Origin: Fibrobacter sp. UWB13
GTDB lineage: Bacteria > Fibrobacterota > Fibrobacteria > Fibrobacterales > Fibrobacteraceae
Assembly (NCBI RefSeq): GCF_900177805.1
Contig: NZ_FXAX01000001.1
Coordinates: 1,178,001-1,242,000 of the forward strand
Direction: 5' to 3'
Length of the DNA stretch: 64,000 nt
Position numbers and translations under genes: made by a program. Positions 1 through 64,000 of the stretch are shown piece by piece; the first letter of the stretch is position 1, and each line of letters starts with the position of its first letter. The notes under the pieces are model-generated. The model did not search any database. It saw only the letters and a list, made by a program, of their open reading frames with translations, and was not told where the DNA came from.

Positions 1-15
1 CAACTGAATCATTTG

Positions 16-588
16 CTATACCCTAACTTGTAAACCATCCAACATTTCCAGTGTACGTGCAACTGGTAACCCAACCACGTTGTAGTAGCAACCGTTGATA
101 GACTTGATCAAGCGCGCGCCATTCGTTTGAATGCCGTAGGCGCCAGCCTTATCCATCGGGTCCTTAGAATTTACATAATCTTTGAGCTCTTGTAAGGTGC
201 AGTTTCTGAAAAACACCTCTGTTTTCTCTTCGGAGGCGCTAAGGATTTCGCCGTTACGGGCAATGGCGACTCCAGTAATCACAAAATGACTACGATTGTT
301 TAGTTTGCTTAACATTTCAAGAGCGTTCGCTTCGGATTTCGGCTTGCCCAGCGGAACGTTATCCAAAAACACAAGCGTATCAAAGCCGAGCACATAAGCA
401 TCGCGTTCCTGGCGAGAAACAGACAAAGCCTTGATGCAGGCATTTTCACGCGGGAAATCGAGCGGATTTGAGCTTGCGGGCTTTTCATCTTCGCCCGAGA
501 CGACCACACGGAAGTTAACACCCAACTGTCTTAAAATTTCGGAACGGCGCGGCGAACCGCTTGCAAGTACAATTTCAGATTTAGTCAT
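16..588 (-). CDS. maf: Maf-family nucleoside triphosphate pyrophosphatase
   Basis: Maf proteins hydrolyse non-canonical or surplus NTPs (dTTP/UTP type) to the monophosphate and pyrophosphate in the cytoplasm. The 190-residue product has the N-terminal LASGSPRR loop (residues 8-15), the central DTLV segment (70-73) and a C-terminal DKAGAYGIQ motif (146-154) that is typical of the dTTP/UTP subgroup. I start it at the ATG at 588 because the conserved core begins six residues later. An ATG at 609 overlaps the lptD stop and would add seven residues. A longer frame to 810 lies inside lptD and is not family-like. It is the last gene of an lptD-maf pair. Function is secure at family level; substrate choice is inferred from the motif. 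Confidence 0.93.
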   Translation of the reverse strand: MTKSEIVLASGSPRRSEILRQLGVNFRVVVSGEDEKPASSNPLDFPRENACIKALSVSRQERDAYVLGFDTLVFLDNVPLGKPKSEANALEMLSKLNNRSHFVITGVAIARNGEILSASEEKTEVFFRNCTLQELKDYVNSKDPMDKAGAYGIQTNGARLIKSINGCYYNVVGLPVARTLEMLDGLQVRV

Positions 589-601
589 ATTATCCACAGC
601 A

Positions 602-3079
602 CTAGTCATAATTCTTTGTATCGGTGCTGCCGGCGTTGAGCTTGATATCGGGCAAGTCGCGGACATACACGGAGAAGCTCCAGCCTGCGGCAGGTCCCGT
701 CGGCGTCCATGTGAAATCGAGCTGCCAGCAATGCAACACACGTTTGAACGTGAATTCGTGCGAAACAAACTTGCCTTCGTTATAATCGTAACGGGTGCTA
801 TAAGAAACATCCCAGTTGACCGTCGGCTGGAATGTTGCCGAAATTCCCGTCGAATGAGATATGTTGTCCTTAAACAAATTCTTAGCCACGCGCGTACTGC
901 TGAACGAATAACGGTAATCCAAACTCAAAGACCACTTGAGCATTTCGTACTTTTCAAGTTGTGACGGAAGACCGCCATTAAACGTACCGCTCCAATGGAA
1001 ATTCTTAGAAAGCTCATAGCCCCAATACGTGAGTTCCGGGAACTTTACCTTGTTCGGATTCGAGTCGTACTTATGGTAGAAGCTATGACGCGTATTGATG
1101 GTAAACATGTAGTCCGGCAAAATTTGGAAACCAAACGACGAAGATATATCCGAGAAATTGAGCGAATCCGCCGCAAAGTTGTACGAGAAACTATGCCTTG
1201 TCGTGAGCAAGCGACGCGTGCCATACTGGTCTTCGACCGCTTTAGCCTTTTTCGTGGAATCGCCCGTTGTATCGACATGCCCAGCCACCTTGAGATACTT
1301 GATATCAAAGTCGTTGCTCAAGCTAAAGCCAATCGTCTGTTGCTTTTGCTGGTACGGATACTGTCCCAAATACGGATGCGGAGCAAACTTCTTGACCGTA
1401 TCAATTTCAGGCGCGTACGTGTAAGAAACACTCGGAGAAAGCACATGGCGAACACCCGTGAATCGTCCAATTTCAGGCACCCAGATACCATAAAGTTTCG
1501 TGTCGGCAGTCAAGCTGTAATTGTGATTGTACGCGACATTACCAAACGTTCCCTCGTCCGGATTAAAGCTCATATAACGTTTTCTCTTGTACAGAGAATC
1601 GTTCGGATTGCGCCAAGACGTACCCGTCCAATAGCCCGTAAAAGTCGCTCTCGGAGTAATGTTAATGACGTCAAAAAGTCGTCCAGAGTAATCCAACGTG
1701 TACGTACCCGTATAGCCCAAGTATTGTGCGGTCGTATCCTTGTTGAGCGTCGTATCACGTTCACGATGCGACTTGTAGTTAAAGCGGTTCGTAAAGCTGT
1801 AATTGAACTTTTCTAGGAACGACTGGAACGAGCCGTCCTCAGCAGCCACCTCGCCTTCTTCCAGCTCAAAATTGAAAAGGTTCCCGCTCATGCGGTACTG
1901 GATATCAGGCAAATCCCTTTCGAGCATGCCCGTCGTGAGGTTATGGCTCTGCGAAATCTTGACCGTCAAACTCTTGTTATTCCCGAACTTTCCGGAATAC
2001 GCCAACGATGCGTTTGCCTGCTGGTTCAAAATCGTACTAGCTTCTAGCGAGTTATCCTTACGAACGCTCTGCTTGCTCACAAAAGAACCCTGACCACTCA
2101 ACGTATGCTTGGCATCGGGAGTCAAGTTCTGGTTATGCGAGAACTGGATATCGTAATCGCTATTGGCAAAATCAAATTCATTGAGATAACTCGTGTACTT
2201 CAAGTACCCATCTAGCAAATAACGCTTCTTGTAACGGACCTCGCCCGTGAGCGTCGAACGTTCAAAACGAGCCTCGTCACCTTCAATAATGTCGGCAGCG
2301 ATAGTTGCATCCCAGTAATCGTTGGCAGCGTAATAGAAACCGATATTACGCATGTAATAGCCCTGCTTCTGGTCACCACCGAACTTAGGCGTCAAAAGAC
2401 CCGACTTACGCCCGCTCTTAAGCGGAGCCACAATCATCGGGAGAACCGCCACCGGCACATCGGCAATATTCAACACCACCGGTCTTGCAGTAATCGTTTC
2501 CTTGGGCTTTACCACCATGCGGCGGCCATAGAAGTAGAAATGCTGATGCGTCGTATCGTTACACGTACTGAAGTCACCACGAGCAATCTGGATTCGCGTA
2601 TCCGGCAAGCGACGGACTTCCATGCCGTTCAGCTGCTGGTTATCCTGGAACGTCGTCGCGTAATACACCTCGCCTATTTTGGACTTGAGGTTGTACTTGA
2701 GACGCATACCCGAAAGCGAGGGGTTCTTCGTTTCGCGGAGAATCGGGTTACCACTTGCGGCGAGAATCTGATTTTTCTGGTCCATCCAAATCGTATCTGA
2801 TTCCAGCGTTGCCGTGCGGTACTTGAGCTGAGCCGACTTGTTCAAGTTGAACGTCGAAGTTTCCACATCGTACACAAGATCGACCGCATGATATTCAATC
2901 GTATCCACCCCAGTCGTATCGTTCATCCAATCGACTTCAGTCGTGTCTTCGACAGGCTGCTCGCGTTCTTCAAGTTCAAAGCGGGTCATTTCCTCGCCGT
3001 AAGAGCAAGGAGCAAAGACCGCAGCGATAAACAATGCGATAACGGCCCACAGAACGCAATGGGTTTTGGATAAAATCAC
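602..3079 (-). CDS. lptD: LPS-assembly outer membrane protein LptD
   Basis: LptD is the outer membrane translocon that places lipopolysaccharide on the cell surface. The product (about 825 residues) has a signal peptide, an OstA-like beta-taco N-terminal region, and a long beta-barrel with the LptD core: VAVLPMIVAPLKSGRKSG followed by GLLTPKFG and aromatic barrel strands. The open frame extends to TTG 3130 and ATG 3127, but that extension reads through a hairpin plus T-tract (3093-3126) that looks like the terminator of the upstream PDZ gene. The GTG at 3079 gives a compact signal peptide (MILSKTHCVLWAV then a hydrophobic core) and is preferred, although its Shine-Dalgarno is weak. maf follows with slight overlap. 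No lptE was seen nearby. Confidence 0.9.
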   Translation of the reverse strand: MILSKTHCVLWAVIALFIAAVFAPCSYGEEMTRFELEEREQPVEDTTEVDWMNDTTGVDTIEYHAVDLVYDVETSTFNLNKSAQLKYRTATLESDTIWMDQKNQILAASGNPILRETKNPSLSGMRLKYNLKSKIGEVYYATTFQDNQQLNGMEVRRLPDTRIQIARGDFSTCNDTTHQHFYFYGRRMVVKPKETITARPVVLNIADVPVAVLPMIVAPLKSGRKSGLLTPKFGGDQKQGYYMRNIGFYYAANDYWDATIAADIIEGDEARFERSTLTGEVRYKKRYLLDGYLKYTSYLNEFDFANSDYDIQFSHNQNLTPDAKHTLSGQGSFVSKQSVRKDNSLEASTILNQQANASLAYSGKFGNNKSLTVKISQSHNLTTGMLERDLPDIQYRMSGNLFNFELEEGEVAAEDGSFQSFLEKFNYSFTNRFNYKSHRERDTTLNKDTTAQYLGYTGTYTLDYSGRLFDVINITPRATFTGYWTGTSWRNPNDSLYKRKRYMSFNPDEGTFGNVAYNHNYSLTADTKLYGIWVPEIGRFTGVRHVLSPSVSYTYAPEIDTVKKFAPHPYLGQYPYQQKQQTIGFSLSNDFDIKYLKVAGHVDTTGDSTKKAKAVEDQYGTRRLLTTRHSFSYNFAADSLNFSDISSSFGFQILPDYMFTINTRHSFYHKYDSNPNKVKFPELTYWGYELSKNFHWSGTFNGGLPSQLEKYEMLKWSLSLDYRYSFSSTRVAKNLFKDNISHSTGISATFQPTVNWDVSYSTRYDYNEGKFVSHEFTFKRVLHCWQLDFTWTPTGPAAGWSFSVYVRDLPDIKLNAGSTDTKNYD

Positions 3080-3092
3080 GGTTCCACAAGAT

Positions 3093-3126
3093 AGAAAAAA
3101 TGAACGCTCCAAATACGAAGCGTTCA
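3093..3126 (-). terminator. Rho-independent terminator after the PDZ gene
   Basis: An 8-bp perfect stem TGAACGCT / AGCGTTCA (3101-3108 and 3119-3126) with a 10-base loop is followed on the minus strand by a T-rich tract (3093-3100). It lies 55 bp past the PDZ gene stop and just before the preferred lptD start. Confidence 0.7.
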
Positions 3127-3180
3127 TCAAATTTTTTGTGTAAAGCAGAAACTAATACCGCATGCGAGAATCGCAGCGAA

Positions 3181-3990
3181 TTACTTCAGCACAGCGTTTG
3201 CACCGCTCACAGCGCCATTGTGGTCAATGGAAATAACATAGCGGCCGCTCGGCACCTGAGCACCATTCCAGTTAAGCGTATTCACGCCTGCAATAGCATT
3301 ATCGAGGTTCAGCGTTGCCACCTGTTCGCCATCAGCACTCATGATCGTAACCGTTGCGCGGCCCGGAGACTTGAGCGTAAATGCGATAGCCTTGCGGTTG
3401 AAGAAGCGGAGGCTTGCATCACCCGTGCGGACTGGAGTCGTCTTGGTAAACTTCGGAGCAGTCTTTGCCTTTTCCACATAAATTCCGTTAACATCAGCAG
3501 AAGCGACAGCAACATCGTTCTTGATGAGGTTGCCACGGCTAAGCACTGCAACGAGCTGCTTGTCGTTTTCGGTAGCGCTAGCAAACGTTTCAAGTTCCTG
3601 AGCGTTCACGCGTTCCTTGTCGCCATACCAGCTCTTGACAGCCTTGTTATCCAAGTCCTTCACCGTAATCTGAGCGCGACGAATCACGGCAGAATAGGTT
3701 TCGCCATTGCTCGTGTAGGTAATTTCGAGCGGCTTGTTGACCTGACCGCGAAGCTTAGACTTCGAAAATTCGATATCCTGACCCTTGAGGCTCACACCGT
3801 CAACAGAGGTAATCACGTCGCCAGCACGGAGATTGGTCTCAGCAGCAGGCGTACCCGGAATAACTTCTGCCACGTGAACACCTTCGCGCACCTGGTAAAT
3901 GGTGATGCCGACGCCACCAAAGGATTCGTCAGCCATAAGCGGAGCAGTCATCATTGCAGCAATCAAAGAAGCCTTAACGAAAGAATTCAT
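3181..3990 (-). CDS. Exported PDZ-domain protein with C-terminal FlgD-like sorting-type domain
   Basis: The 269-residue product has a signal peptide (residues 1-20, ending APLMA), one PDZ domain (about 26-105; GVHVAEVIPGTPAAETNLRAGD is the carboxylate-loop region), a middle linker, and a C-terminal domain (about 195-265) of the FlgD-like Ig type with the pattern 'NGAQVPSGRYVISID'. It has no protease domain, so it is not a DegP or CtpA enzyme. The start is supported by a strong AAGGAGA ribosome site seven bases upstream. The C-terminal domain resembles those that direct or decorate secreted proteins in type IX-secreting bacteria. That role here is inference, and the partner of the PDZ domain is unknown. 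Confidence 0.82.
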   Translation of the reverse strand: MNSFVKASLIAAMMTAPLMADESFGGVGITIYQVREGVHVAEVIPGTPAAETNLRAGDVITSVDGVSLKGQDIEFSKSKLRGQVNKPLEITYTSNGETYSAVIRRAQITVKDLDNKAVKSWYGDKERVNAQELETFASATENDKQLVAVLSRGNLIKNDVAVASADVNGIYVEKAKTAPKFTKTTPVRTGDASLRFFNRKAIAFTLKSPGRATVTIMSADGEQVATLNLDNAIAGVNTLNWNGAQVPSGRYVISIDHNGAVSGANAVLK

Positions 3991-4252
3991 AATATTCTCC
4001 TTAAATTTTTACTTCACTAATATACATTAAATTTTTGCTATTTCAAGCGACATACACTAGAAATATGAGCCCCAAAGGACGTTAAAGGAGGGGAAATTGC
4101 TAGAACATGTCGATTACATTGCAAACCAAGTCTAATTATTCACAACCTCACTGGAAGCCTCTTCTTTAGAAGCTATCCAAAAAACTTTTTTCACTTTACA
4201 TTTCCCCCTCATAACGCGATATTATTATTAGAATAGAAATAAGGAGTTTTTT
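3991..4252. other. Intergenic region between divergent PDZ gene and DraG gene
   Basis: 262 bp of AT-rich DNA holding two divergent promoters. A TATATTAG box (minus strand, near 4018-4025) precedes the PDZ gene. A perfect-looking AAAGGAGG at 4084-4091 is followed only by a 12-codon TTG-started frame ending near 4131, for which I see no further support. No RNA gene was seen. Confidence 0.5.
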
Positions 4253-5074
4253 ATGATTGGAGCAATCATCGGCGATACCGTCGGTTCCATTTACGAATTT
4301 GAAAACTACAAAGCTAAGGATTTCGAGTTGTTCCCGGACGGGGTCTCGCCCACGGACGATAGTATTCTCTCGTTTGCAACGGCAGACTGGATTATGCGCG
4401 GGGGCGAAGCGTGGAAGTATTACGTCGCTTACGCGAGCAAGTACGAATGCCCGGTCGGTGGTTACGGAGGCGGATTTACGCAATATGTCGCTCGAGCCCG
4501 TCGCGACGGCTTTGGCACGCCTTACAACAGCTGCGGTAACGGTTCCGCCATGCGCATTTCGCCTGTAGGCTGGGCGTTCAATACCAAAGAAGAGGTGCTT
4601 GCGAAGGCTAAAGAATCTGCCGAATGCACGCACAATCATCCCGAGGGGATCAAGGGGGCGCAGGCAACGGCACTTGCGATTTTCATGGCACGCATGGGCG
4701 CCAGCAAGGACGAAATCAAGATGGCAATCGAGAGCGATTTCGGCTACGATCTGAATTTCACGCTTGACAAGTTGCGTCCAGAATACAGCTGGAACTACCC
4801 GGGAGCGGCACTTTGCCAGGGTACGGTTCCGCAAGCAATCCGCTGCGTTTTGGAAGCTACCGATTACGAAGATGCCATTAGAAACGCAGTATCCATTGGT
4901 GGCGATAGCGATACTCTCGCCTGCATTGCGGGAGGCATTGCAGAACCGGTATTCGGCATCCCGAAAAAGATCTACACGGTCGGCATGAACATTCTCAAAT
5001 ACTACTTCCCGGAACCGCACAAGTTGGTAACGGAATTCGAGAAGAAGTACGGGAATCGCGTGCTAGAAAAATAA
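4253..5074 (+). CDS. ADP-ribosylglycohydrolase (DraG/ARH family)
   Basis: DraG/ARH enzymes remove ADP-ribose from proteins or small acceptors using two magnesium ions. The 273-residue protein is a stand-alone family domain with metal-binding motifs at both ends: PTDDS (33-37) and GGDSDTLAC (216-224), plus the N-terminal GxxxGDTxGSxYE segment. The start has an AAGGAG ribosome site 7 bases upstream. No ADP-ribosyltransferase (DraT or toxin type) is encoded nearby, so this is probably a general de-ADP-ribosylation or O-acetyl-ADP-ribose hydrolase. It converges on the next gene with only three bases between the stop codons and no visible terminator. Confidence 0.9.
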   Translation: MIGAIIGDTVGSIYEFENYKAKDFELFPDGVSPTDDSILSFATADWIMRGGEAWKYYVAYASKYECPVGGYGGGFTQYVARARRDGFGTPYNSCGNGSAMRISPVGWAFNTKEEVLAKAKESAECTHNHPEGIKGAQATALAIFMARMGASKDEIKMAIESDFGYDLNFTLDKLRPEYSWNYPGAALCQGTVPQAIRCVLEATDYEDAIRNAVSIGGDSDTLACIAGGIAEPVFGIPKKIYTVGMNILKYYFPEPHKLVTEFEKKYGNRVLEK

Positions 5075-5077
5075 AAA

Positions 5078-6190
5078 TTATTCCGTCAATTCGCGGGCTT
5101 CTTCATTAGAGGGGCGGTCGTCTTCGTAATCCTTGATGGTCTTGTCGCCCGGCACAACGATAAGTCCAAGAGTTACCGGCTCGCCCTTCAAATTGATGTA
5201 GGCTTCCAGGTAAAGCGTGGTCGAGAGACGAATCAGGCGCAAATCCATCATGGTTCCGCCCTTGTGAATGCTCATCGGATCGCGATTGAAGAAGAGGAAC
5301 TTCTTGTTGATGTATTCAAAGCGGTCTTTTTCGTAGTTGATGGACCATTCTGTATCGCCGTCATTTTCCTGACGGTAGATGCAACGGTCGTTATCGATAT
5401 CGCATTCGAAGCTTGCGCTTTCCTGGTAGCGCTTGTTCCATTCGCGGCTAAAGGCACAGGACTGCACGCGGGAACCGCCATTGCGCTGTTTGTTCAGCTG
5501 GTCGTTGATGACCACGTAGTCCATCTTCATCTTCTTGACTTGATTGTAGACATTCATGAGGATGATGTAAGCTTCGATATCCTTCGGGCATTTGCCAGTA
5601 AGATTCACGTCTTCGTGAGCCTTGAGAAGGGTCTGCTGCAAATCGATATCGATCGCATCCGGAATTTCGCTCTTCTTGATTCTGTCAAGAGTTTCTTTAG
5701 GCGGCACGTGGATAATCTTGTCGCCTTTCTTAATGGCGTAGCCAAGCTGGTCGCGCACGTAATCCAAGCACTGTTGCACGTGAATGTGGACCGTATTGGA
5801 ACCTGCAGAAACGAAGTCCGCGCCGATGCGCACGTTCCATTCGTCAGCGGTATTTTTCGCCGCCTTGTCGAGTTCGCAGAACGGTTCTTCGCGGGTACCA
5901 TCCACAAAAATCAAGTTCACGTGAAGCTTTGTTACGAGGGATTCTTCTTTGTTGATGGCGCTACCCAAGCTCCAGAAATTCGGATTCAGGCGAAGCACTT
6001 CGGCAAAAGCCTTGTCGCCATCGAATGCCGGCAAGAGCGAATCGTTACGGGCGTTTTTCTCTTGCAAAAGTTCGGAATAAGACGTTTTGACGTCCATGTT
6101 GTCGAACGAATTACGGGCAACGGCAGAGAATGCAGACGTCGCCAAGAACGAACAGGCTAAAGCTACAGAAACGCGCAACATTGAAAACAT
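5078..6190 (-). CDS. Exported protein of unknown function
   Basis: The 370-residue product carries a signal peptide (about residues 1-22, ending SAFSA) without a lipobox and is otherwise soluble-looking. Cysteines are present in the middle (QQCLDYV, GKCPKD) and later half (QSCAF, FECDIDNDRCIY), compatible with periplasmic disulfides. I do not recognise a family. It begins 10 bp after znuB with a strong GGAGAGGG ribosome site, so the two are probably co-transcribed. This hints at, but does not show, a role linked to metal uptake. Confidence 0.8.
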   Translation of the reverse strand: MFSMLRVSVALACSFLATSAFSAVARNSFDNMDVKTSYSELLQEKNARNDSLLPAFDGDKAFAEVLRLNPNFWSLGSAINKEESLVTKLHVNLIFVDGTREEPFCELDKAAKNTADEWNVRIGADFVSAGSNTVHIHVQQCLDYVRDQLGYAIKKGDKIIHVPPKETLDRIKKSEIPDAIDIDLQQTLLKAHEDVNLTGKCPKDIEAYIILMNVYNQVKKMKMDYVVINDQLNKQRNGGSRVQSCAFSREWNKRYQESASFECDIDNDRCIYRQENDGDTEWSINYEKDRFEYINKKFLFFNRDPMSIHKGGTMMDLRLIRLSTTLYLEAYINLKGEPVTLGLIVVPGDKTIKDYEDDRPSNEEARELTE

Positions 6191-6200
6191 TTTCCCTCTC

Positions 6201-7007
6201 CTATTTTTTCACAATCTTTTTAACGGCAAAGTTGAGCAAGTACAAGATGACGCCACCTGCGATAATCGTAGGTCCAACGACAAAGTTCAACTGGCATGCG
6301 ACTAAAAGTCCAAGCACCACAAGTACAAGCGAAACCAGAACCGAAATAACCATCATCTGGAGTAAATTTTTGGCATAGCATTCCGCGATGTAAGCGGGAA
6401 TCGTGAGGAGCGCAATCACGAGAATCATGCCCACCGCCTGCACGGCAATCACGACCGTGAGCGCAATTAGCGCAATCAAAAGCATGTAGTAATTCAGCAC
6501 AGGGATGCCGCGGACGCGAGCAAACTCAGGATCGTATGAAATCGAAAGGAAATTGCGGAAGCAAACCGAAACAGCGCCCAAGATGAACACGAGCAACGCC
6601 CCCATCCACCAGAGAAGTTCTGTCGGCACGGTCAAAAGGCTACCGAACAAGAAACTCATCATTTCGCCACTGTAACCAGGCGTCAAATCCGTTAAAATCA
6701 CGCCAAGTGCCATGCCTGCCGCCCAAATAATTCCGATAAACGTATCGGCATGTTTGCGGTCGCGCCACGTGAGCGCACCCATGAGCATCGCACAGGCAAG
6801 CGCAAAACCAAGCGAGCCAAGCATCGGCGAAAAACCGATAAAGCAAGCCAGCCCCACCCCACCAAACGAGGCATGCGCCACGCCACCCGAAAGAGCCGTC
6901 AAGCGGTTCACCACGACATACGTTCCCATAACGCCACAAGCAATGGCAACAAGCACCGCTGCGATGAGGGCGTTCTGCATAAAATCCATGGAAAGTAAGT
7001 CGAACAT
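6201..7007 (-). CDS. znuB: Metal ABC transporter permease (ABC-3 / ZnuB family)
   Basis: A 268-residue integral membrane protein of the zinc/manganese uptake permease family. It shows about eight hydrophobic segments and family hallmarks such as the early GTYVVVNRLTALSGGVAHASFGG segment region (residues about 28-50) and ALLTIPAYIAE near 200. The usual partners, ATPase ZnuC and binding protein ZnuA, are not beside it. The gene upstream is an unrelated HAD phosphatase and the one downstream is an unknown exported protein. A COG0523 zinc-type GTPase and a Fur-family gene sit at 59-61 kb. Zinc is therefore the likeliest substrate, by inference. A heptad repeat array lies directly upstream. Confidence 0.85.
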   Translation of the reverse strand: MFDLLSMDFMQNALIAAVLVAIACGVMGTYVVVNRLTALSGGVAHASFGGVGLACFIGFSPMLGSLGFALACAMLMGALTWRDRKHADTFIGIIWAAGMALGVILTDLTPGYSGEMMSFLFGSLLTVPTELLWWMGALLVFILGAVSVCFRNFLSISYDPEFARVRGIPVLNYYMLLIALIALTVVIAVQAVGMILVIALLTIPAYIAECYAKNLLQMMVISVLVSLVLVVLGLLVACQLNFVVGPTIIAGGVILYLLNFAVKKIVKK

Positions 7008-7020
7008 ATTTTTAGCTTTT

Positions 7021-7120
7021 GGTTATTAGTTATTGGTTATTAGTCAATAGACTTTTGTTTAATAATCGCGTCCAAGGCGTCTTATAAAAACTAAAGACCA
7101 ATGACTATTGACTAAAGACC
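7021..7120. repeat. Heptad tandem-repeat element with inverted arms
   Basis: The left arm (7021-7052) repeats RGTTATT/AGTCAAT with an exact 7-bp period. The right arm (7091-7120) is AAAGACC, AATGACT, ATTGACT, AAAGACC, which is the same kind of unit in inverse orientation. A short core contains AATCGCG. It fills the HAD-znuB gap. Confidence 0.75.
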
Positions 7121-7124
7121 TCTG

Positions 7125-7823
7125 TTATAGATTCGTAATTAACTTCTCCCGTAAATTTAGTAAATGCGGGATATGAAAATCCACCCAACCAGGCGCTTGA
7201 ATGTTCGGATTCACAAGAACAGTCGTCCAGCCACGTTCATGAGCGGGTTCCAAATTGCGTAACGAATCTTCGAGCAGCACAATTTGCGACTTTTCTGACG
7301 ATTCTTGAGCCAAAACGCCCCGCGCCACAAGCCATTTTTCAATTTTATCATATGCGCTCACGTGAGGCTTGCCTTCCCAATCCATGAGCTTGAGGTCAAA
7401 AACATCCTCAATCGCAGAATCGAGCTGCATGTGCGCCATGCCCGCGCGGCTCCAATCCCCACGCCCATTCGTAAACACAAAGCGATGCCCTACAAGCGAC
7501 TTCAGGAGTTCGAGCTTTTCAGGCGCGACCTTCGGGTAAATGAGGTATTCGGGTTCATGGATAAAGTCAAAAAAATCGTCCGGATGAGTACCGTTCATCG
7601 CCATGAGTCCCGAAAGCGTCGTGCCAAAGCGGTGCAGATAATCCTTGCGGATTTCCGTAGCGCTTTCAAACGTCCCGCCCACGGTCTTTTGGACAAATTC
7701 AGCAATGCGATGATCGAGCGAATTTAATACAAAGCGTTCCTCTTCGCCGTAAAGCGTCAAGTCATAATCGAACAGCCAAATTTTCGAAGCATCGTTCTTG
7801 ATGCCGATATCCAGCGCACTCAC
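7125..7823 (-). CDS. HAD-superfamily pyrimidine 5'-nucleotidase-like phosphatase
   Basis: The product (232 residues) has the HAD nucleophile motif DYDLT (19-23), motif II around VFTNGRGDWS, and the C-terminal LEDSLRNLEPAHERGW motif, matching the SDT1-like pyrimidine 5'-nucleotidase subfamily. Such enzymes dephosphorylate UMP/CMP or similar phosphomonoesters. The open frame reaches back to 7886 inside dgt. The GTG at 7823 is preferred because it lies 13 bp after the dgt stop, has AAGAGGT upstream, and puts motif I at the usual distance from the start. Its position behind thyA and dgt supports a nucleotide-pool role. Confidence 0.83.
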   Translation of the reverse strand: MSALDIGIKNDASKIWLFDYDLTLYGEEERFVLNSLDHRIAEFVQKTVGGTFESATEIRKDYLHRFGTTLSGLMAMNGTHPDDFFDFIHEPEYLIYPKVAPEKLELLKSLVGHRFVFTNGRGDWSRAGMAHMQLDSAIEDVFDLKLMDWEGKPHVSAYDKIEKWLVARGVLAQESSEKSQIVLLEDSLRNLEPAHERGWTTVLVNPNIQAPGWVDFHIPHLLNLREKLITNL

Positions 7824-7836
7824 GGAGCAAGACCTC

Positions 7837-9144
7837 TTAGTAGCCCATCGCAAGCCCGCCAATTTGACGAGCAAGGTATGTGGCATAATTGTCCGTCATG
7901 CCGCTCACAAAGTCGAGCACCTGGTGGTAAGCTTCGGCGGTCGTTACGCTCTGACCAATTTTGGCTTGCCCAATCAAGCGCACAATGCGGTTTGCGCGGT
8001 ACGAATTGCGGTCGTTCTGGCGATAATCGTAAACACCGTTGATAAACGCATCGAGCACGGTGCTGAGCGTCGTATAGCTACCGACTTCAAGTTCCGTCTT
8101 ACGGCGGTCGGGGTAAATGCGTTCTACGCCCAAGCGCTTTGCAATGCGGATGCCTTCCATCGTATCGGAACGGGAAAGGTCAATCAAATGCTTGTCGAGC
8201 GTCCCTTCCATGATGCGGTCGTAATGCTTTACAAAGAGCACCGCCACGTCATCAATCAAATTCTGAATAGCACGCCCGCGAATGCTACTGAGGAAGTCTC
8301 TGAAGTTCTGGCCGTTTTCTTCGAACTCGCGGTCGATATCGACTTCCGGGCCGCACAAGAAACTGAACATGTTGCGCACATCGCCAAACGTCAAAATGCC
8401 AAGTTCAATCGCATCTTCAACGTCAAGGATGGAATAGCAAATATCGTCTGCAGCTTCCATCAAGTACACAAGCGGATGACGCGCCCACACGCCATTGCCA
8501 ATTTCCGGGATTCCAAGAATTTCAGCCGTTTCGCGGTAGAGTTCTGCTTCGGTGCGGAACAAGCTCGTCGGGCAACCGTAATACGCAAGTCGCGGGTACT
8601 TGATCATCGAACCGATTGTCGCATACGTGAGTCGCATACCGCCATCAAGGAAGTGGTATTCGAGCTTACTCAAAATGCGATGGCCTTGAGCGTTACCGTC
8701 AAAGTTTTCGAAGTCTGCAATTTCCTTGTCACTCAGTTCAGACATCGGTGCGGAATGGCGATTTTTGCGGAACCATTCGCGGATAGCGGCTTCACCCGCA
8801 TGACCAAACGGCGGGTTACCAATATCGTGAGCGAGGCATGCCGACTGCACAATCGTACCGAACTGGTATTCGTTCACGTACTTCGGCAAATGCTTTTTAA
8901 TCAGGTGATACACCGTAATCGCGAGGCTACGGCCCACACTCGAAACTTCGAGGCTGTGCGTGAGGCGGCTGTGAACGTGGTCATTCACCGAGAACGGGTG
9001 AACTTGAGTCTTGCGGCCTAAGCGACGAAATGCGGTAGAAAAAACGATGCGGTCGTAATCGCGATGGAAGTCAGAACGGTTCGGGTCCGGATCGGCCGGG
9101 TGACCGTAACGCGTTGCAGAAAGAAGCGTATCCCATTGTAGCAT
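7837..9144 (-). CDS. dgt: Deoxyguanosinetriphosphate triphosphohydrolase-like protein
   Basis: dGTPases of the HD superfamily cleave dNTPs to the deoxynucleoside plus triphosphate. The 435-residue protein has the metal ligands in SRLTHSLEV (His63), LAHDIGNPPFGHAGE (His106-Asp107) and a later YLMEAADDICYSILDVEDA segment. The N-terminal FHRDYDRIVFSTAFRRLGRKTQV block is diagnostic. There is no Shine-Dalgarno. A TATATTTG box ends five bases before the ATG, suggesting a leaderless mRNA. It sits between a metallophosphatase and a HAD nucleotidase in a nucleotide-metabolism run. Confidence 0.95.
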   Translation of the reverse strand: MLQWDTLLSATRYGHPADPDPNRSDFHRDYDRIVFSTAFRRLGRKTQVHPFSVNDHVHSRLTHSLEVSSVGRSLAITVYHLIKKHLPKYVNEYQFGTIVQSACLAHDIGNPPFGHAGEAAIREWFRKNRHSAPMSELSDKEIADFENFDGNAQGHRILSKLEYHFLDGGMRLTYATIGSMIKYPRLAYYGCPTSLFRTEAELYRETAEILGIPEIGNGVWARHPLVYLMEAADDICYSILDVEDAIELGILTFGDVRNMFSFLCGPEVDIDREFEENGQNFRDFLSSIRGRAIQNLIDDVAVLFVKHYDRIMEGTLDKHLIDLSRSDTMEGIRIAKRLGVERIYPDRRKTELEVGSYTTLSTVLDAFINGVYDYRQNDRNSYRANRIVRLIGQAKIGQSVTTAEAYHQVLDFVSGMTDNYATYLARQIGGLAMGY

Positions 9145-9149
9145 ATTAT

Positions 9150-9157
9150 CAAATATA
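9150..9157 (-). promoter_or_regulatory. TATATTTG promoter box of dgt (leaderless arrangement)
   Basis: TATATTTG reads on the minus strand and is followed by ATAAT and the dgt ATG. If this is the -10 region, transcription would start at or next to the start codon. Confidence 0.5.
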
Positions 9158-9178
9158 GAAATAGCGTCTTCGACGCAG

Positions 9179-9213
9179 TTGGCAGAACTTAGAACTTAGT
9201 AGGCAGAACTTAG
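9179..9213. repeat. Heptad tandem repeat starting on a stop codon
   Basis: On the minus strand five 7-bp units run TAAGTTC, TGCCTAC, TAAGTTC, TAAGTTC, TGCCAAC. The first TAA is the stop codon of the metallophosphatase gene (9210-9212). Confidence 0.8.
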
Positions 9214-10205
9214 GATGAGCCAGCGGCGACCGAGACGAACTTTCGGTTATCAAGTTTCTGTTCGCCATCAAAACGATAAGCAACCAGGCGCCCGTCACCG
9301 CGATAGCCAGCCACACTGTAATCCAGACAGCAAACGTTATCACGAATAAGTTCAGGCATCCCCGTCAACCAATAATGCCCAAAGAAAACAGGGCGTTCAT
9401 TTTCGCCATAGAAATCGCGAGTCTGAATTTCGAGCGGAACTTCGCGCGGAGGCAATTCTACGCCCGGCTGGAAGCTGAGCTCCTGCAAAGTGACGTTCTT
9501 CGGATTGATCCACCAGCGGATTCGCGTACGCTTGCGATTGACACCTTCAGCATCGCGGAACGTCACACCTTCCGGCAAATCTAATTCCGGACCTTTCAAG
9601 AACAAACTTATCGGCCAATACAGCGAATCGTCGTATTCGTCATTTTTGTCGTTCGCACGTGCAATAAGCTCGTCGAAATCGCCATCCATAAAAGAACGGA
9701 TACCTTCAGCTTTAAGCACTTCAGCGCATTTCAAGTCAAAGCAGGCATGTTGCGCACGGAACAAGTCTGTTTCCAAGTAAAACGGGAGCGTCTTGAGGAA
9801 ATCAAGCATTTCCTGGAATTCCGCCTTGCGCCCGCGATAGCTTTCGACAGTCTTCACATGAATCGCTACTTTGTTAAAAGAATGCTCACGCAAATAACCG
9901 CCACGAATCGATTTTATGGGTCGCCCGCCGGCTCCATTCTCGTGCCAAAAGCTAAGCGCATTGAACTCGTGATTGCCCAACAACGCCACAGCAGAACCCG
10001 CATCGCGCATGGCGCGCACGAGATTCACCGTATCGCGCACTCGACTTCCGCGGTCGATGTAATCACCTAAAAATACGACCGTACGTTCATCGCCCGGATA
10101 GCGGAACGCGCCTCCACGTTCTTCGTAACCCAGCTTTTTAAGGAGCACAACGAGTTCATCGTAATGCCCATGAATATCGCCAATGAAGTCAATCGATGCG
10201 TTCAT
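9210..10205 (-). CDS. Calcineurin-like metallophosphatase (ApaH / PrpE-like)
   Basis: The 331-residue protein has the phosphoprotein-phosphatase metal motifs GDIHGH (9-14), GDYIDRG (47-53) and GNHE (77-80), and later VFFGHYW. This pattern fits bis(5'-nucleosyl)-tetraphosphatases and Ser/Thr-phosphatase relatives, which degrade Ap4A-type alarmones or phosphoproteins. The start at ATG 10205 shares one base with the thyA stop (TAATG), a translational-coupling arrangement. An earlier start at 10238 inside thyA adds non-family residues and is rejected. Nucleotide context favours an Ap4A hydrolase role, by inference. Confidence 0.88.
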   Translation of the reverse strand: MNASIDFIGDIHGHYDELVVLLKKLGYEERGGAFRYPGDERTVVFLGDYIDRGSRVRDTVNLVRAMRDAGSAVALLGNHEFNALSFWHENGAGGRPIKSIRGGYLREHSFNKVAIHVKTVESYRGRKAEFQEMLDFLKTLPFYLETDLFRAQHACFDLKCAEVLKAEGIRSFMDGDFDELIARANDKNDEYDDSLYWPISLFLKGPELDLPEGVTFRDAEGVNRKRTRIRWWINPKNVTLQELSFQPGVELPPREVPLEIQTRDFYGENERPVFFGHYWLTGMPELIRDNVCCLDYSVAGYRGDGRLVAYRFDGEQKLDNRKFVSVAAGSS

Positions 10206-11017
10206 TAAACCGCAATCGGAGCCTTGATGGTCGGCCACGGATCGTAATTCACAAGTTCAAAATCTTCGAACTTGAAATCGAACAAATCCTTGACATCAGG
10301 ATTCATCTTCATCGTCGGGAGCGCACGCGGCGTGCGCGAAAGCTGTTCACGAGCCTGGTCAAAGTGATTGCTGTACAAATGCAGGTCGCCAAAAGTATGG
10401 ACAAACTCGCCCGCTTCGTAACCGCAGACCTGGGCAAGCATCATCGTCAAGAGCGAGTACGATGCAATGTTGAACGGCACGCCGAGGAACATGTCGGCAC
10501 TGCGCTGGTAAAGCTGGCAGCTGAGCTTGCGCTTACCGCTAGCGCCTACACCGCCCACGTAGAACTGGAACAGACAATGGCACGGAGGCAAAGCCATCTT
10601 GTCGACTTCGGCAACGTTCCAAGCGCAAACCAAGTGACGGCGAGAATCTGGATTGTTCTTGAGGCTATTGATCAAATTCGCAATCTGGTCAATATGTCCG
10701 CCATCGGGTGTCGGCCAGGAGCGCCACTGGTGACCGTAAACCGGACCCAAGTCGCCATTTTCATCAGCCCATTCGTCCCAAATCGTAACCTTGTTATCGT
10801 GCAAGTACTTGATATTCGTATCGCCCTTCAAGAACCACAGCAGTTCGTGAATGATACTGCGCAAGTGGAGTTTCTTAGTCGTGAGGCACGGGAAGCCCTT
10901 GGAAAGGTCAAAGCGGGTCTGGCGGCCAAACACAGAACGAGTGCCGGTGCCAGTGCGGTCAGAACGATCTACACCGTTATCGATAATATCTTTGAGAAGA
11001 TCTAAGTATTGCTGCAT
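10205..11017 (-). CDS. thyA: Thymidylate synthase
   Basis: ThyA methylates dUMP to dTMP using methylene-tetrahydrofolate. The 270 residues match the family end to end: [11 protein letters not shown] near the N-terminus, the catalytic cysteine in LPPCHC (Cys146), [10 protein letters not shown] before it, [17 protein letters not shown], and a C-terminal PIAV. No folA (dihydrofolate reductase) is adjacent. It is flanked upstream by a small protein gene 22 bp away and overlaps the metallophosphatase by one base downstream. Confidence 0.98.
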
Positions 11018-11039
11018 ATTGTTAATGTAATAAAAGTTG

Positions 11040-11294
11040 CTAAGCGACTTCGTCGTTTCCGAACACGTCCACGCGTTTGTACTGCTTAGCGACCTTACCT
11101 TCCACTTCAGCAGCGGTTTGCTGCAAGAGTTTGTTCAAAGCCTGCAAAATTAGGTCTTGCGTGTGCTTGGGCACAGGCTTCTTGCCGAGGCGCGCCTTCT
11201 GCACCATCTTATGGTTCAAGTTTACGGGGAGCATTTCAACGAGATCGTGATTGCTAAAGTTATTTGCGGTCAGAATTTCATCAAGTTTTGTCAT
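11040..11294 (-). CDS. Small conserved-looking protein, possible HTH fold
   Basis: An 84-residue protein without signal peptide or membrane segment. Residues 1-60 are predicted by eye to be helical ([19 protein letters not shown], then [19 protein letters not shown], then a long helix to LLQQTAAEV), a layout like small lambda-repressor-type DNA-binding proteins, but I see no decisive motif. The tail is charged. It lies 22 bp upstream of thyA and right after the ompA terminator, so it may be the first gene of the nucleotide operon and could regulate it. The start has no clear Shine-Dalgarno. Confidence 0.6.
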
Positions 11295-11308
11295 GCCGTA
11301 AATGTAGA

Positions 11309-11336
11309 AAAGCCCCGGGCTAATGCCCGGGGCTTT
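11309..11336 (-). terminator. Strong rho-independent terminator of the OmpA/TSP3 gene
   Basis: A 12-bp perfect stem AAAGCCCCGGGC / GCCCGGGGCTTT with loop TAAT is followed on the minus strand by TTTTCT. Confidence 0.9.
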
Positions 11337-11356
11337 GGTTGAGACTCTAAAAGTTA

Positions 11357-13774
11357 TTAGTCACCAACGTAGTTGCTTTCGCACTTCATACCGTCATTTT
11401 CCGGTGTGACGAAGTGCATTTCAATACGACGGTTCATTTCGCGACCATCTGCCGTGGAGTTGTCGTCAACCGGGCAGGTAGAACCGAGACCAACAGCCTT
11501 GATACGGTTCTTGGCAACGCCGAACTTCGTGAGCTGCTTCATAACAGCCTTAGCGCGGCGGTCAGAGAGCTTGAGGTTCTTCTTAGCCTTACCGCGGTTG
11601 TCGGTATGACCCTGGATCACAATCTTGAGATCCTTGTATGCTTCGTCTTCCTTAAGCTTCTGAGCGATACCCTTAAGGATTCTCTTAGCGTTAGCGTTGA
11701 CAGTTGCAGAACCGCTCTTGAAGGAGATACCTTCGAGCTTTTCTACCTTCTTCTTCGGGCAGCCGAAGCCATCATCGCCAGCTTCATTCGGGCAGCGATC
11801 AAGACCAGCGCAGACACCTTCGAAGAGGTTGAACATGTTCCTTTCGGTGACCCAAGCATCGCAGACGCCATCCTTGTCAAGGTCCGGATCCGGGAGCGGG
11901 CAGCCATCGTTGGCAGCAGCACCGTGTTCGAGCGGGCACTTGTCGAGACCCTTGCAGGACTTGGAGATGAACCATTCCTTAGCGAGAGCTTCGTCTTCAG
12001 CAGCCTTTTCGAAGTAGTAGCCAAGCTTCTTCTGTACAACCCATTCATCGCAGATACCGTCGCCGTCGCTGTCCGGATCATCCCACGGGCAGCCCTTATT
12101 GCCGGCAGCACCAGCTTCACCCGGACACATGTCGTAGCCCTTGCAGACGCCAGCATACTGGTCAAGCTTGTTCTTGTCGGTAACCCACGGAGAGCAGAGA
12201 CCGTCGCCATCCGGGTCCGGATTGTCTTCCGGGCAGCCGTTGTTGACGAGCGTACCAGCTTCAGCCGGGCACTGGTCGATACCTTCGCAAATATCCTTGA
12301 ACTGATCGAGCTGACCCTTCTGGCTTACCCAAGAATCGCAGACGCCGTCCTTATCCGGGTCCGGATCATCGCTCGGGCAACCGTTAGAGTTGTTACCCTT
12401 TTCGGTCGGGCACTGGTCGATACCTTCGCAAACATTACGGAATTCGTCAAGCATACCCTTTTCAGAAACCCAAGCGTCGCAGACACCGTCTTCGTCGCTA
12501 TCCGGGTTACCCATCGGGCAGCCGCCGTTCAAACGGTGACCATAGTCATCCGGGCAGCGGTCATCAGAGTCAGCCACGCCGTCACCGTCGCGGTCCTGCG
12601 GAGCAAGGAAGCCCGACCAGGTAAGACCACCGAACAAAGCGATCTGCGGGTTCACGCGGGTTTTCATCACTTCGATACCAGACTTGAGCTGACCATCAGC
12701 GGTAACAGCACTTTGGTCACCAGCAGAAGCTCTTTCAGCAGCCTTGTTCAAATTTTCTTCATTGTGCATCACGCGAGCATAATGAACAAAGTTGTCGTTG
12801 CCCACATAGAAAGAAGCACCGAGCTGGATGTCAAGGCCCACCGGCAGGTGGAACACGGCACCAGCAGTCACCTGCTTCATGTCGAGCTTTTCAGGAGCGT
12901 TGTACTTGCCTTCATTGCCAACATTCCATGTAAATTCATCAGTCTGAATATCCATGTAGAGTTCGCCGAAGAAGGAGAGGAAGTCAAGCACATAGAATTC
13001 AAGAGCTGCGCTTGCGAACGGGAAGGACAAGTAAGCCTTGTCCATGGACATACGGTAACCACCGTTGAAATGGACGAGGAGAGGCATGATGTCGGCCTTG
13101 GTAAGGTCGAACGTCAAAGCAGCACCGACGGTGAATACAGACTTAGCAGAGCCGTACGGATAAGCAATACCGGTTTCCTTCTGGAAGTATTCCGGTTCAC
13201 GAACCCAAAGACCTTGCTTGGTATTCTTAGAAGTCTTGAAAGAATATCTGAAGAAAGCAGCGAAGTCGACAGGCACATCAGCCGGGATCGGAGCACGAGC
13301 CTTCAAGCTAGCCGTCACGTTACCGACGTATGCGTTGCTCGTACCAGCAAGCGGATTGCCATCGCACTTACCACCATCAATTTCAGACGGTTCGCAAGCG
13401 GTATTGCCGTTAAACTTGTCATAATAGACCGGCAACGTCACACCGATGTCGAAGTAGTCCAAAAGACCAATAGCGAGGCCAACATAAGCGCTGATACCGT
13501 TATACTGGGCAACATTTGCTCTCTGCTGCAGCCCAGGAGCATTATCATTAAGCAACACATGGCTGTAACCGGCTTCCGGTTCATTCTTGAACATGCTATT
13601 GCCAAAAGCATAGTCGCCCAAAGCTGTAAACACAAGCTTTGAATGACCGAGAGACTGAGCTGACTGTGTCTTATTGACACCGACGAAGCCCGTCTTGTTA
13701 ATCGTATTGGCGTGACCAGCAAAGGCGGATGATGCCGCCAAAGCCAGGGCCAATCCCATTGCTACTCGTTTCAT
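11357..13774 (-). CDS. OmpA-family outer membrane protein with thrombospondin type 3 repeats
   Basis: The 805-residue product has a signal peptide (1-19, ending SSAFA), an N-terminal beta-barrel-like region to about residue 390, about six calcium-binding TSP3-type cassettes (about 393-650; DRDGDGVADSDDRCP, DPDKDGVCDSW, DPDGDGLCSPW and similar) and an OmpA_C peptidoglycan-binding domain (about 680-790; IQGHTDNRGK, LSDRRAKAV). It would anchor the outer membrane to peptidoglycan through a calcium-stiffened spacer. The cassettes are unusual in carrying spacers of about 25-50 residues with a WV...C.G.D.CP pattern. It has its own terminator and a long AT-rich leader, consistent with high expression. 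Confidence 0.93.
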   Translation of the reverse strand: MKRVAMGLALALAASSAFAGHANTINKTGFVGVNKTQSAQSLGHSKLVFTALGDYAFGNSMFKNEPEAGYSHVLLNDNAPGLQQRANVAQYNGISAYVGLAIGLLDYFDIGVTLPVYYDKFNGNTACEPSEIDGGKCDGNPLAGTSNAYVGNVTASLKARAPIPADVPVDFAAFFRYSFKTSKNTKQGLWVREPEYFQKETGIAYPYGSAKSVFTVGAALTFDLTKADIMPLLVHFNGGYRMSMDKAYLSFPFASAALEFYVLDFLSFFGELYMDIQTDEFTWNVGNEGKYNAPEKLDMKQVTAGAVFHLPVGLDIQLGASFYVGNDNFVHYARVMHNEENLNKAAERASAGDQSAVTADGQLKSGIEVMKTRVNPQIALFGGLTWSGFLAPQDRDGDGVADSDDRCPDDYGHRLNGGCPMGNPDSDEDGVCDAWVSEKGMLDEFRNVCEGIDQCPTEKGNNSNGCPSDDPDPDKDGVCDSWVSQKGQLDQFKDICEGIDQCPAEAGTLVNNGCPEDNPDPDGDGLCSPWVTDKNKLDQYAGVCKGYDMCPGEAGAAGNKGCPWDDPDSDGDGICDEWVVQKKLGYYFEKAAEDEALAKEWFISKSCKGLDKCPLEHGAAANDGCPLPDPDLDKDGVCDAWVTERNMFNLFEGVCAGLDRCPNEAGDDGFGCPKKKVEKLEGISFKSGSATVNANAKRILKGIAQKLKEDEAYKDLKIVIQGHTDNRGKAKKNLKLSDRRAKAVMKQLTKFGVAKNRIKAVGLGSTCPVDDNSTADGREMNRRIEMHFVTPENDGMKCESNYVGD

Positions 13775-13944
13775 AGAGTCTCCTTGTTTTAACCAACCCT
13801 TAAATAGAGTGGTCCTTTATAGTAATGTTTAACGAAAATATAACTCTTTAAAAAAAAGTCCGCACTTTTTGTCGTTCGATTTAATTGATAAATAATACAT
13901 ACTTTTTGTATTTTGACTATTTATGTCTTTTTTTTTACACATTT
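13775..13944. promoter_or_regulatory. AT-rich promoter region of the OmpA/TSP3 gene
   Basis: The region has a TATATTTT box on the minus strand near 13837-13844, a GTCCGCA near-match to the TGTGGAC motif at about 13858, and long T and A tracts up to the radC stop. No gene was seen in it. Confidence 0.45.
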
Positions 13945-14646
13945 TCACTTAAAAAATGTACTTTCGAACATTTCTGGGTAAAGACGGCATAGACTTGTAA
14001 ACCCAGTTTTACCAATGATAATATGGTCCAAAACCGGTATTTGCAAAATTTTACCTGATGCACAAAGGACTCGCGTAATTGAAATGTCTTCTGGGCTCGG
14101 TTCTAGCGATCCTGAGGGGTGATTGTGGACAAAAATGACCGATACAGCGCGGTCCTCGATAGCTAAGGCAAACGCTTCTCGCGGGTGGACCGGAGTCTGG
14201 TTGACAAGTCCGGTTGTGAGTTCATGCACGCGAATAACGTAATTGGCGGAATTTAGCGAGACAACGACGAGATGCTCCTGCGATTCATACTTCAAGTACG
14301 CCACACGAGAGAGCACATCTTCGGGAGTCGAAACAGGAACAGCCTTGTCACTCAAAATAAAGCGCCCCGAAAGTTCCAAACAGGCAAGAATCTGTGCCGC
14401 CTTGACTTTTCCAAGTCCACGAATTTCTTTGAGACGAGCCAATGTCGGGATCGAGGTTTCGGTCGACAAAAAATCCGAGAGCCTTCTCGACAGTTCGAAC
14501 ACACTACATTCGTGACTGCCGCTCCCCAAAATAATGGCTAACAATTCTTCATTGCTCAATGCGCTTACACCTATATTTTCCATTTTTTCACGAGGCAACA
14601 AATGAAATTCGGGTTTGGCATATAACGCAAGTTGGTTATGGTTCAT
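13945..14646 (-). CDS. radC: RadC-like JAB-domain protein
   Basis: The 233-residue product has the N-terminal UPF0758 helical domain (LSNEELLAIILGSGS, GLGKVKAAQILACLELSGR, a helix-hairpin-helix-like segment) and a C-terminal MPN/JAB domain with the metal motif HNHPSG (174-179) and a downstream Asp in the position expected for a zinc metalloprotease fold. Despite the name, a DNA-repair role has not been established for this family. The start has a good AGGAGA site. It is a single gene between two outer-membrane genes. Confidence 0.93.
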   Translation of the reverse strand: MNHNQLALYAKPEFHLLPREKMENIGVSALSNEELLAIILGSGSHECSVFELSRRLSDFLSTETSIPTLARLKEIRGLGKVKAAQILACLELSGRFILSDKAVPVSTPEDVLSRVAYLKYESQEHLVVVSLNSANYVIRVHELTTGLVNQTPVHPREAFALAIEDRAVSVIFVHNHPSGSLEPSPEDISITRVLCASGKILQIPVLDHIIIGKTGFTSLCRLYPEMFESTFFK

Positions 14647-14722
14647 TTTTTCTCCTGCTAAAAGTGTCTACTATATAACACGCTTTTTTCAGGAAAAAAT
14701 TTCACTTTTTTTTGAAAAAAAT

Positions 14723-14746
14723 TTGGCGGGTCAAAGCCCGCCTTTT
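14723..14746 (-). terminator. Rho-independent terminator after the barrel protein
   Basis: A GGCGGG / CCCGCC stem (14725-14730 and 14737-14742) with a 6-base loop is flanked by A/T tracts on both sides. It follows the stop at 14753 on the minus strand. Confidence 0.8.
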
Positions 14747-14752
14747 TAAACA

Positions 14753-15652
14753 TTAGAAGAAGTAGTTAAGAACAAACTGAATTGAGAAGATTTTCGAACC
14801 GACATCGACCGCCTTGAGATAACGGGAATCATCAGTTTCATAGAAAAGCTTGTCGTGTTCTTCGATTGCAGTCAAGTCCCAGAAAGCACGGATGCCCAAG
14901 TCAACTTCATGACCATTGATGAGGAATGTCGTGCCTAAACCTGCCATGAGGGACGGAACAAAAGTTTTGACTTCCCATTCATCATCGGCTTTACGCGTCA
15001 CGTTCTTGTACTCACCTTCTTCTCTATCATAGTACTGAAGAGCGTTGCCGTTTTCATCGGTGTATTCATAGTCATGAGATGTTACGAAATTCAAGTTAAG
15101 GCGAGCACCAGCTTCCAGATAAACAAACGGGACATTCAAGCGGAGAGCGAGCGGAATATTAAAATTGACAAGGGTACGCGTGTCATTGACCTTGTACCAT
15201 TTCCAATAACTGTCATAACCTTCGGAGCCTTTAATTTCTTCCGAGAAGTAGCTCACGCCAAAGTTGATTTCAGGAACAAAAGAAATCAGCGGGTTCAGGC
15301 GGTATTTGAGCACAATACCGAGATCAAAGGATAAGCCACCCCATTCATTCTTACCGAACTCATCAACAAAATCTTCATCAGTCGGATAATCATAAAAACC
15401 GGCATAGCCAATGCCCATGTGGACACCGACCTGCAACTTCGGACGCTGACCGTTATTTGAAGAAGAGCGGGCTTCTTCGAAGCTCTTGTATTCAGGTTCG
15501 TTTGACGACGGGAGCTTGTTGCCATAGCCGTCATCGACAGTTCCTTCGGACCTTGCCGCCGGGATATCGTTACCGTAGCCATCATCTTCGGCAAAGGCGT
15601 TTGCGCTAAGACACATCATGGCGATAGCGGATGCAATAAAGAGCTTTTTCAT
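14753..15652 (-). CDS. Outer membrane beta-barrel protein (porin-like, unknown role)
   Basis: The 299-residue product has a signal peptide (1-21, ending ANAFA), then two DDGYGN repeats in a short disordered segment, then an OMP_b-brl-type barrel with alternating hydrophobic strands (VGVHMGIGYAGFYDY, LALRLNVPFVYLEAGARLN) and a C-terminal aromatic strand ending in FVLNYFF, as expected for BAM-assembled proteins. No specific function can be assigned. The start is supported by an AAGGAGAT site, and upstream DNA has near copies of the GTCTACA motif (15726-15736, 15781-15787). Confidence 0.85.
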   Translation of the reverse strand: MKKLFIASAIAMMCLSANAFAEDDGYGNDIPAARSEGTVDDGYGNKLPSSNEPEYKSFEEARSSSNNGQRPKLQVGVHMGIGYAGFYDYPTDEDFVDEFGKNEWGGLSFDLGIVLKYRLNPLISFVPEINFGVSYFSEEIKGSEGYDSYWKWYKVNDTRTLVNFNIPLALRLNVPFVYLEAGARLNLNFVTSHDYEYTDENGNALQYYDREEGEYKNVTRKADDEWEVKTFVPSLMAGLGTTFLINGHEVDLGIRAFWDLTAIEEHDKLFYETDDSRYLKAVDVGSKIFSIQFVLNYFF

Positions 15653-15827
15653 TTAATCTCCTTCAAATAACACAAATGTTATTTAAAAATTCAAAATTTG
15701 TTAGATGAAGGATAAAATACAAAAATGGTAGACAACATTTCTAGAACTTTTTACAAAAAAATCCCAAAAATGTTTTAAAAGTCTACAACACGTCAAAATT
15801 TGAAGATAAACAGCAAATTTGGATGTA

Positions 15828-16649
15828 TTATGTTCTTGAAAATCTTTCCAGGAACGAACTCAAGCGTTTGTTCTGAGACTGGTTGAACACAAAATCCGGT
15901 GTTCCCTGTTCCACGACAACGCCCTGGTCCATGAACATAACCTTGTTCGCCACATCTCGGGCAAAAGCCATTTCGTGAGTCACGATGACCATTGTCATGC
16001 GGTCTTCGGCAAGTTTCTTAATGATTTTGAGGACTTCGCCCGTGAGTTCCGGGTCCAAAGCGCTCGTCGGTTCATCAAAAAAGAGAATCTTAGGCTTTAA
16101 CGCAAGCGCACGCGCAATGGACACGCGCTGTTGCTGACCGCCCGAGAGTTCACATGGGTAAGACTTTTCCTTTCCTTCGAGCCCCATCTGCTTGAGCAAG
16201 AATCGAGCCAGCGCACGGGCATCTTCACGGGAATCGCCGAGCACGCGGATCGGCGCAAGCGTCAAGTTCTGGAGTACGGTCAAGTGCGGGAACAAGTTAA
16301 AGTTCTGAAACACAAGCCCCGTAGAAAGGCGAATGTCACGAAGCGTCTTTGCAGGAGCGTACTTGATTTTACCGCCAATGCAAGAACCGGGAATGACCAT
16401 GTCCTTGCCATCGACACACACCTCGCCCGCTTCAAAGGTTTCGAGCTGCGTGAGGCAACGGAGGAGTGTGCTCTTGCCTGAACCGGAAGGCCCGATAATC
16501 GAAAGTACCTCGCCCGCATTGAGGTCAAACGAAATATCCTTGAGCACATGCAAATCGCCAAAGGACTTCTTTAAATGCTTGACTTCGAGAATCGGAGTGG
16601 AATCCAGAGACGCGTCATTAATGATAACAGACTGAACTTGAGAATCCAT
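15828..16649 (-). CDS. Polar amino acid ABC transporter ATP-binding protein
   Basis: This is a GlnQ/HisP-type ATPase with Walker A GPSGSGKST (53-61), Q-loop VFQNFNLFPH, signature LSGGQQQR, Walker B ILFFDEPTSALDPE and switch His in VTHEMAFARDV, all characteristic of the polar amino acid uptake family. It energises the permease encoded immediately upstream. I start at ATG 16649, preceded by GAGG. A GTG at 16661 overlapping the permease stop is the alternative. An extra stretch of about 18 residues before the ABC fold is unusual for the family. Confidence 0.93.
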   Translation of the reverse strand: MDSQVQSVIINDASLDSTPILEVKHLKKSFGDLHVLKDISFDLNAGEVLSIIGPSGSGKSTLLRCLTQLETFEAGEVCVDGKDMVIPGSCIGGKIKYAPAKTLRDIRLSTGLVFQNFNLFPHLTVLQNLTLAPIRVLGDSREDARALARFLLKQMGLEGKEKSYPCELSGGQQQRVSIARALALKPKILFFDEPTSALDPELTGEVLKIIKKLAEDRMTMVIVTHEMAFARDVANKVMFMDQGVVVEQGTPDFVFNQSQNKRLSSFLERFSRT

Positions 16650-16657
16650 GACACGCC

Positions 16658-17317
16658 TCACTTGTAGTAATTCAACTTACGTTCAACGTAAGCAAAGACC
16701 ATGCTCAAAAGCAAATTGGCGATGTAGTAGAACACGCCCGCGACAAACAACGGATAAATGCTTGCGTAAGCAGCCTGCTGCTTTTTCGCGAGTGCAAAAA
16801 GTTCCGTCACAGCAATGACCTGCGCCAAGGAAGTATCCTTCACAAGCGTGATGACTTCGTTTGCACTAGCAGGCACAACACGCTTGACCACCTGCGGGAG
16901 AATGATGCGATAGAATGTCTGACCGCGCGTAAGGCCGAGCATTGCTGCAGCCTCGTACTGGCCCTTCGGAATGGACTGGATGCCACCGCGGAAGATTTCG
17001 GCAAAGTAAGCGGCATAGTTTATCGAGAAGGCGACAATCACTGCCGGAAAACGGTCAAACGAGAATTCCACTCCCGTGTATTCGCTCAAGTAGTACGAGC
17101 CAAAGTAAATCGCCACAATCTGGAGCAAAAGCGGAGTGCCGCGCATCACCGAGATGTAGAACGATACCGGGTAACGCACAATGCGGTAGCGGCTCATCTT
17201 GAGAACCGCTACAAGCAAGCCGAGCGGAATCGAGAACAACAACGTGAGCGCGAAAATCGCGAGCGTCGTGCAGAAGCCGCCCCAGAGAATAGGCAAAAGC
17301 GTTGATAGTTCCGACAT
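16658..17317 (-). CDS. Polar amino acid ABC transporter permease
   Basis: The 219-residue inner membrane protein has about five transmembrane segments and the HisM/GlnP family pattern: VMRGTPLLLQI near residue 60, AYFAEIFRGGIQSIPKGQYEAA (the EAA-loop region that contacts the ATPase), and ILPQVVKRVVPA. It forms a homodimer or pairs with a second permease; no second permease gene is present here. It lies between the binding-protein and ATPase genes in one operon. Confidence 0.94.
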   Translation of the reverse strand: MSELSTLLPILWGGFCTTLAIFALTLLFSIPLGLLVAVLKMSRYRIVRYPVSFYISVMRGTPLLLQIVAIYFGSYYLSEYTGVEFSFDRFPAVIVAFSINYAAYFAEIFRGGIQSIPKGQYEAAAMLGLTRGQTFYRIILPQVVKRVVPASANEVITLVKDTSLAQVIAVTELFALAKKQQAAYASIYPLFVAGVFYYIANLLLSMVFAYVERKLNYYK

Positions 17318-17333
17318 AAAAGAAAAACCTCAG

Positions 17334-17378
17334 CGGCGCACAGCGCCGACCTCATACATCAAAGCTCCCGTAGGGAGC
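17334..17378 (-). promoter_or_regulatory. Two intercistronic hairpins between binding-protein and permease genes
   Basis: Hairpins CGGCGC-ACA-GCGCCG (17334-17348) and GCTCCC-GTA-GGGAGC (17364-17378) sit in the 71-bp gap. Such stems commonly protect the binding-protein mRNA 3' end and lower permease expression. That role is inferred. Confidence 0.6.
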
Positions 17379-17388
17379 GAGCCCACAC

Positions 17389-18180
17389 CTATTTGCCGAA
17401 CCACTTGGAGGAGATTGCGGCGAACTTGCCGTCAGCCTTCATCGCAGCAAGGACGTTGTTCACAGAGTCACGGAGAGCCTGGTCCTTTTTGCGGAAGCCC
17501 ACAGCGTAGACTTCGTCGGAGAGACCTTCTTCGAGCACCGTGTAGTCTTTGGCGTTCGTGACAATCCAGTACTTGGCAACGATTTCATCGAGGAACACGG
17601 CATCGACACCGCCCTTGTCCAAATCCATGAGAGCTGTCTGGTTGTCGTCAAACGGAACGATTTCCTTGGCAGCCTTGCCTGCTTCGGAAGCATCGAGCAA
17701 CTTCTGTGCGGTAGAACCGTTCTGCACGGCAATCTTCTTGCCAGCGAGAGCAGCGAGGTTCGTGATAGCCTTGTCCTTCACCGTGAAAATCATGCGGTTC
17801 CTGAGGTAAGCATCGCTCAAGTTCATTGCCTTGGCACGTGCAGAGTCAACACTCATGCCGTTCCAGATGCAGTCAATCTTGCCGGTATTCAGTTCCTGTT
17901 CCTTAGCGTCCCAGGAAATCGGTTGCGTCTTAAGCTTGATGCCCAAGCGAGCGCAAACTTCAGTGGCGAGGTCAATGTCAAAGCCCACGATGTTATTGTC
18001 CTTGTCGCGGAAACCCATCGGCGGGAAAGAATCGTCGAGGCCGAGCACAAACACGCCCGCGGCCTTGACCTTGTTGAAGGAGTCATCTGCAGCAGTCTTC
18101 GTTTCAGACTTCTGGTCGTTACAGGCAGAAAGAACCGCGGCACAAGCAACAGCCGCAAGCATCGCAAAAATCTTTTTCAT
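17389..18180 (-). CDS. Amino acid ABC transporter substrate-binding lipoprotein
   Basis: The 263-residue product has a lipoprotein signal peptide with lipobox LSAC (Cys20), followed by a SBP_bac_3 (cluster 3) fold: VFVLGLDDSFPPMGFRD, GFDIDLATEVCARLG, DCIWNGMSVDSARAKAM and the lobe-two KIAVQNGSTAQ. It captures a polar amino acid for the permease and ATPase downstream; the ligand cannot be told from sequence. A TATATTTC box lies about 25 bp upstream of the start. Confidence 0.95.
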   Translation of the reverse strand: MKKIFAMLAAVACAAVLSACNDQKSETKTAADDSFNKVKAAGVFVLGLDDSFPPMGFRDKDNNIVGFDIDLATEVCARLGIKLKTQPISWDAKEQELNTGKIDCIWNGMSVDSARAKAMNLSDAYLRNRMIFTVKDKAITNLAALAGKKIAVQNGSTAQKLLDASEAGKAAKEIVPFDDNQTALMDLDKGGVDAVFLDEIVAKYWIVTNAKDYTVLEEGLSDEVYAVGFRKKDQALRDSVNNVLAAMKADGKFAAISSKWFGK

Positions 18181-18330
18181 CTTAGATTCCTTTTTTAATT
18201 TCTAATGGAAATATAGGAAAGCGAGTGGCTATAAGGCGCCGCAAATGCCATCAAGCTACAATTTCTTTCAGAGATACCTCGAAAAAATGACCGATTCCCG
18301 AGAGATTTGGACGATTGCCGTTTTCATACA
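18181..18330. promoter_or_regulatory. Promoter region of the amino acid ABC operon
   Basis: A TATATTTC box (minus strand, about 18206-18213) precedes the binding-protein gene. The remaining DNA holds no gene or riboswitch that I recognise. Confidence 0.4.
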
Positions 18331-18332
18331 AA

Positions 18333-18357
18333 AAAGGGCCGCATCGCTGCGGTCCTT
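18333..18357 (-). terminator. Terminator of the sdhCAB operon
   Basis: AAAGGGCCGCA / TGCGGTCCTTT stem with a short loop and flanking A/T tracts, about 100 bp past the sdhB stop on the minus strand. A dispersed repeat lies between the two. Confidence 0.8.
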
Positions 18358-18362
18358 TTTAA

Positions 18363-18448
18363 ATGGCGATCCCGTCCCCATTCGCGGATCATGACTACTA
18401 AGCAGCAAAGCTGCAAGTAGTCAAAGAGAACGGAGTCCGGGATGACAT
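18363..18448. repeat. 86-bp palindromic dispersed repeat, intergenic copy
   Basis: The outer stem is ATCCCG / CGGGAT (18369-18374, 18438-18443). The inner hairpin is GACTACT / AGTAGTC (18393-18399, 18416-18422) with a nested GCAGC / GCTGC. A second copy lies inside the UvrA-like gene at 55777-55862 with compensating base changes in all three stems. Here it forms the 3' untranslated region of sdhB. Confidence 0.85.
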
Positions 18449-18456
18449 GTCAGGGA

Positions 18457-19233
18457 TTAATCCTTTCCGTACACCTTTTCGGCGTAGGTGACTGTTGCGC
18501 CGAGGTATTCGCGGTTCATCTTGGCGATGTAATCGACGGTGATACCCTTCGGGCAGGCAGCCTGGCATTCGTAAAGGTTCGTGCAGTTGCCGAAGCCTTC
18601 CTTGTCCATCTGAGCGACCATGGCCAAAACGCGCTTCTTGGCTTCGACCTTGCCCTGCGGCAAGAAGCTGAGGTGAGAAACCTTAGCAGAGACGAAGAGC
18701 ATAGCAGATGCGTTCTTACAAGCAGCGACGCAAGCACCGCAACCAATGCAAGCGGCAGCGTCGAATGCGCGGTCGGCATCAGCCTTGGGAACCGGAATCG
18801 TGGAAGCTTCAGGAGCAGCACCGGTGTTGACGGAAACAAAGCCGCCAGCCTGGATGATGCGGTCGAAAGCGGTACGGTCGACAGCGCAGTCACGGATAAC
18901 CGGGAATGCAGCAGCGCGCCACGGTTCGATCACGATGGTGTCGCCATCCTTGAACTTGCGCATGTGAAGCTGGCAGGTAGTCGTTGCATGGTCAGGACCG
19001 TGCGGCATACCGTTGATGACGAGAGAGCACATACCACAGATACCTTCGCGGCAGTCGTGGTCGAAAGCGAAGCCTTCCTTGCCCTGCTTCATCTGTTCTT
19101 CGTTCACAATGTCGAGCATTTCCAAGAAGGACATGTCCGGAGAAACATCGTTGATCTTGACAGTTTCGAACTGTCCCTTGGTCTTGGCATCCTTCTGACG
19201 CCAAATCTTCAAAGTCAAATTCAGTCCGCTCAT
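18457..19233 (-). CDS. sdhB: Succinate dehydrogenase / fumarate reductase iron-sulfur subunit
   Basis: The 258-residue subunit carries electrons between flavin and membrane quinone. The 2Fe-2S ligands are in [10 protein letters not shown] plus a later Cys (TTTCQLH). The first ferredoxin-like cluster motif is [11 protein letters not shown] and the last Cys group is CQAACPKG. It overlaps the sdhA stop by one base. In a succinate-excreting fermenter the complex is expected to run mainly as fumarate reductase; sequence alone does not give direction. Confidence 0.96.
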
Positions 19234-21146
19234 TATTTGTAGCTCCTAGTAGCAAGGTGGACGTTATCAAAGGTAAGAGGTTCCTTGGAGAGTTCCGGTG
19301 CGATACCGTCGCCCTTGTATTCCCAAGCACCGACGTAGCAGAAGTTTTCATCATCGCGCTTTGCTTCGCCTTCCGGAGTCTGGCTTTCTTCACGGAAGTG
19401 GCCACCGCAAGATTCCTTACGATGGAGAGCGTCGAGAGTGAGGACTTCGGCGAATTCGAGGAAGTCAGCAACGCGGCCAGCACGTTCGAGGTTCTGGTTG
19501 AAGGAACCTTCGGAGCCGAGCACGTTGACGTTTTCCCAGAATTCCTGACGGAGTGCCGGAATCTTTTCGAGAGCCGTCTTGAGGCCGGCTTCGTTACGAG
19601 CCATGCCAACGTATTCCCACATGATGTTACCGAGTTCACGATGGATATCGTTAACAGTGCGGTGACCCTTGATGGAGAGGAGCTTGTGGATGCGTTCTTC
19701 GGTCTGCTTCTTGCAGTCAGTGAAAGCAGGATCAGATTCGGAAACCTTTTCGAGCTTGGTGCCTGCGAAGTAACCACCGATGGTGAACGGAATCACGAAG
19801 TAACCGTCGGAGAGGCCCTGCATAAGAGCAGATGCACCGAGGCGGTTTGCACCGTGGTCGGAGAAGTTTGCTTCACCGAGAACGAAGCAGCCCGGGATAG
19901 TGGACATCAAATCATAGTCGACCCAGAGACCACCCATGGTGTAGTGGATAGCCGGGAAGATGCGCATCGGGACCTTGTACGGGTCTTCGTCTGTGATCTT
20001 TTCGTACATCTGGAAGAGGTTGCCGTACTTGGCAGAGACGCCTGCAACGCCCATACGCTGGATAGCGTCGGCGAAGTCGAGGTACACAGCCTGCTTGGTG
20101 TTCCCCACGCCGAGGCCTGCGTCGCAAACCTGCTTGGCGTTACGGGATGCCACGTCACGCGGGACGAGGTTACCGAAGCTCGGGTACTTTTCTTCGAGGT
20201 AGTAGTAACGTTCTTCTTCCGGGATCTGGTCCGGAGAACGGGTGTCGCCAGCCTTGCGCGGAACCCAAATACGACCGTCGTTACGGAGGGATTCACTCAT
20301 CAAGGTGAGCTTGGACTGAAGGTCGCCATGGCGCGGAATGCAGGTCGGGTGGATCTGCGTGTAGCACGGGTTTGCAAAGAGAGCGCCGCGCTTGTAAGCA
20401 CGGAATGCAGCCGTGACGTTGGAACCCTGGGCGTTGGTAGAAAGGTAGTAGACGTTACCATAACCACCAGTGCAAAGGCAGACAGCGTCTGCAACGTGGC
20501 TTTCGAGTTCGCCAGTGATGAGGTTACGGACGATGATACCGCGAGCCTTGCCGTCGATCACGACGAGGTCCATCATTTCGCGACGCGGGAACATCTTGAC
20601 CTTACCGGCAGCAACCTGGCGCATGAGAGCCTGGTAAGCACCGAGGAGGAGCTGCTGACCCGTCTGGCCACGAGCGTAGAACGTACGGGAAACCTGCGTA
20701 CCACCGAAAGAGCGGTTGTCCAAAAGGCCACCGTATTCACGACCGAACGGAACGCCCTGAGCGACGCACTGGTCGATAATCAAGTTGGAGTTTTCTGCCA
20801 AGCGGTGCACGTTAGCTTCGCGAGCACGGAAGTCACCACCCTTAACGGTATCGTAGAACAAACGATAAACGGAGTCGCCATCGTTTTTGTAGTTCTTTGC
20901 TGCGTTGATACCGCCCTGGGCTGCAATGGAGTGTGCACGGCGCGGGCTATCCTGAATGCAGAAAGACTTTACGTTGTAACCAAGTTCACCGAGGGATGCG
21001 GCAGCAGAAGCACCTGCAAGGCCAGTACCCACGACGATCACTGTGAACTTACGCTTGTTAGCCGGGTTCACGAGCTTGAGTTCGAACTTGTGCTTGGTCC
21101 ACTTTTCTTCGATGGAACCACCGGGGATTTTAGAATCAAGAATCAT
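19233..21146 (-). CDS. sdhA: Succinate dehydrogenase / fumarate reductase flavoprotein subunit
   Basis: The 637-residue subunit oxidises succinate or reduces fumarate on covalently bound FAD. Visible are the dinucleotide-binding [18 protein letters not shown] (about residues 41-58), the FAD-attachment region [15 protein letters not shown], the active-site segment [14 protein letters not shown], and [12 protein letters not shown]. Length and N-terminal extension fit the Bacteroidetes/Chlorobi-type enzyme that pairs with a single cytochrome b subunit. It is the middle gene of sdhC-sdhA-sdhB. Confidence 0.97.
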
Positions 21147-21157
21147 TAGTGGGCTCC

Positions 21158-22003
21158 TTACTTTTCAATATTGAAAGAAACTTGTACTTCGCCAACAGAC
21201 GGGATGACGAAAGCAGCCTTGTCGGCCTTGGCCTTCTGCTGTTCGTACTGCTGCTGGAGGCTACGGGACTTTTCGATAAGAGCCTGGGTTTCAGGCTGGT
21301 TAGCGAGGTAGTAAGAGGCAACAGCGGTGATGCCGAAGCCAAGAGCAACGACGACGCTATAAACGATACCGGCGATGTCGATAATCGGGGTCCACTTCTG
21401 GTGAGCGATACCCATCGTCTGGAACGCAGACGAAATAGCGTGGAAGAGGTGCATACCGATCACGAACATGCTAACAACATAGAAAGCAGCCCAGCCCGGA
21501 TTTGCAAACATCTGGATCGTGGTGAGCCACATGTCGCGGATGATTTCGCCCTTGTCGTTCACATAGAGATAGTGCTCACCGAACTTGAGCATCATGAGGT
21601 GCTGGATGAGGAAGCCGAGAATGAAGAGACCAGACCAGATCATGGTGAAAGTTGCGAAAGTCTTCTTGCCCTTGCGTGCATTGACTTCGTATTCAATTCC
21701 GCCACGAGCCTTCTTGTTCTCAATCTTCAACTTGATAGCAAGGAAGATGTGAATGGCAAAAGCAGCCACGAGTACCAGTTCGACGAGGTAAATCATCTTC
21801 ACCGGGAAGTGGAGCGGGTTGAATCCGGTCAGGAATTCGGTATAAGCGTTGTAGGACGCCTGTGCCGCAGCCTGGTCGAAGTTCAAGAGCTGGAAGTTAC
21901 CACACATGTGGCCAAAGATGAACAGAGCCAAGAAGGCGCCAGTGCATCCCATGATCTGCTTCTTACCAATGGACGAGGTAAGATACTTGATGATCCATTG
22001 CAT
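21158..22003 (-). CDS. sdhC: Succinate dehydrogenase / fumarate reductase cytochrome b subunit
   Basis: The 281-residue membrane anchor has about five transmembrane helices and histidines in membrane segments suited to bind two b hemes ([39 protein letters not shown]). This is the single-subunit cytochrome b558-type anchor. A C-terminal tail of about 45 residues ([15 protein letters not shown]) is hydrophilic and possibly coiled-coil, longer than usual. The start has AAGGAGT upstream. It follows ndk by 40 bp. Confidence 0.94.
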
Positions 22004-22043
22004 TTGAGTCTACTCCTTAGAAGGATTGTTTTATTGTTAAAAA

Positions 22044-22496
22044 TTAGAGGACGCAGCAGGCCTTGAGAGAAGGCATTTCGTAAGCGTAGCGTTCTTCCTT
22101 CTTGAACCAGAAGTCGAGTTCGCGTTCTGCAGAAGCCGGACTATCGGAGCTGTGAACGACGTTTTCGGTCATGGAAGGAGCAAAATCGTAGCGGAGGGTA
22201 CCCGGTTCCGCCTTAGCCGGATTGGTAGCACCGTTAATGGCGCGGACCTTTGCAATTGCGTTTTCGCCACCGAGAGCAAGCATCACGGACGGCCCCTTGG
22301 TCATGTAGGCTTCGAGTTCCGGGAAGAACGGCTTTTCGACGTGTTCAGCGTAGAAACCGCGAGCATCTTCGGAGGTCATCTGGTGCATCTTGACGGCGCA
22401 GACAGAGAGACCGGCAGCGATGTAACGATCGATAATACGACCAACCAAGCCAGACTTGACTGCGTTCGGCTTGATCATTGCAAATGTCATTTCCAT
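22044..22496 (-). CDS. ndk: Nucleoside diphosphate kinase
   Basis: Ndk equilibrates NTP and NDP pools by a phospho-histidine relay. The 150 residues contain the N-terminal TFAMIKPNAV motif and the catalytic histidine in NVVHSSDSPASAERE (the usual N-x-x-H-G/S-S-D motif). The C-terminus is slightly longer than the 140-residue norm and ends with two cysteines. A TATATTTC box and AAAGGT site precede it, so it is probably the first gene of an ndk-sdhCAB transcript. Confidence 0.96.
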   Translation of the reverse strand: MEMTFAMIKPNAVKSGLVGRIIDRYIAAGLSVCAVKMHQMTSEDARGFYAEHVEKPFFPELEAYMTKGPSVMLALGGENAIAKVRAINGATNPAKAEPGTLRYDFAPSMTENVVHSSDSPASAERELDFWFKKEERYAYEMPSLKACCVL

Positions 22497-22540
22497 AGTA
22501 GTACCTTTTAGTTAAAGATGTGAGAAATATAGGTTTTTTG

Positions 22541-22639
22541 ATGGTCTTTGGTCATTAGTTATTAGTCGTAAGACTTAAGAATCGCGGCTACGCCGCCAAA
22601 CTAGAAACTAACGACCATTGACTATAAAACTAGAGACTA
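22541..22639. repeat. Heptad tandem-repeat element with inverted arms
   Basis: The right arm, read on the minus strand, begins at the stop codon TAG (22637-22639) of the PpiC lipoprotein and continues TAGTCTC, TAGTTTTA, TAGTCAA, TGGTCGT, TAGTTTC. The left arm (22542-22575) has TGGTCTT, TGGTCAT, TAGTTAT, TAGTCGT. The core has a GCGGC-TAC-GCCGC hairpin. Confidence 0.8.
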
Positions 22640-24718
22640 TTCCTCGGCTTCGATTTTTTTCATCAAATCATCGGCAAGTTTGCCGTTGCTCTTGATGTTC
22701 TGGACAAGCCAATCGACAGATTCATTGAGTTCGCTCTTCGGGTAGAGCTTCTTGAATTCGTCAAAGACCTTAAGGGCTTCGTCGTTCAAGTGCAGATTTT
22801 CCGTCAGGATGAAGCCGCGGCTGAACATCGCCTTTTCAGCATCCGGAGAGTCCGGCCATGTACGGTAGAAAGCCTTGTATTCTCTCTGGGCTTCATTGAA
22901 ATTTTCCCTATCGCTAAAGATATGAGCCAGTTCAAACGTAGCCTTCTTGGCCACAGAATCAATGTCCACATAGCGGTCACGGATTCCATCCCAGGCGAGG
23001 TAAGCCTTTTCAACATTCTTTGCCTGCGTGTAAAGGGAATCGGCAGCTCTCATGGCCTGTTCTGGAGAAGCTTCCTGCGGCATGAGTGTAATGTTGTCTG
23101 CAAAAAGATCCACCTTTGCAGTACCCCAGGAAGACACGACTTCCCTGTCCCAACGACCAGAACGGAGCTTCAGGAAAGCAGATTCAAACACGTTCTGTTT
23201 AGCCTGTTCGTACGTTTTCGGCAAGTAGTCTTCTTCGGCGTAGTAGTACGTCCTCTTCATGAGGTTTTCGGGGATAGTAAACCAGTCGCTCAGTTCCGCA
23301 CGGGACTGTTCATAAGAAAGGGTCGGCTGTGCAGGGTTGCCCATGCGGTCATACAAAGCCTTGAGGGAATCTTCGGGAACCGAGACCTGGCTCAACACTT
23401 TGTTTCTATAAAGCTTGATAACGTAATCCACATCGCTCTGGCGCTGCAAGGCTCTATATTCCCAGGAGTGGTCCAAGCCGATTTCGCGAGCTTCTGTAGC
23501 AAAGGCAAGCTGGAGAGCAAGAGAACTTACCACCTGGTCGTGCGATCTGCGGGAACGGATCATCATCGGATTGTCTTCGTATGCCGCAAGAACGTCCTTT
23601 TCGCGGATAACCGGTTCACCGTTTTTCGTCACGAGAACGTATGAGGAATCCAGTTCATAATTAGCAGACGTTGCCAGCTCGCGTTCAACAGTCTTGCGGA
23701 CTCGGTCAAACGGTTTCTGTTCCGAAGCAACAGCCGAAACACGATAGAATACATGGAAGCGCCCTGTCGATTCAGACTTGAGAATCGAAGAAACGGCTCC
23801 ATCAGCCAATGTATCGAGTTCAATAAACATATTCGAGACAAAACCGATGCCGTACGGAAGCGGATGTCCCAGAATAACCTTGCCGACATAGCCCTTGGCT
23901 TTCTTGGTTTCCTTGTTCTCACTGAACTTGGAAGCAATCTTCATGAAGCCCTTAAGATCCACCTTCTTGCCCTTGAAACGCTTGGCAAGAGCTGAAGAAT
24001 CGGCGGCTTCCACATGATAGACGACAAAGCCGTTCGGGGTCGTGTACTTATTCTTGTGTTTTTCATAATAAACTTCGGCCGAAGGCAGCTGGATTTCGGT
24101 TTCCTGGATGTTGTACTTTTTCAGGAGTGCAGGACCCGTTTCACGAACAATCCTTTGGCGATGGTCCGAGACGAAACTTTCCTTGATATCGTCCGTAATC
24201 TTGACTTCGGCTGTAGAATCAGCCAAGTTCCTATGCTGGTACGCATAAGCCCTTAAAGAATCCTGGTTCGCCTCGATATACTTGGCATCGGCAACCTTGT
24301 CGCGGAGATTCATGTAAGCCAGGGAATCCGGGAACTGGTCGCGGTGCTTGTCGTAGTAGAAAGCGAGTTCATCGTCGCTGTACATCAGGCGGTCCATCGA
24401 ATAGAGGCGCTGATAGATAAACGTGAGGAGGTAATTTTCCAAGGAAACATTGTGAGCTGCAAGCTGATCCTTGAATTCAGGATACTTCTGGAGAGCAACC
24501 GTATAAAGGGCCTTGCGGCTAAACAACGAGCCCGACGCTTTTCTCATCTGTTCCGTATTGGGGACAATATTGCCTACGCGCATCATGAAGGCGTAGTCTT
24601 CCTTGTATATGGGTTCACCATTCACCCTAGCTACGAGAGTATCCTTTTCTCCGATGGAATTGCACCCTGTAAAAACAAGAGTACAGAAAGACAAAAACGC
24701 AAGCAAACCCTTTTTCAT
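22637..24718 (-). CDS. PpiC-type peptidyl-prolyl isomerase lipoprotein with C-terminal TPR-like repeats
   Basis: The 693-residue product has a lipobox TGC (Cys19), a SurA/PpiD-like N-terminal chaperone helix set (LVARVNGEPIYKEDYAFMM), a parvulin-like region (about 230-345; PNGFVVYHVE, FMKIASKFSENKETKKAKGYVG), further helical segments, and BamD-like TPR helices near the C-terminus (AQREYKAFYRTWPDSPDAEKAMF). It probably assists outer-membrane protein folding as a lipid-anchored chaperone. I start at ATG 24718, which has GAGGA upstream; the frame continues to 24754 without support. It is divergent from tamB-tamA, which fits an envelope-biogenesis role. Confidence 0.85.
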   Translation of the reverse strand: MKKGLLAFLSFCTLVFTGCNSIGEKDTLVARVNGEPIYKEDYAFMMRVGNIVPNTEQMRKASGSLFSRKALYTVALQKYPEFKDQLAAHNVSLENYLLTFIYQRLYSMDRLMYSDDELAFYYDKHRDQFPDSLAYMNLRDKVADAKYIEANQDSLRAYAYQHRNLADSTAEVKITDDIKESFVSDHRQRIVRETGPALLKKYNIQETEIQLPSAEVYYEKHKNKYTTPNGFVVYHVEAADSSALAKRFKGKKVDLKGFMKIASKFSENKETKKAKGYVGKVILGHPLPYGIGFVSNMFIELDTLADGAVSSILKSESTGRFHVFYRVSAVASEQKPFDRVRKTVERELATSANYELDSSYVLVTKNGEPVIREKDVLAAYEDNPMMIRSRRSHDQVVSSLALQLAFATEAREIGLDHSWEYRALQRQSDVDYVIKLYRNKVLSQVSVPEDSLKALYDRMGNPAQPTLSYEQSRAELSDWFTIPENLMKRTYYYAEEDYLPKTYEQAKQNVFESAFLKLRSGRWDREVVSSWGTAKVDLFADNITLMPQEASPEQAMRAADSLYTQAKNVEKAYLAWDGIRDRYVDIDSVAKKATFELAHIFSDRENFNEAQREYKAFYRTWPDSPDAEKAMFSRGFILTENLHLNDEALKVFDEFKKLYPKSELNESVDWLVQNIKSNGKLADDLMKKIEAEE

Positions 24719-24759
24719 AAAGTCCTCATGAATATGTACGCGTGAATATAACAATTTTT

Positions 24760-24927
24760 ATAGTTAATAGTTACTGGTTATTGGTCATTAGTTATTAGAA
24801 TTTAGTCAATAGTCATTAGTCAATAGTTAATAGTTTTTTATGGCAAGAATTCCTAACTCATGATTTAGAAATTCATGAACCAACATCTAATGAACATAGA
24901 CTAACGACTAGCAATAAATTACTTTAT
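24760..24927. repeat. Longest heptad tandem-repeat element
   Basis: The left arm (about 24761-24838) has ten or more 7-bp units such as ATAGTTA, CTGGTTA, TTGGTCA, TTAGTTA, TTAGTCA, ATAGTCA. The right arm (about 24880-24927) has inverse units such as GAACATA, GACTAAC, GACTAGC. It fills the 24719-25027 promoter gap between divergent genes. Confidence 0.8.
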
Positions 24928-25013
24928 TCTAAATAAATAATAATTTACACATCCTATATACTTTCAAGCGTAAGTTCCACGTAAGCATTCATTTTACAAA
25001 TACCAACATTATC

Positions 25014-25027
25014 TATATTAGGGGCAC
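25014..25027 (+). promoter_or_regulatory. TATATTAG box and AGGGG site before tamB
   Basis: A TATATTAG box (25014-25021) overlaps an AGGGG Shine-Dalgarno-like sequence immediately before a TTG start. No ATG alternative would keep the N-terminal membrane helix. Confidence 0.4.
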
Positions 25028-28000
25028 TTGAAGAGTATTCTATCAATATTCCTTATAAAAGCCGCAATTACGACGGCTATTGTGGGCGCCATCGCCGTAG
25101 GCGTCTGGTATGTCCATTTTGCCATTGAAGAGCTCCTCTCGACCCCGCACACGTTTGGTGACGTAACAATAACCCCTTACGGGCACCATCAAAACAACCT
25201 CCTCGACCACTATTACGATTCTATCCTCGTTGAAAAGGGAGCTTCGACCTACATGGTCCGTGGTCCCCACCTGGACATCACAATTCTAGGAGAGGATAAA
25301 GGGGTTGCCCTGGATGTTAAAGAGGTTTCCATAAACCAGGTCCCGGACACAACCAAAAGCCAACCGACGGCAAAAGACACGACAAAGCTTGAAGCATTTG
25401 CGATTCCCGACAACTGGCGTACGCCGCTCCCTGTAAAAATCAGTGTCGGAAAGCTAGACTTTGCCATGGGTGACATGGGCTGGAAGGCGCAGAATATCCT
25501 CGCCAAGAGTAAAGGTCAAAGAAGTTTACTGCTGAACGCAGACAGCATCCAAGGCAGCTACATCGCTGAGCCCGCCAACGTGCGGCTCGACTTGGACTTC
25601 GAACAGAAAAACGTCATCGCAAACGTCAATGTTTCGACACCGAACAACAGCGTGACGATAAACGCGACAGCCCCCAAAAGCGACGTGACCCAGTTGAAAG
25701 TCGCCACAAACGTGAACGTCAAAGATCCTCTTAGCTGGGTCCCGATGAAACTTCCGAAGGCGGTTCCAGGAATAAGCAACCTGAGTCTAAGCGGAAATGT
25801 TTCGACATCGCTTACCAAAAAAACGTTCCAGTACAATTTTACGCTCAAGACGCACATCGGAGAAGTTTGGCCGTTCTTGCCGCTTGATGCCACCATTAAG
25901 GTCAACGGAAGCCCGAAACACACCAACATCGAGTCCGTATTCCGCAATAACGAAGGCGGACACATCAATCTCGACGGTGTGATCAACGACAAGCTGGACT
26001 TTGACTTTTCCGGTGAAATTGCATACATGAGCGCCATGTACGGGCCGCAGATGATGCCGATGGACATGGACATCCAGTCGATTACAAAAACAGGTGACGA
26101 CATCGAAGCCTCCATTGAAACCCGCGAAGGCTCCGTCATCAGAACGCGAATCAAGACCAAGGACAGTCTCAAGGTATTCTTCGCTGCTAACCTCGCCGCA
26201 ACAGAACCTTGGGCGCTGGACTGGGTTAAGGGGAATGTCGAACTCGGACGTAATCCCAAGCTCATCGGGTCGTTCCAGAACAACAAATTGCGCGCTTACC
26301 TGAAGGCAGACTCCATCGTCAACGCTTACCACCTGAAGGCAGACTCCCTCCGCCTGCACTTGGTCCTCGACCTCAACCGCAATTACATCGAGTTCCCGAA
26401 AGTGACCGTATTCACGCCAAACGAGGAATTTGCCATTACAGGCGATGTCGATTTCCACGAGCCGACGCTCCACACTTCTTGGAAACTCACGCAAAAGAAC
26501 GGAGGTACAGCCGAAACGGTTGTCCACCTTGGCGATTCACTCCTCGTCTGGGCTCGGGTAGACCATGCAGAAATATCGACACTCCCCCTCTCGGACATTG
26601 AACTGAACGACAAGCTCAAGGGCACAGTCACTGGCACCATTGACTACAATCTCGATTCCCGTGTCGGCGAAGCTGAGCTCGATATAGACGGCAATGTGGA
26701 ACCGTTTATCGTGCACGGACACACTAAGATTAGAGAAATTGGCGATACCGTAATTGTCGATACAGCGGTTTTCACGCACAACAGCAACAAGGTTGCCATG
26801 AAGGCTTCGTTCGTATTGCCTAACGATTCGAACCCGGACTTCAAGCCTACCGCTGTGCTCCCCATCCAAGTTTTGCATTCCTGGGCTTCAGCAGAAGACT
26901 TCAACTTGCCGATTCTTTTGGAACCGCTTGGCGACACGACGCTTTCTTCCGGTAGCTTCAACGGTGAGATTTCGTTTAATGAAGAATCAGGCATGCTCGG
27001 CAATATCGAATTCAAGGACTTGAAGTTTACCAACATTCCTCCAGAACTCTTGAACCTCAAGCAACTGAACGTTTCGGCAAAGAAAAACAAGATTGAATTG
27101 CTTACCAACTTCGACATCATGAATGGCGTCTGGACAGGTGTTACAAATATTGTTGTAGACAACATTTTCGATGACAATAGGCTTGTCAGCCTGACCTACA
27201 CAAGCCCGAACGGAGGCTTCATTAATGGTAAAGGCTCCATCAATAACGACCTCGACTTCTTAGGTGTAATCAATCTCGGTGGCATATGGCTTATCCCAGA
27301 AACCCGTGCCGAAATTGACAAGACCGATATGAGAATCAACATTCAGGCGAAACTCCGTGAAGGCTTACCGGGAATCGCAGCAACGCTCTGGTCAGATTCT
27401 ACCATTGTCCGTTACGGGACACTCCCGATGGACTTCCCGCTCCGCGTGAGAGGCGACCTCAAAGACGGCGTGCTCGCCATCAACGAAATTTCGACGCAGA
27501 ACGATCGCGGCGACTTGATTCTCGCTACCTTGCTTTACGATTTGAGAACCATGAGGCTCGAAGCGCTTGATATCAGCACCGACAGTTACACGCTCGAAAC
27601 GGACAACCACACAGTCATCTTGAAAAATGTCACTAGCCACTTGGAAGATTCCGAAGAACAGATGTCCCTCGTCGCGAACTTCCCTCTGATTCTATACAAA
27701 TTTAATGATGAAACATTCGGTACAGCAAACCTGAAAGGCAAAAGCGATCTTACGCTCAACATTCCGCATACGCAAGACAGACAGATTAAGAACAAGAGCA
27801 TCAACGGCAACTTCATTATCGATAAGCTCGTCTATAGAAAGGATTTGGATATCGAGATTACGCCAAGTTCTCTCGACAAGGTGCTAACGCTCTTCAATAA
27901 CGCTATTGCCAACCTCCGCAATAAAGAAAAGACCGAAGCCAAGATTTCTGTATCGAGCCCCATCGACTTGTCGTTCCACATCAGCGATTCCCAGAGCGAC

Positions 28001-29002
28001 TCCGTCGAAATCATCTCGCCGTTTGCCTCTTTCCCGCTCACGCTTGATATTTGGGTGCTCGGCACGACGACAAGACCTCTCTTACGCGGCGACGTGACCA
28101 ACGCGGATAACGGTTTCATCGGCGTTAAGGACATTTACGAATTCGAACTCAGCAGCTTCAATCTCTCGTGGAACGATGTTCCTTGGCAGCAAGGCATTAT
28201 CGACGTTTCTAGTTCGCAGGAACTCCCCTACTGCACTGAACAAGAGGACAAGGACAAAGAAACCTGCCCGATTAACTTTGATATTCAAGGAACCATTACC
28301 AACCCGCAACCGATGCCGAGTTCCAACTGCGGAACAGAATCGACCGCTGCAGATACGTACCGCAACATATTCCTTGGATGCGTCGCTACAGAGGATGGCG
28401 TTTCTGCAGACTGGAACAAGCTTGCCGGCAAGGCAATCGGTAAAGTCATTTCTTCTACAGCAAACAAGACCTTGGGCGGTGACTACATTGGCGATATCGA
28501 CATGAAGGTGATGCTCTTCGACAACTCTGCCAACGACAAGGACTCTTCGTACGTCAAGGTTCCGATTTCTTTGGATCGCTGGGTCAAGAACTTGAGCCTC
28601 ATTTTCGGTTACACGCAAGACCAGAGTATAGACCCGGTTTACGAACAGGCATTGCAATTTGGCGCTACCTACACGCTCCCAGTATTCCAGGACAAGGAAT
28701 ACTCGCACAAGAACCATTTCTCGCCAACGTTATCCTTGAACGGTCTTTTGATTTCGAAGCAATACACATCGAACTCTGGTACAGAAAGTAACAACGAAAG
28801 TCGTGTCGAAAAGAACATCGGCATCAACTACACATACAAGTTCTGGAACCCCTGTATTTTAGGTATCGGGCACTGCGAAACGGTCCGCCCGCCAAGAGCG
28901 ATGCGCCAGCCGAACGATACGGACGTTTTCGATTCCACTACTTTTAAAAAGTTTGGTAACAAAAAGCCTAGCGATACGAAGTCCACGGAGAAAGCAAAAT
29001 GA
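25028..29002 (+). CDS. tamB: TamB-like (DUF490) inner-membrane/periplasmic protein
   Basis: This 1324-residue AsmA/TamB-family protein has one N-terminal membrane helix (about 5-30), a very long beta-rich region expected to form a hydrophobic-groove beta-taco, and the conserved C-terminal DUF490 domain (about 1100-1260; INFDIQGTITNPQPMP, then IGDIDMKVMLFD). TamB proteins bridge inner and outer membranes and are implicated in phospholipid transport and outer-membrane assembly. The start is TTG with AGGGG upstream. It overlaps the following Omp85 gene by four bases (ATGA), so the pair is translationally coupled. This is the classical TamB-TamA partnership, in the order tamB first. Confidence 0.88.
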   Translation: MKSILSIFLIKAAITTAIVGAIAVGVWYVHFAIEELLSTPHTFGDVTITPYGHHQNNLLDHYYDSILVEKGASTYMVRGPHLDITILGEDKGVALDVKEVSINQVPDTTKSQPTAKDTTKLEAFAIPDNWRTPLPVKISVGKLDFAMGDMGWKAQNILAKSKGQRSLLLNADSIQGSYIAEPANVRLDLDFEQKNVIANVNVSTPNNSVTINATAPKSDVTQLKVATNVNVKDPLSWVPMKLPKAVPGISNLSLSGNVSTSLTKKTFQYNFTLKTHIGEVWPFLPLDATIKVNGSPKHTNIESVFRNNEGGHINLDGVINDKLDFDFSGEIAYMSAMYGPQMMPMDMDIQSITKTGDDIEASIETREGSVIRTRIKTKDSLKVFFAANLAATEPWALDWVKGNVELGRNPKLIGSFQNNKLRAYLKADSIVNAYHLKADSLRLHLVLDLNRNYIEFPKVTVFTPNEEFAITGDVDFHEPTLHTSWKLTQKNGGTAETVVHLGDSLLVWARVDHAEISTLPLSDIELNDKLKGTVTGTIDYNLDSRVGEAELDIDGNVEPFIVHGHTKIREIGDTVIVDTAVFTHNSNKVAMKASFVLPNDSNPDFKPTAVLPIQVLHSWASAEDFNLPILLEPLGDTTLSSGSFNGEISFNEESGMLGNIEFKDLKFTNIPPELLNLKQLNVSAKKNKIELLTNFDIMNGVWTGVTNIVVDNIFDDNRLVSLTYTSPNGGFINGKGSINNDLDFLGVINLGGIWLIPETRAEIDKTDMRINIQAKLREGLPGIAATLWSDSTIVRYGTLPMDFPLRVRGDLKDGVLAINEISTQNDRGDLILATLLYDLRTMRLEALDISTDSYTLETDNHTVILKNVTSHLEDSEEQMSLVANFPLILYKFNDETFGTANLKGKSDLTLNIPHTQDRQIKNKSINGNFIIDKLVYRKDLDIEITPSSLDKVLTLFNNAIANLRNKEKTEAKISVSSPIDLSFHISDSQSDSVEIISPFASFPLTLDIWVLGTTTRPLLRGDVTNADNGFIGVKDIYEFELSSFNLSWNDVPWQQGIIDVSSSQELPYCTEQEDKDKETCPINFDIQGTITNPQPMPSSNCGTESTAADTYRNIFLGCVATEDGVSADWNKLAGKAIGKVISSTANKTLGGDYIGDIDMKVMLFDNSANDKDSSYVKVPISLDRWVKNLSLIFGYTQDQSIDPVYEQALQFGATYTLPVFQDKEYSHKNHFSPTLSLNGLLISKQYTSNSGTESNNESRVEKNIGINYTYKFWNPCILGIGHCETVRPPRAMRQPNDTDVFDSTTFKKFGNKKPSDTKSTEKAK

Positions 29003-30936
29003 TTTTATTGATTTGTGCATTATTGTTTTTTTCGTCGATTGCATTTGCGGATAACGATGACAAAAGTCCTTGGTCTGTTTCCATCGAAGGCAATAAGATT
29101 TTCTCGAAGTTCCAGTTAAACGAACAGCTTGACATTCCCGATGAATTTGGACAGCTCGACACCATCAAGCAAGACTTTTTGATGCGCCTTTCTTCGGAAA
29201 ACATAAAAGCCCTTTATTATTCCCGTGGATACTTCAGTCTCGACTTGAAATTGGAAATCAATCGTGAACCGCTTTCGAACGGAAACATCCAGCGCAACTA
29301 CGATATTACTGTAAGCGAAGGCGAATGCTATAAATTCAACGATGCCAAAATCATTTCTGCCGGCGATGAACCCATCCCTATAGATTTAGCATCTCTGAAG
29401 ATTACAAAGCACAGATATTACAACCAGGACGACATTTCCGAAGACTTGCAAGAAGTCCAGAAAGCATATCGCAAACAAGGTAACTTGCACGTTTATATTT
29501 CGTCCGAAGAACATGTCGATACAACGGCAAAACAGATCAACGTCATCATCAATGTGAACCCCGGCCCTAAAGTCTTGATGGGTAACGTCATCACCACCAC
29601 GCAACGCGTCATCAACAAGAACGAAAAGAACCAGACACCCGAGCAAGGGCTGACAGACACATCCTGGCTTTCTTCACTTTGGCGAATCCCTAAAGGTGAA
29701 ATCATCGACGGTAACCAGTATTTCAACTTCAAGAGCAAGCTCTATTCAACGCAGTTGTTTACGCAAGTCAAGCTGAACGATTCACTTCGTGAAGACGGGC
29801 TTTCGGACGTTCACCTCGATGTGATCGAACGTGTGCCGGGCGAAGCGCGCTACGGATTTTTCTTTGAAGAAATCTACGGTTTCGGCGCCATGGCTTATGC
29901 CGACCACAAGAACTTCTTTGGAAAGTTCAATGAATTTTCGACAAGCGTTCAGATTGCACAGCACAAGCAAGAAATCACGCTCGGATACGCAAACCCGCTC
30001 TTGTTCGGAACAGCATTCACGTTCATCCCGACGGCTATCCGTTTTGTAGACCGACTTTCTTTCAACCACGAAAAGATTAACCCGCCCGCTTACCCAGACA
30101 GTATTGAAGAGCGTTACGAAATCATCAACCGCGGTGACCTGACATTCGGCATCACGAACAACATCAGATTCCGCGGTACTATTGATACTCGATACGTGAA
30201 TAAAAACGAAGACAAGCTTTTCAAGCTCAAAGGCGAAATCGGTTTGACGTTCGACTACACCAACGACTACTTCAATCCGACAAAAGGTATTCGTGTGTTC
30301 CCCACGGCGGGTTTTGGCACGAACTTTAGCGGAAAGAACGACTACGAAGACGGACACATTTACACTTATGGCGAAGCGACAGTCAACCTGTACATGCCGC
30401 TGTTTTGGACGCTATACGGAGCATTAAGTGGCAGTGTCGGCAGATTTTTCAACACAGCCATCGAAGATGACGCCCGCGTGTTCTATCAAGGTGGTTCCCG
30501 TTCTGTACGCGGTTACCGTTTCCGCAGCATTTACGCGAGCTACACTTCAGAAGTTCCGACTACAATCACGACAAAAGATGAAGATGGTTCTGTAGTTACA
30601 AAGGATACGACTAAAGAAGTCACCAACACTGCACTCACGCCAATGTATTTCCGCATCAACGAGGAATTGCGCTGGACGTTGCCATGGAAATCTTTGAGAG
30701 CTTGGCAAATCGTGCAATTCTTTGACTGGGCGAAAGTCATGGACATGAAAGATGACCAATTCAATTCATCGCAAGAGGGAAGCCTTGGTCTTGGCATCCG
30801 CTATCATTGGCAATTCCTGACATTCCGCCTGGACTATGCAATTATCACAGGGCTTACAAGCGTAGACGAAAGCAAGAAGAACTCCACCAGATTTAAATGG
30901 GGACGTTTCGCCTTCGACTTGTCGCAGGCATTCTAA
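28999..30936 (+). CDS. tamA: Omp85-family outer membrane protein (TamA/BamA-like)
   Basis: The 645-residue protein has a signal peptide (1-17, ending SIAFA), POTRA-like domains (about 25-270; VSIEGNKIFSKFQL, YYSRGYFSLDLKLEI, YRKQGNLHVYI, VLMGNVITTTQRVINK) and a 16-strand-type barrel with the Omp85 signature GGSRSVRGYRFRS and a final strand ending LSQAF. Coupling to tamB and presence of about three POTRA domains favour TamA rather than the essential BamA. That split is inference. Confidence 0.9.
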   Translation: MILLICALLFFSSIAFADNDDKSPWSVSIEGNKIFSKFQLNEQLDIPDEFGQLDTIKQDFLMRLSSENIKALYYSRGYFSLDLKLEINREPLSNGNIQRNYDITVSEGECYKFNDAKIISAGDEPIPIDLASLKITKHRYYNQDDISEDLQEVQKAYRKQGNLHVYISSEEHVDTTAKQINVIINVNPGPKVLMGNVITTTQRVINKNEKNQTPEQGLTDTSWLSSLWRIPKGEIIDGNQYFNFKSKLYSTQLFTQVKLNDSLREDGLSDVHLDVIERVPGEARYGFFFEEIYGFGAMAYADHKNFFGKFNEFSTSVQIAQHKQEITLGYANPLLFGTAFTFIPTAIRFVDRLSFNHEKINPPAYPDSIEERYEIINRGDLTFGITNNIRFRGTIDTRYVNKNEDKLFKLKGEIGLTFDYTNDYFNPTKGIRVFPTAGFGTNFSGKNDYEDGHIYTYGEATVNLYMPLFWTLYGALSGSVGRFFNTAIEDDARVFYQGGSRSVRGYRFRSIYASYTSEVPTTITTKDEDGSVVTKDTTKEVTNTALTPMYFRINEELRWTLPWKSLRAWQIVQFFDWAKVMDMKDDQFNSSQEGSLGLGIRYHWQFLTFRLDYAIITGLTSVDESKKNSTRFKWGRFAFDLSQAF

Positions 30937-30980
30937 AATGGCTGCGCAGCAGCTGGTAGAAGACCGCCGAAATTAGGAAT

Positions 30981-31808
30981 TTACTGAATAATTGAACGAT
31001 AAAGCTTTGAAAGGCTTGTGTGTTCAAGATTAACGTCTGCGGAGATGCCAGCAGCATCAAGAGCAGCACGAATTTGTTCTAGAGTTGCGCCAGCTGCATT
31101 TATCTTAAACGATGTGGTATCGGCTCCGACATCGGCGACTCGCCCACTTTTCAATACTCGACCGCAGTCAATAATGGCATAATAAGTCGCCCACTGGTCC
31201 ATTTCAGCAAGCACGTGCGAGCAGACAATCGCTATTCCGTTTTCTTTTTTGCGCCATTCGTCGAGCAGTTGCCAGACCGTATCTCTTGAAATCGGGTCGA
31301 GATTTGCAACAGGCTCGTCGAGAATCAAAAGCTTCGGGCTATGCAAAAGCGCACGGACAATCTGCACCTTTTGGCGGTTCCCAAGCGAGAGCGTTTCCAA
31401 GCGCTTATCGAGAGGCGGCAATTTGAGGCGTTCAGCAAAAGACTTGCAACGTTCCAGCATCGCACCATTTTCGCGCCAAACCTCTGCGCCAAAGCCATAA
31501 AAACCTGTAAAATACTGGAGGTATTCCTTGATGGAAAGTTTCGGATAAACACCCGGATTTTCGAGAAGCACACCGTACTTTTCGGCATTCAGAAATCCCG
31601 CAGAATTGCGCAAGGACTCGTCAATTTTGACAGAGCCTTTGAATGCGCCTAGACGTCCACAAAGCAAGCGCAACAAAGTCGTCTTGCCAGCGCCATTCGG
31701 GCCAATCAGCGCAAAAAAGCTCCCTTGCGGGATATTGAGAGAAATATTAGACAGAGCATCTGCCGTGGATTTCGGATAACGGAATGTTACCGAATCAAGC
31801 TCAATCAC
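30981..31808 (-). CDS. ABC transporter ATP-binding protein (ABC-2 exporter type)
   Basis: A 275-residue ATPase with Walker A GPNGAGKTT (about 37-45), Q-loop LLENPGVYPKLS, signature LSLGNRQKV (a divergent form of LSGGQ), Walker B LLILDEPVANLDP and switch His in CSHVLAEMD. The sequence resembles CcmA/NatA-type export ATPases. No membrane subunit is adjacent. It overlaps the upstream DUF4116 gene by four bases, which is an uncommon pairing. The C-terminal 60 residues form a small extra domain. Substrate unknown. Confidence 0.87.
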   Translation of the reverse strand: MIELDSVTFRYPKSTADALSNISLNIPQGSFFALIGPNGAGKTTLLRLLCGRLGAFKGSVKIDESLRNSAGFLNAEKYGVLLENPGVYPKLSIKEYLQYFTGFYGFGAEVWRENGAMLERCKSFAERLKLPPLDKRLETLSLGNRQKVQIVRALLHSPKLLILDEPVANLDPISRDTVWQLLDEWRKKENGIAIVCSHVLAEMDQWATYYAIIDCGRVLKSGRVADVGADTTSFKINAAGATLEQIRAALDAAGISADVNLEHTSLSKLYRSIIQ

Positions 31809-32503
31809 GCGCAGAATTCCTTGACAGCAGGAGCCGGATTCTTAATCAGCTTGAGGGCATCCTTAGAAGCCTTGACCGCTTCCATCTGCACCTTTTCGCT
31901 AGCACGCTGCAAGTACTGGATGCAACGCCAGTCCGTGCGGACAGCGGCGAGCTGCACCGGTTCAGTACGGCGACGAATGCTCACGTATTCAAATGCATGG
32001 TAGTCCTGCTTGACCGCAGCCACAACGACAGCCGCCGTCGGGACTTCGATTTCCTGAATGTACTTCCAGTCACGTTCCACAGCAGCAACGAGCACTTTTT
32101 CGCCTGCATTGTGAACAAATTTCAAAGCGTCCGCACTCTGACGAACGGCCTCGGCCCAAAGTTCATCGGAGGCTCCATCGATTTTACGGACGATGCGCCA
32201 ATCCTGCGACACAGCAACCTTGAGAAGAGCGGGATTCGTGATAAACTTGAGCAAGTTCGGTTCAGCCTTGAATGCGGCGAGGAACTTAGCCTCGTCCATA
32301 GCGTTAAGCGCCTGCTTCAAAGCTTCGCACGGACCGCACTTCACGTAAAGAATGGCCTGCTCATTTTTTTCAAATGCAGCCTTTTGCACTGTTTCAGTCG
32401 GGTTCTGGATGAGACTGATGGCATACCAGTTCAGCTTAATCGCTTCAAGCTGTTGTTCTTCTGTGGGGTTTTCAATATTCTTGATTTCGGTCCAGGACTG
32501 CAT
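31805..32503 (-). CDS. DUF4116 repeat protein
   Basis: The 232-residue protein is made of about eight degenerate helical repeats of 23-25 residues, each with a pattern like AAVKQDYHAFEYV or AVRTDWRCIQYLQ, matching the DUF4116 leucine-rich-like helical repeat. It has no signal peptide or membrane segment. Function is unknown; such repeats generally form protein-binding solenoids. Its stop overlaps the start of the ABC ATPase by four bases, implying coupled expression. A TATCTTTG box lies about 25 bp upstream. Confidence 0.82.
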   Translation of the reverse strand: MQSWTEIKNIENPTEEQQLEAIKLNWYAISLIQNPTETVQKAAFEKNEQAILYVKCGPCEALKQALNAMDEAKFLAAFKAEPNLLKFITNPALLKVAVSQDWRIVRKIDGASDELWAEAVRQSADALKFVHNAGEKVLVAAVERDWKYIQEIEVPTAAVVVAAVKQDYHAFEYVSIRRRTEPVQLAAVRTDWRCIQYLQRASEKVQMEAVKASKDALKLIKNPAPAVKEFCA

Positions 32504-32544
32504 AAAACCTCGTGTTTATAATACAAAGATAGTTTTTCATTTTA

Positions 32545-32579
32545 AGTAGGAAGTAGGAAGTAGGAAGTAGGAAGTCTAT
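32545..32579. repeat. Heptad tandem repeat AGTAGGA
   Basis: Four perfect AGTAGGA units and a degenerate fifth (AGTCTAT). It lies between the deacetylase terminator and the DUF4116 gene promoter. Confidence 0.85.
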
Positions 32580-32588
32580 TTTTCACGC

Positions 32589-32614
32589 CAAAAAAGCCCC
32601 CAGCGATGGAGGCT
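32589..32614 (-). terminator. Terminator after the polysaccharide deacetylase gene
   Basis: AGCCCCC / GGAGGCT stem (32595-32601, 32608-32614; one wobble pair) followed on the minus strand by a run of T (32589-32595). Confidence 0.7.
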
Positions 32615-32668
32615 TGCGCTTATTTGCGAACGAAGTTTGCAACCAAGTTCTTCTAGCAAAAGAAAACG

Positions 32669-33976
32669 TCATTTTCTGACTTGAATAATTTGTGTATTAC
32701 GACCATCAATCTTGCCATAACGCATGAAATAAACACCATTCATAAGTCCTGCCTTAACGTTATTCCAGGCTTCGCTAGCCGACCCTGCCATTACATTTTT
32801 CGACATCATCAGTTGTCCATTCGCATCGAACACTTGACAGTGAACCATAACCGCGCCACTTTCAAAAGCAATACGCGGTGCAATACCATTTGTTTCCGAG
32901 GAACTTGAAGACTGCATGGAACTCGACGAAGGCGCAGAAGAGCTCGATTCAGCAAGTTTTGAAGAGCTGGACAAAACCACGGACGAAGAACTAGATTTCA
33001 CCTGTTTTGAAGAGCTGGAGGATAGCGCCTCGCCAGAAACTTCAAGTTCAAGCGCCATGAATTCAATCGTGTAAGTACCATCGGAATTCGGCTTGACCTC
33101 TTTGCCCTTCTGGCTTACAGTCTTGCCCTGCGCGCCCTGAATCTTTACGCGAAGCGGCACACTCTTTGGCATATGCGCATGCGGAGACGTCCACTTGACT
33201 GTAAAACCGTTTGCGGTGTTCGTTGCGGCCGCCTTGTCAATGGTGAAGTGAGCACGCAAATACGCCCCCACCGTCGAGAAGCTCGCCACCCACAACTTCT
33301 TGCTGACCGCGTACTCAATAAGCGTCTTGATGTCGGCGGCAGAAATCACGTCCCAGTCAGCACCTACGCCATGGTTCAGTTGCACGTGCCACTTGCTCTG
33401 GCTTGCCGCCTGGTCCGCACTGCTCTTGAATGCCGACACCGTACTTCCATTCTGTTGCCAATAGTGGGAATCAATCTGCATCCAATCAGGTTCCGTATCC
33501 CAGCCCGTAAGGCCAGAACCGCCGCACCCGCGGCTAATGAAATGTTCCTTGTTAATCGCATTCTTGACTGTCTGATTCTGCGCGCAATACGGAGTCGCCA
33601 AAGATGTCGCTTCCAAGCCCATACCACGCAGTTTCGAGGCCGCACCACTAATTTCCGAATTCAAGTCGGCGTTCTGCGTCAAGTTCTTATGAGCCGCCGT
33701 ATGGTTCCCAATCTCATGCCCCTTCTTTGCATAATTCAAATGAGGTTGCGTATTGCTACCAAAGCCCATCGTGTTGGTACAAACAAAGAATGTCACCGTC
33801 ACATCCGGCATATTGTCCAAGAAGGTCAGGTTGTTCGTCTGCGAGTGCAGACCGTCATCGAATGTGAAAGACGCCGCCCCCGGGTGCCCATTCCAGGGAA
33901 CCGTTGTAATCGGGCCAGCAAAAGCCGAAACAGCGGCCAAAGAAAGCGCAGCAAAGGATAATTTTAAACATTCCAT
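32669..33976 (-). CDS. Secreted polysaccharide deacetylase (CE4 / NodB) with poly-Ser linker
   Basis: CE4 esterases remove acetyl (or N-acetyl) groups from xylan, chitin or peptidoglycan with a metal. The 435-residue product has a signal peptide (1-20), the catalytic motif SFTFDDG (about 36-42), metal motif HEIGNHTAAH (about 85-94), a beta domain, a serine-rich linker (about 315-360) and a C-terminal sorting-like domain (VFDANGQLMMSK, NGVYFMRY). Context beside a fibro-slime protein suggests action on plant-wall polymers, by inference. Confidence 0.9.
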   Translation of the reverse strand: MECLKLSFAALSLAAVSAFAGPITTVPWNGHPGAASFTFDDGLHSQTNNLTFLDNMPDVTVTFFVCTNTMGFGSNTQPHLNYAKKGHEIGNHTAAHKNLTQNADLNSEISGAASKLRGMGLEATSLATPYCAQNQTVKNAINKEHFISRGCGGSGLTGWDTEPDWMQIDSHYWQQNGSTVSAFKSSADQAASQSKWHVQLNHGVGADWDVISAADIKTLIEYAVSKKLWVASFSTVGAYLRAHFTIDKAAATNTANGFTVKWTSPHAHMPKSVPLRVKIQGAQGKTVSQKGKEVKPNSDGTYTIEFMALELEVSGEALSSSSSKQVKSSSSSVVLSSSSKLAESSSSAPSSSSMQSSSSSETNGIAPRIAFESGAVMVHCQVFDANGQLMMSKNVMAGSASEAWNNVKAGLMNGVYFMRYGKIDGRNTQIIQVRK

Positions 33977-34148
33977 ACATATCTCCCATACATTTTTCTA
34001 TGCATGAAAATACCCTCTTTTAAGGTAAAGAGAACAAACTACGTTACAAAAAACATTGACAAAATGCTAAAAGCACCCTGAATTGCAAAACGCAGGCTCT
34101 TTCGAGTCTGCGCATTTGGAGTCTGTGGGTGTTGTATATGCTTCAATT

Positions 34149-37100
34149 TCAAAGACTATTTTTATGAGACAACGCGCCACCTTTACGGCGTACGCCCATC
34201 AATTTATCCCGAACCTGGTGTATATTTTTTTTCCCGTTCACGATAACCTTGATTTCAAGGCGTTCGATATAAACTCCGGTGCCCACTAAACGGCCATTAT
34301 TAGAGCGCATATTCCAAGCTAGGAAAATTCTTCCCTTGGTTTTTAAGCAACCTTCTTCTCCATATAAATCACGATCCGAACATTTAATTGAACTGGAATA
34401 ATCTCCAACAAATTCTCCCAAGTGACTGAAATACCGCGTATGGTAATAAAGTTCAACATCATCACCCGAAATTACAGTTTTTTCGCCACTGCGATATTCA
34501 CCGATATTGAATTCATTTACATCGCCATTTTTTATGGCATCAATCAGTTCTTGGCTTACACCGGCTTGCAAAAGTTCTCTATCCATTTTTCCTTGTCGAA
34601 TTGCATCGAACAAGTCTGTCTGCGTTACAGATAAAATTTCATCTATCGCAATGGTGGTATCGCGGCTCGCATCAACATTCGCTTCGACCATCGTCGCGAT
34701 AAGCGCCTGGTCTTCCGGTCGAACTATTAATTTATAATTACCCTCGTTTATAGCTCCGTCTAAAATCCCGTTGACCGTCTCTTCGCTAAACCCGTAAGAC
34801 GTATCCACAACTACGGTACGGATGTCGTTAAAAAGTTGCACAAGAGCTTCTTCTTCGCTGATGCTTGTAACGGTGGTGTCGTAGTGGACCGTATTATCAA
34901 TTCGAGATTCAATAAACGCATCAAGATGATTCACTGCAGTCTGAGTCTGTTCAATCATAATTTTCGAGACATCGAAATCGACAAGACTTCCCTGAACGCC
35001 AAGAGAATCCCCTATTTCCTGAGCATTCTGCGCTGTGTTAGGAATAAGCAGAGCCTGTGTAACGGAATCCTTCTTGATGATATCATAAGGATCTTCGCCA
35101 ATCAGTACCACATTGGGACTTTCAAGAGAAAGTTCCTGATCCCCGGCTATGACAACCCAAGGGTTCTCTTTATGGGCCTTATTTTGTGCAAGGTCCGTAA
35201 CAATTCCATCAACGGTAAAACGAACGCGATCACCACTAGTCGGGAGCACCGCATCTTTTGCAGTCGCCTCGTAAATGAGCAACATGGTTTTATCAGTCCC
35301 TCCTTGCAGCATCGGATTTTCAGGAGTACGATTTTCTCCTGAACGTACACAGAGGAAATCGAACATTTGTACAAAATTCTTTTTGGATTCATCGGACACG
35401 GTTTCGCTGAAAGTAAGCAAGAGCATTACATTTCCATTATTATTTTTTGATTTTACAGCCGTAAGAATAACAGGCCCGACCCCATCAGCAATGGGTTCAT
35501 TTTCCATATAGAAGCGACCAGTCTTTCCTTTGTCTTCATAGGTAAACCAATTGTTTAAACTTCCGACATAAACGTCCGAGGTGCCCCCTGTAAAGACCTT
35601 GCTTCCAAAGCCGCACACATCCCCAGAGCAATTTTGCGGAGTCAAGTTTTCAGCCGTAATTACAATATCATTTTCATTGACAATCGTAAACTTGGAAGTC
35701 GTATTAAACGATTCCCCAAAAGTAAACTGGATAGAATCGAGTTTGCTCTTTTGCTTGAGAGATTTATCAAAATGCACATACAAACTATCGGCACGACCAT
35801 CACCGTTTCGGTCAATCGCAATGGCATTTGACACGCGGGGAACCGGCGGAGCCGCAAACACAAGGTCCGTCCACACGGACACACCTGCAGCAGCACCCTT
35901 CGCCGTAAGCGTCACGCCCGACACAGGCGCATTAGCACGGACAAAGAATGTTGCTTTTCCATTTGCATCCAAATTCACAGCATTGATTTTATTTCCGTCC
36001 ACAGTATCCAAAATATCAATATTCACATCGGAGAATGATAGATTTATCTTTCGATTGTAATTGTTGACCTTCGCCCATTCTTCAAAGAAGGCAATATTCA
36101 CTTGATAGGTCGCATACGCCCATTCGCCAATTTGCGCCGTATCGCCAGAAACATTTTTCCCGAGAATAGTCCAATCCGTCTTCATAAAAGCAACGCTTGG
36201 CACCGCATAAGAGGGAACCGTAATTTCAACTTTAGTCTTTTGGCTGGGATCTGCCTTCAACGTAATTTCCAAGAAGTAATGACCAGGAGCAAGGGCAACA
36301 TTCGACACAATCGCCGCCGAGTCAATGTAGAATGTCGAATCGCTTGTAATTACGATGCCTTCGTAATGCGTTCCGACATCAAGAATTTCAGGTCCTGCAA
36401 GATTTCCGCCGGTGAGAGTAAACGTAGAGACGCCTCCAATCGTATCCAGTTCCGTTGAATTTGCATCGTAATTGCAAGACAGCTTATTTTTCTTATTGAT
36501 TTGCCAAATTTCAAAACGCTTTCCTTCATTGCGATTATCAGACGTCAAGAAAATCGACGCATCCACATGCAAGTCAATGGAGGTGCGCATGCGGAAATTC
36601 GAGGAACCCGTATGGCGTTCAACGTAAAAGATGTGGAAATCATAAGTCTTTCCAGGAACAAGCTTGTTCCCAGTATTTTGACCAATCGTATCGAGATCCA
36701 CGGCACCCGCCACTTGGGCGTGCTGGCCACCGATATCTACAGCCAATCGATTATCAATAAACACCCAAACGTCATCGTCTCCATAAAAATCAAAATACTG
36801 CCCTGGAACATATTCAAAGGTCGCCTGAATTTTTGCAGTATAGCCAAAATTATGCTTGCCGATTTTTGTTCCCTTAAGTTGGTCAAAATAAGGATTCGGA
36901 ACGGTCTTTGCATCATCGAGATATTCAAAATCATCCAGTAGGAACATGCCATCTGAATTCTTTTCGTTGCCTTCCGATATGCGGTCTTTCGACACTTCTG
37001 CAAGCCAAAATCCATCATCGTCCAAAGAAACATAAAGGTCGCGGCAAGTCATATTGGTGTACTCGTTACCCGCAGTATCCATGCCGATAACCTGTGGCAA

Positions 37101-37748
37101 GAACCAGCTATCCAAATGATCCGTAATCTTGCAGTTTTCCGGGAACGGATTTGCACGAACAGGAACGCCGTTTGGACCGAGATTGTATTCGACCATGCCC
37201 GTCACAGCCTTCGATTTGCCAGAGCATCCACCCGACCCAAAATCAGCGCTCACACCGTTTGCCGGGTCGCCATTTTTACCGCTACCGTCTCCATCGCCCT
37301 TAGTTCCATGAAGCCAGTCGTAAACAGTCACAGGAATTTTCTTTAGCGGGCAATCGCCAAGAACGCCAGGATATTTCGAAAATAGCGCGGGCACATCCGT
37401 CTTGTAGCCTTGAACCCAAATCGTATCCGAAAGGGCCATCACAGAATCAAGCGCAATTTCAGTCGCCATAGTCGGTTCCGTCGAGACCAAGCCTTCGGCG
37501 CCGACATAATTAAATCCGACGGTCTGTTTAAAGTAAACCTTGAAATCGCTTTCAGGGGCATCTACCGTAGCCTTGAACCACCCGCAGTAATTTTCAAGCG
37601 AAGTCATGGTGGCTACAGAATCGCCGCCCATATAAAGGACAGCATTCGTATTCGACCACGGAGTAAAGAAAGCAATTGTTTTTTGTTGGCCGCTTGCAAA
37701 AGCAGCCGTAATGCCTAGAAACAGCCCTAACACATATTTTTTCAACAT
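34149..37748 (-). CDS. Giant fibro-slime domain cell-surface protein
   Basis: This 1199-residue protein has a signal peptide (1-19, ending AFASG), and a fibro-slime domain at about 130-400 recognised from VPVTVYDWLHGTKGDGDGSGKNGD-like start residues and the PA14-like section YDDDVWVFIDNRLAVDIGG with HIFYVERHTGSSNFRM. Bacterial-Ig-like regions follow, then an acidic region rich in Asp/Glu/Thr (about 880-1080), then a C-terminal FlgD-like sorting domain (FLAWNMRSNNGRLVGTG). Fibro-slime proteins are adhesion proteins characterised in Fibrobacter. I start at ATG 37748 with AAAGG upstream; the frame runs to 37865 through a dispersed repeat. The last 20 residues are basic. Confidence 0.9.
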   Translation of the reverse strand: MLKKYVLGLFLGITAAFASGQQKTIAFFTPWSNTNAVLYMGGDSVATMTSLENYCGWFKATVDAPESDFKVYFKQTVGFNYVGAEGLVSTEPTMATEIALDSVMALSDTIWVQGYKTDVPALFSKYPGVLGDCPLKKIPVTVYDWLHGTKGDGDGSGKNGDPANGVSADFGSGGCSGKSKAVTGMVEYNLGPNGVPVRANPFPENCKITDHLDSWFLPQVIGMDTAGNEYTNMTCRDLYVSLDDDGFWLAEVSKDRISEGNEKNSDGMFLLDDFEYLDDAKTVPNPYFDQLKGTKIGKHNFGYTAKIQATFEYVPGQYFDFYGDDDVWVFIDNRLAVDIGGQHAQVAGAVDLDTIGQNTGNKLVPGKTYDFHIFYVERHTGSSNFRMRTSIDLHVDASIFLTSDNRNEGKRFEIWQINKKNKLSCNYDANSTELDTIGGVSTFTLTGGNLAGPEILDVGTHYEGIVITSDSTFYIDSAAIVSNVALAPGHYFLEITLKADPSQKTKVEITVPSYAVPSVAFMKTDWTILGKNVSGDTAQIGEWAYATYQVNIAFFEEWAKVNNYNRKINLSFSDVNIDILDTVDGNKINAVNLDANGKATFFVRANAPVSGVTLTAKGAAAGVSVWTDLVFAAPPVPRVSNAIAIDRNGDGRADSLYVHFDKSLKQKSKLDSIQFTFGESFNTTSKFTIVNENDIVITAENLTPQNCSGDVCGFGSKVFTGGTSDVYVGSLNNWFTYEDKGKTGRFYMENEPIADGVGPVILTAVKSKNNNGNVMLLLTFSETVSDESKKNFVQMFDFLCVRSGENRTPENPMLQGGTDKTMLLIYEATAKDAVLPTSGDRVRFTVDGIVTDLAQNKAHKENPWVVIAGDQELSLESPNVVLIGEDPYDIIKKDSVTQALLIPNTAQNAQEIGDSLGVQGSLVDFDVSKIMIEQTQTAVNHLDAFIESRIDNTVHYDTTVTSISEEEALVQLFNDIRTVVVDTSYGFSEETVNGILDGAINEGNYKLIVRPEDQALIATMVEANVDASRDTTIAIDEILSVTQTDLFDAIRQGKMDRELLQAGVSQELIDAIKNGDVNEFNIGEYRSGEKTVISGDDVELYYHTRYFSHLGEFVGDYSSSIKCSDRDLYGEEGCLKTKGRIFLAWNMRSNNGRLVGTGVYIERLEIKVIVNGKKNIHQVRDKLMGVRRKGGALSHKNSL

Positions 37749-37850
37749 CCCGACACCTTTTTTGGGGATAAATCTAAAACGGGAAGCGTACAAAATCACA
37801 CAAAAAAAGGGCGAGCTTTGCAAAGTGTCCTCTACAGACAACACTTGTTT

Positions 37851-37885
37851 GGATTCTATCGCCACTGCGTGGCTCCAGAATGACA
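37851..37885. repeat. GTCAT-type short palindromic repeat
   Basis: Runs from GGATTCTATC through GCCAC-TGC-GTGGC to AGAATGACA. A 27-bp stretch resembles 51641-51667 inside a FISUMP signal-peptide region (22 of 27 bases the same by eye). Confidence 0.65.
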
Positions 37886-37919
37886 GTCGTGAGTAAAGCT
37901 TCCGTATGACACAAATGCA

Positions 37920-37950
37920 AAAAGCGGCCCGTTTTTAACGGGTCGCCTTT
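37920..37950 (-). terminator. Terminator of glyA
   Basis: GCGGCCCGT / ACGGGTCGC stem (37924-37932, 37938-37946) with an A/T loop and a T-tract on the minus strand, about 80 bp past the glyA stop. Confidence 0.8.
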
Positions 37951-38000
37951 TAATCTTTCGCACCGAAGGTGCCATCTAACAGCAGTGTCCAGCAGCAATT

Positions 38001-38035
38001 CCTAACCACTAACCACTGTTTACTAGCCACTACTT
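38001..38035. repeat. Heptad tandem repeat starting on the glyA stop codon
   Basis: On the minus strand the units run TAGTGGC, TAGTAAA, CAGTGGT, TAGTGGT, TAGGAAT. The first TAG (38030-38032) is the glyA stop. Confidence 0.85.
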
Positions 38036-39313
38036 ATAAAGCGGGTGCTTCTTGCAGAGAGCGACGATGTCTTCGCGGATCTTGGCGAGACCAGCTTCGT
38101 CGTCCTTAGCCTGGATAGCGCGGTCGATAATGCGAGCCACTTCGCGGGTGTCTTCTTCGTCGAAGCCACGGGTCGTGATAGCAGCAGTACCGAGACGAAC
38201 ACCGGACGGGTCCATCGGCTTGCGCGGATCGAACGGAATCGTGGAACGGCTGCAGGAGATGCCGACCTTTTCCATAGCGACTTCGGCTTCCTTACCGGAA
38301 ACGCCCTTAGAAGTCATATCGACAACGATGAGGTGGTTGTCGGTGCCATCGCTGATGACCTTGTAGCCGAGCTTCTGCATTTCGGCGCAGAGAGCCTGAG
38401 CGTTCTTGATGACGTTCTTCGCGTAGGTCTGGAATTCCGGTTGCAAAGCTTCGAGGAATGCAACGGCCTTACCGGCGTTGATGTGGTCATGCGGACCACC
38501 CTGCATGCCCGGGAACACGCCCTTGTCGATTTCCTTGGCCAAAGAAACTTCCTTGAGTTCGCCCTTCACCATCTTCTGGATGGTGCGGTCCTTGCACATG
38601 ATGATTGCGGAACGCGGGCCACGGAGAGTCTTGTGGGTCGTGGTCGTCACGATGTCGAAGTACGGCACCGGAGATTCGATTGCCTTACCGGCGATGAGGC
38701 CAGCAATGTGAGAAATGTCAGCCATCGTGAGAGCGCCAACTTCGTCTGCAATTTCCTTGAAGCGCTTCCAGTCGAGGTTACGGCTGTAAGCAGAGAAACC
38801 AGCGAGGATCATCTTCGGCTTTTCGCGGAGAGCAATTTCGCGGACCTTGTCCATGTCGATGCGACCAGTTTCCTTATCGACTTCGTACTGCACGAAGTTG
38901 TAGAGCATACCGGAGAAGTTCACCGGATGACCGTGAGAAAGGTGTCCACCGTGGTCGAGCTTGAGGCCGAGGACCTTGTCACCCGGTTTGAGAACGGCGA
39001 AGTAGACAGCAGCGTTAGCCGGAGAACCGGAAAGCGGCTGAATGTTCACATGGTCGCAACCAAAGAGCTTCTTGCAACGATCGATAGCGAGAGCTTCCAT
39101 TTCGTCGATAACTTCGTTACCACCGTAGTAGCGCTTGCCAACGTAACCTTCACTGTACTTGTTCGTGAGAACAGAACCCATGGCTTCCATCACAGCCTTG
39201 GAAGTGTAGTTTTCAGAAGCGATAAGTTCGATACCATATTCCTGGCGTTCGGCTTCCTTCTGGATGATGTTATAGATTTCCGGATCGGTCTGTTGCAATG
39301 TAGATTTAAGCAT
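38030..39313 (-). CDS. glyA: Serine hydroxymethyltransferase
   Basis: GlyA interconverts serine and glycine with tetrahydrofolate, feeding one-carbon units including those used by ThyA. The 427 residues are family-typical: IASENYTSKAV near the N-terminus, SGSPANAAVY, the PLP-lysine segment VTTTTHKTLRGPR, and RLGTAAITTRG. The start has AAAGGAGC upstream, and a TATATTTG box sits about 25 bp further up. It is a single gene with its own terminator. Confidence 0.97.
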   Translation of the reverse strand: MLKSTLQQTDPEIYNIIQKEAERQEYGIELIASENYTSKAVMEAMGSVLTNKYSEGYVGKRYYGGNEVIDEMEALAIDRCKKLFGCDHVNIQPLSGSPANAAVYFAVLKPGDKVLGLKLDHGGHLSHGHPVNFSGMLYNFVQYEVDKETGRIDMDKVREIALREKPKMILAGFSAYSRNLDWKRFKEIADEVGALTMADISHIAGLIAGKAIESPVPYFDIVTTTTHKTLRGPRSAIIMCKDRTIQKMVKGELKEVSLAKEIDKGVFPGMQGGPHDHINAGKAVAFLEALQPEFQTYAKNVIKNAQALCAEMQKLGYKVISDGTDNHLIVVDMTSKGVSGKEAEVAMEKVGISCSRSTIPFDPRKPMDPSGVRLGTAAITTRGFDEEDTREVARIIDRAIQAKDDEAGLAKIREDIVALCKKHPLYK

Positions 39314-39354
39314 TATAGCTCCTTTAAAGTTCGCGTCCCAAATATAGCTTTTTT

Positions 39355-39386
39355 AGACGAGAGACGAGGGACGAGAGACGAGAGAT
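39355..39386. repeat. Heptad tandem repeat GACGAGA
   Basis: Four units GACGAGA, GACGAGG, GACGAGA, GACGAGA followed by a T run, upstream of the glyA promoter box. Unlike most heptads in this window it contains no stop triplet. Confidence 0.85.
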
Positions 39387-39394
39387 TTTTCTTA

Positions 39395-39443
39395 AAACTA
39401 GCGCAAAGCGCAGTTTTTTTATGGAAGGGGGATGTATCCCCCT
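39395..39443 (-). terminator. Hairpins following the pectate lyase gene
   Basis: A GGGGGAT-A-CATCCCCC-like hairpin (39428-39443) is followed by AAACTGCGC / GCGCTAGTTT (39395-39416) with a T-tract on the minus strand. A further ACGGGCT / AGCCCGT stem lies near 39475-39497. Confidence 0.65.
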
Positions 39444-39518
39444 GGTTCGCACGTTGTTACTCTCCACCCCCTCTACGGGCTTCAAACGCCAGCCCGTAAC
39501 GCCCGGCTTAGCAAGATT

Positions 39519-41213
39519 CTACCGGGGACCGGCTTCGTTTTTCACACGAACGGCAAGTTCTGCACCAGCTTCATCAACAGAAACCTTGTAATCGGGCTTA
39601 TAGCCCTGGGCATCGCCAGCAAGTTCCTCGCCACCACGACCAAACGTATTCGAATCCATGTAAACAAATCCAACCGTCGATTCATCCGGCGCGCCATCTT
39701 CGTTTTTCAGGCGATATCCCCGAACTGGCACATCGTTATTGTAGACATTGCCCTCGATGTAGCAAGCCGCATAATCAGAACATTCCATTCCGGCATCGCC
39801 CACGCCGTAAATGAAATTGTTGTAGGCGTGGATTTTACCACGACGCGCAAGCACGCCTCGAAGTTCCAAGTTCGAGAAGTAATTGTGATGCAAAGTCAAC
39901 GTCTGTGCTGAATCAACGAAAAGGTCCGGTTCCAGCCCAAATAAAATGCCTGACTGTGCATTTTCAAAACGGTTCCACGAAAGCGTGACCGCATTCGAGC
40001 CTCGCTTGACATCAACCAAGATTAGCGGATACTCTTCAAACGTGCAATGGTCCACCCAGACATGGTGCGTGCGGTTATGAATCGAGAGAGCGCGACGGCT
40101 TGTTGTATCATGAGCTGTTATCGCAGGCGCCGTAAAAGTCAAGTTTTCAAAAATAAGATTGGACGATTCATTTGTCAAAACCCCCATGCCCGTAATGCGA
40201 ATATCACGCCCACGACCATCCACAGTTTTATCAGACTTTATGCGCAATGGCGAACGCAAATTGTACGTTCCATCTTTTTCAAAGAGAATCCAGACTGGAG
40301 TATCCTTCTCGGCGCATTCACGGAAAGAGCCCTGGGACAAGGCGACCTTAGTTCCGTAATTTCCCAACGAATCCACCTTTGAAGAGTCGACAACATCAAT
40401 TAAATCTTCAGTTGTCGTGACAATGCAAACTTCGCCTTCCACTTTCTCAATTTTTCCCGTGCTGTCGGTTTTTCCAGTAGCACCAAGCGTTCCAACTGCA
40501 TAGCCTTGAATTTGTTTGAGCAAGGCTTCATGAGCACTCCAGTCGCTCTCGGGATATTCTGTTGCTGTTGCGATTTCAGGCTTTACGACCTTGATGTCCG
40601 AAGCCACATCGGAGCCGTCAACAAACAAAGTATCCCCTGCATTGGATTGGACCGTCGTCGAATGGACTTCCTCCGGGTCGCCAATTTGCACATCGAAACT
40701 CCCCTGCGGAAGCGAGTCAATTACAAAATGCCCTGTACTATCAGGAACAACATAACGGTCAAGACCCGCCACGCGGACAACAGGCGATTCACCAAGGACT
40801 ACATAGCCTTCAATAGACGTTAGTTCGCCCAACTTGATGGTATCAACCTTGGAATCGGCCTTGGCATCAAGCGCTATAGAATGCACAGCACCCGAAGCCT
40901 TAGATTCACTCACGTTACGCGCTTCAATGGTATAGCGGCCGTTACGGACATCAAACGAAACCTGCCCATCCTCATCTGTTTCGTTCCAAGTTTGTTCCGC
41001 AGGGCCGCTAGAAAGGTAGTCATCAGGCAAAATGCGAACGCGCGCCGTTGAAGCGGGCGTTCCATCCGCCATTTGTATGTACAAAGCAATAGTTGACTCG
41101 GCTTCGGTGCCACCAGCAACGTTTCTTTCGGTGCACGCCGTCAAAGCCAACGCAAAAACTCCAAGCCAAGCAAGCAAGCGCATTTGAGCAATCGTCATCA
41201 AACTAGTTTTCAT
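39519..41213 (-). CDS. Pectate lyase (PL1-like) lipoprotein
   Basis: PL1 lyases cleave polygalacturonate by beta-elimination with calcium. The 564-residue product has a lipobox LTAC (about Cys25), two Ig/carboxypeptidase-regulatory-like beta domains (about 40-240) and a right-handed parallel beta-helix (about 270-560) with DKTVDGRGRDIRITG, WVDHCTFEEYP, VTLSWNRFENAQ and TLHHNYFSNLELRGVLARRGKIHAYNN, the last giving the catalytic-arginine region. The ATG at 41213 has AAGGGGG six bases upstream and overlaps the regulator-like gene before it by 11 bases. It is lipid-anchored, so it probably works at the cell surface or in the periplasm. Confidence 0.9.
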   Translation of the reverse strand: MKTSLMTIAQMRLLAWLGVFALALTACTERNVAGGTEAESTIALYIQMADGTPASTARVRILPDDYLSSGPAEQTWNETDEDGQVSFDVRNGRYTIEARNVSESKASGAVHSIALDAKADSKVDTIKLGELTSIEGYVVLGESPVVRVAGLDRYVVPDSTGHFVIDSLPQGSFDVQIGDPEEVHSTTVQSNAGDTLFVDGSDVASDIKVVKPEIATATEYPESDWSAHEALLKQIQGYAVGTLGATGKTDSTGKIEKVEGEVCIVTTTEDLIDVVDSSKVDSLGNYGTKVALSQGSFRECAEKDTPVWILFEKDGTYNLRSPLRIKSDKTVDGRGRDIRITGMGVLTNESSNLIFENLTFTAPAITAHDTTSRRALSIHNRTHHVWVDHCTFEEYPLILVDVKRGSNAVTLSWNRFENAQSGILFGLEPDLFVDSAQTLTLHHNYFSNLELRGVLARRGKIHAYNNFIYGVGDAGMECSDYAACYIEGNVYNNDVPVRGYRLKNEDGAPDESTVGFVYMDSNTFGRGGEELAGDAQGYKPDYKVSVDEAGAELAVRVKNEAGPR

Positions 41214-42144
41214 GATTGCCCCCTTGAACTTCGGCAGGTTCGCGAGATTCATCCGCAATTTCACGAGAAGCATTCTGTATTTCGGCACCACGAATGCGGC
41301 GTTTGCGCCCACGCCTCTGCGGTGGCGGATACGGGTCCGAAAGCGGGAAAAGTTGCATGCCGAGCTGGAAAACGCGATTCGGCTTTTGACACGCACCTAC
41401 TTTAGCAAGCACTTCGCGACGGAACCTGCGCACCATTTCGACAAGCTCTTTATAAGTCGTTTCGTCACAACCAAATGCGAGCGTCGAAAGATTGCGTTCA
41501 CCGCGATCAAAGCGGTCCATCGCCGTTTGCGCCACATCTAAATTCTGCTGGATGTAAGCGTTTACCGCTGTATTGTACGATTCAAAACCACTAGAAACAA
41601 GACCTTGCGTTTGTTCATAAAATCCTGTTTGCTCGTTTTTCTTGATCATCGACAAGCGTTCCAAAAGCGCAATCGAAGACTTTACCTGGCTTGCAGAAAT
41701 CGGCGGGCGTACCATAAGGCCCAAAGCGGCATCGTCCCCCACATACGGGTAAAACGTCACAAGTTCACGAACGACAGCATGGTACCAATGGTCAAAATAT
41801 TCAAACTGGTCCTTCGCCAAGTTTTCAACCTTGCACTCCTTGGACGCGACAAGCTTTTCCAGGAATTGACGGCTTTCGGTATGCGTTTTCGCCTGGTTAA
41901 AAGCAACCATGTTTGCAAAGTACGCTTTTTCGCGTTCGTCACTGCAAAAGATAGACGCAAAAACTTCGACAATGCGGTCGGTCAAATTGCGCTTGCCCTG
42001 CAAGATCTTATTGAACATCGATGAATCGAAGCCCGCTTTTTCGGCAATAAAACGATGGCTAAAACGCCAATCGCTTGCATGGCGCTCTTCGTAGGCGTCT
42101 TTCAAAAATTCGCGGTAATTCAGATATTCAAAAATATTGATCAT
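41203..42144 (-). CDS. TIGR02147-family protein with N-terminal HTH (DUF4423-like)
   Basis: The 313-residue soluble protein begins MINIFEYLNYREFLKDAYEER and continues with a Cro/CI-like HTH (about 25-65; FSHRFIAEKAGFDSSMFNKILQ, then GKRNLTDRIVEVFAS), a hallmark of the paralogous Fibrobacter TIGR02147 family. The middle and C-terminal helices match DUF4423-like sections (SALLERLSMIKKNEQ-type winged helix, then YKELVEMVRRFRREVL). The last 40 residues are basic and disordered (RRGRKRRIRG). It is the first gene of a two-gene unit with the pectate lyase, so I infer a transcriptional regulator of pectin genes. No DNA-binding data exist in the sequence itself. Confidence 0.85.
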   Translation of the reverse strand: MINIFEYLNYREFLKDAYEERHASDWRFSHRFIAEKAGFDSSMFNKILQGKRNLTDRIVEVFASIFCSDEREKAYFANMVAFNQAKTHTESRQFLEKLVASKECKVENLAKDQFEYFDHWYHAVVRELVTFYPYVGDDAALGLMVRPPISASQVKSSIALLERLSMIKKNEQTGFYEQTQGLVSSGFESYNTAVNAYIQQNLDVAQTAMDRFDRGERNLSTLAFGCDETTYKELVEMVRRFRREVLAKVGACQKPNRVFQLGMQLFPLSDPYPPPQRRGRKRRIRGAEIQNASREIADESREPAEVQGGNHEN

Positions 42145-42198
42145 TAGGCTATAAACTATGAGGTCGGGGTTTCGCCCCTTTGAGGTCTGAACTTGTGA

Positions 42199-42230
42199 TT
42201 GTCATGCCCGATTTAATCGGACATCTCCTT
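42199..42230. repeat. GTCAT-type short palindromic repeat
   Basis: TTGTCATGCCCG, a short loop, CGGACATCTCCTT. The same frame (TGTCATNCCCG ... CGG..ATCTCCTT) appears inverted at 63359-63390. Confidence 0.65.
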
Positions 42231-42267
42231 TTATTAGAAAGAGTTACTAATAGTAATATACATTATT

Positions 42268-42297
42268 GTCCACAGTTTTGCAAATTTTATGTCCACA
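42268..42297 (-). promoter_or_regulatory. Paired TGTGGAC motif upstream of TIGR02147/pectate lyase
   Basis: GTCCACA occurs on the plus strand at 42268-42274 and 42291-42297, 23 bp apart; read with the genes it is TGTGGAC. The pair flanks the putative -35 sequence. The same pair at 24-bp spacing precedes the rhamnogalacturonan lyase operon. Confidence 0.55.
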
Positions 42298-42349
42298 TTA
42301 TGTTATAAAAAATGTGTTATTTTTTTTTGAAAAATCTAAAAAAGTTCAT

Positions 42350-42395
42350 TTTTTACGTGAAAAATATCGAATTATCAGATTTTCTCACGTAAAAA
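42350..42395. repeat. Inverted repeat with TCACGT cores
   Basis: TTTTTACGTGA (42350-42360) and TCACGTAAAAA (42385-42395) are perfect 11-bp arms, 24 bp apart. Confidence 0.75.
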
Positions 42396-42495
42396 TTCAG
42401 ACAAACTTATTAAAAATTCAGCAAAAAGTATCTTTCGCCACCTTTTAGACAGTGTTTTAAGCTTTAAAAGCTCAAAATTTTTCATTTTAAAGCAA

Positions 42496-42519
42496 AAAAT
42501 CCGTATTCAAGCGGATTTT
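42496..42519 (-). terminator. Terminator of the rhamnogalacturonan operon
   Basis: AAAATCCG / CGGATTTT perfect 8-bp stem with an 8-base loop and T-run on the minus strand, about 90 bp past the last esterase gene. Confidence 0.8.
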
Positions 42520-42541
42520 AACTACATACAACATCAAAATT

Positions 42542-42581
42542 TTACGTGAATATCAAGCTTATTTTGAAGATATTCACGTAA
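42542..42581. repeat. Perfect 13-bp inverted repeat TTACGTGAATATC
   Basis: Arms TTACGTGAATATC (42542-42554) and GATATTCACGTAA (42569-42581) with a 14-base loop. It may be an AT-rich terminator stem for the esterase gene, or an operator sharing the TCACGT core with 42350-42395. Confidence 0.75.
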
Positions 42582-42609
42582 TATACAACTAAAAATGGAA
42601 TTTTCGTTT

Positions 42610-44364
42610 TTAATAGCGGAAGTAGTTGCCTTTAGGGAGGTTTCGCAAATCCGACTGATTGCGAACATTTTGCACTTTTTGGCCAAGCGCATTGACCGTG
42701 ATGCCTTTGGCTCGCGGCTTTGTCGCAAGCTTTTTCGGAACAATCGACACAGGTCCCTGTCCCTGCTGATTTTCGCGAGAGGCCTTGCAACCGGTACGAT
42801 AAACATCCTTCATATCAAACGCAATCATGTCGATATTCGGGCCGCCATCCGCCGTCGCCGACTGTAAAATCACTTTGAAGTCCAAGGCATCCACCCAGAC
42901 GTTGTCGATATAGACCGTATCCCACTTGTCCCAGCTTCCGGTGGACTTGAATGTCACATCGTAGGTGCCATTATCTACCGTAACCTTCATATCGCGATTA
43001 GCGCTTCCCGAAAACGAATAGCGGATCATCACACGGGCCTTTTCTGCAGACTGGTCCGAAGTCACCATGTACGTGGCCTTGCTGTAGGCAGAATTATCAA
43101 GATTGAAGAAACCGCCGCCAGTATAGCCTTCATGATTCTTTTCAGTCCAGCCATCTCCAAATTCAGGTTCCGCCATGTCAATCACTGACGGCCAAGCATC
43201 CGTACCAGCCTTGAGCGAGCACAGAGCTTCGTCAAGTTCCTTGACTTCCACTTCACCGCTTGAACTGCTCGAACCGCCACCAGGACCTTCTTCGTAAGAA
43301 TCTTCCGAAGCATGAGAAATCGGCGTGCAAGCGGCACCGCCCTTGAACATCGCCGTGTATGTGATGTCACGGGCCTTCGTCTTGAAGCCATAATAAATCA
43401 TGTCCTTCGAGAGCTCGTTGCAGTCATCATCGACCCACTTTTCAAACGTTTGGCCGTTCGGCGTCACACGAAGCGTCATCGGGGAACCCGCCGGGAAATA
43501 CTGCGTCTGCGTAATGAGGCCGTTGTAATTCGAGAGGTTCGTCTTGACCTTGATGGTATAACGCTTCTTAATTGCAGACACAAGCGTCGTAAGCGCTGCC
43601 TTTGCATCGGCAGAGAGGTTCGTGTTGGACTTGAGATTATCTGCAAGCTCTTCGCAAATCATCTGGGCGTGGCCCATCGAGCCCATTTCCTGGAAGTGCG
43701 TCGTACCATCGTTCACACCATCAGGGAAATTCGGGTATTCACCCTTTTCCAGCTTTTTGTAGAGATAGCGGGTCACATAATCGCCCATACCTTTGTACGT
43801 ATTGTTATACGTATTGTACGACTTCATGTTCAAATCGACAAACGGAATCTTGTTGTTCTTGGCAACCGTCTGCATCATGCCGCGGGCATCGTAGTTGTTA
43901 GAGCCCGTCGAGAACACGTTGCGGCTACCGTTCAAGTTCATCGGAGAGACGAGGACGACATTGGCGCCCTTGCCCTTGCCAGCATCGACATACTGTTGGA
44001 TGAATCCAGAGAACTTCGACGGCTCCACATAACGCGCGGCCTTTGAATAGTCGCGGTCATTATGGCCAAATTGCACAAAGAGGTAGTCGCCCTTTTGGAG
44101 CTTTCCCTTGACCTCGTCCAAGCGGCCTTCTTCGATAAACGTTCTAGAGCTACGGCCACCGATTGCATAGTTAAGGACTTTCACACGGGAGGCGTCAAAG
44201 AAATGCCCAAGCACCTGGCCCCAGCCCGTTTGCGGATAGACGTTATCCTTATACGTCTGTACGGTCGAATCGCCCACCACGTAAATCGAAAAACTGGTGG
44301 AATCGCTTACAGCGACACCCGTGAAAACAGCGGCAGCAAGAATCATTTTTAAAGAAAACTTCAT
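42610..44364 (-). CDS. Rhamnogalacturonan acetylesterase-like SGNH hydrolase (CE12) with CBM
   Basis: CE12 esterases de-acetylate rhamnogalacturonan so lyases can cut it. The product (584 residues) has a signal peptide, the GDST nucleophile motif (VVGDSTVQTY, about 30-39), block III FGHNDRD, and a late MGHAQ.. region in the SGNH domain (about 25-270). An InlB/bacterial-repeat-like domain (about 270-345), a carbohydrate-binding CBM6/35-type domain (about 390-540; GYTGGGFFNLDNSAYS, ANRDMKV) and a short sorting-like tail follow. The ATG at 44364 has AGAGG upstream. It is the last gene of the operon. Confidence 0.88.
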   Translation of the reverse strand: MKFSLKMILAAAVFTGVAVSDSTSFSIYVVGDSTVQTYKDNVYPQTGWGQVLGHFFDASRVKVLNYAIGGRSSRTFIEEGRLDEVKGKLQKGDYLFVQFGHNDRDYSKAARYVEPSKFSGFIQQYVDAGKGKGANVVLVSPMNLNGSRNVFSTGSNNYDARGMMQTVAKNNKIPFVDLNMKSYNTYNNTYKGMGDYVTRYLYKKLEKGEYPNFPDGVNDGTTHFQEMGSMGHAQMICEELADNLKSNTNLSADAKAALTTLVSAIKKRYTIKVKTNLSNYNGLITQTQYFPAGSPMTLRVTPNGQTFEKWVDDDCNELSKDMIYYGFKTKARDITYTAMFKGGAACTPISHASEDSYEEGPGGGSSSSSGEVEVKELDEALCSLKAGTDAWPSVIDMAEPEFGDGWTEKNHEGYTGGGFFNLDNSAYSKATYMVTSDQSAEKARVMIRYSFSGSANRDMKVTVDNGTYDVTFKSTGSWDKWDTVYIDNVWVDALDFKVILQSATADGGPNIDMIAFDMKDVYRTGCKASRENQQGQGPVSIVPKKLATKPRAKGITVNALGQKVQNVRNQSDLRNLPKGNYFRY

Positions 44365-44375
44365 ATACAACCTCT

Positions 44376-44418
44376 GGATCCTTCGACTTCGAGGCTACGC
44401 CTCTTCGCTCAGGATGAC
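44376..44418. repeat. GTCAT-type repeat between the two esterase genes
   Basis: On the minus strand it reads GTCATCCTGAGCGAAGAGG then GCCTC and CGAAGTCGAAGGATCC, an imperfect palindrome forming the intercistronic spacer. Similar sequences (GTCATCCTGAGCGAAG...CGAAGGATCC) are common dispersed repeats in several bacterial groups. Confidence 0.7.
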
Positions 44419-44427
44419 AATTTGTAC

Positions 44428-46287
44428 TTATTTCACCTTTGCCCAAGTCGCAACAAGCTTTTCACGACCCTGGCGAACGACAACGCGGTAAACTCCGTTT
44501 GTACGCACGAGAGAAGACATATCCACCTCGCCCGCCAAAACAGCCTTACGCACGACAAGACTTCCGCTCATATCGAACACGCTTATGTCAGCACGTTCCG
44601 GAAGCAAAAGCTTATCGCCAAGGAGCTTTGCTCTAGCCGCCATCTTGATACCTTGCAGCGATGTCGGAATTGAATCCTTAGCATCCTTGCAATCCACACC
44701 AACACGGCAGACACCATCTAGGTTAAAGCCAAACGCATCAAGGTTCGGAGCACCATCAGAAGTCACCGACATAAACTTGAGTTCGGCTTCGCCCTGCGGC
44801 GCATCCATCACAACGTAAGCGGTATCCCACTTGTCCCAGCCACCTGTCGGAGGGGCGCTCAAATAGTAGTCGTGGTCAAGGTAGGCATTGAACATACGGT
44901 CTGTAGAACCGCCATTGGCGTAACGCACAGCAAGCGTCACGTAGCCTGCACCGGGGAACTTCACCTTGTAACTTGCAAACGACACGTTCGTGTTATCCAA
45001 GTTGAAATAGCCATCGCCAATATAGCCAGTCCATTCCGTTTGGGTCCAGCCAATTCCTGCAGTATCCGGCTTACTTGCGTCAAAGAATTTCTTGATATCC
45101 TTATCCACCTTGGTTTCTGTTTCTTCACTGCCATCAATCGGCGTGAACGGTTCAAACGTCACATCGTCAAGGCTCTTCGGAGTCGTTGTCGGGAATGCGG
45201 TCAAAGCCTTGCCATCGCCCGTGTACTTCTGAGCGGTACCGCCTTCATACACTGCAGTGAACTGCGTCGATGCAGAACCCATGACAAACGTGTGGATGTA
45301 CGGAGACTTTACATTGGAGCGGCTCGGGGCGCCGACCTTGTTGCCGTTACCGTCATACCAGCCCAAGAACTTTTTGCCGGACTTCGGAATGGTCTTGAGC
45401 ATAACCGTCATGCCCTTCGGGTAGTAAGCGCTAAGAGAAGTCGCTTCGGCAGCGCCTTCCGGACTCACCTTGACATCTACCTGGTACATAGGCGCCATGT
45501 AGTCGCCAAGTTTTTTCACAATCGGATCCTTGTGGGCGCGCATCTGTTCTGTAATGATACGTCCAAAGGCATTCGCACCGTTCATCTGTAAATGCACCTG
45601 GTCCGTCTGGTCACTGCCCAAGTTGCTATATTCAGATTTTGTAGCATAGTTGAAGATAAACTGTGCCGAATAGCGTTCGCCCACTGAAATCATGTAGTTC
45701 GCGACCATTTCGCTCATATCGATAAACGGAACGTTCAATTCCGTTGCAAGGCTCTGGTTAAGAGCCGGGTAGCCACGATAGCTGTTATGGATCTGCGTTG
45801 GAGAATCATAGTACAAGCGACGAATCGGGCTCATGATAATCGGATAAGCGCCTTTCGCCCTGACATCGCTCACAAGCTTTTTCATGTTGGAGGCAAAGAA
45901 GTCTTCCGTGCTGTAGTTCACGTCGTTAATACCGAACTGGACAACGACATAGTCGCCAGCCTGCAACTTGTCCGCAATGCAACCACCATTGGAGCAGCCC
46001 TTCTTAAAGAACATGTCGTAATAGCCGACCGCGGTGTTACCCTTTTTGTCCTTACCGCCGCCACCAAGCGACATGCCGCCCTGTCCACGGTTCACCACTG
46101 CCGCCTTGTTTACATCGAACCAGTAATGAAAATCCTGGCCCTGGCCCTGTTTGGGATAATAACCATCAGCCCAGTCCTGCATGGTGGAATCGCCAAGCAT
46201 ATAAATTGTAACCTTCGCAATCGCAAGCGGAGTCGCCAACATCGAGGCTACAACAGCACCCTGCCAAACCTTAGAAAACATACCCAT
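44428..46287 (-). CDS. CE12-type SGNH esterase with repeat, CBM and sorting-like domains
   Basis: The 619-residue product has a signal peptide, an SGNH domain with GDST nucleophile (YMLGDSTMQDWADG), GQGGMS, block III FGINDVN and a catalytic-triad region QTDQVHLQMNGANA, matching rhamnogalacturonan acetylesterases. A Listeria-Bacteroides-type repeat domain (about 270-350), a CBM6/35-like domain (about 410-555; GYIGDGYFNLDNTNVS, GSTDRMFNAYLDHD) and a C-terminal sorting-like domain (ADISVFDMSGSLVVRK, NGVYRVVV) follow. I start at ATG 46287, seven bases after AGAGG; the frame back to 46344 reads through a hairpin. It is the second gene of the PL11 operon. Confidence 0.88.
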   Translation of the reverse strand: MGMFSKVWQGAVVASMLATPLAIAKVTIYMLGDSTMQDWADGYYPKQGQGQDFHYWFDVNKAAVVNRGQGGMSLGGGGKDKKGNTAVGYYDMFFKKGCSNGGCIADKLQAGDYVVVQFGINDVNYSTEDFFASNMKKLVSDVRAKGAYPIIMSPIRRLYYDSPTQIHNSYRGYPALNQSLATELNVPFIDMSEMVANYMISVGERYSAQFIFNYATKSEYSNLGSDQTDQVHLQMNGANAFGRIITEQMRAHKDPIVKKLGDYMAPMYQVDVKVSPEGAAEATSLSAYYPKGMTVMLKTIPKSGKKFLGWYDGNGNKVGAPSRSNVKSPYIHTFVMGSASTQFTAVYEGGTAQKYTGDGKALTAFPTTTPKSLDDVTFEPFTPIDGSEETETKVDKDIKKFFDASKPDTAGIGWTQTEWTGYIGDGYFNLDNTNVSFASYKVKFPGAGYVTLAVRYANGGSTDRMFNAYLDHDYYLSAPPTGGWDKWDTAYVVMDAPQGEAELKFMSVTSDGAPNLDAFGFNLDGVCRVGVDCKDAKDSIPTSLQGIKMAARAKLLGDKLLLPERADISVFDMSGSLVVRKAVLAGEVDMSSLVRTNGVYRVVVRQGREKLVATWAKVK

Positions 46288-46299
46288 TTGAAAACCTCT

Positions 46300-46340
46300 T
46301 AAAAAAATCCCAAAAGCTTCCGAGAGCAACTCCCGGAAGC
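46300..46340 (-). terminator. Intercistronic hairpin with T-tract after the PL11 gene
   Basis: GCTTCCGGGAG / CTCTCGGAAGC stem with a TTG loop (46316-46340) is followed on the minus strand by TTTTGGGATTTTTTT. It looks like a partial terminator that would lower expression of the two esterases relative to the lyase. Confidence 0.7.
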
Positions 46341-46347
46341 ACACAAG

Positions 46348-48984
46348 TTATTTTGCGGCCTTACGCAAGCTCTTCGAAATCACGCGACCGTTCAATTTCA
46401 CAACCATCATGTAAGCACCACGCGGGAGCATTTCGCGGTCAAACATAACCTTAGACGTTCCGGCAGTCACATTGCGGGAGATTCCGCCAACGAGCTTACC
46501 AGTCACATCAAAGGCATAGATTTCAGCAAGGCCTGCTTCATTTGTATGGAGGATTCCCGTTACCGGATTATAAACATTCGGCCTGAACGACTGAGGCGCA
46601 ATCGATACCGGCTGGTCAACAACCTGCGTTCCATTGTAAAGTTCTACGCCGTCAATTCCGAACGTGAACATATCAACATTCGGGCCACCATCGCTCGTCA
46701 TCGACGTAAGCTTGAGCGTATTGACGCCAGCCTTCAGCTTCACATCTACAGAGGCCTCTTTATACGTTGTCCATCCTGTAGCCGGGAAACTAACCGTACC
46801 TGCTGACTTGCCATTCACGCTAACAGCCATGCTACGATCAGCATTTCCACCATTGGCGTAACGGATTGTCAAAGTCGTCTTAGCCTCGGTCTTCGAGAAG
46901 ATTTCCCAAACACCATAGCTAGAAAGTGTGTTATCAAAATTGAAGTAACCGTTTTTGAGGAATCCTTCATTCGTCGATTCTGTCCAACCAACGCCATCCT
47001 TCGGCTTAGAGGCATCAAGCATGGACAAACCATCGTTCACGACCGGAGTCGTATCGACCGGCACTACGACATTTTCACCGACCACGTAAATATCCGGCTG
47101 CTTGAGGCTTTTCACCATGTCCGGCATAAAGAATCCCACATGCGGCGGCTGGTTGTATGCCGTATTTTCGGAGGCAACCGCAGTACGGTACGTGGCGTCG
47201 TGCATCAAGGTATAGACGCGGTGCGGGCTTGCCACCGGAGTAGAAACGATGTAAATCGTGGTCGGATCCTTTTCGGAACGCACCACAAGCTCTTCACGCC
47301 AGTCACCAAAGAGGTCCGCCACAAGGCTCGGGGTATTCTTGGTGCCGTTGCAGCCCGTTGCGCCAAGCGCGGCCGGACCGTCAAAATAAGTTTCGGACTT
47401 CTTGTCGATGGAGTTAAACTTTGTTACAAAAGCACCGTCCAAAAGCTCATCGTATTCATCACCGTCAAAATAAATACGGAAATTCTGAGACACTGCAGGC
47501 GTTCCAATGAGCTTACCCTTAGCGGTTTTCATTCCACCACCCTTTGCAGACCACATTTCATAGCCACGATATTCAGAATCAACGTCCGCCGCCATGCCAC
47601 GACCATTGTCCACTCCACCGGAAGAAGGCTGCGGAGTACCCCAAATAACCTTACCGTCATGGCCGCGCATTTCTTCGGTATACTGAGCATCCTTGTGTTC
47701 GTGAACGTCCCAGGATTCAAGCCCCGGGCGGTCCGGATCCATATCGGCAATATGGTGGGCATCGCCATGACCAAGGCCAGTGCGGTAACGCAGGGTGCCA
47801 TCGTGATTCAAGGCTGCAGCACCGAAAAACACTTCATCATAACCATCGCCATCGAGGTCAGCCGCCTGAAGACTGTGGTTTCCTTCGCCATAGAGACCCT
47901 TGCCCGGGTCTTCAGACTTGTGGTACCAGCGTTGCTTCAATGTTTTGCCATCAAAATCATACGCAACCACATAAGCAGACGTGTAATAACCACGTGCAAA
48001 AATTGCACTCGGATGGACGCCATCCAAGTAGCCAGTCGCAGCCAGGTAGCGTTCGCAACGGTTACCGTAGTTGTCGCCCCAGTAGCCCTTGCCATCCTTG
48101 CCCTTCACATGCTGGTTGATGTCTCGACTCGGCACAAAATCAATCGTCGAAACCGCAGCGCCATCAGCACCGCGGAAAACGGTCAAGTATTCCGGTCCCT
48201 TGAGCACAAGGCCGTTGCCGTCACGGTAATCCTTGGACTTGTCGCCAATCGCCTTGCCTGTTCCGTCGATTGTACCGTCGGCGGTCTTCACAATCATTTC
48301 CGCCTTGCCGTCACCGTCGTAGTCAAAGACCTGGAATTGCGTATAATGAGCACCTGCGCGGATGTTCTTGCCGAGGTCAATGCGCCAAAGGCGCTTGCCA
48401 TTCAGCTTGTAGGCATCAATAAACACGGTACCCGTATAACCCGTTTGCGAGTTATCGTGAGCGTTAGACGGATCCCATTTGAGAACCAATTCATATTCGC
48501 CGTCACCATCGAGGTCAGCCGTGCTCATATCGTTCGGAACGTAAGTGCACTTTTCACCGTTCGGCATCGTCTGAGCAGCAGGAACTTCAAGTTTAATCGT
48601 CTTGTAGGGGAAGGAATTTCCGCTGTTCGAGACCGTCTTATCCAAAACGAGAGACAGACCAATCTGGGACTGTTCTTTACCATCGACAACGGCAGCCACC
48701 GTGTACTTGGAGGTCGTTGCACCCGTAGCATCAAGGTAGCTCGTGCCGGCAGACTTACCAACCGAGGCAATCTTCTTTCCATCACGATAGAGGACAAATT
48801 CCGTCGCCGGGTCGTCGGTGCCCAGCAAGCGCCAACTGACAAGCATTCCCTTGCCCACGTTTGACGCGACAAGGCCGCGCGTCAAGTTTTCCATTTGACG
48901 AGGCGCAGCAAAAGATGGAACAGCAAGCCCTGCAGCAAGCGCAGAACTTACAAGAATAGACTTGAAATTACGATTGGATCCCAT
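46348..48984 (-). CDS. Rhamnogalacturonan lyase (PL11) with CBM and sorting-like domain
   Basis: PL11 enzymes cleave the rhamnose-galacturonate backbone of RG-I. The 878-residue product has a signal peptide, a fibronectin-like N-terminal domain starting QMENLTRGLVAS, and an eight-bladed propeller core with repeated calcium loops (DLDGDGEYELVLKWD, DYDGDGKAEMIVKTADGT, DLDGDGYDEVFFGA) and GHGDAHHIADMDPDRPG, all typical of YesW-type lyases. A CBM6/35-like domain (about 660-790; GFLKNGYFNFDNTLS) and a sorting-like tail (AEIYAFDVTGKLVGG) follow. The ATG at 48984 has AGGAGC upstream; the TTG at 48990 is less likely. It leads the RG-I operon. Confidence 0.93.
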   Translation of the reverse strand: MGSNRNFKSILVSSALAAGLAVPSFAAPRQMENLTRGLVASNVGKGMLVSWRLLGTDDPATEFVLYRDGKKIASVGKSAGTSYLDATGATTSKYTVAAVVDGKEQSQIGLSLVLDKTVSNSGNSFPYKTIKLEVPAAQTMPNGEKCTYVPNDMSTADLDGDGEYELVLKWDPSNAHDNSQTGYTGTVFIDAYKLNGKRLWRIDLGKNIRAGAHYTQFQVFDYDGDGKAEMIVKTADGTIDGTGKAIGDKSKDYRDGNGLVLKGPEYLTVFRGADGAAVSTIDFVPSRDINQHVKGKDGKGYWGDNYGNRCERYLAATGYLDGVHPSAIFARGYYTSAYVVAYDFDGKTLKQRWYHKSEDPGKGLYGEGNHSLQAADLDGDGYDEVFFGAAALNHDGTLRYRTGLGHGDAHHIADMDPDRPGLESWDVHEHKDAQYTEEMRGHDGKVIWGTPQPSSGGVDNGRGMAADVDSEYRGYEMWSAKGGGMKTAKGKLIGTPAVSQNFRIYFDGDEYDELLDGAFVTKFNSIDKKSETYFDGPAALGATGCNGTKNTPSLVADLFGDWREELVVRSEKDPTTIYIVSTPVASPHRVYTLMHDATYRTAVASENTAYNQPPHVGFFMPDMVKSLKQPDIYVVGENVVVPVDTTPVVNDGLSMLDASKPKDGVGWTESTNEGFLKNGYFNFDNTLSSYGVWEIFSKTEAKTTLTIRYANGGNADRSMAVSVNGKSAGTVSFPATGWTTYKEASVDVKLKAGVNTLKLTSMTSDGGPNVDMFTFGIDGVELYNGTQVVDQPVSIAPQSFRPNVYNPVTGILHTNEAGLAEIYAFDVTGKLVGGISRNVTAGTSKVMFDREMLPRGAYMMVVKLNGRVISKSLRKAAK

Positions 48985-49027
48985 ATACAACGCTCCTAAC
49001 GGTGTAAAACCAAACTCTTGTTTCTTT

Positions 49028-49171
49028 CAAATATAATCTCTTTTCAATAAAAAGTCCACATTTTTTATTATACTTTTAACTTTCAAACGATAATCTGCTA
49101 GAAAAAGTCCACAAAAGGAATTTATTATTTGTCTACATTAGTAAACCTATTTTTAGGAAATTTCGACCACA
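49028..49171 (-). promoter_or_regulatory. Promoter and TGTGGAC motif array of the RG-I operon
   Basis: The -10 candidate is TATATTTG (49035-49028). With a 17-bp spacer the -35 position falls on a TGTGGAC box (GTCCACA at 49054-49060). Further boxes are GTCCACA 49107-49113, GTCTACA 49131-49137 (24 bp apart) and GACCACA 49165-49171. All are in the same orientation as the paired motif at 42268-42297. Confidence 0.55.
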
Positions 49172-49240
49172 AAAAGTACAGTTTTTCGTAAAAAAACGAA
49201 ACGAAACGCGCCAAAAGTTCTCGTAAGTCGTTCCTTTAAC

Positions 49241-49248
49241 TATATTTA
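49241..49248 (+). promoter_or_regulatory. TATATTTA box close to the YihY start
   Basis: The box ends eight bases before the ATG and no clear Shine-Dalgarno is present, so the mRNA leader would be very short or absent. Confidence 0.4.
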
Positions 49249-49256
49249 ACACGAGT

Positions 49257-50222
49257 ATGCCGCATTGGTGGAAAAATTTTTCGTGGGAATGGCTGTTCGA
49301 TCATATCGCAGCCCGTTCTCCGACATTTGTAAAAATCATGGTTGTCACCGGGAAGTCATTCCTGTACTATCACGGAATGACCCGTGCCGCATCTTTGACC
49401 TACACGACGCTCGTGGCAGTCGTTCCACTCCTCATCATGCTCACCTCCATCACTCTCGCAGTCGGGTTCGGCAACTTCATTTCGGACTACCTCCCCATCG
49501 TGATTGACATGCTCAATCTAGACTGGCCGACCGAGCAAATCATGGACATCGTCGAAAACGCCGAACACATTCCCATCAAAAAGCTTGGATTTATCGGTGC
49601 AGGCGGTCTTTTTGTCACGTTTATCCTCGCATTCGGAAGCCTCGAAACGAATTTCAACGTGGTCTGGGAAAACAAGACTTCCAGAACTTTGATTCGCCAG
49701 ATTAAGATTTACACACCATTCCTCCTCATCGGGGCTGCCGTAGTCGGCATGTTCGCAGGTTTCGTGAACCATGTGCAGAACGTGCTCAAAGTCATCATTG
49801 TTGACGGATTCCACTTTTCGCCGGAAGTCATCAAGGCGCTCATCACCGTATTCTGGTACTCGGCATTCCACATCGCGGCTCTCCTCGTGATTTTCATTAT
49901 GCTTTATGCGCTCCCGGCGCGCCCGGCAGGCCACAAGCCCTACACCCGCCGTAAGCTGTTCTTGGCGTCGATGCTCTCGACTTTGCTTTCTTGGCTTGCC
50001 ATCAACATTTACGTGAAGATTTTGATGCTCATCCAGACCGCAATGGTCACGCGCATGTCCATTTTCTATGGATCACTAGCTTTTATTCCACTATTCCTCT
50101 TCTTGCTCTTTGGCGTTTGGTCCATCATTTTGTGCGGCAACAGTCTCGTATGGACGATTTGCCACTGGCCCGCGGTCAGCGCAAAGAACTGGAGATGGGA
50201 AGGTAACACGGACGGACTATGA
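49257..50222 (+). CDS. YihY/BrkB-family inner membrane protein
   Basis: A 321-residue integral membrane protein with about six transmembrane helices and the family pattern: YYHGMTRAASLTYTTLVAVVPLL near residue 40, IGAGGLFVTFILAFGSLETNFNVVW near 115, then several hydrophobic segments ending IILCGNSLVW. The molecular function of the family is not established; it is often mis-named ribonuclease BN. It is coupled by a four-base ATGA overlap to the following barrel gene. Confidence 0.9.
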   Translation: MPHWWKNFSWEWLFDHIAARSPTFVKIMVVTGKSFLYYHGMTRAASLTYTTLVAVVPLLIMLTSITLAVGFGNFISDYLPIVIDMLNLDWPTEQIMDIVENAEHIPIKKLGFIGAGGLFVTFILAFGSLETNFNVVWENKTSRTLIRQIKIYTPFLLIGAAVVGMFAGFVNHVQNVLKVIIVDGFHFSPEVIKALITVFWYSAFHIAALLVIFIMLYALPARPAGHKPYTRRKLFLASMLSTLLSWLAINIYVKILMLIQTAMVTRMSIFYGSLAFIPLFLFLLFGVWSIILCGNSLVWTICHWPAVSAKNWRWEGNTDGL

Positions 50223-50818
50223 AAACAAAACTTTTGACATCTCTCCTCATGGCGCTCTCGCTCGCCGTAAGTTCCCACGCCGAACTCCAGGGTTCCAAAG
50301 ATTACGAACCGAGCAAGGCCGAATCTTCCGATTGGAGCGCACTCGTTGGCGTTAGCGGAGGCAACTCGCTGATTGCCCGCGATGGTACAATTTTCATGAA
50401 CCTTCGCATTGGTATCGCCTTAAATCCCTACATCAGCTTTGGCGCATACCATTCCTCTATACTCAGCAATGTACAGAATCCGAAAGTCCATCATTCACAG
50501 ATGATTGACTACCATGCCTATGGCGTTTTTGCAGAACCAGTCGTTTTCCGCAATGGCATTTTCTCGATTTCGCTCCCGGTGAGCATCGGCGGTGGCGAAG
50601 TCGATTTTATGGACAAGGGTGACGAAGACGGATTCAAGGCAGAAGACGGTTTCTTTGTAGCTGACTTTTCGGCACAATTCAACTTCCGCGTGACAAAGCT
50701 CTTTGAAGTTTCTATCGGTGGCGGTTACAGACTGTTCGCAGGCATCGAAGAAAACAACTTGAAGAACAAGGATTTCCGCAGCCCGTTTGGCGAACTGAGA
50801 TTCACGTTTAAGGAATAG
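50219..50818 (+). CDS. Small outer-membrane beta-barrel-like exported protein
   Basis: The 199-residue product has a signal peptide (1-21, ending SSHAE) followed by alternating amphipathic strands (FMNLRIGIALNPYISFGAYHSS, FSISLPVSIGGGEVDF, LFEVSIGGGYRLFAG) and ends LRFTFKE, the aromatic-terminal pattern of small BAM-assembled barrels. No family is recognised. It overlaps the yihY-like gene by four bases, suggesting linked expression. Its stop codon starts a heptad repeat array. Confidence 0.75.
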   Translation: MKTKLLTSLLMALSLAVSSHAELQGSKDYEPSKAESSDWSALVGVSGGNSLIARDGTIFMNLRIGIALNPYISFGAYHSSILSNVQNPKVHHSQMIDYHAYGVFAEPVVFRNGIFSISLPVSIGGGEVDFMDKGDEDGFKAEDGFFVADFSAQFNFRVTKLFEVSIGGGYRLFAGIEENNLKNKDFRSPFGELRFTFKE

Positions 50819-50850
50819 TCGTTGGTTCTTAGCTAATAGTTATTAGAAAA
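50816..50850. repeat. Heptad tandem repeat starting on a stop codon
   Basis: TAGTCGT, TGGTTCT, TAGCTAA, TAGTTAT, TAGAAAA: five units with exact 7-bp period. The first TAG (50816-50818) is the stop codon of the barrel gene. Confidence 0.88.
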
Positions 50851-50882
50851 GCCCGGCAGATGAACTGCGCGGGCTTTTTTTT
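50850..50882 (+). terminator. Terminator after the YihY-barrel pair
   Basis: AGCCCG...CGGGCT stem with inner GCAG/CTGC pairing (50850-50875) and a T run to 50882. A very similar sequence recurs at about 52003-52039 joined to a FISUMP remnant. Confidence 0.85.
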
Positions 50883-50944
50883 GCAAATCTCGGACAGCCC
50901 AAAGCTGTCCATTTTCTACGGAACTTCTGCAGAGTCCCTTGTTG

Positions 50945-51694
50945 TTAGTCCTTTAGGCAACGAACCGGGAAGGCATTGTTCTTGCTGAAGTCGTACAGAT
51001 ACCCGTCTCCATAGTAGTAGCGCAGGTACATGTTGTTGGCATAGCCGCTAGTGAACTCCGTAGCACACCAAAAGTACGCGTATTTGCCACCATCGTAGAA
51101 ATAGCCATCCCCTTCCCTGTAGCCAACGGGCCGTGCAGAAAAGCCGTAAGCATCCGTACCGTTTCCATTTTCGTCCCAACCACTCTGGGACTTAAGAACC
51201 TTGCCCGCATTGTCCTGGCCACCCACTGCCGCGAACAACGTTTTCCATTCTGCCGGACTGGGCAGGTGCCAACCGCTAGGACAAATCCCCTGCACCTTGC
51301 CAGAAAGACCGCAGGTTTTGCCAAAACCGCAGTCCAACGGATTCGAGGCATCGTTTGCAAGTTTCACCGAGTCGATGGCTGCCGCCCAGGTGTAAAGGCG
51401 ACCTGCCGCTTCGCAATTTGCGACCGAATCATTGTAGCACCAGCTCTTCCCCTTGAGGCTTGGGGTATTGGCACTGTCGGCGTAGTTAAGGTTTTCGGCC
51501 ATCCAGGTCTGGGAACCGATTGTCACGGTCTTGTACGTTTTACCATCGCGGCTGTCGGTAAGATTTCCGTTAGTCACATCGGCAGGCTCAGTGACCTTAC
51601 TAGAATCGCTGACGCCACCGCAAGCAGCAAGGAGTGCCAGGGATCCTACAGCCACTACGCGGCTCCAAAGTTGCAAATGTTTCAGGTATTTCAT
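50945..51694 (-). CDS. FISUMP-domain lipoprotein 1 (TIGR02145)
   Basis: FISUMP domains are a large paralogous surface family of Fibrobacter with no proven function. The 249-residue product has a lipobox (LLAACGG, about Cys25), a short linker, then the domain (about 45-249) with DSRDGKTYKTVTIGSQTWMAENLNY-type start residues, GRLYTWAAA, CPSGWHLPS, EWKTLF and the invariant C-terminal FPVRCLKD. The start has GGAGG upstream. Part of its signal peptide (QLWSRVVAVGS) is encoded by a sequence resembling the GTCAT-type repeat at 37851-37877. Confidence 0.93.
   Translation of the reverse strand: MKYLKHLQLWSRVVAVGSLALLAACGGVSDSSKVTEPADVTNGNLTDSRDGKTYKTVTIGSQTWMAENLNYADSANTPSLKGKSWCYNDSVANCEAAGRLYTWAAAIDSVKLANDASNPLDCGFGKTCGLSGKVQGICPSGWHLPSPAEWKTLFAAVGGQDNAGKVLKSQSGWDENGNGTDAYGFSARPVGYREGDGYFYDGGKYAYFWCATEFTSGYANNMYLRYYYGDGYLYDFSKNNAFPVRCLKD
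51641..51667. repeat. GTCAT-type repeat-like segment within a signal-peptide coding region
   Basis: GGATCC TACA GCCAC TAC GCGGCTCCA matches the left 27 bp of the repeat at 37851 at about 22 of 27 positions without gaps. Confidence 0.5.
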
Positions 51695-51905
51695 AGAACC
51701 TCCATGATAAGCATTTTGTAAGAAACCTATAATTTAATTTTACGAAACGTAACAGAATAGGGCAAAAAAAATAATCATTAATTGATATTCCGTTTGCCCG
51801 TTAACAGCCACCACGTTTTTCCCAAAGAGACAAAATCACTGTTTTTAGACTGTAAACAGGCAATTTTATGTCTAAATGGCACGCGCCGAAATCAAGGGAG
51901 ACGGC

Positions 51906-52016
51906 TTATTCTGAAAAATTATTCGGAATCCTTTCGTCCTCGGTAGAACTCCAGAAGTACGCGTTGTTGCCCTTGTTGTCGTAATCCCCATTGAGGCCCC
52001 AGAAGCCGGCAGGGAG
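51906..52016 (-). pseudogene. FISUMP gene remnant (C-terminal part only)
   Basis: Read from 52016, the frame gives LPAGFWGLNGDYDN, KGNNAYFWSSTED and ERIPNNFSE then stop. This is the late part of a FISUMP domain (compare 'SALPAGF' of the copy at 54558-55175 and '...YFW' motifs of the others). An in-frame TAG lies immediately before, the N-terminal two-thirds and the final RCLKD are missing, and the upstream junction merges with terminator-like DNA (about 52003-52039). Confidence 0.75.
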
Positions 52017-52063
52017 CTAACTGCGCGGGCCGTTTTTTTGATTTTTTTTCAATTGAAATTTAG

Positions 52064-52273
52064 TTAGCGTTTCCAGGAAAGCACTTCTTCTTTAGAAATA
52101 TGAAGAAGCGCAACGGCATCTTCGACCGTCAACTTTCCTGCGTTGAACAGAATTTTAGCAGATTCAAGAATACCATCACCTTTTCCTTGCAAGTAAGATC
52201 CTTGTTTCTCATAAAGCAAATCTGTCATTCCGTCAACCTCATTCAAAAGCGTTTCGTCTGTGTACCCTTTCAA
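52064..52273 (-). pseudogene. Probable 3' remnant of a PD-(D/E)XK transposase/Rpn-type nuclease gene
   Basis: The 69-codon frame lacks an ATG and has a stop 17 codons further up. Its sequence, GKGDGILESAKILFNAG then LTVEDAVALLHISKEEVLSW, resembles the glycine-rich C-terminal tail of TIGR01784/Rpn-family proteins. The catalytic N-terminal part is absent. It could also be a small intact protein started at TTG 52273. Confidence in the family is modest. Confidence 0.45.
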
Positions 52274-52408
52274 AGATACATCCTTGATGAAGTCCTTGTC
52301 AAGAAGGCCTATTTATCAGCTTTTTCTTAGAGAAAACATATAACAACACAAACGCGCCCACTTTAGAAAAAATGTATTTTAATGAAGTCGATATTTCCGG
52401 AGGCTTTT

Positions 52409-52565
52409 ATGACATATTCTGCACTTGAAGAAAAAAATCAGAAAAGTTCCATCCGATGAATTAACCGCCGCAATCAAAGAAAGCGAAACTATGCTCAACG
52501 ATCCGAACGCAAAGAAGTTCGATTCTGTTGACGCCCTATTTGCTGATCTTGATGCGGAGGAATAG
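52409..52565 (+). pseudogene. RelB-type antitoxin gene with a one-base frameshift
   Basis: A strong GGAGG precedes ATG 52409. The frame stops after 16 codons, but removing one A from a run of seven (52431-52437) restores about 51 codons ending FDSVDALFADLDAEE and TAG at 52563. The restored protein resembles the C-terminal half of RelB/DinJ antitoxins (helical, acidic, NDPNAKKFDSVDALF). The toxin remnant begins at the very next base. It could be an authentic frameshift, a slippage-prone tract, or a sequence error. Confidence 0.6.
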
Positions 52566-52636
52566 ATGGGATATCAAATCGAATAGCGATTTATCTAGAA
52601 CATTCTGGTCAGCTCAAAGCGATCCGTTTATTTTAG
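52566..52636 (+). pseudogene. Truncated toxin remnant next to the RelB-type antitoxin
   Basis: ATG 52566 directly follows the antitoxin stop and gives MGYQIE then TAG. Another frame shortly after reads IAIYLEHSGQLKAIRLF and stop at 52636. This is compatible with the start and end of a RelE/ParE-size toxin whose middle has been deleted. The toxin identity is inferred from position and start residues. Confidence 0.45.
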
Positions 52637-53472
52637 TCCTTTAGGCAACGAATGGAAATGCCTCCTTTTTTTTCAAAGGGGAGCAAGTAAACGCCATCGT
52701 CGATGTATAAGAAAGCGTTACGCGCGCTATTACTATAACAGGACTCGCGTTTTGTAGTACTACAGAAAACAACCTGTGAGGAGCTCCAAAAAAACGTTTC
52801 GTATCCCTCACCGATATAAGCCCCATCACCATCCAAAGAACCGGCTGTTAACGCCGAGAAAAACAGAGCATCAGAACCATTGCAGGGTTCACCAGAGAAA
52901 TAAGAAGACCAACCTGATGAGGACTTGAGAGCCTTGCCCGCAATCAAACGTCCACCGACAGCCGTGAATAATTTTTTCCATTCTGTATCGCTTGGCAAAT
53001 GCCACCCCTCGGGACAAGCTCCGCGAACAGGAAATGTTGGTGAACATATAAAATCATTACCGCAGCCTTTGCCATTCGCGCTCCAGATGCCAGCACTATC
53101 CATCGCTGCAGCCCATGTATACAAGCGACCATACTTGACACAGTTAAAGTTTTTATCATCGTAACAATAACTATTTTCAGTTTCGTAGTTCAGGTTCTGA
53201 GCCATCCAAGTCTGTTCGCCAATTTTCACAGTTTTGTAGATTTGACCGTCACGAGAGTCCGTCATGGAATCTACGGTTACCTCAATAGGATCAACAGTCC
53301 TGACGGCAGACGACGTTGGCAAAGCAACGCTTGATAAATACAACGCTGAACTACTGCTAAATTTATACAAAATTTTACCGTTATCCGAATTATTTGCTGA
53401 CGTCAATGAATCGTCACCACAAGCAATAAAAAACAGAGCAAATAAAAAAGAAAGCCATAAAGTTTTTTTCAT
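52633..53472 (-). CDS. FISUMP-domain lipoprotein 2 (TIGR02145)
   Basis: The 279-residue product has a lipobox FIACGDD (Cys18), a serine-rich linker (about 40-58) and a full FISUMP domain (DSRDGQIYKTVKIGEQTW, GRLYTWAAAMDS, CPEGWHLPSDTEWKKLF, final ISIRCLKD). Four extra cysteines in mid-domain suggest two disulfides. There is no Shine-Dalgarno; a TATATTTA box ends five bases before the ATG. The start of its neighbours' remnants overlaps its stop by four bases. Confidence 0.92.
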   Translation of the reverse strand: MKKTLWLSFLFALFFIACGDDSLTSANNSDNGKILYKFSSSSALYLSSVALPTSSAVRTVDPIEVTVDSMTDSRDGQIYKTVKIGEQTWMAQNLNYETENSYCYDDKNFNCVKYGRLYTWAAAMDSAGIWSANGKGCGNDFICSPTFPVRGACPEGWHLPSDTEWKKLFTAVGGRLIAGKALKSSSGWSSYFSGEPCNGSDALFFSALTAGSLDGDGAYIGEGYETFFWSSSQVVFCSTTKRESCYSNSARNAFLYIDDGVYLLPFEKKGGISIRCLKD

Positions 53473-53477
53473 AATTG

Positions 53478-53485
53478 TAAATATA
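53478..53485 (-). promoter_or_regulatory. TATATTTA box of FISUMP 2 (leaderless arrangement)
   Basis: The box is followed by CAATT and the ATG, exactly like dgt (ATAAT) and the kinase gene at 60924 (TAATT). A TTGGAA lies 18 bp upstream. Confidence 0.5.
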
Positions 53486-53596
53486 ATTTTTGTAAAAAGA
53501 AATTTCCAACATTCTTGCTAACGGTTGATTGCAAAATTTAGTGTTTTTCCGTTTTTCGTGATTTTCGTTTGTAGATTTACCACAAACCGCAAAAAC

Positions 53597-53653
53597 TGCA
53601 AAATGTCAAGAAAAATACGAATCATTGACATCTGATTTTGCAAAACTTATTTT
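53597..53653 (+). promoter_or_regulatory. Promoter and imperfect operator of the Panacea-domain gene
   Basis: TTGACA (53625-53630), a 17-bp spacer, TATTTT (53648-53653). An imperfect inverted repeat, TGCAAAATGTCAA (from 53597) and TTGACATCTGATTTTGCA (to about 53642), overlaps the -35 and spacer. This is consistent with autoregulation by a toxin-antitoxin complex. Confidence 0.55.
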
Positions 53654-53673
53654 TAGAGGCAAAAGGCACATAA

Positions 53674-54111
53674 ATGGCATACAAGGCGTTACAAATAGCT
53701 CAATTGCTTTTATCAAAAGCTGCAGAAGGAAATCAAGAATTGATGTCCAATCTCAAGCTGCAAAAAATGCTTTACTACGAACAGGGTTTCCATTTGGCCG
53801 CATTTGACACTCCTTTATTTGACGAAAATATCGAAGCATGGATGTTCGGTCCTGTAGTTCCTGAAGTCTATGAAAAATATGCAAAATATGATGCAAAGGG
53901 AATTGAACCACCTACCCAAATAGACATCAAACTAAACGAAGAAGAAACAACTTTGTTCAACAACGTCTTTGATGTTTACAACCAGTATTCAGCCGTAAAA
54001 CTAGTGGAAATGACACATAGCGAGCCGCCATGGAATTCAGTATCTCCAGGCAAAGGCAACATTATCAGCCAAGAATCAATGAAGAAATTCTTCTTAACAA
54101 GACTCGCCTAA
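53674..54111 (+). CDS. Panacea-domain (DUF4065 / SocA-like) protein, probable antitoxin
   Basis: The 145-residue protein matches the DUF4065 family: LKLQKMLYYEQGFHLA (about 26-41), PLFDENIEAWMFGPVVPEVYEKY (48-70), and a C-terminal helical section with EMTHSEPPW. Panacea-domain proteins are antitoxins that neutralise many unrelated toxins (PanAT modules); SocA of Caulobacter is a relative acting as a protease adaptor. A second small gene follows six bases downstream, as expected for a toxin partner. The -35/-10 here is sigma70-like, unlike neighbours, which may indicate transfer. Confidence 0.9.
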   Translation: MAYKALQIAQLLLSKAAEGNQELMSNLKLQKMLYYEQGFHLAAFDTPLFDENIEAWMFGPVVPEVYEKYAKYDAKGIEPPTQIDIKLNEEETTLFNNVFDVYNQYSAVKLVEMTHSEPPWNSVSPGKGNIISQESMKKFFLTRLA

Positions 54112-54116
54112 AAGAA

Positions 54117-54527
54117 ATGACACATAAATTCAAAATTATTCCGCCAATACAAGGCGTCGCAAGTGTTTCTAGAACAGCTGTATCCAGCAACGACGTTCTT
54201 TTTTCATTCAAATATTTGGTTGAAGAATCATACAACAAGTGCAGCAACTCAAAATTTTTTACCGATTTACTTGGACGTTTCAAAAAATATTCGACAATAG
54301 GTTGGCAAGGAATCCGCGCTTCAGGGCGACATCAATGGGGCATGGAAAAAATGCCTGTTGGTCAGATTAAACATACCGCAAAAGTCGAATGTCTAACACC
54401 TGACGTAAAAGATTTGCACATTCTCCGTTCAAGCGGGGACAATCGCGTTTTAGTAGGATTACAGGAACAACAAGTATTTCACATTTTCTTCATAGAAGCC
54501 AGCTTCGGCGATATTAGCAATCACTGA
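54117..54527 (+). CDS. Small protein of unknown family, candidate toxin of a PanAT-type pair
   Basis: The 136-residue product (MTHKFKIIPPIQGV...) has no signal peptide or membrane segment. The C-terminus reads DNRVLVGLQEQQVFHIFFIEASFGDISNH, a beta-strand-rich ending of a kind seen in several small toxin-like proteins, but I cannot place it in a known toxin family. The frame is open back to 54030 inside the DUF4065 gene; I choose ATG 54117, six bases after that stop, as in coupled modules. No catalytic motif is recognised. Confidence 0.65.
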   Translation: MTHKFKIIPPIQGVASVSRTAVSSNDVLFSFKYLVEESYNKCSNSKFFTDLLGRFKKYSTIGWQGIRASGRHQWGMEKMPVGQIKHTAKVECLTPDVKDLHILRSSGDNRVLVGLQEQQVFHIFFIEASFGDISNH

Positions 54528-54557
54528 AAACTAGAGGCTTCCTGCGAAATCTTAAAG

Positions 54558-55175
54558 CTAGTCCTTTAAACAACGGACAGAAAACACATCGCGTCTGGAG
54601 GAGTAGTCCCAACCAGCACCATCTGAAAAATGACTTAAAAAGATATCATACGAATCTGGGTCAGTGCGTTCATATTTAGTAGCGCTCCAGAATTCCGCAA
54701 ATTCTCCTTCACGCTCATATTTTCCCCTGCCAATCGCAAAACCAGCAGGCAAAGCCGAGAACAAGAATGCATCCGTACCGTTGCCATCCTTAACCCAGCC
54801 ATTTGTGGCCTTTAGCATTTTACCCGCAATATTTTTTCCGCCAACGGCATCAATCAAAACTTGAAACTCATCCAATGTCGGCAAATGCCAACCCGTAGGA
54901 CAAGATTCCATCGCAGCAGCCCAAGTGTACAAGCGACCATACTTGGAACAATTTGCCGGATCATCGCCATAGCAATAGCTATTTTCCGTTTCGTAGTTCA
55001 GGTTCTGCGCCATCCATGTCTGCGAGCCGATAGTTACAGTTTTGTAGGTCTGACCATCGCGAGAGTCCGTTATAAGCCCGATTCGTTCGTCATCCGAATC
55101 ATTTGCCGAAGTTGACGAATCGCCGCCGCAAGCGATAAAGAATAGAGAAAACAAAAAGTGGATTAGCAATTTCAT
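54558..55175 (-). CDS. FISUMP-domain lipoprotein 3 (TIGR02145), short form
   Basis: The 205-residue product has a lipobox FIACGGD (about Cys16) and a short FISUMP domain: DSRDGQTYKTVTIGSQTWMAQNLNYET, GRLYTWAAAMES, CPTGWHLPTLDEF, FSALPAGFAIG and final VRCLKD. It lacks the 25-40 residue insertion between the WAAA and CPxGWHLP motifs that the other two copies have. A TATATTTG box lies about 65 bp upstream. Its linker (SANDSDDE) is very close to that of FISUMP 2, indicating recent duplication. Confidence 0.92.
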   Translation of the reverse strand: MKLLIHFLFSLFFIACGGDSSTSANDSDDERIGLITDSRDGQTYKTVTIGSQTWMAQNLNYETENSYCYGDDPANCSKYGRLYTWAAAMESCPTGWHLPTLDEFQVLIDAVGGKNIAGKMLKATNGWVKDGNGTDAFLFSALPAGFAIGRGKYEREGEFAEFWSATKYERTDPDSYDIFLSHFSDGAGWDYSSRRDVFSVRCLKD

Positions 55176-55293
55176 GACAGACGCCTTTCAATAAACATTT
55201 TAGAATGATTTTCTTTATTACAAATATAGCCTTTTCGCACTAAGAAACCTCTAAAATTTGCTTTGAACAATCATATTAATTATCTTTTAAACG

Positions 55294-57864
55294 ATGCTTG
55301 ATTACATTTCGATTCGCGGTTGCAGACTCCATAATTTAAAGAATGTCAACGCCCAGTTTCCGCTGGGGAAAATTACGGTTGTATGCGGACCATCGGGTTG
55401 CGGAAAATCGACGCTCGTGATGGACACGCTCCATGGAGAAAGCAAGCGACGTTACCTAGAGACGCTCTCGCCTTTTGCGGCAGATTTACTCGGAGGCAAG
55501 CGAACGATTCCGCTGGACAGCGCCGAAGGACTCCCGGCAAGTTTAGCGATTGCCGCCACGCGTGGAGAAGCCCCCGCAAAAGCATCAGCGCTTTCGATTG
55601 CCGAATGTGATAACGCATTGCGAACATTGTTTGCCGCATTTGCAAAGCCCGCCTGCCCCATTTGCGGAGCTCCGATGGTGAGCCAGAGCCGCGAAGAGAT
55701 TATTCGCGAAATTGCGGGAATGCCAATAGGGACGAAGCTACAGTTCTTGGCGAAAATCGAAACGGGAAATGCGGAAATGGCGACCCCGTCCCCATACGCG
55801 GATCATGACCACATAAGAGCTAAAGCTCTAAGTGGTCAAAGACAACAAGTGCGGGGTGACATCAATGCAGACAGGAATGACAAAAAGAAAGCGCAGAGTA
55901 AGAGTCGCACGACGTTGGATAAACTGTCGGCCGTATTTTTGGCACAAGGTTTTACGCGAGCGTTGGCCGATGGCACGATGTATTCGCTAGCAGACTTGCT
56001 CCCTGGCGAAAAGGTTTTGACGCCCAAAGAATTTTTCATCATCGTTGATAGAATCATCGTTCGTGAAAACACACGCACACGAATCGCAGAAGCCGTTGAC
56101 GGTACGCTAAAGCTCACGCACTCTGCAATTACGCTTGACATTGCTGGCGAACGCAAGTTCTATAGTACAAAGCCGTGCTGCCCGAATGCAAACGACAAAC
56201 AGCACCAAACAAGCGACATACAAGAAACCATCGCGAGCCTAGATGCGCGTGCGTTCTCGCCATACAGCCGCACCAGCGTCTGCGAATACTGCGAAGGCAC
56301 GGGAATCATTCAAGAAGCTGCCCCAGCAAAAATCAACGAGAAAGGAGGCGGCAAAGGTCGCGCTGAATCCAATGTAGAAAGTGACGAGGACGAAAACGCA
56401 GAATGCTCGCACTGTCACGGGCTCCGCCTCAAGAAAACATACTTGAACGCGACTGTGGATGATATCAGTTACAAGCAAATTCTCACGACGGAATTTGCAA
56501 ATTTGCCAGAACATCTGCACAAAATTTTCGATAACAAAATCGGACAGAACTTAAAAGCGACATTCAATTCGCTTCTCGATCGCATTGAAGCGATTAACGA
56601 TTTGGGCATTGGTTACCTCACGCCAGGACGCGCGGGGCAAACGCTTTCTGGCGGCGAATTGCAAAGACTCAAACTCGCAAGCCTCAGTACAGGGCATTTG
56701 AATGGTCTTTTGATAGCGCTTGACGAACCCGCCAGCGGTCTCCATGCCAGCGATGTCACGGCTCTTTGGAAAGTTCTCGAGAAAATCCGCAAGCGCGGCA
56801 ACACGCTCGTACTTATCGAACACAATCCGCAAATCATCAAGCGAGCTGATTACATCATTGAAATGGGGCCGGGCGCAGGCGAAAAAGGCGGCGAGATTTT
56901 GTTCCAGGGCAACCGCGACGAAGTGCTTGAAAACCCAGGCTCGCCCACGGGAATGTGGATTAGGAAATTAGACGAAAGTGGAGATTCCCGCTCGGCGGCA
57001 ATCCAAAACACCAAAGAAAGCACAGCGATTCTCGTTGATAACTTCGCGAAGTTCGACATGGCACCGGTGAACGCAGCCTTCCCCATCAACAAATTCAGCG
57101 TGATTACAGGCCAAAGCGGCAGCGGAAAATCGACGCTCCTTTTTGAAAACATCGCCAAACGCGCCAAAGCCGAAGAATTCAAAAAGCTCGGCATCGACGC
57201 ACTTTCCATCCTCACGACCGGTGATTTTCACGGGAGCAAACGCAGCACCGTCTTGAGCGCCATCGGCCTCACCACACTATTACGCGACTTGTTCGCCAAA
57301 CTTCCCGAAAGCAAAGTACGTGGCTACACCGCCTCCAAATTCAGCATGCACGCCCCCGGCGGTCGCTGCGAAAATTGCAAAGGCGAAGGAGTCATCTACG
57401 ATCCGCTCGGCTACGAAGAATCCGAATGTCCCGTTTGCCTCGGCAAGCGCTTCCGCGATGAAGTCTTGGAAATCCGATTCAAGTCGCTTTCCATAGCCGA
57501 CATCTTGGACATGGAAATCGGTAGTGCATACAAGCTATTCACGAACATGAAGCCGTTCGCTGAAAAACTGAAACCGCTTGTAGACACAGGCCTTGACTAC
57601 TTGAAACTCGGTCAAACGACAGCACACCTCTCCGGTGGCGAACGCGCTCGACTCCGCCTCTCCATTACACTCGCGCGAGCCAAAGCCCCGAACACATTGT
57701 TCCTCTTTGACGAACCCGCTCGCGGTCTCCATCAAAAGGATATCCAGCAGTTGCTCGGGCTCATTCACGGACTTTGCAATGCCGGCCACACCGTCATTGC
57801 TATTGAACATGCACAAGACTTCGTCGACGCCGCGGATTATGTTGTCGAATTGAAGAGAGGCTAG
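55294..57864 (+). CDS. UvrA paralogue (excinuclease ABC subunit A-like) with in-frame repeat insertion
   Basis: The 856-residue protein has two ABC ATPase halves: Walker A GPSGCGKST (about 30-38) and GQSGSGKST (about 607-615), signatures LSGGELQR and LSGGERAR, Walker B LLIALDEPASG and LFLFDEPARG, and three CxxC pairs (CPICG, CEYC/CSHC, CENC...CPVC). It is shorter than canonical UvrA (about 940), with most of the insertion domain replaced by a low-complexity stretch (GGGKGRAESNVESDEDE). Residues 162-199 are encoded by a copy of the palindromic repeat at 18363, placed in the loop matching the GRKGE loop of the UvrB-binding domain. It may act in damage or drug-adduct handling independently of UvrB; that is inference. 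Confidence 0.9.
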   Translation: MLDYISIRGCRLHNLKNVNAQFPLGKITVVCGPSGCGKSTLVMDTLHGESKRRYLETLSPFAADLLGGKRTIPLDSAEGLPASLAIAATRGEAPAKASALSIAECDNALRTLFAAFAKPACPICGAPMVSQSREEIIREIAGMPIGTKLQFLAKIETGNAEMATPSPYADHDHIRAKALSGQRQQVRGDINADRNDKKKAQSKSRTTLDKLSAVFLAQGFTRALADGTMYSLADLLPGEKVLTPKEFFIIVDRIIVRENTRTRIAEAVDGTLKLTHSAITLDIAGERKFYSTKPCCPNANDKQHQTSDIQETIASLDARAFSPYSRTSVCEYCEGTGIIQEAAPAKINEKGGGKGRAESNVESDEDENAECSHCHGLRLKKTYLNATVDDISYKQILTTEFANLPEHLHKIFDNKIGQNLKATFNSLLDRIEAINDLGIGYLTPGRAGQTLSGGELQRLKLASLSTGHLNGLLIALDEPASGLHASDVTALWKVLEKIRKRGNTLVLIEHNPQIIKRADYIIEMGPGAGEKGGEILFQGNRDEVLENPGSPTGMWIRKLDESGDSRSAAIQNTKESTAILVDNFAKFDMAPVNAAFPINKFSVITGQSGSGKSTLLFENIAKRAKAEEFKKLGIDALSILTTGDFHGSKRSTVLSAIGLTTLLRDLFAKLPESKVRGYTASKFSMHAPGGRCENCKGEGVIYDPLGYEESECPVCLGKRFRDEVLEIRFKSLSIADILDMEIGSAYKLFTNMKPFAEKLKPLVDTGLDYLKLGQTTAHLSGGERARLRLSITLARAKAPNTLFLFDEPARGLHQKDIQQLLGLIHGLCNAGHTVIAIEHAQDFVDAADYVVELKRG
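55777..55862. repeat. 86-bp palindromic dispersed repeat, coding copy
   Basis: Outer stem ACCCCG / CGGGGT (55783-55788, 55852-55857), inner hairpin GACCAC / GTGGTC (55807-55812, 55832-55837) with nested AGAGCT / AGCTCT. Compared with 18363-18448, base pairs have changed on both sides (T-A to C-G in two stems), so the fold is conserved. Confidence 0.88.
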
Positions 57865-57885
57865 GAGTCGTTAATTAGGAGTTTA
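57862..57885. repeat. Short heptad repeat starting on the UvrA-like stop codon
   Basis: TAGGAGT, CGTTAAT, TAGGAGT. The first TAG is the stop codon and the second TAGGAGT supplies the GGAG ribosome site of the GH18 gene. Confidence 0.65.
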
Positions 57886-57888
57886 AAG

Positions 57889-59145
57889 ATGAAGAATAGA
57901 ATTTCACATATTTTTGCAACGTTCGTTGCAACCGCTATTTTCACTCTCGCCGGTATTAGTTCCGCATGGGCCGCTCCACTGTTTATCGGCTACTATCCCG
58001 ATTGGGGGAAATGGCACAAGCCCGCCTACACTGTAGATAAAGTTCCGTACAACAAATTAACACACGTGCTGTGGAGTTTCATCACGCCAAACACGGATGG
58101 TTCATTGCGCGGAGATGCCGCAGAAGACCCAAGCGCACTCGACGAAATGGTAACGCTCGCCCATGCAGCCGGTACAAAAGTCATCGTCTCGCTCGGCGGT
58201 GGCGGACAAAGCGACAACTTCGTGCCCGTTGCATCAAACGATGCGCTCCGTCAAAAATTCGTCGCAAACCTCGTCAAATACGTCGCTGACCACAATCTCG
58301 ACGGGCTCGACATGGACTGGGAATGGGAATACAATCCCGTCCCCGAGGCAGACACTATCGCCTACAACAAATTGCTCACAGAGCTACGCGAAGCCCTCCC
58401 CAAAGACAAAAGCCTTTCGGCAGCACTTCCCTGCTCGCCCTATTACGGGAAATGGTTCACAGCCGAAGTCCTCGTGAAAAACTTGGACTGGTTCGGATTC
58501 ATGACCTACGACATGACCGGCGACTGGGATGACAAAGCCATGTTCGATTCGCCGCTATACCCGCACGATGGATACACCACATGGTCGTGGGAAGAAACAC
58601 GCGACTATTGGAAAAAGCGCGGCGTCCCGACAGAAAAGATGGTCTTCGGAATTCCGTCATTCGGGTTTCAATTTCAAGGAGCAACAGGACCGGGCTCCGA
58701 CTTTACCAAAGGAACCGCCAAGCAAATCGCATACAAAGATATCGTCACAAACACCGACTGGAAATACTTCTATGACAGCGTCGCTGTAGAGCCCTACGGC
58801 ATATCTTCAACCGGATACGTGACCTTCGAAGACCCGCATTCTTCCGCCGTAAAATCGCGTTGGGTCAAGGAAAATGGTTACGCCGGCATCATGGTCTGGG
58901 AAGTTTCGCACGACTACATCGAAGGCGTCGGGAATCCGATTCTTGATAGCATTGCTGTTGTATTGCGCGAAGGAACTACAGGAATCCGCGACATTCACAA
59001 GAAGCGCGCGACAGGCTCTCGGCTAGACGCCTCGAAAACCCCGAATGCGCAAACAACGCGCGTAGATGTACTCGGAAAAAGCGTGCAAAACGCAGGCCGC
59101 GAAAGCCGTTTAAAGAACAAGTTTATTTTTAAAGTGGAACAGTAA
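57889..59145 (+). CDS. Secreted GH18 family glycoside hydrolase (chitinase-like)
   Basis: GH18 enzymes hydrolyse chitin or related N-acetylglucosamine polymers by substrate-assisted catalysis. The 418-residue product has a signal peptide (1-28, ending SAWAA), YYPDWGKW near the start of the TIM barrel, SLGGGG, the catalytic DGLDMDWEWE (about 141-150, Glu as acid), FGFMTYDM and a late GIMVWEVSHD. The last 40 residues resemble a shortened sorting tail (TRVDVLGKSVQNAG). It may also serve cell-wall turnover or fungal-wall use in the gut; this is inferred. Confidence 0.92.
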   Translation: MKNRISHIFATFVATAIFTLAGISSAWAAPLFIGYYPDWGKWHKPAYTVDKVPYNKLTHVLWSFITPNTDGSLRGDAAEDPSALDEMVTLAHAAGTKVIVSLGGGGQSDNFVPVASNDALRQKFVANLVKYVADHNLDGLDMDWEWEYNPVPEADTIAYNKLLTELREALPKDKSLSAALPCSPYYGKWFTAEVLVKNLDWFGFMTYDMTGDWDDKAMFDSPLYPHDGYTTWSWEETRDYWKKRGVPTEKMVFGIPSFGFQFQGATGPGSDFTKGTAKQIAYKDIVTNTDWKYFYDSVAVEPYGISSTGYVTFEDPHSSAVKSRWVKENGYAGIMVWEVSHDYIEGVGNPILDSIAVVLREGTTGIRDIHKKRATGSRLDASKTPNAQTTRVDVLGKSVQNAGRESRLKNKFIFKVEQ

Positions 59146-59159
59146 ATATTCCTTTCCCC

Positions 59160-59188
59160 TTGCCAAATATCTTTTACTTTAGTATAAT
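59160..59188 (+). promoter_or_regulatory. Sigma70-like promoter of the Fur-family/COG0523 operon
   Basis: TTGCCA (59160-59165), 17-bp spacer, TATAAT (59183-59188), partly overlapped by the palindromic operator. Confidence 0.7.
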
Positions 59189-59208
59189 TTGATAACGATT
59201 ATCAAATT
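59186..59208 (+). promoter_or_regulatory. Fur/Zur-type palindromic operator
   Basis: Perfect 10-bp arms AATTTGATAA and TTATCAAATT separated by CGA. The centre TGATAAC-G-ATTATCA is close to the Fur-family 7-1-7 pattern. It overlaps the -10 and transcription start, fitting autorepression. Confidence 0.75.
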
Positions 59209-59219
59209 TAGAGATAAGC

Positions 59220-59636
59220 ATGGGCATTATTAAATACAAAACCAAACAGCAGGAACTGCTCCTATCTTGTTTCAAAGCGATGCAAGGCCGCCATTTCACA
59301 GCAGAAGATGTGTCGGCTTATTTCCAGAAGCAGAACATTTCTATCGGCATTGCAACTATTTACCGCCAGATTGAAAAGTTTGTGGCGATGGGCGTTGTTC
59401 AAAAGTATTTCCTTGGCGAACAAAATGCCGCCTGCTTCCAATACATGGGCGAAGAATGCCACAAAGAAGTTTCGCATTTTCACCTGAAGTGCGAAAAATG
59501 CGGCACGCTCATCCATCTCGAATGTCACGATCTTGAACAGCTGAGTTCGCACCTGATGGCAGAACACGGTTTTGCACTTGATCCATTCCGCACTGTTTTT
59601 TACGGACTCTGTGAGAACTGCCGCCTAGCGAGCTAA
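59220..59636 (+). CDS. Fur-family metal-responsive regulator (probably Zur-like)
   Basis: The 138-residue protein has an N-terminal winged helix (FTAEDVSAYFQKQNISIGIATIYRQIEKF), and C-terminal metal sites: HFHLKCEKCGTLIHLECHD and CENC, giving the structural-zinc CxxC pair set. Fur-family proteins repress metal-uptake genes when metal is bound. It is co-transcribed with a COG0523 GTPase, whose best-known partners are zinc-starvation genes, and lies behind a Fur-type palindrome, so Zur is likeliest. Iron, manganese and peroxide sensing are not excluded. Confidence 0.9.
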   Translation: MGIIKYKTKQQELLLSCFKAMQGRHFTAEDVSAYFQKQNISIGIATIYRQIEKFVAMGVVQKYFLGEQNAACFQYMGEECHKEVSHFHLKCEKCGTLIHLECHDLEQLSSHLMAEHGFALDPFRTVFYGLCENCRLAS

Positions 59637-59672
59637 CAACTTAATTACATAATTTTTTAACAAAGGATTCTT

Positions 59673-60830
59673 ATGAAAAAGAATAAGAAACCGGTGGTAC
59701 TCATCACCGGGTATTTGGGGTCGGGTAAAACCACGCTTTTGAACAATCTTCTCAAGCAAGAAAAGAGAAAAGTCGCCCTCATCGTAAACGATATGGGAAG
59801 CATCAATGTCGATGCCGAGATTTTGAAAAAGAACGGTTCGAACGTCACCGAATGCCCGATGTTCGAATTGCAAAACGGTTGCATCTGCTGCACGTTGCGC
59901 GATGAATTCATCCAGCAGATTGAAAAAATTTCCAACCTCGATTCCATTGAAGTCGTATTTGTCGAAGCCTCCGGCATCAGCGATCCGGGTGCGGTGAGCG
60001 CAAGTTTCCTTGCTTACGAAGAAGACAATTCAAATACGAATGTCTACTTGACTTCCATCGTCACTGTTGTTGATGGCGACAGAATTTATCGTGAATTCCT
60101 TAGCGAATTAAAGCAGAAAAAAGAAGAAAGAGATTCGCTCGCCGAAAAATACGATTTAAGCGATGAAGAAATTTCGACACTGATTGTAGACCAGATTGAA
60201 TTCTGCAATTTCATCATTTTGAACAAGTGCGATTTACTCAGCGCAGACCAGCTCAAGGAAGTGGAATCTATCGTTCGCGATTTCCAGCCTCGCGCCCCGA
60301 TTATCCATTCCGTCAACGGCGATATCGACATCGAAAAAATCATGACGACAAAGCCGTTCAACTATGATCAAATTGATTCCTCTTCGGCCATCCAGAAGGC
60401 TACCGCAACATTAACCCAGCCAGGTCGCAAGAACAATGGTTGCGTTGACGAATACGGAATTACATCGTTTGTTTTCGAAGCTAGACGCCCGTTCAACAGA
60501 ACCCGCTTTATGGAATTTGTCAACAACAGATACCCGTCACAGCTTATCCGTTCCAAGGGCTACATCTGGTTTTCAGACGCCAGCAAGGACGTGCAGCTTT
60601 TCGAACAGGCAGGTCGTAATTCCTCGATTTTGCCCGTTTCGTATTGGATTGATGCTCTGCGCGAAGACGTTAAGCAATCGTACATCGCCGAAAATCCAGA
60701 AATCAAAGAAAACTGGGACACTCAATTTGGCGACCGCGAAAACCAGGTTGTGTTCATCGGCAAAGGCTACAACAAGGACGACATCATTGTCGAGCTTGAA
60801 AAATGCCTTGATGAAAGAGCGTACGCTTAA
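59673..60830 (+). CDS. COG0523 / CobW-family GTPase, putative zinc metallochaperone
   Basis: The 385-residue G3E GTPase has Walker A TGYLGSGKTTLL (about 12-23), the metal-binding GCICCTLRD (CxCC, about 72-80), Walker B VVFVEASG, NKCD for guanine recognition, and the C-terminal CobW_C domain (SFVFEARRPFNRTRF). Family members deliver zinc or cobalt to client enzymes. Its position 36 bp after a Fur-type gene suggests zinc-limitation expression. The GTPase could serve metal supply together with the orphan ZnuB at 6201-7007, by inference. Confidence 0.93.
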   Translation: MKKNKKPVVLITGYLGSGKTTLLNNLLKQEKRKVALIVNDMGSINVDAEILKKNGSNVTECPMFELQNGCICCTLRDEFIQQIEKISNLDSIEVVFVEASGISDPGAVSASFLAYEEDNSNTNVYLTSIVTVVDGDRIYREFLSELKQKKEERDSLAEKYDLSDEEISTLIVDQIEFCNFIILNKCDLLSADQLKEVESIVRDFQPRAPIIHSVNGDIDIEKIMTTKPFNYDQIDSSSAIQKATATLTQPGRKNNGCVDEYGITSFVFEARRPFNRTRFMEFVNNRYPSQLIRSKGYIWFSDASKDVQLFEQAGRNSSILPVSYWIDALREDVKQSYIAENPEIKENWDTQFGDRENQVVFIGKGYNKDDIIVELEKCLDERAYA

Positions 60831-60874
60831 CGGATATCACAAAATATTTGCTTAACCGCAAAAAATTCGAAAAA

Positions 60875-60908
60875 AGGGCGACCAGACAATCACTGAGTCG
60901 CCTTTTTG
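60875..60908 (+). terminator. Terminator of the Fur-family/COG0523 operon
   Basis: GGCGAC / GTCGCC stem around a longer loop, preceded by A's and followed by TTTTTG. Confidence 0.7.
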
Positions 60909-60910
60909 TT

Positions 60911-60918
60911 TATATTCG
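60911..60918 (+). promoter_or_regulatory. TATATTCG box of the kinase-like gene (leaderless arrangement)
   Basis: The box is followed by TAATT and ATG 60924. It directly abuts the upstream terminator, and no Shine-Dalgarno is present. Confidence 0.5.
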
Positions 60919-60923
60919 TAATT

Positions 60924-61835
60924 ATGAATTACAAACAGATCAATTTAAATGACTGGGAATTGCAAGGGGAAGGGGCTTTCGGAGAAAGCTACTTTTCAAA
61001 AACAGATTCGAGCATTATGCTCAAGCTCATGAAACCTGAGGGGCGCAAGGAAGACATTATCGCAGAGTTTGAAAACTCTAGAAAGATCGCTTCCGTCGGC
61101 TTTAAAACTCCTGCAGCAATCGAACTGGTTGAAGAAAGTCAATCGGGACGCCTTGGCATAATCTATGAGAAAGTGCAAGAAAAAATTTCGTTCACAAGGA
61201 TGATTCACGACAATCCAAGAGACCTGCCCCGCATCGCAAAAATCCACGCCGAAGAAGCGAAAAAATTTCATGGCATAAACTGCGACCCAACCCAATTCTT
61301 GTGCTATAAAGAAACCATACGCAAGGCCATTCCAAAGCTATTCACATTCAAGAAGCACAAAGATATCTTGAAGGCCGCTATAGAGCTAGTTCCTGACAGC
61401 TATGGTTGCCTACAGTACGATTTCCAGCCTGGCAATATCGTACATTCAAACAAGACCGGTGAAAATTACTGGATAGACATGGGCGATTTCGGCTATGGGC
61501 ATTACCTTTTTGATATAGCCTTTCTGTACATGTTTACCAACATTCTTTGTACCAAAAAGAGCGTGCAACAAATATTTCACATGACAGAACAACAGTTGCG
61601 CGATTACTGGGTGGAATTTACAGCCGCATATTTTGGCAGATCAATTCAACCAGACGAAATGTTCGGGAAAAAGATTCGGCTTCACTTAGCCATGGCTGTG
61701 ACTATAAAATACCATATGATTCCTGCTCCGGGACCAATAAAGTATATCATATTGAATATTATGCTTAGAAACGCCCTCAAGGGAATCACTCTGGAAGACG
61801 TTGCCGACATAATGGCGGCGGAAGTTAGTTTCTAG
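60924..61835 (+). CDS. Aminoglycoside-phosphotransferase-fold kinase-like protein (TIGR02172-like)
   Basis: The 303-residue protein has a glycine-rich start (LQGEGAFGESYFS), a Lys in the phosphate-binding strand (IMLKLM), the catalytic loop LQYDFQPGNIV and metal motif YWIDMGDFGYGHYLFDIAF. The usual HxD of APH kinases reads QYD here, so the first histidine is missing although Asp and Asn are kept. It resembles the Fibrobacter paralogous family TIGR02172, whose substrate is unknown. I start at ATG 60924, six codons inside the longest frame, because the upstream six codons lie within the terminator and promoter box. Its stop overlaps the convergent GH53 gene by four bases. Confidence 0.8.
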   Translation: MNYKQINLNDWELQGEGAFGESYFSKTDSSIMLKLMKPEGRKEDIIAEFENSRKIASVGFKTPAAIELVEESQSGRLGIIYEKVQEKISFTRMIHDNPRDLPRIAKIHAEEAKKFHGINCDPTQFLCYKETIRKAIPKLFTFKKHKDILKAAIELVPDSYGCLQYDFQPGNIVHSNKTGENYWIDMGDFGYGHYLFDIAFLYMFTNILCTKKSVQQIFHMTEQQLRDYWVEFTAAYFGRSIQPDEMFGKKIRLHLAMAVTIKYHMIPAPGPIKYIILNIMLRNALKGITLEDVADIMAAEVSF

Positions 61836-63340
61836 AAAAACTCTTCAAAAGCCTTAGCGTTTGCGTAAAGGTCTTTACCGCGCCAGTCAAAAAGTCCCGA
61901 GCCCCACGCACCGCCGATTGTCGGTTCCCAGAAGAATGAGCCAATCCAGCGGTTCATTTCGCGGACGGATTCACGAGTCTTTTGGCGGGATTTGTCGAAA
62001 TTGTAGTGGTTATCGGAATCACCACCATTATATTCTGCAACGATAAATTCCAAATTTGAATACTTTGTTGTAATCGTATTGAACAAATTTTTCCACTTAT
62101 CGGGAGTGCCGTCACCATATGCTGTGTAAGCAGAGAAACCCATCACGTCAGCAGGGATTTTATAGTCATCAAAGATGACGCCCATCCACCATTTTACCGT
62201 TTCTGCCTGGCGGATACGTTCAATGTGAAGCACCGTTTTCGTTGTCGGCGAAACTTCCTTGACCGCCTTGATGCCCGCATTGAAATACTTGGCGGCATTC
62301 GCCTTGCCCGCCGAAGTCCCCATATCGCCATTGACGGAAGTTGCAGCCTTATCGACGCCATTACCCCAGCAATCTGTTTTGCTGTTTGGCTTGTGAATCA
62401 AGATGCCCGGAGTTGTTTCATTGCCCACTTGCACCATGTCCGGCGTTGCGCCAGCATTCTTAAGTGCAATCATCAAATCCTTGGTGTATGCGTACACGGA
62501 ATCCGCCATCGCATCAGCGTTGTTCACGTTACGCCAGCGTTCGGGGATAATCTGTTTGCCAGGATCCGCCCAGACATCGCTGTAATGGATATCAACGAGA
62601 AGCCCCATGCCAGCCGCTTTGACTTTCTTGGCAAAAGCAACAACGTGGTCTTTGTCACCATACGCTTCGGAATCATGACCGCAACCGCTCGCCGCATAAC
62701 CGTACTTTGCCTTGGGCGAAACAAACGTGCGCAAACGAATGGAGTTGAATCCGTGTTTTTTCAGAATTGTGAAGATATCGCTTTCTTTGCCATCGACATC
62801 GTAAAACTTCGTATTATTTCGTTCGTATTCCTGGACTTCGGAAATATCGGCGCCATTGTAGAAATCAATTTTTATAGGTTGTGCAGAAGATGAACTAGGT
62901 GTTTCCGAAGAACTGATCGCTTGCGATGACGAGGATTCTATTGCAGAAGAGGGTTGCGACGCATTAGAAGACGACGATGATTCAGCCGCCGATGACTGAG
63001 CTTCGGACGAGGAGGAACTCTGCAACGTTTCAGACGACGTCGGTTCTACCGCAGACGATGTCGCCACGGCTGAAGACGATTCCGTCCCTGCCGACAAAGA
63101 AGTTTCCGAGGACGAGGGGCCACCCACATTTTGACTAGAGGACGATAAATTTTCAACAGACGACGAGGATTCTTGAGCCGAGGACTCCGGCACGCTCGAT
63201 GAAGATTCTAACGATTCCTGCGCAGACGAAGAACTTAAAGCATAAACAGGTGACAATGCCGTATCGTCACCACAAGATTGCATTAGCAAAGCAACAGAAG
63301 CGCAAGACACGCACGCCGCAAGATTTTTCAAAAACTTCAT
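61832..63340 (-). CDS. Endo-beta-1,4-galactanase (GH53) lipoprotein with poly-Ser linker
   Basis: GH53 enzymes cut the beta-1,4-galactan side chains of rhamnogalacturonan-I. The 502-residue product has a lipobox (MQSCGDD, about Cys23), a Ser/Glu-rich linker of about 125 residues, and a GH53 barrel (about 160-500) with FYNGADISEVQEYE at its start, FNSIRLRTFVSP, acid/base Glu in VQVGNET, and nucleophile Glu in IVAEYNGGDS, then FFWEPTIGGAWGSG. The catalytic part is complete. The enzyme fits the RG-I breakdown set at 39.5-49 kb although it is a separate transcript. Confidence 0.94.
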   Translation of the reverse strand: MKFLKNLAACVSCASVALLMQSCGDDTALSPVYALSSSSAQESLESSSSVPESSAQESSSSVENLSSSSQNVGGPSSSETSLSAGTESSSAVATSSAVEPTSSETLQSSSSSEAQSSAAESSSSSNASQPSSAIESSSSQAISSSETPSSSSAQPIKIDFYNGADISEVQEYERNNTKFYDVDGKESDIFTILKKHGFNSIRLRTFVSPKAKYGYAASGCGHDSEAYGDKDHVVAFAKKVKAAGMGLLVDIHYSDVWADPGKQIIPERWRNVNNADAMADSVYAYTKDLMIALKNAGATPDMVQVGNETTPGILIHKPNSKTDCWGNGVDKAATSVNGDMGTSAGKANAAKYFNAGIKAVKEVSPTTKTVLHIERIRQAETVKWWMGVIFDDYKIPADVMGFSAYTAYGDGTPDKWKNLFNTITTKYSNLEFIVAEYNGGDSDNHYNFDKSRQKTRESVREMNRWIGSFFWEPTIGGAWGSGLFDWRGKDLYANAKAFEEFF

Positions 63341-63358
63341 ACCAACCCAATCCTATTA

Positions 63359-63390
63359 AAGGAGATTTCCGCTCAGAGGCGGGAATGACA
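63359..63390. repeat. GTCAT-type short palindromic repeat
   Basis: AAGGAGATTTCCGC ... GCGGGAATGACA, the inverse of the copy at 42199-42230. Confidence 0.65.
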
Positions 63391-63468
63391 TACATAAAAA
63401 TACATCTTAATCGCTAATCCTCAAAATTTTAAATTGTAAAATTCCCGCATAAAAATTAAATTTCTAGC

Positions 63469-64000
63469 ATGTTCAACGCGGATTTACTCACTTCGGCTAA
63501 AGTTCAGGATTTCATCAAGCTTGCAACCAAGAAAAAATTGGATGCATTGCAAGTTTCGACGCAGCTAGCCAAGGAATTCAGCAATGAAGAACGAGCCGCC
63601 ATTATGGATTATATGGCGCTTGTGCCGAGATTCCGCGAAAAATTCGGAATCGAGAGTACCGCGTTCCTCCTTTGCGATAAACTAGCGCTGGAACAGAGCA
63701 CCGCGCAAGATATCGGACGCTGGAAAGCAAACTTGTGGCCAAGCGGCCCCGAAGCCGTCGGCAATACTGTTCATGACCTTTGCTGCGGCATGGGAGGCGA
63801 TTCCTTCTTTTTGCCGAAGGAACTGACTGCAATTGGCGTTGACCTCGACGAAAACCGACTTGCAATGTACCGCTACAACAGCAGCGTGATGCGAGGAGTT
63901 TCGCCAGAAGCCAGCAACGCACATACCATCCTCGGAGATGTCCGCGAAGTCGCCAAAGAAAACGATTCCAAGAATGCGACGCCCGCCCGCCCCAAAGCCG
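63469..64000 (+). CDS. Class I SAM-dependent methyltransferase, 5' part (runs off the window)
   Basis: An open frame from ATG 63469 continues without stop to the window edge (177 complete codons). The sequence shows a helical N-terminal domain (MFNADLLTSAKVQDFIKLATKK) and the methyltransferase motif I VHDLCCGMGGDSFFLP, then IGVDLDENRLAMYRYN (motif II, binding the SAM ribose). Such 'class I SAM methyltransferase / THUMP-like' proteins act on RNA in several phyla, but the substrate-determining part lies beyond the edge. No clear Shine-Dalgarno was seen. Confidence 0.85.
   Translation, partial: MFNADLLTSAKVQDFIKLATKKKLDALQVSTQLAKEFSNEERAAIMDYMALVPRFREKFGIESTAFLLCDKLALEQSTAQDIGRWKANLWPSGPEAVGNTVHDLCCGMGGDSFFLPKELTAIGVDLDENRLAMYRYNSSVMRGVSPEASNAHTILGDVREVAKENDSKNATPARPKA

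Follow-up and report, generated by a model that had tools for sequence, protein, structure and literature searches.

How does a palindromic repeat come to lie in frame inside a UvrA-like gene, and by what steps did it reach its present form? The locus is in a gut bacterium, Fibrobacter sp. UWB13, in a window of 64,000 nt (NZ_FXAX01000001.1, positions 1,178,001-1,242,000, forward strand), the whole stretch of DNA analyzed here. A sequence-only reading of this window had described two 86-bp copies of one covarying palindromic element, one intergenic (18363-18448) and one translated within the gene (55777-55862), and had compared them to the coding palindromic elements (RPE) of Rickettsia. We followed these copies through a genus-wide set of 80 Fibrobacter genomes. 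Below, G000 designates the genome of UWB13 itself, the other G numbers designate the genomes compared with it, and copy counts per genome are lower bounds.

The window copies belong to a family dispersed across Fibrobacter

Both copies are present and share nearly all positions, and the stem pairs quoted for them (ATCCCG/CGGGAT versus ACCCCG/CGGGGT, GACTAC/GTAGTC versus GACCAC/GTGGTC) are correct. Each copy out-folded 200 of 200 dinucleotide shuffles on both strands, with RNA folding z values of -3.3 to -4.9. A BLAST search with the intergenic copy detected at least 21 matches in G000, where about 20 long copies exist, and matches in 48 of the 80 Fibrobacter genomes. A covariance model built from 26 long copies matched at least 28 sites in G000, at least 33 in G043 and at least 46 in G046, with few matches in G077 and G003; its weakest matches were outer palindromes standing alone or copies split by a further module (M2, see below). 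The outcome that would have spoken against the element, namely no further copies in any Fibrobacter genome, was thus not observed, since copies are dispersed across the genus. The description of a dispersed, covarying, protein-coding palindromic element comparable to the RPE of Rickettsia therefore stands, and no account of it in Fibrobacter was found in the literature searched.

The element is a composite of a short palindrome and an inner module

The element is real, but the element proper measures 83 nt (55779-55861 for the uvrA copy), a REP of 29 nt enclosing an inner module of 54 nt, hereafter M1. This composite make-up, a REP plus a site-specific module, had been overlooked when the copies were taken for a single element, and the strand could also be refined, the tagged end of the uvrA REP lying on the minus strand (Table 1). 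On the strand starting with TGTC, the element reads TGTC-A-y-n-CC-s...M1...-GG-n'-r-TC-n-CC. Without M1 it is a 29-30-nt palindrome, the bare REP, with the pattern TGTC-AT-n-CC..GG-n'-AT-CnCC, loops CTTG and CTCCG, and a tail CGCC, CTCC or CACC that is often followed by A or T. Neither terminal inverted repeats nor a terminal duplication were apparent in about 30 bare copies. The bare pattern has at least 35-36 matches in G000 and was matched in 71 of the 80 Fibrobacter genomes, in all of which a reversed control pattern scored 0; the control for the REP had 0 matches in 168 genomes. The search detected bare REPs in Fibrobacter, in two genomes of a sister genus of the same family and nowhere else in the phylum. 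A second repeat family (GTCATCCTGAGC...GGATCC) is present at window positions 44407-44418 and also adjoins some long copies (flank of L014).

This anatomy resembles that of the superfamily of CGTC-tagged REPs (Di Nocera et al. 2013, PMC3733652), to which RPE-4 and RPE-6 of Rickettsia belong. The two share a TGTC/CGTC tag at one end, an 8-bp stem beginning with AT and a 4-5-nt loop. The tag is part of our search pattern, yet it is also present in the copies found by the covariance model or by BLAST. As for the stem (8-9 bp, first pairs A-T, loop of 4-5 nt), an uninterrupted 8-bp stem was obtained in 46 of 70 copies after excision of M1. A short unpaired tail is present as well, but it differs slightly, reading CnCC where that of CGTC REPs is mostly CCA. 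A further difference is that a hairpin module of 53-54 nt, itself split by another, interrupts the Fibrobacter REP at a constant position. The text of PMC3733652 makes no mention of Fibrobacter.

M1 is a hairpin module of the form TCTTTGAyyAC - apical stem - GTrrkCATGATCCGCGnATGGGGA, 53 nt long in type A and 54 nt in type B. Almost all parsed copies have it at one place, beginning 19-20 nt after the tag and leaving 10 nt to the end of the REP tail; the exceptions are copies with decayed or deleted right ends. This point is constant across the REP stem subtypes CCGG, CCCG, CCCC and CCGC. Virtual excision of M1 from 70 copies yielded 56 distinct 29-30-bp REPs, 10 of which exist as intact REPs in the DNA examined. 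A stem of at least 7 bp was restored in 49 of the 70 copies and in none when the cut was shifted by 1-4 nt; as the cut followed the conserved ends of M1, this is a test of agreement between these ends and the palindrome, and the two agree. The type of M1 correlates with the subtype of the REP (type B mainly in CCGG, types A and C in CCCG), so that many copies may have spread as a unit. M1 does not display the features of a MITE, its ends TCTTT and GGGGA not being inverted repeats, and these ends share no direct repeat of the kind that permits precise deletion. A degenerate M1-like hairpin devoid of REP arms (L231) was seen inside another repeat context and is too degenerate to be interpreted as an M1 outside a REP.

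In some copies the apical loop of M1 carries M2, a module of 79 nt (GACGC-TTT-GCGTC...) belonging to a genus-wide repeat family present in 58 of the 80 genomes. M2 is inserted at one point of the loop in several apical-stem variants. Its inner hairpin is hypervariable yet palindromic: between L250 and L251 it is swapped whole, GACAGTCTGC/GCAGCCTGTC versus AAAATCAAG/CTTGATTTT, within conserved flanks. The M2 core was also encountered at the same place of a carB-like (carbamoyl-phosphate synthase large chain) stretch in L299, L300 and L301 (G029, G061 and G015), with similar matches in G044 and G008; there the upstream frame is ended by TAG and the downstream part lies in another frame, and the stretch is possibly a shared carB fragment or a pseudogene. 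Another apparently conserved coding region containing the M2 core is common to G032, G036 and G038 (L296-L298).

Table 1. Features of the window, with the strand on which each is read and the basis of its assignment.
Feature	Position	Strand	Basis
Intergenic composite: REP (30 nt) and M1 type A (53 nt)	18365..18447	-	Sequence; locus bare in G006 and G008
M1 type A (53 nt) of the intergenic copy	18375..18427	-	Sequence comparison
Bare short REP, one stem mismatch, TGTCATGCCCGATTTAATCGGACATCTCC	42200..42228	+	By sequence
UvrA-like gene (856 aa) containing the in-frame element	55294..57864	+	UvrA_inter domain; TIGR00630; UvrA structures
Expanded loop, 49 codons, UvrA interaction region	55762..55908	+	2-5 codons in 42/70 orthologues
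Composite element in uvrA: 29-nt CGTC-type REP split by 54-nt M1	55779..55861	-	Sequence
REP right half, CGGGGTCGCC	55779..55788	-	Sequence comparison
M1 type B (54 nt = 18 codons), hairpin GACCAC..GTGGTC and apical stem	55789..55842	-	Absent from the same REP in G043/G052
REP left half, TGTCACCCCGCACTTGTTG	55843..55861	-	Sequence comparison
Remnant of another REP end, TGTCATTCC, also in this loop	55874..55882	-	G054 and G018 have fuller tandem remnants
Bare short REP, one stem mismatch, TGTCATTCCCGCCTCTGAGCGGAAATCTCC	63361..63390	-	By sequence

Filled and empty loci in related genomes

The intergenic locus is bare in G008, where GGTGATCCCG is directly joined to GAACGGAGTCCGGGATGACA, and G000 is one base apart with 53 nt at the junction. 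It is bare in G006 too, with a left flank 95% identical to that of G000. At three other loci, M1 is present in G043 and the REP bare in G000, M1 and M2 are present in G043 and the REP bare in G005, and M1 and M2 are present in G043 with M1 only in G071. The uvrA locus has M1 in G000 and a bare REP in G043 and G052. The flanks of most of these same-locus pairs match well on one side only. No target duplication was visible at the filled and empty pairs; M1 would thus enter without one, so that its removal restores the REP. The spacer that holds the intergenic copy follows a terminator facing sdhB-like genes (window 18365-18447; L193-L206 in relatives), and the repeat families it carries differ from one species to another, which gives it the look of a site where repeats are replaced.

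The stems covary with almost no G-T pairs

At the freest stem position, 117 of 120 bare REPs have a Watson-Crick pair (C-G, G-C or T-A) and one has G-T, against a shuffle mean of 40.8, although relatedness among copies inflates these counts. Over the five variable stem positions of the 120 REPs, G-T pairs fill 5 of 600 cells. Long copies covary like bare ones. The innermost REP pair of the uvrA copy differs on both sides from that of its relatives, being C-G in G000 and G-C in G052, although its arms are now 54 nt apart; one of the two differences replaces E by Q and the other is silent. Near-perfect Watson-Crick covariation with almost no G-T is what DNA palindromes spreading or copied as hairpins would leave, unlike selected RNA, and the stem covariation thus fits DNA-level hairpins better than RNA selection. 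The sequence-only reading had left a choice between selection for structure and recent spread of variants: the covariation is indeed strong, and selection finds no support in the near absence of G-T. No Rfam family was matched at threshold; a known RNA family was discarded as an identity of the element, the only sub-threshold matches being leaders that overlap the neighboring terminator.

The loop of the UvrA-like protein has received REPs repeatedly

The 856-aa product aligns with solved UvrA structures and with the UvrA interaction domain, and its best NCBIfam model is TIGR00630, at 585 bits against a UvrA equivalog cut-off of 730. The uvrA copy is predicted to be translated in frame within this UvrA relative, as had been proposed, giving a loop peptide that includes MATPSPYADHDHIR... 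The insertion site was likewise placed correctly in the loop that bears GRKGE in UvrA, aligning with GKKGT of 2r6f at the GRKGE position. The figure of about 35 added residues was too low if the whole expanded loop is considered, which spans 49 residues (55762-55908) versus 3-4 in most orthologues. A structure model of the protein, computed from 11 sequences, reached a mean pLDDT of 42 and was unusable for placing the insert.

Among 70 orthologues (those bearing names are mostly Fibrobacter succinogenes and Fibrobacter sp. MAGs), many lack the insert: the loop has 2-5 codons in 42, a CGTC-type REP in 13 and other expansions in 15, including a different palindrome in G022. The segment is consequently not common to all orthologues, nor is it carried without conserved pairing, which would have counted against the element. 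All loop lengths are multiples of three. A bare REP, GGCGACCCCGGAACAAGTCCGGGGTGACA, occupies the loop in G043, G052, G069 and G054, and G000 alone has M1 in a REP of this type, at the same point and adding 54 nt (18 codons). The REP would thus already have been in the gene before M1, an order that had escaped the sequence-only reading. Another REP subtype is found in the loop of G071 and G072, REPs with other inserts in that of G018, G001 and G008, and loop REPs also occur on distant branches, in G019 and in G002 with G045, beside REP-less relatives. On a gene tree built without the loop, the REP state changes at least 8 times, and a single REP clade was rejected (p-AU 5e-7). Loop REPs thus appear to have been gained more than once; if the gene has recombined, fewer of these gains may be independent. 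In other Fibrobacter species (L063-L065, L067, L075, L125, L132), the same loop is expanded by low-complexity GKSAAGK-like repeats that bear no relation to REPs.

The uvrA copy carries the 54-nt type B module; the 53-nt type A would shift the frame. It has the attributes of a protein-coding palindrome, being in frame and stop-free in a conserved gene and absent from some orthologues. Among the bare REPs examined in G000, three more lie in frame in conserved genes, as judged by ORF context and domain hits: in a CobA/HemD fusion (CHAGLRSGIS, in the HemD domain), in a UvrD-type helicase (WRSRNKSGMT) and in a tRNA-dihydrouridine synthase (RRSRNGVRDD), the last two outside the stretches aligned to solved structures.

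Search for a transposase

G000 encodes one Y1 transposase, a canonical IS200-type tnpA without REPs at its ends. No Y1 gene was detected in the M1-rich genomes G043, G046, G001, G008, G018 and G052, and none of those in other genomes is flanked by REPs; a RAYT or IS200 enzyme was thus rejected as the mover. IS110 transposases (PF02371) are absent from G000, G043, G046, G005, G001, G071 and G072 and, where present, have neither M1 nor full REPs in their flanks. IS110 was therefore discarded both as the mover and as the parent of a miniature element, being absent from most M1-rich genomes. In the Y1 and IS110 families examined, the Fibrobacter REPs thus have no associated transposase, as is the case for CGTC REPs in general (PMC3733652).

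Discussion

We propose that the element is probably a nested, non-coding mobile palindrome built in the order REP, M1, M2, and that the uvrA REP was in frame before M1 arrived. The composite anatomy, the fixed point, the filled and empty loci, the repeated gain of loop REPs and the covariation are all shown by the comparison of sequences. At a first level, the 29-30-bp CGTC-type REP would disperse through Fibrobacter genomes; at a second, M1 would enter REPs at one point located 10 nt from the end of the tail, leaving no visible target duplication; at a third, the 79-nt M2 would enter the apical loop of M1 likewise. In uvrA, an in-frame REP would first have become established in a loop of the UvrB-interaction region that tolerates insertions and, in this lineage, the 54-nt M1 would then have entered that REP, adding 18 codons with neither stop nor frameshift. 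We infer that movement proceeds by transposition of DNA, probably as a single-stranded hairpin, or by site-specific recombination, with an enzyme acting in trans. That the direction was insertion and not precise loss is suggested by the rarity of the long form and by one gene tree.

M1 might instead pass from one REP to another through their arms, by homologous recombination or gene conversion, with no dedicated insertion reaction. Exchange through short arms could place M1, M1 and REP subtypes are correlated, and neither the Y1 nor the IS110 family supplied a transposase candidate; however, the shared arms are short, about 10 and 19-20 nt, each long copy has arms of the subtype proper to its locus, matching the bare REP found there, and the insertion point is constant across subtypes, which makes this route rather unlikely. 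Precise loss of the inner module from an ancestral long form is improbable. State changes counted on a tree do not distinguish gain from loss, but bare REPs occur in 71 of the 80 genomes and in the two of the sister genus, few long copies occur outside the F. succinogenes clade, the M1 ends offer no shared direct repeat for precise deletion, and the uvrA forms of G043, G052, G069 and G054 are all short.

Two further explanations invoke selection. Stems kept for RNA structure, cis-regulatory or mRNA-stabilizing, with the gene copy as a by-product, would account for the strong covariation and for the folding of the window copies, and for REPs elsewhere a role as RNA is assumed (PMC3733652). We nevertheless hold this to be hardly probable, given that G-U pairs are almost missing although three pair types coexist, that the palindrome persists inside a coding loop, that repeat families have been exchanged for one another at a single intergenic site and that Rfam holds no family matching at threshold. 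It is very improbable that the insert was kept because it changed the function of the UvrA-like protein, for instance UvrB binding: the same loop of the interaction domain has been hit repeatedly, and REPs in repair genes recur in other species (PMC3733652), but loop length and sequence vary freely among close relatives, as expected of a tolerant loop. The added residues are presumably tolerated rather than useful.

Intragenic REPs are already known in other phyla, including in uvrA: they lie inside uvrA, uvrB and other repair genes of Rickettsia conorii, O. terrae and Thioalkalivibrio (PMC3733652), a precedent that the sequence-only reading had missed. Like these CGTC REPs, the Fibrobacter family has in-frame intragenic copies, including in nucleotide-excision genes, and, among Y1 and IS110 enzymes, no dedicated transposase. 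It behaves like Rickettsia RPE-1 and other coding palindromes, which are longer palindromes in frame in conserved genes, except that the longer form in Fibrobacter arises within a REP that is already in place. IS1397, ISKpn1, IS621 and ISPpu9/10 target REPs at a constant point (PMC1525189), and here too the point is constant and in silico excision restores the REP; in contrast to these elements, M1 and M2 are non-coding, 53-79 nt long and devoid of terminal inverted repeats or visible target duplication. With REP/RAYT systems (REPINs) the family shares short dispersed hairpins, possibly moved as single-stranded DNA, but its tag is TGTC, with neither the GTAG tag nor a RAYT. In the literature searched, which left many subscription papers out of reach, we found no description of nested REPs, of a non-coding hairpin module with a constant REP point and a further module inside it, or of repeated in-frame turnover of such modules in one protein loop. 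What is new is the host phylum, the site-specific nesting and the loop turnover.

As a tentative possibility, M1 and M2 might be the first of a class of very small, non-coding mobile hairpins whose site-specific homing into other hairpins nests them level by level, by means of an enzyme or pathway unrelated to Y1, RAYT and IS110. The mode of movement matters for CGTC-type REPs at large, including the coding palindromes of Rickettsia, to which no transposase has been tied. In Fibrobacter, copies are nested, close relatives have a given locus filled or empty, and some genomes lack both of the usual suspects, so that candidate enzymes can be searched for by comparison. The UvrA loop, for its part, may preserve a stepwise record of a selfish palindrome becoming protein, from a bare loop to a REP and then to a REP with its module, always in frame.
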